Assembly (NCBI GenBank): GCA_026985375.1
Contig: JALSQP010000012.1
Location: forward strand, 1-5,308
DNA length: 5,308 nucleotides
Direction of reading: 5' to 3'
Origin: Desulfurococcales archaeon
GTDB lineage: Archaea > Thermoproteota > Thermoprotei_A > Sulfolobales > Desulfurococcaceae
The notes beneath the pieces are model-generated. The model saw only the letters and a list, made by a program, of their open reading frames with translations, ran no database searches and was not told the origin of the DNA. The position numbers were made by a program, and so were the translations under genes. Shown here piece after piece: positions 1-5,308 of this stretch; the first letter of the stretch is position 1; each line of letters opens with the position of its first letter.

Positions 1-819
1 TGCATTCATTAGAATTGTATAATTGTATGGCCCATAAACAACGTTCCAATACACCGTACCATTAGGTATGCCTTTATTGGCACTCACATAGATTTCTCCA
101 TTAGATCCCGTCAAATACCTTGCTAAAAGCTCACCTCTCCTATCATATATTTTTATCACGGCATATGGAACAGCACGTCCAAATACGTCCCTAATAACAA
201 TCTTAGACGATAACAGGTTCAAACCACATTGTATCTGTTGAGATATTGACGGAGTAATTGTCTCTATAAATGCGGGCATAAGGGGGGCTGCTATCGAAAA
301 TACTATTACCGTGGAGATTATCATAGCCCCTGCAGATCGCGAAAGACGAAACGGGATCGAGTGAAGAAGTAATCCTATAGCGATAAGAGTAGGAGCATAT
401 ATTCTAAGGGCAGTTAAAAGAGTTGTTAATGTTATGAAGAATATCAGAAGATATGTTAGTGAGGAAATTAACGGCGAAATAATAGAGCTCGAGACAAATT
501 TCAGGTTCATACTTACAAGTGCTGAACCTATAAGTCTTAGCGAAGCCATTGTTCCCGCAATAGCTCCTATTTCTTTGGCGCTCCATAGATAGAAAGCATC
601 CCAATCGGTGCCAATGATTCTCGAGATATATCTGATTATGTACAGTATCGCTGTATATGAGAAGATGAGTGTGGCTGAAAAAATACTATCAATCATGAGT
701 TGCGGCGCCCATTTCTTGAGACCATAGAAAGGTATTGGCAACATGTATATCAAAACACCTAGATAGTATCCCAGTACTGACAAATAATACGCTATAACGA
801 TTACATTATTAATGATCAT
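1..819 (-). CDS. cedA: CedA/VirB6-like polytopic membrane channel protein of a DNA-import system, 3' end cut by the window edge
   Basis: An open frame on the minus strand gives 273 residues and runs off the left edge without a stop. An in-frame TAG at 847-849 bounds it upstream, and the ATG at 817-819 follows a GGGTG ribosome-binding sequence by 7 nt. Hydrophobic segments lie near residues 5-30, 42-65, 84-104, 112-136, 139-155 and 162-185. The stretch at about 139-183 (RIYAPTLIAIGLLLHSIPF, then a small-residue helix ending in a proline) resembles the conserved core of archaeal VirB6/CedA proteins. Residues 205-273 are hydrophilic and beta-rich, with a V-x-D-x-x-G-R-x-V-P pattern like Ig-like or carboxypeptidase-regulatory-like domains, probably outside the cell. 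CedA is known in Sulfolobales as the membrane channel of the Ced DNA importer and is related to VirB6 of type IV secretion. The small pilin-like gene upstream supports this reading. It is an inference from topology, motif and neighbour; another polytopic transporter subunit is possible. Confidence 0.72.
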   Translation of the reverse strand, partial: MIINNVIVIAYYLSVLGYYLGVLIYMLPIPFYGLKKWAPQLMIDSIFSATLIFSYTAILYIIRYISRIIGTDWDAFYLWSAKEIGAIAGTMASLRLIGSALVSMNLKFVSSSIISPLISSLTYLLIFFITLTTLLTALRIYAPTLIAIGLLLHSIPFRLSRSAGAMIISTVIVFSIAAPLMPAFIETITPSISQQIQCGLNLLSSKIVIRDVFGRAVPYAVIKIYDRRGELLARYLTGSNGEIYVSANKGIPNGTVYWNVVYGPYNYTILMNA

Positions 820-826
820 GATCCCA

Positions 827-831
827 CACCC
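827..831 (-). promoter_or_regulatory. Shine-Dalgarno-like site for the CedA-like gene
   Basis: On the minus strand GGGTG stands 7 nt before the ATG at 819. Its GGTG can pair with CACC in the conserved archaeal 16S rRNA 3' end. It favours this ATG as the start and suits an internal gene of an operon, where leaderless initiation is not available. Confidence 0.4.
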
Positions 832-868
832 AAAATATGAACTCCACTAGGAAACTAGACCAATCCAT

Positions 869-1147
869 TCATATAGTGGGTGGAGCCGGTAATGGCTGAT
901 AGAATGTATTTGCTATGTATGCGATCAGCGCGAACACTGTTGTCCCCATCGCTAACCAGAACGCTGCCCACACCGCATCTTCTATAAATCGTTCCCCAGT
1001 TCTCTTAATTCTCATAAATGGAATGGGTAATCCTCTTATAGCCCATCCGATTACCCAAGTCAGGAAAAATATAACCCAAGCAACAATGGTCACATTCACT
1101 ATTATTCCCTGAATAAAACTAATAATATTGTTCAATACAACCACCAT
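869..1147 (-). CDS. cedA1: Two-helix membrane protein, probable CedA1/VirB2-type conjugative pilin
   Basis: This small complete gene encodes up to 92 residues. Two hydrophobic helices, about residues 8-37 and 58-82, flank a short loop at 38-57 that is rich in basic residues (R38, R46, K48, R49, R53) and contains RGLPIPF. The C-terminus is a proline-rich tail (QPLPAPPTI). Two helices around a basic loop is the architecture of VirB2/TraA conjugative pilins and of crenarchaeal CedA1, whose filaments are homologous to bacterial conjugation pili. The size also fits CedA1. The next gene, 49 bp downstream on the same strand, is a VirB6/CedA-like channel, so the pair is probably one transcript. The N-terminus before the first helix is short, so any cleaved leader must be small. 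The ATG at 1147 has no Shine-Dalgarno; GTG at 1144 and TTG at 1135 are alternative starts. Without a search, a generic small two-helix membrane protein cannot be excluded. Confidence 0.7.
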   Translation of the reverse strand: MVVVLNNIISFIQGIIVNVTIVAWVIFFLTWVIGWAIRGLPIPFMRIKRTGERFIEDAVWAAFWLAMGTTVFALIAYIANTFYQPLPAPPTI

Positions 1148-1158
1148 AAGAGTCTGAG

Positions 1159-1169
1159 AATATATTGAT
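1159..1169 (-). promoter_or_regulatory. Candidate TATA box for the ced operon
   Basis: On the minus strand the sequence TCAATATATT is the most TATA-like element upstream of the pilin-like gene. Archaeal TATA boxes usually lie about 25 bp before the transcription start. That would put the start near position 1137, inside the longest reading of the gene and close to the TTG at 1135. An alternative AT-rich core at 1187-1193 would instead give a short leader. No clear BRE precedes this box, so the call is weak. Confidence 0.33.
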
Positions 1170-1180
1170 AGGTGGGATAG

Positions 1181-1193
1181 CCGAAACTATTAA
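1181..1193 (+). promoter_or_regulatory. BRE plus TATA box for the PAPS-reductase-like gene
   Basis: CCGAAA at 1181-1186 resembles an archaeal BRE and is followed directly by the AT-rich CTATTAA at 1187-1193. The spacing predicts a transcription start at or within a few bases of the ATG at 1214, so the mRNA is probably leaderless or nearly so. This matches the poor Shine-Dalgarno in front of that ATG. The element lies in the 66-bp gap shared with the divergent ced operon. Confidence 0.45.
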
Positions 1194-1213
1194 CGGACCC
1201 AGGACTGATAACA

Positions 1214-3193
1214 ATGAAGAAATTATGGCCCAAGACGACTAAGATATATTGGGATCCAGACTATAATATCCCAATAATAAAGCCCCTGCCAGGCCAAGAA
1301 GATTTATTCTTTATCCTGAAATTAACTGAGCCCGGTGATGCAAGACCAGCTTTTGGCCAGGATTTAAAGAAGCTTCAAACGGCAATATTTTATGAGTTCA
1401 ATGATTTACGAATCTATGATGTCTTATTCAAAGGCATGTCCATTCTTTTCAATAAGGTTCCACATTGGGATCAGATGTGGGAGGTTGTTTCTTCCGGCAA
1501 CGTCATGGGTCAATTATATTATGATCCCTTTAAGGATAAGTGGAGGTTCCGTTTAACATTCGCTGGCGCCTACATATTGTATAATCAAGGTATAGCCGAT
1601 TTCGTCAAAATTAATACCCGCATACCCCGCGGAAAAATCATTCGTTCAACTCCCTCTACTAGTTCAAAACAAGTAGTAATTGTCAATGATAGGGATGAGG
1701 TTGTAGGTATAGGAGAAATTACTAGCGGAGGAGTACAGGTAATTAAGATCTTTAAGAGGAGAAAACACCCCGTGGAAACAAGCGGGAAACCAGCGAATCT
1801 CGATACTGTTATAAAACATAATGAATATGGCCTGCAGTACTATGAAGACAGGGCCGTCAAGCTACTTAGAAAACTGTATATGCTTTATGGGGGCCCTGTA
1901 GTGGTTTCTTATTCGGGTGGAAAAGATAGCCTAATAGCGCTATATCTCACTTTAAAAGCTATTGGCGATGCAGAACTACTGTTTAATGATACAGGACTAG
2001 AACTTCCTGATACGATAAAGAATGTAAAATATGTCTCCCAAAAATACGGTTTGAATCTAACTATAGCATCAGCTGGGAATATCTTCTGGAAAGCTGTAAG
2101 GGTATTTGGTCCTCCGGGCAAAGATTATCGCTGGTGCTGCAAGATAACCAAGCTAGTTCCACTAGCAAGAACCGCGAGGAAGAAATGGCCTCGGAAAGCA
2201 CTAAACATAGTAGGCCAGCGTGCATTCGAATCAATTGATCGTGCTAAAAGTCCTATCATATGGAGAAATCGCTGGATACCACATCTGATTAGCGCTACAC
2301 CTATTCAGGAATGGAACCAGTTACTGGAATGGCTTTATATAAAGAAAAATAATCTTCCATACAATCCTTTATATGATAAGGGATTCGAAAGGCTGGGGTG
2401 CTTCTTATGTCCCTCAAGTACGTTAGCGGAGTTCAAAGAGGTAGAGAAAACCTATCCTGAATTATGGAATAAATGGATAGAAGAGCTGGAATATTGGAGA
2501 GAAAAACTACAACAACCAAAAGAATGGATAACCTTAGGGCTGTGGAGATGGCTATCACCAGCCGTTGCTAAGCAAAGACTTGTCAAACATATACCTGGCT
2601 ATGAAATTGATTGGAAAAAAGAATACATCCTCAGATTAAAGTTCTCAGAAACGGGACTAGCCCCTTGCAGAGTAAAGAAGGAAGATAATGAGACTGAGAT
2701 AGACTTCGACAACAATATTCTACGGAAAAACATGATTGAACGAATCACTTATTCGCTGAAAACAATCACGCCTAATGTTACAATGAAGAACGATGAAGAT
2801 AAACCAGTAATAAGTATCAACATAAATGATGTACATGCATTAATTTCAAAGAATATAGTAATCGTTGATAAAAGGCTTGAAGATAGTCTTGAAGAGATAG
2901 CGGATATCTTGAAAGCTATCTACAGGATTTATGAATGCGCTAAATGTGGAAGCTGTATCCTATGGTGCCCTAGAAATAATATTATACTTAGAAACCACGG
3001 AGCTATATTCGGCGATCGATGTAACAGGTGTAAAATTTGTATAGATGTTTGTCCCGTAGCGGAGGTACTCGTAGAAAGAGTTGTACTTCCATTAATAACA
3101 GGCGACCCAGCAATATGGAAGAGATCATCTAGAAGACACGGTGATGAATTAATAAAAGCCTTCAGGGAGTATGGCATAGTCGATGAAACTTAA
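1214..3193 (+). CDS. PAPS-reductase-like PP-loop protein with PUA-like and double 4Fe-4S ferredoxin domains
   Basis: A complete 659-residue cytoplasmic protein. Residues 1-125 are the conserved N-terminal region of archaeal PAPS-reductase-like proteins (GDARPAFGQD at 41-50). Residues 127-183 look like a PUA domain, a fold often used for RNA binding. The PP-loop domain spans about 225-445, with SGGKDS at 234-239, NDTGLELP at 258-265, CCK at 308-310, GQRAFES at 334-340 and CFLC at 396-399. The CC...CxxC set (C308, C309, C396, C399) matches the 4Fe-4S ligand pattern of APS reductases. Residues 490-565 are a charged, mixed segment I cannot assign. The C-terminus is a ferredoxin domain with two CxxCxxCxxxCP motifs (C575-C585 and C603-C613). 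PAPS/APS reductases cut an activated sulfate nucleotide to sulfite, but their C-terminal ECG(L/I)H catalytic motif is absent here. Family membership is firm; the reaction is not. An electron-accepting adenylyl or sulfur-transfer enzyme, possibly on RNA, is an alternative. The ATG at 1214 fits the promoter spacing. Confidence 0.9.
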   Translation: MKKLWPKTTKIYWDPDYNIPIIKPLPGQEDLFFILKLTEPGDARPAFGQDLKKLQTAIFYEFNDLRIYDVLFKGMSILFNKVPHWDQMWEVVSSGNVMGQLYYDPFKDKWRFRLTFAGAYILYNQGIADFVKINTRIPRGKIIRSTPSTSSKQVVIVNDRDEVVGIGEITSGGVQVIKIFKRRKHPVETSGKPANLDTVIKHNEYGLQYYEDRAVKLLRKLYMLYGGPVVVSYSGGKDSLIALYLTLKAIGDAELLFNDTGLELPDTIKNVKYVSQKYGLNLTIASAGNIFWKAVRVFGPPGKDYRWCCKITKLVPLARTARKKWPRKALNIVGQRAFESIDRAKSPIIWRNRWIPHLISATPIQEWNQLLEWLYIKKNNLPYNPLYDKGFERLGCFLCPSSTLAEFKEVEKTYPELWNKWIEELEYWREKLQQPKEWITLGLWRWLSPAVAKQRLVKHIPGYEIDWKKEYILRLKFSETGLAPCRVKKEDNETEIDFDNNILRKNMIERITYSLKTITPNVTMKNDEDKPVISININDVHALISKNIVIVDKRLEDSLEEIADILKAIYRIYECAKCGSCILWCPRNNIILRNHGAIFGDRCNRCKICIDVCPVAEVLVERVVLPLITGDPAIWKRSSRRHGDELIKAFREYGIVDET

Positions 3194-3213
3194 GCATATG
3201 TAGCTGTCCAAGC

Positions 3214-3225
3214 ATTATTTCTTTT
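3214..3225 (+). terminator. T-rich tract, candidate terminator for the plus-strand gene
   Basis: Starting 21 nt after the stop of the PAPS-reductase-like gene, the plus strand reads ATTATTTCTTTT. Archaeal transcription commonly ends at such U-rich tracts without a hairpin. The tract lies over the last codons of the convergent helicase gene, so the two transcripts would overlap slightly at their ends. On the opposite strand I see no comparable T-run just after the helicase stop. Confidence 0.3.
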
Positions 3226-5308
3226 CAAGAAACTTCTTGATCTTTAAATAATTCTTTTCACTTTCATATATTAATTTATACATTTCATCTTCACTTGACA
3301 CCCTCCTCAAGATCTTAATGGCTTCGGTGACACCCACACCTGGAGAAGCTAGTAATATAAGAGCTATTCTTCCATAATATGTAAGAAGAAGTGCCCGTTT
3401 CTTTAGATCATCAATAATTTTTCTCTCCTCCCGTCTGAGACGATGTCCTTTCTTCCATTTCTCTAAGCTCCTTAGAATATTATCGTCCAAAATCTTTAAG
3501 GGAGCTAAGGTTCTAAGACCACATCGGGGGCAACTGAATATTTCCTGGCTGATTAGGTCTTTAACTCTGCCATCTATTGTGTACCCGCAGTTAATACATA
3601 CCATTTTTATTTTGCGTGAAAGAATCCTATCTTTATATGCATTATAATCCACTACTCCAATGTTTTCGGCCAATATAGGAACATGTTTTACGACTTTCTT
3701 CAAAATGCTATCATCAATTGACTGGCTAATTATCTTTGTGACACTTATCTGTCCTCGTTCGATCTTTCTAGCGATATCTATTAATCCTCTTAGGTCGAAG
3801 TCTTTGGTTAAAACCTCATTTAATGCTTCATCTCCAATTATAGTCTCTCCGAGCTTATCAAGCAAATAGCGGGTTATCTTGTCTGCTGCAGGATCGATTG
3901 CACCAAATCTTTGTCCTACCTGATATATCCTCCAGTAATAATAGGATGTTTTCCTAACTATTGATCTTATGTCGTCAGAAACTAAATGATATAGACTAAC
4001 TATTAGCTCATATATTAGATCATAAACCCTAGTATCGAGGGGAATATTATATGATTGAAAAACGATATAGTATGGAGTTGAATAAGCGTTTATTTTGTAT
4101 ATTGGATAGCGAAGCCTTATATGAAATCTAAGTATTTCTTTAAGGAGATTGTTTATTCGTGTGCCTCCTGTTAAATATACGACAATGAGGCCTTTACTCT
4201 GGATATACTCGACTATTACTCTCTTATCACTAAACATTCTATCTGGATCAGTAGTAAGTTCTTTTACGGCATTTTGTACATGTTCAGGATAATCACGAGT
4301 TTTACTAGTTGCGATCATTCTAATGATTGCACCAACATATCTTGCCACACCATATTCTACAGGAATGTTTTCACCTTCCCAATGAGGAATAATCGGTGGT
4401 GCTTCAGCTTCAACTCTCTCTACATACAACTTACGCGAATCCTTATCGTACTCAACTACTTTCCAGAGTTTTCCTCCAAGAACAATGGGATCGCCGGGGT
4501 TAATGTTTATTAGAACATATTCTTCATTCAAAACACCTACTTTATTACCTGTTGAAACTTCTACTACAGGTATATCACGTGTTTCAGGGATCATGCTTGT
4601 TTTATATACGTACAGCCTTGTTTTTCTTGTAGGATATATACGTGAATTACGTACACGTATGATCCTAGAATATTCCAAGAACCCAATTACCTTCTCAAAT
4701 TCAGTATAATTTAGATTGTTGAAAAGTGGATAACTAATTATTAGTTCGTATAATTCTGATAGTCTGATACCATTAGACTTAATTAGTGATAGAACCGATA
4801 TGACATAAGCTAAAACATCTAGTGGTTTGTAAATAATGTTTTCCTGCTCAAGAAGGTTTTTCTCAGCTCTTTTAATGAGAATATATGATTCAAGGATCTC
4901 TAATGGATTGTCAAGCGGAATAATACATCCTTTACCAACACCGTAGAGCTTATGCCCGCTTCTACCAATCCTCTGTACAAGTCTAATTGTCTGTCTTGGT
5001 GACATATACTGTATGACATAGTTGACTAAACCTATATCGATCCCTAATTCCATACTTGATGTTGCTACTAAAGCATCTAGATTGCCACAACGAAATTCGT
5101 TCTCTATTTCGAGCCTGTGTTTCCGTGATAAACTGCCGTGATGCACGCCGATCCTTATATCTATTCCAAGAAGAGTATTTGATATTTTATCAAGTATATA
5201 TGATAATTTTTCAGATAACGAGCGAGTATTGACAAATATTAAGACATGACGATATCTCTTTACCAGTCTTAATATAACGGCTATTCTAGCTGATAATTGT
5301 TTATCATA
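3215..5308 (-). CDS. lhr: Lhr-type superfamily 2 helicase, C-terminal part (5' end beyond the window)
   Basis: The minus-strand frame is open from the right edge to the stop at 3215, giving 697 visible residues. The GTG at 5146 is in frame but lies inside the helicase core, so it is not the real start. The RecA2 motifs appear in order: motif IV FVNTR (25-29), HHGSLS (56-61), the motif V region VATSSMELGIDIG (81-93) and motif VI QRIGRSGH (112-119). Next come a winged-helix-like region and the Lhr-specific C-terminal region with HWEGE near 309-313. Four cysteines, CxxC at 571/574 and CxxC at 593/596, form a probable zinc ribbon before a basic helical tail. Motifs I to III, in RecA1, would lie to the right; about 200-250 residues are missing if the length is usual for the family. 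Lhr helicases are ATP-driven 3'-5' translocases acting on DNA, RNA or hybrids, linked to repair and RNA metabolism. The reading is firm; the archaeal Lhr subgroup is not resolved. Confidence 0.93.
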   Translation of the reverse strand, partial: YDKQLSARIAVILRLVKRYRHVLIFVNTRSLSEKLSYILDKISNTLLGIDIRIGVHHGSLSRKHRLEIENEFRCGNLDALVATSSMELGIDIGLVNYVIQYMSPRQTIRLVQRIGRSGHKLYGVGKGCIIPLDNPLEILESYILIKRAEKNLLEQENIIYKPLDVLAYVISVLSLIKSNGIRLSELYELIISYPLFNNLNYTEFEKVIGFLEYSRIIRVRNSRIYPTRKTRLYVYKTSMIPETRDIPVVEVSTGNKVGVLNEEYVLININPGDPIVLGGKLWKVVEYDKDSRKLYVERVEAEAPPIIPHWEGENIPVEYGVARYVGAIIRMIATSKTRDYPEHVQNAVKELTTDPDRMFSDKRVIVEYIQSKGLIVVYLTGGTRINNLLKEILRFHIRLRYPIYKINAYSTPYYIVFQSYNIPLDTRVYDLIYELIVSLYHLVSDDIRSIVRKTSYYYWRIYQVGQRFGAIDPAADKITRYLLDKLGETIIGDEALNEVLTKDFDLRGLIDIARKIERGQISVTKIISQSIDDSILKKVVKHVPILAENIGVVDYNAYKDRILSRKIKMVCINCGYTIDGRVKDLISQEIFSCPRCGLRTLAPLKILDDNILRSLEKWKKGHRLRREERKIIDDLKKRALLLTYYGRIALILLASPGVGVTEAIKILRRVSSEDEMYKLIYESEKNYLKIKKFLEKK

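Follow-up and report, generated by a model that had tools for sequence, protein, structure and literature searches.

The cedA1-cedA locus and CedB- and CedD-like ATPases

The window, i.e., the whole stretch of DNA analysed here (5308 bp), corresponds to the entire contig C12 of the draft genome G000, which comprises 990,945 bp in 164 contigs and is 69.5% complete. It contains a pilin gene with an adjoining channel gene of the Ced type and two neighbouring genes, arranged as follows:

869 to 1147, minus strand: cedA1, encoding a 92-residue VirB2-like pilin, ATG start (NCBIfam NF041797, 120.9 bits, above the cut-off of 100; 8dfu, E 2.2e-23)
1 to 819, minus strand: cedA, likely the long form, first 273 residues, ATG start, cut at the contig end (NCBIfam NF041796, 129.6 bits; relative P0001 96% identical, 461 aa)
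256 to 819, minus strand: CedA membrane core, residues 1-188, with six hydrophobic segments (profile match, AlphaFold2 model, hydropathy)
1 to 222, minus strand: first part (residues 200-273) of the CedA insert that is predicted to lie at the surface (AlphaFold2 models of P0001 and of the insert alone, fold comparisons)
1148 to 1213, no strand: intergenic stretch of 66 bp separating cedA1 from the divergent PAPS-reductase-like gene (ORF coordinates)
1214 to 3193, plus strand: PAPS-reductase-like protein with a 4Fe-4S (ferredoxin) domain (domain matches; neighbour of cedA1 in many relatives)
3215 to 5308, minus strand: Lhr-type helicase, C-terminal 697 residues (domain matches; frequent neighbour of the locus in relatives)

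An earlier reading of this DNA (the original prediction) had described the 92-residue protein as a pilin with two helices around a basic loop, and indeed two hydrophobic stretches have been found to flank the segment RIKRTGERFIE. Its assignment as the Ced pilin is borne out by the CedA1 profile, whose cut-off is passed (E 1.7e-35), and by the solved pilin 8dfu_B, with which residues 7-81 of 92 have been aligned. We take 8dfu to be the CedA1 pilus of Aeropyrum pernix, which the window pilin resembles by sequence. The predicted spacing of 49 bp between pilin and channel genes corresponds to the gap 820-868, with both genes on the minus strand, and the channel gene has been found without a stop codon, as had been stated: its ORF is open at the window edge. 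Because the window is a whole contig, the missing stop of cedA marks an edge of the assembly.

The motif GLLLHSIPFRLSRSAGA noted in the second protein has been located at residues 149-165. The approximately six helices proposed for this protein agree with a hydropathy scan of the full-length relative at L010, in which six hydrophobic segments precede residue 188 and a seventh falls beyond the part covered by the window. From about residue 200 of the window protein no further membrane helix follows and a beta-rich domain begins, a feature absent from the original prediction. Among the NCBIfam families, CedA (NF041796) has been the best match (E 1.5e-37, residues 4-199), followed by CedE (NF053657, 98.2 bits), the Saccharolobus paralogue of CedA, which shares a homologous membrane core with the channel protein, yet ranks second to CedA, the score lying far below the CedE cut-off of 400. 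The curated CedA cut-off of 330 bits is missed by the window fragment and also by full-length P0001 (136.3 bits). CedA matches occur in 179 of the 229 genomes of the class and in 108 of the 122 more complete ones, and the cut-off is passed in 20/229, all of family f9. Since its score remains below this Sulfolobus-trained cut-off, we regard the window channel as a long-form homologue of CedA and not as the NCBIfam equivalog.

Residues 2-67 of the channel protein also resemble the NCBIfam profile of CedA1; a sequence likeness of CedA and CedA1 has been published, as has a profile or structure match of CedA-like proteins to VirB6 (excerpts of PMC9905601). Of 2113 candidates in the protein search with the channel fragment, 35 have matched at E <= 0.001 (best 8.8e-159). 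A precomputed label, PF27251.1, is found on 33 of these 35 relatives, and local Pfam gave no match for P0001, P0027 and P0035. The label shows that the family itself has already been noticed by curators. It probably covers the membrane core and not the insert described below, because it is present on P0006, a fragment from the N-terminus, and missing from P0034, a fragment that begins at the insert.

With CedA1 above its cut-off and CedA as the best family for the adjoining gene, the reading as a Ced-type locus is supported. In all 55 loci with CedA (from L009-L025 and L060-L097, of which L017 and L091 are one contig) cedA1 adjoins cedA on the same strand, and cedB comes next in 40. Among the remaining 15, ten are from families f6 and f7, and five break off within cedA or directly behind it, one contig accounting for two of these five. 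In two genomes of the same genus as the window, G075 (L009/L059) and G076 (L010/L058), a gene for a CedB-like ATPase lies 137 bp after cedA; its best NCBIfam family is CedB (98.1 bits, below the cut-off of 700). The gene order in this genus is Lhr, PAPS-reductase-like, cedA1, cedA, CedB-like ATPase and two further genes, which by their sequences read as genes for an RNA methyltransferase and for ribosomal protein L3. A CedB-like ATPase in the parent genome had been named as a check of the prediction, and the outcome is divided: a gene of this kind is present in these two relatives, whereas the CedB profile search of the own assembly gave no CedB match, both hits being the CedD-like ATPase. This absence is not decisive, because the assembly is incomplete and the contig breaks inside cedA; it would be expected if cedB lies past the broken contig end.

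The CedD-like ATPase of the own genome, on contig C82, reaches 287.6 bits (cut-off 600) over profile positions 193-525 of 527. Its frame in five genomes starts near profile position 193-200 and is without the N-terminal part, in which this group differs from the CedD of Sulfolobaceae. Just upstream of the CedD-like gene an ORF of 116-135 codons has been observed in the own genome (L004:962-1369 with L004:1423-2493) and in G075, G076, G089 and G102, with such pairs on L139, L140, L141 and L142. The short ORF and the CedD-like ATPase are perhaps a split CedD; a profile comparison of the short ORF with one CedD of family f9 was not significant (probability 1.3%, E 0.04). As to CedA2, it has been described as not conserved among Ced systems in the excerpted text of PMC9905601.

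A long linker between helices six and seven of CedA

The CedA relatives obtained by the protein search are mostly about 460 residues long, compared with the 259 positions of the CedA model. P0001-P0003, which are 91-96% identical to the window fragment, count 461 residues each and rule out that the window CedA is the known form of about 260 residues; judged from these relatives, the window gene likely encodes the long form. Alignment reveals that short and long forms both possess a seventh membrane helix and that the difference lies in the linker between helices six and seven. A C-terminal extension is ruled out as well, the seventh helix coming after the insert and aligning with the helix that ends the short forms; in G116 and G137 this helix gives separate matches to the CedA profile (positions 215-255 and 220-255).

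Linker length has been determined for 96 distinct complete CedA ORFs, which were left from 107 once ORFs truncated by the end of a locus or contig, those of the window and L001-L008, and duplicates by the last 150 residues had been dropped. The linker measures 215-253 residues in 64 of them, 19-27 residues in 30, and 48 and 53 residues in two. Among the 14 families that have CedA, 13 contribute long linkers, f6 being one of them and the named contigs L009-L025 being counted with f1. The short linkers derive from 30 genomes, all of family f9, which we take as Sulfolobaceae because it is the sole family over the Sulfolobus-based cut-off and all 30 genomes have UpsX. The two linkers of 48 and 53 residues belong to G134 and G135 (L078, L079) of family f6. 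All long linkers are members of one family: with a profile built from 22 inserts, 34 of the remaining 42 are recovered at E < 1e-3, and two iterations recover 64/64, with none of 840 shuffled inserts passing the iterated model, the linkers tested including some residues of the flanking helices.

According to the AlphaFold2 model of P0001, the insert of about 190 residues is predicted at high confidence to fold into two beta domains; modelled alone, it reaches a pLDDT of 92.6 and a pTM of 0.87. The first beta domain would extend over residues ∼200-304 of the full-length CedA, of which the window holds a part. Lysine and arginine make up 18.5% of loop 1, 16.8% of loop 5 and 22.8% of the C-terminus, and the linker is acidic. 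N-x-S/T sequons amount to 255 in the linkers (125 expected) and to 13 in the cores (33.6 expected). This charge alternation and the glycosylation sequons suggest that the insert is located outside the cell, a placement that, like the fold, remains a prediction.

A Pfam scan of the insert in 17 members gave nine families at E <= 0.1, each in 1/17, and no match to Transthyretin-like, CnaB or carboxypeptidase regulatory domains, the folds considered for its first beta domain. In the sequence search of solved structures the best match of the insert was an aspartokinase (E 0.023). The folds of VirB5 and TraG were absent from the listed matches of the fold comparisons, an absence that counts nothing against either. 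A literature search has found no account of a CedA surface domain; the founding paper (PNAS 2016) and all supplements lay outside its scope and may mention the domain. The locus kind itself is known, and what is new here is the widespread long CedA with its predicted surface domain, which is probably ancestral.

A putative collar at the pilus base

For known Ced systems it has been described that CedA1 forms the pilus and CedA the gate, and that CedB and CedD power the import (excerpts of PMC9905601 and PMC11868833). For the locus described here, homology suggests a pilus of CedA1 and lipid, a ring of CedA as pilus base and DNA gate, and CedB and CedD as the drivers of incoming single-stranded DNA; import of DNA from other cells is the likely task of these gene products. 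The surface domains, of which each CedA subunit would contribute one set, may form a glycosylated collar around the pilus base beneath the S-layer, which would steady the pilus or contact the partner cell, comparable to VirB5 in its seat on VirB6. Of the bacterial R388 machine it has been described that a pentamer of VirB5 is mounted on one of VirB6, and its authors place the proposed site of pilus formation between the two (excerpts of PMC9259494). By this analogy, we infer a comparable collar made of the CedA inserts, which may serve in pilus guidance, S-layer hold or partner contact. The Sulfolobaceae-like family has probably lost this collar.

Taken as a whole, we consider it rather probable that the window holds a chromosomal Ced-type locus for a likely conjugation-type pilus and DNA-import channel, in which a long CedA with two predicted surface beta domains would provide such a collar. 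A Ced importer in which the insert is a passive spacer or S-layer anchor, without a role in pilus or cell contact, is possible but appears to us clearly the lesser chance; the conservation of the insert in CedA of 13/14 families, at the expected pilus site, speaks against it and is not strong counter-evidence.

The locus shares several features with the Ced system of Sulfolobaceae, i.e., the CedA1 pilin, the seven-helix CedA core, the position of cedA1 beside cedA, a CedB-like ATPase in relatives and a CedD-like ATPase in the own genome. It differs in the linker, which in f9 comprises 19-27 residues, in contrast to 215-253 residues with two predicted beta domains in the long forms. The Ted system of Thermoproteales is a pilin-channel-ATPase set of the same kind, whose parts cannot be recognised as similar to those of Ced by sequence, according to the excerpted text of PMC9905601. 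VirB6 and VirB5 of bacterial T4SS likewise combine a channel at the pilus base with parts beyond the membrane (excerpts of PMC9259494), a likeness that is drawn from descriptions. F TraG is set apart by its periplasmic domain at the C-terminus and VirB6-4 of Anaplasma (Rickettsiales) by its C-terminal extension, whereas the domain of long CedA lies between two helices.

Genetic work on Ced has been done in Sulfolobus and Saccharolobus. Should a surface domain absent from these models be present in the majority of Ced channels, the pictures of channel, pilus and partner recognition would miss a probably ancestral part. It is asked in PMC11868833 (excerpts) by what means DNA transport is accomplished in Crenarchaea that lack Ups pili, a question which the insert of long CedA makes testable.

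Direction of change and genomic surroundings

A tree has been calculated from 79 CedA membrane cores with the linker columns excluded, for which 12 f9 rows and L009, L011, L015, L016 and L024 of the 96 ORFs had been left out. On this unrooted tree two changes of linker length are needed. The f6 pair is nested within the long forms on starred branches, and the f9 rows constitute one starred group of weakly resolved placement. Two losses are the simplest reading, because long forms occur in 13/14 families, including f12-f14 from outside the window's order. Accordingly, the short channel of the Sulfolobus type is probably a stripped form that lost the insert, the direction of loss being a probable one on an unrooted tree. 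G136, which has the same genus code as G134 and G135, has a CedA frame of 457 residues, and this fits a recent loss of the insert in these two genomes. Their short linkers have the appearance of a loss separate from that of the Sulfolobaceae-like family.

The reverse direction, i.e., a gain of the insert once the Sulfolobaceae-like family had branched off, with Sulfolobus retaining an old short channel, draws on the missing root and on the weak branch that places the f9 clade. We judge it improbable in view of the wide occurrence of long forms, in f12-f14 as well, and of the f6 pair, which is a clear loss within the long forms.

UpsX (NF046072) has been matched in 33 of the 229 genomes, namely the 30 short-linker f9 genomes with CedA and three genomes with long CedA frames (G155, G222, G223), in which the matches are weak (25.5-27.1 bits). 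With 336 residues of UpsX as query, 26/229 genomes have been found, all f9. Since f9 is a single clade, the overlap of UpsX and short CedA counts as one event. In the f6 short-linker genomes G134 and G135, which are 79 and 56% complete, no UpsX match has been obtained, so that this pair, unlike f9, lost the insert without any UpsX match. In Sulfolobales, cell recognition proceeds through Ups pili (excerpts of PMC11868833). A swap of contact devices, with Ups pili in place of the insert, is only partly supported. Going further, the ancestral crenarchaeal importer may have had a mating-contact device in its channel, a ring of surface beta domains around the base of the pilus, which Sulfolobaceae dropped once Ups pili recognised cells, making the laboratory model the exception; we put this forward tentatively and hold it to be rather doubtful.

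An assignment of the genes to a mobile conjugative element that exports its own DNA, instead of to a resident importer, would agree with the homology of CedA1 and CedA to conjugation machinery (excerpts of PMC9905601). It is nevertheless very improbable, as an identical gene order with neighbours of the household type is found in different families and the CedA matches in most of the good genomes of the class are as for a resident system. An origin of both proteins from an unrelated transporter family, with the Ced likeness as a chance product of small hydrophobic sequence, can practically be dismissed. In its favour are weak Pfam matches to unrelated membrane families (E 0.1 or worse), which are opposed by strong, specific matches to CedA1, CedA and 8dfu and by the gene order with cedB.

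Three genomes of genus g2 from the window's own family (G070, G071, G072; 99-100% complete) have zero CedA matches; the system is lost or replaced there. In family f5 (L110, L112, L113, L118, L122), CedA-like and CedA1-like matches of G117, G118 and G121 lie far apart or on separate contigs, in which they differ from the other loci observed.

The PAPS-reductase-like gene is a frequent neighbour of cedA1 in relatives, and its tie to Ced is one of position. The best PADLOC match of its product is BrxP (160.8 bits), with weak matches to DndC and SspD. The Lhr-type helicase is apparently split, with its C-terminal part at the window end and its N-terminal part near the start of contig C49 (L005:2-655); because the helicase seems divided between both contigs, C49 probably comes after the window in the genome.

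A membrane ATPase of 590 residues on C49 (L005:721-2493) has been considered as CedB and rejected, as it gave no CedB match at E 0.01; its best NCBIfam match is the ATPase part of CedD (91.5 bits). The N-terminal half has been found in at least 27/229 genomes, a lower bound owing to a fast-changing query. Because G084, G107 and G108 have this ATPase without a CedA match, it has been left out of the Ced system. It belongs to a HerA/VirB4-like type, roughly 600 residues in length, in which the ATPase domain is preceded by four to seven hydrophobic segments; relatives are found on L059, L062, L063, L068, L073, L074 and L075. The best PADLOC match of this type is DndH, in the ATPase part. In several families the gene points away from the Lhr gene close to the Ced locus, and the ATPase might be a further Ced part.
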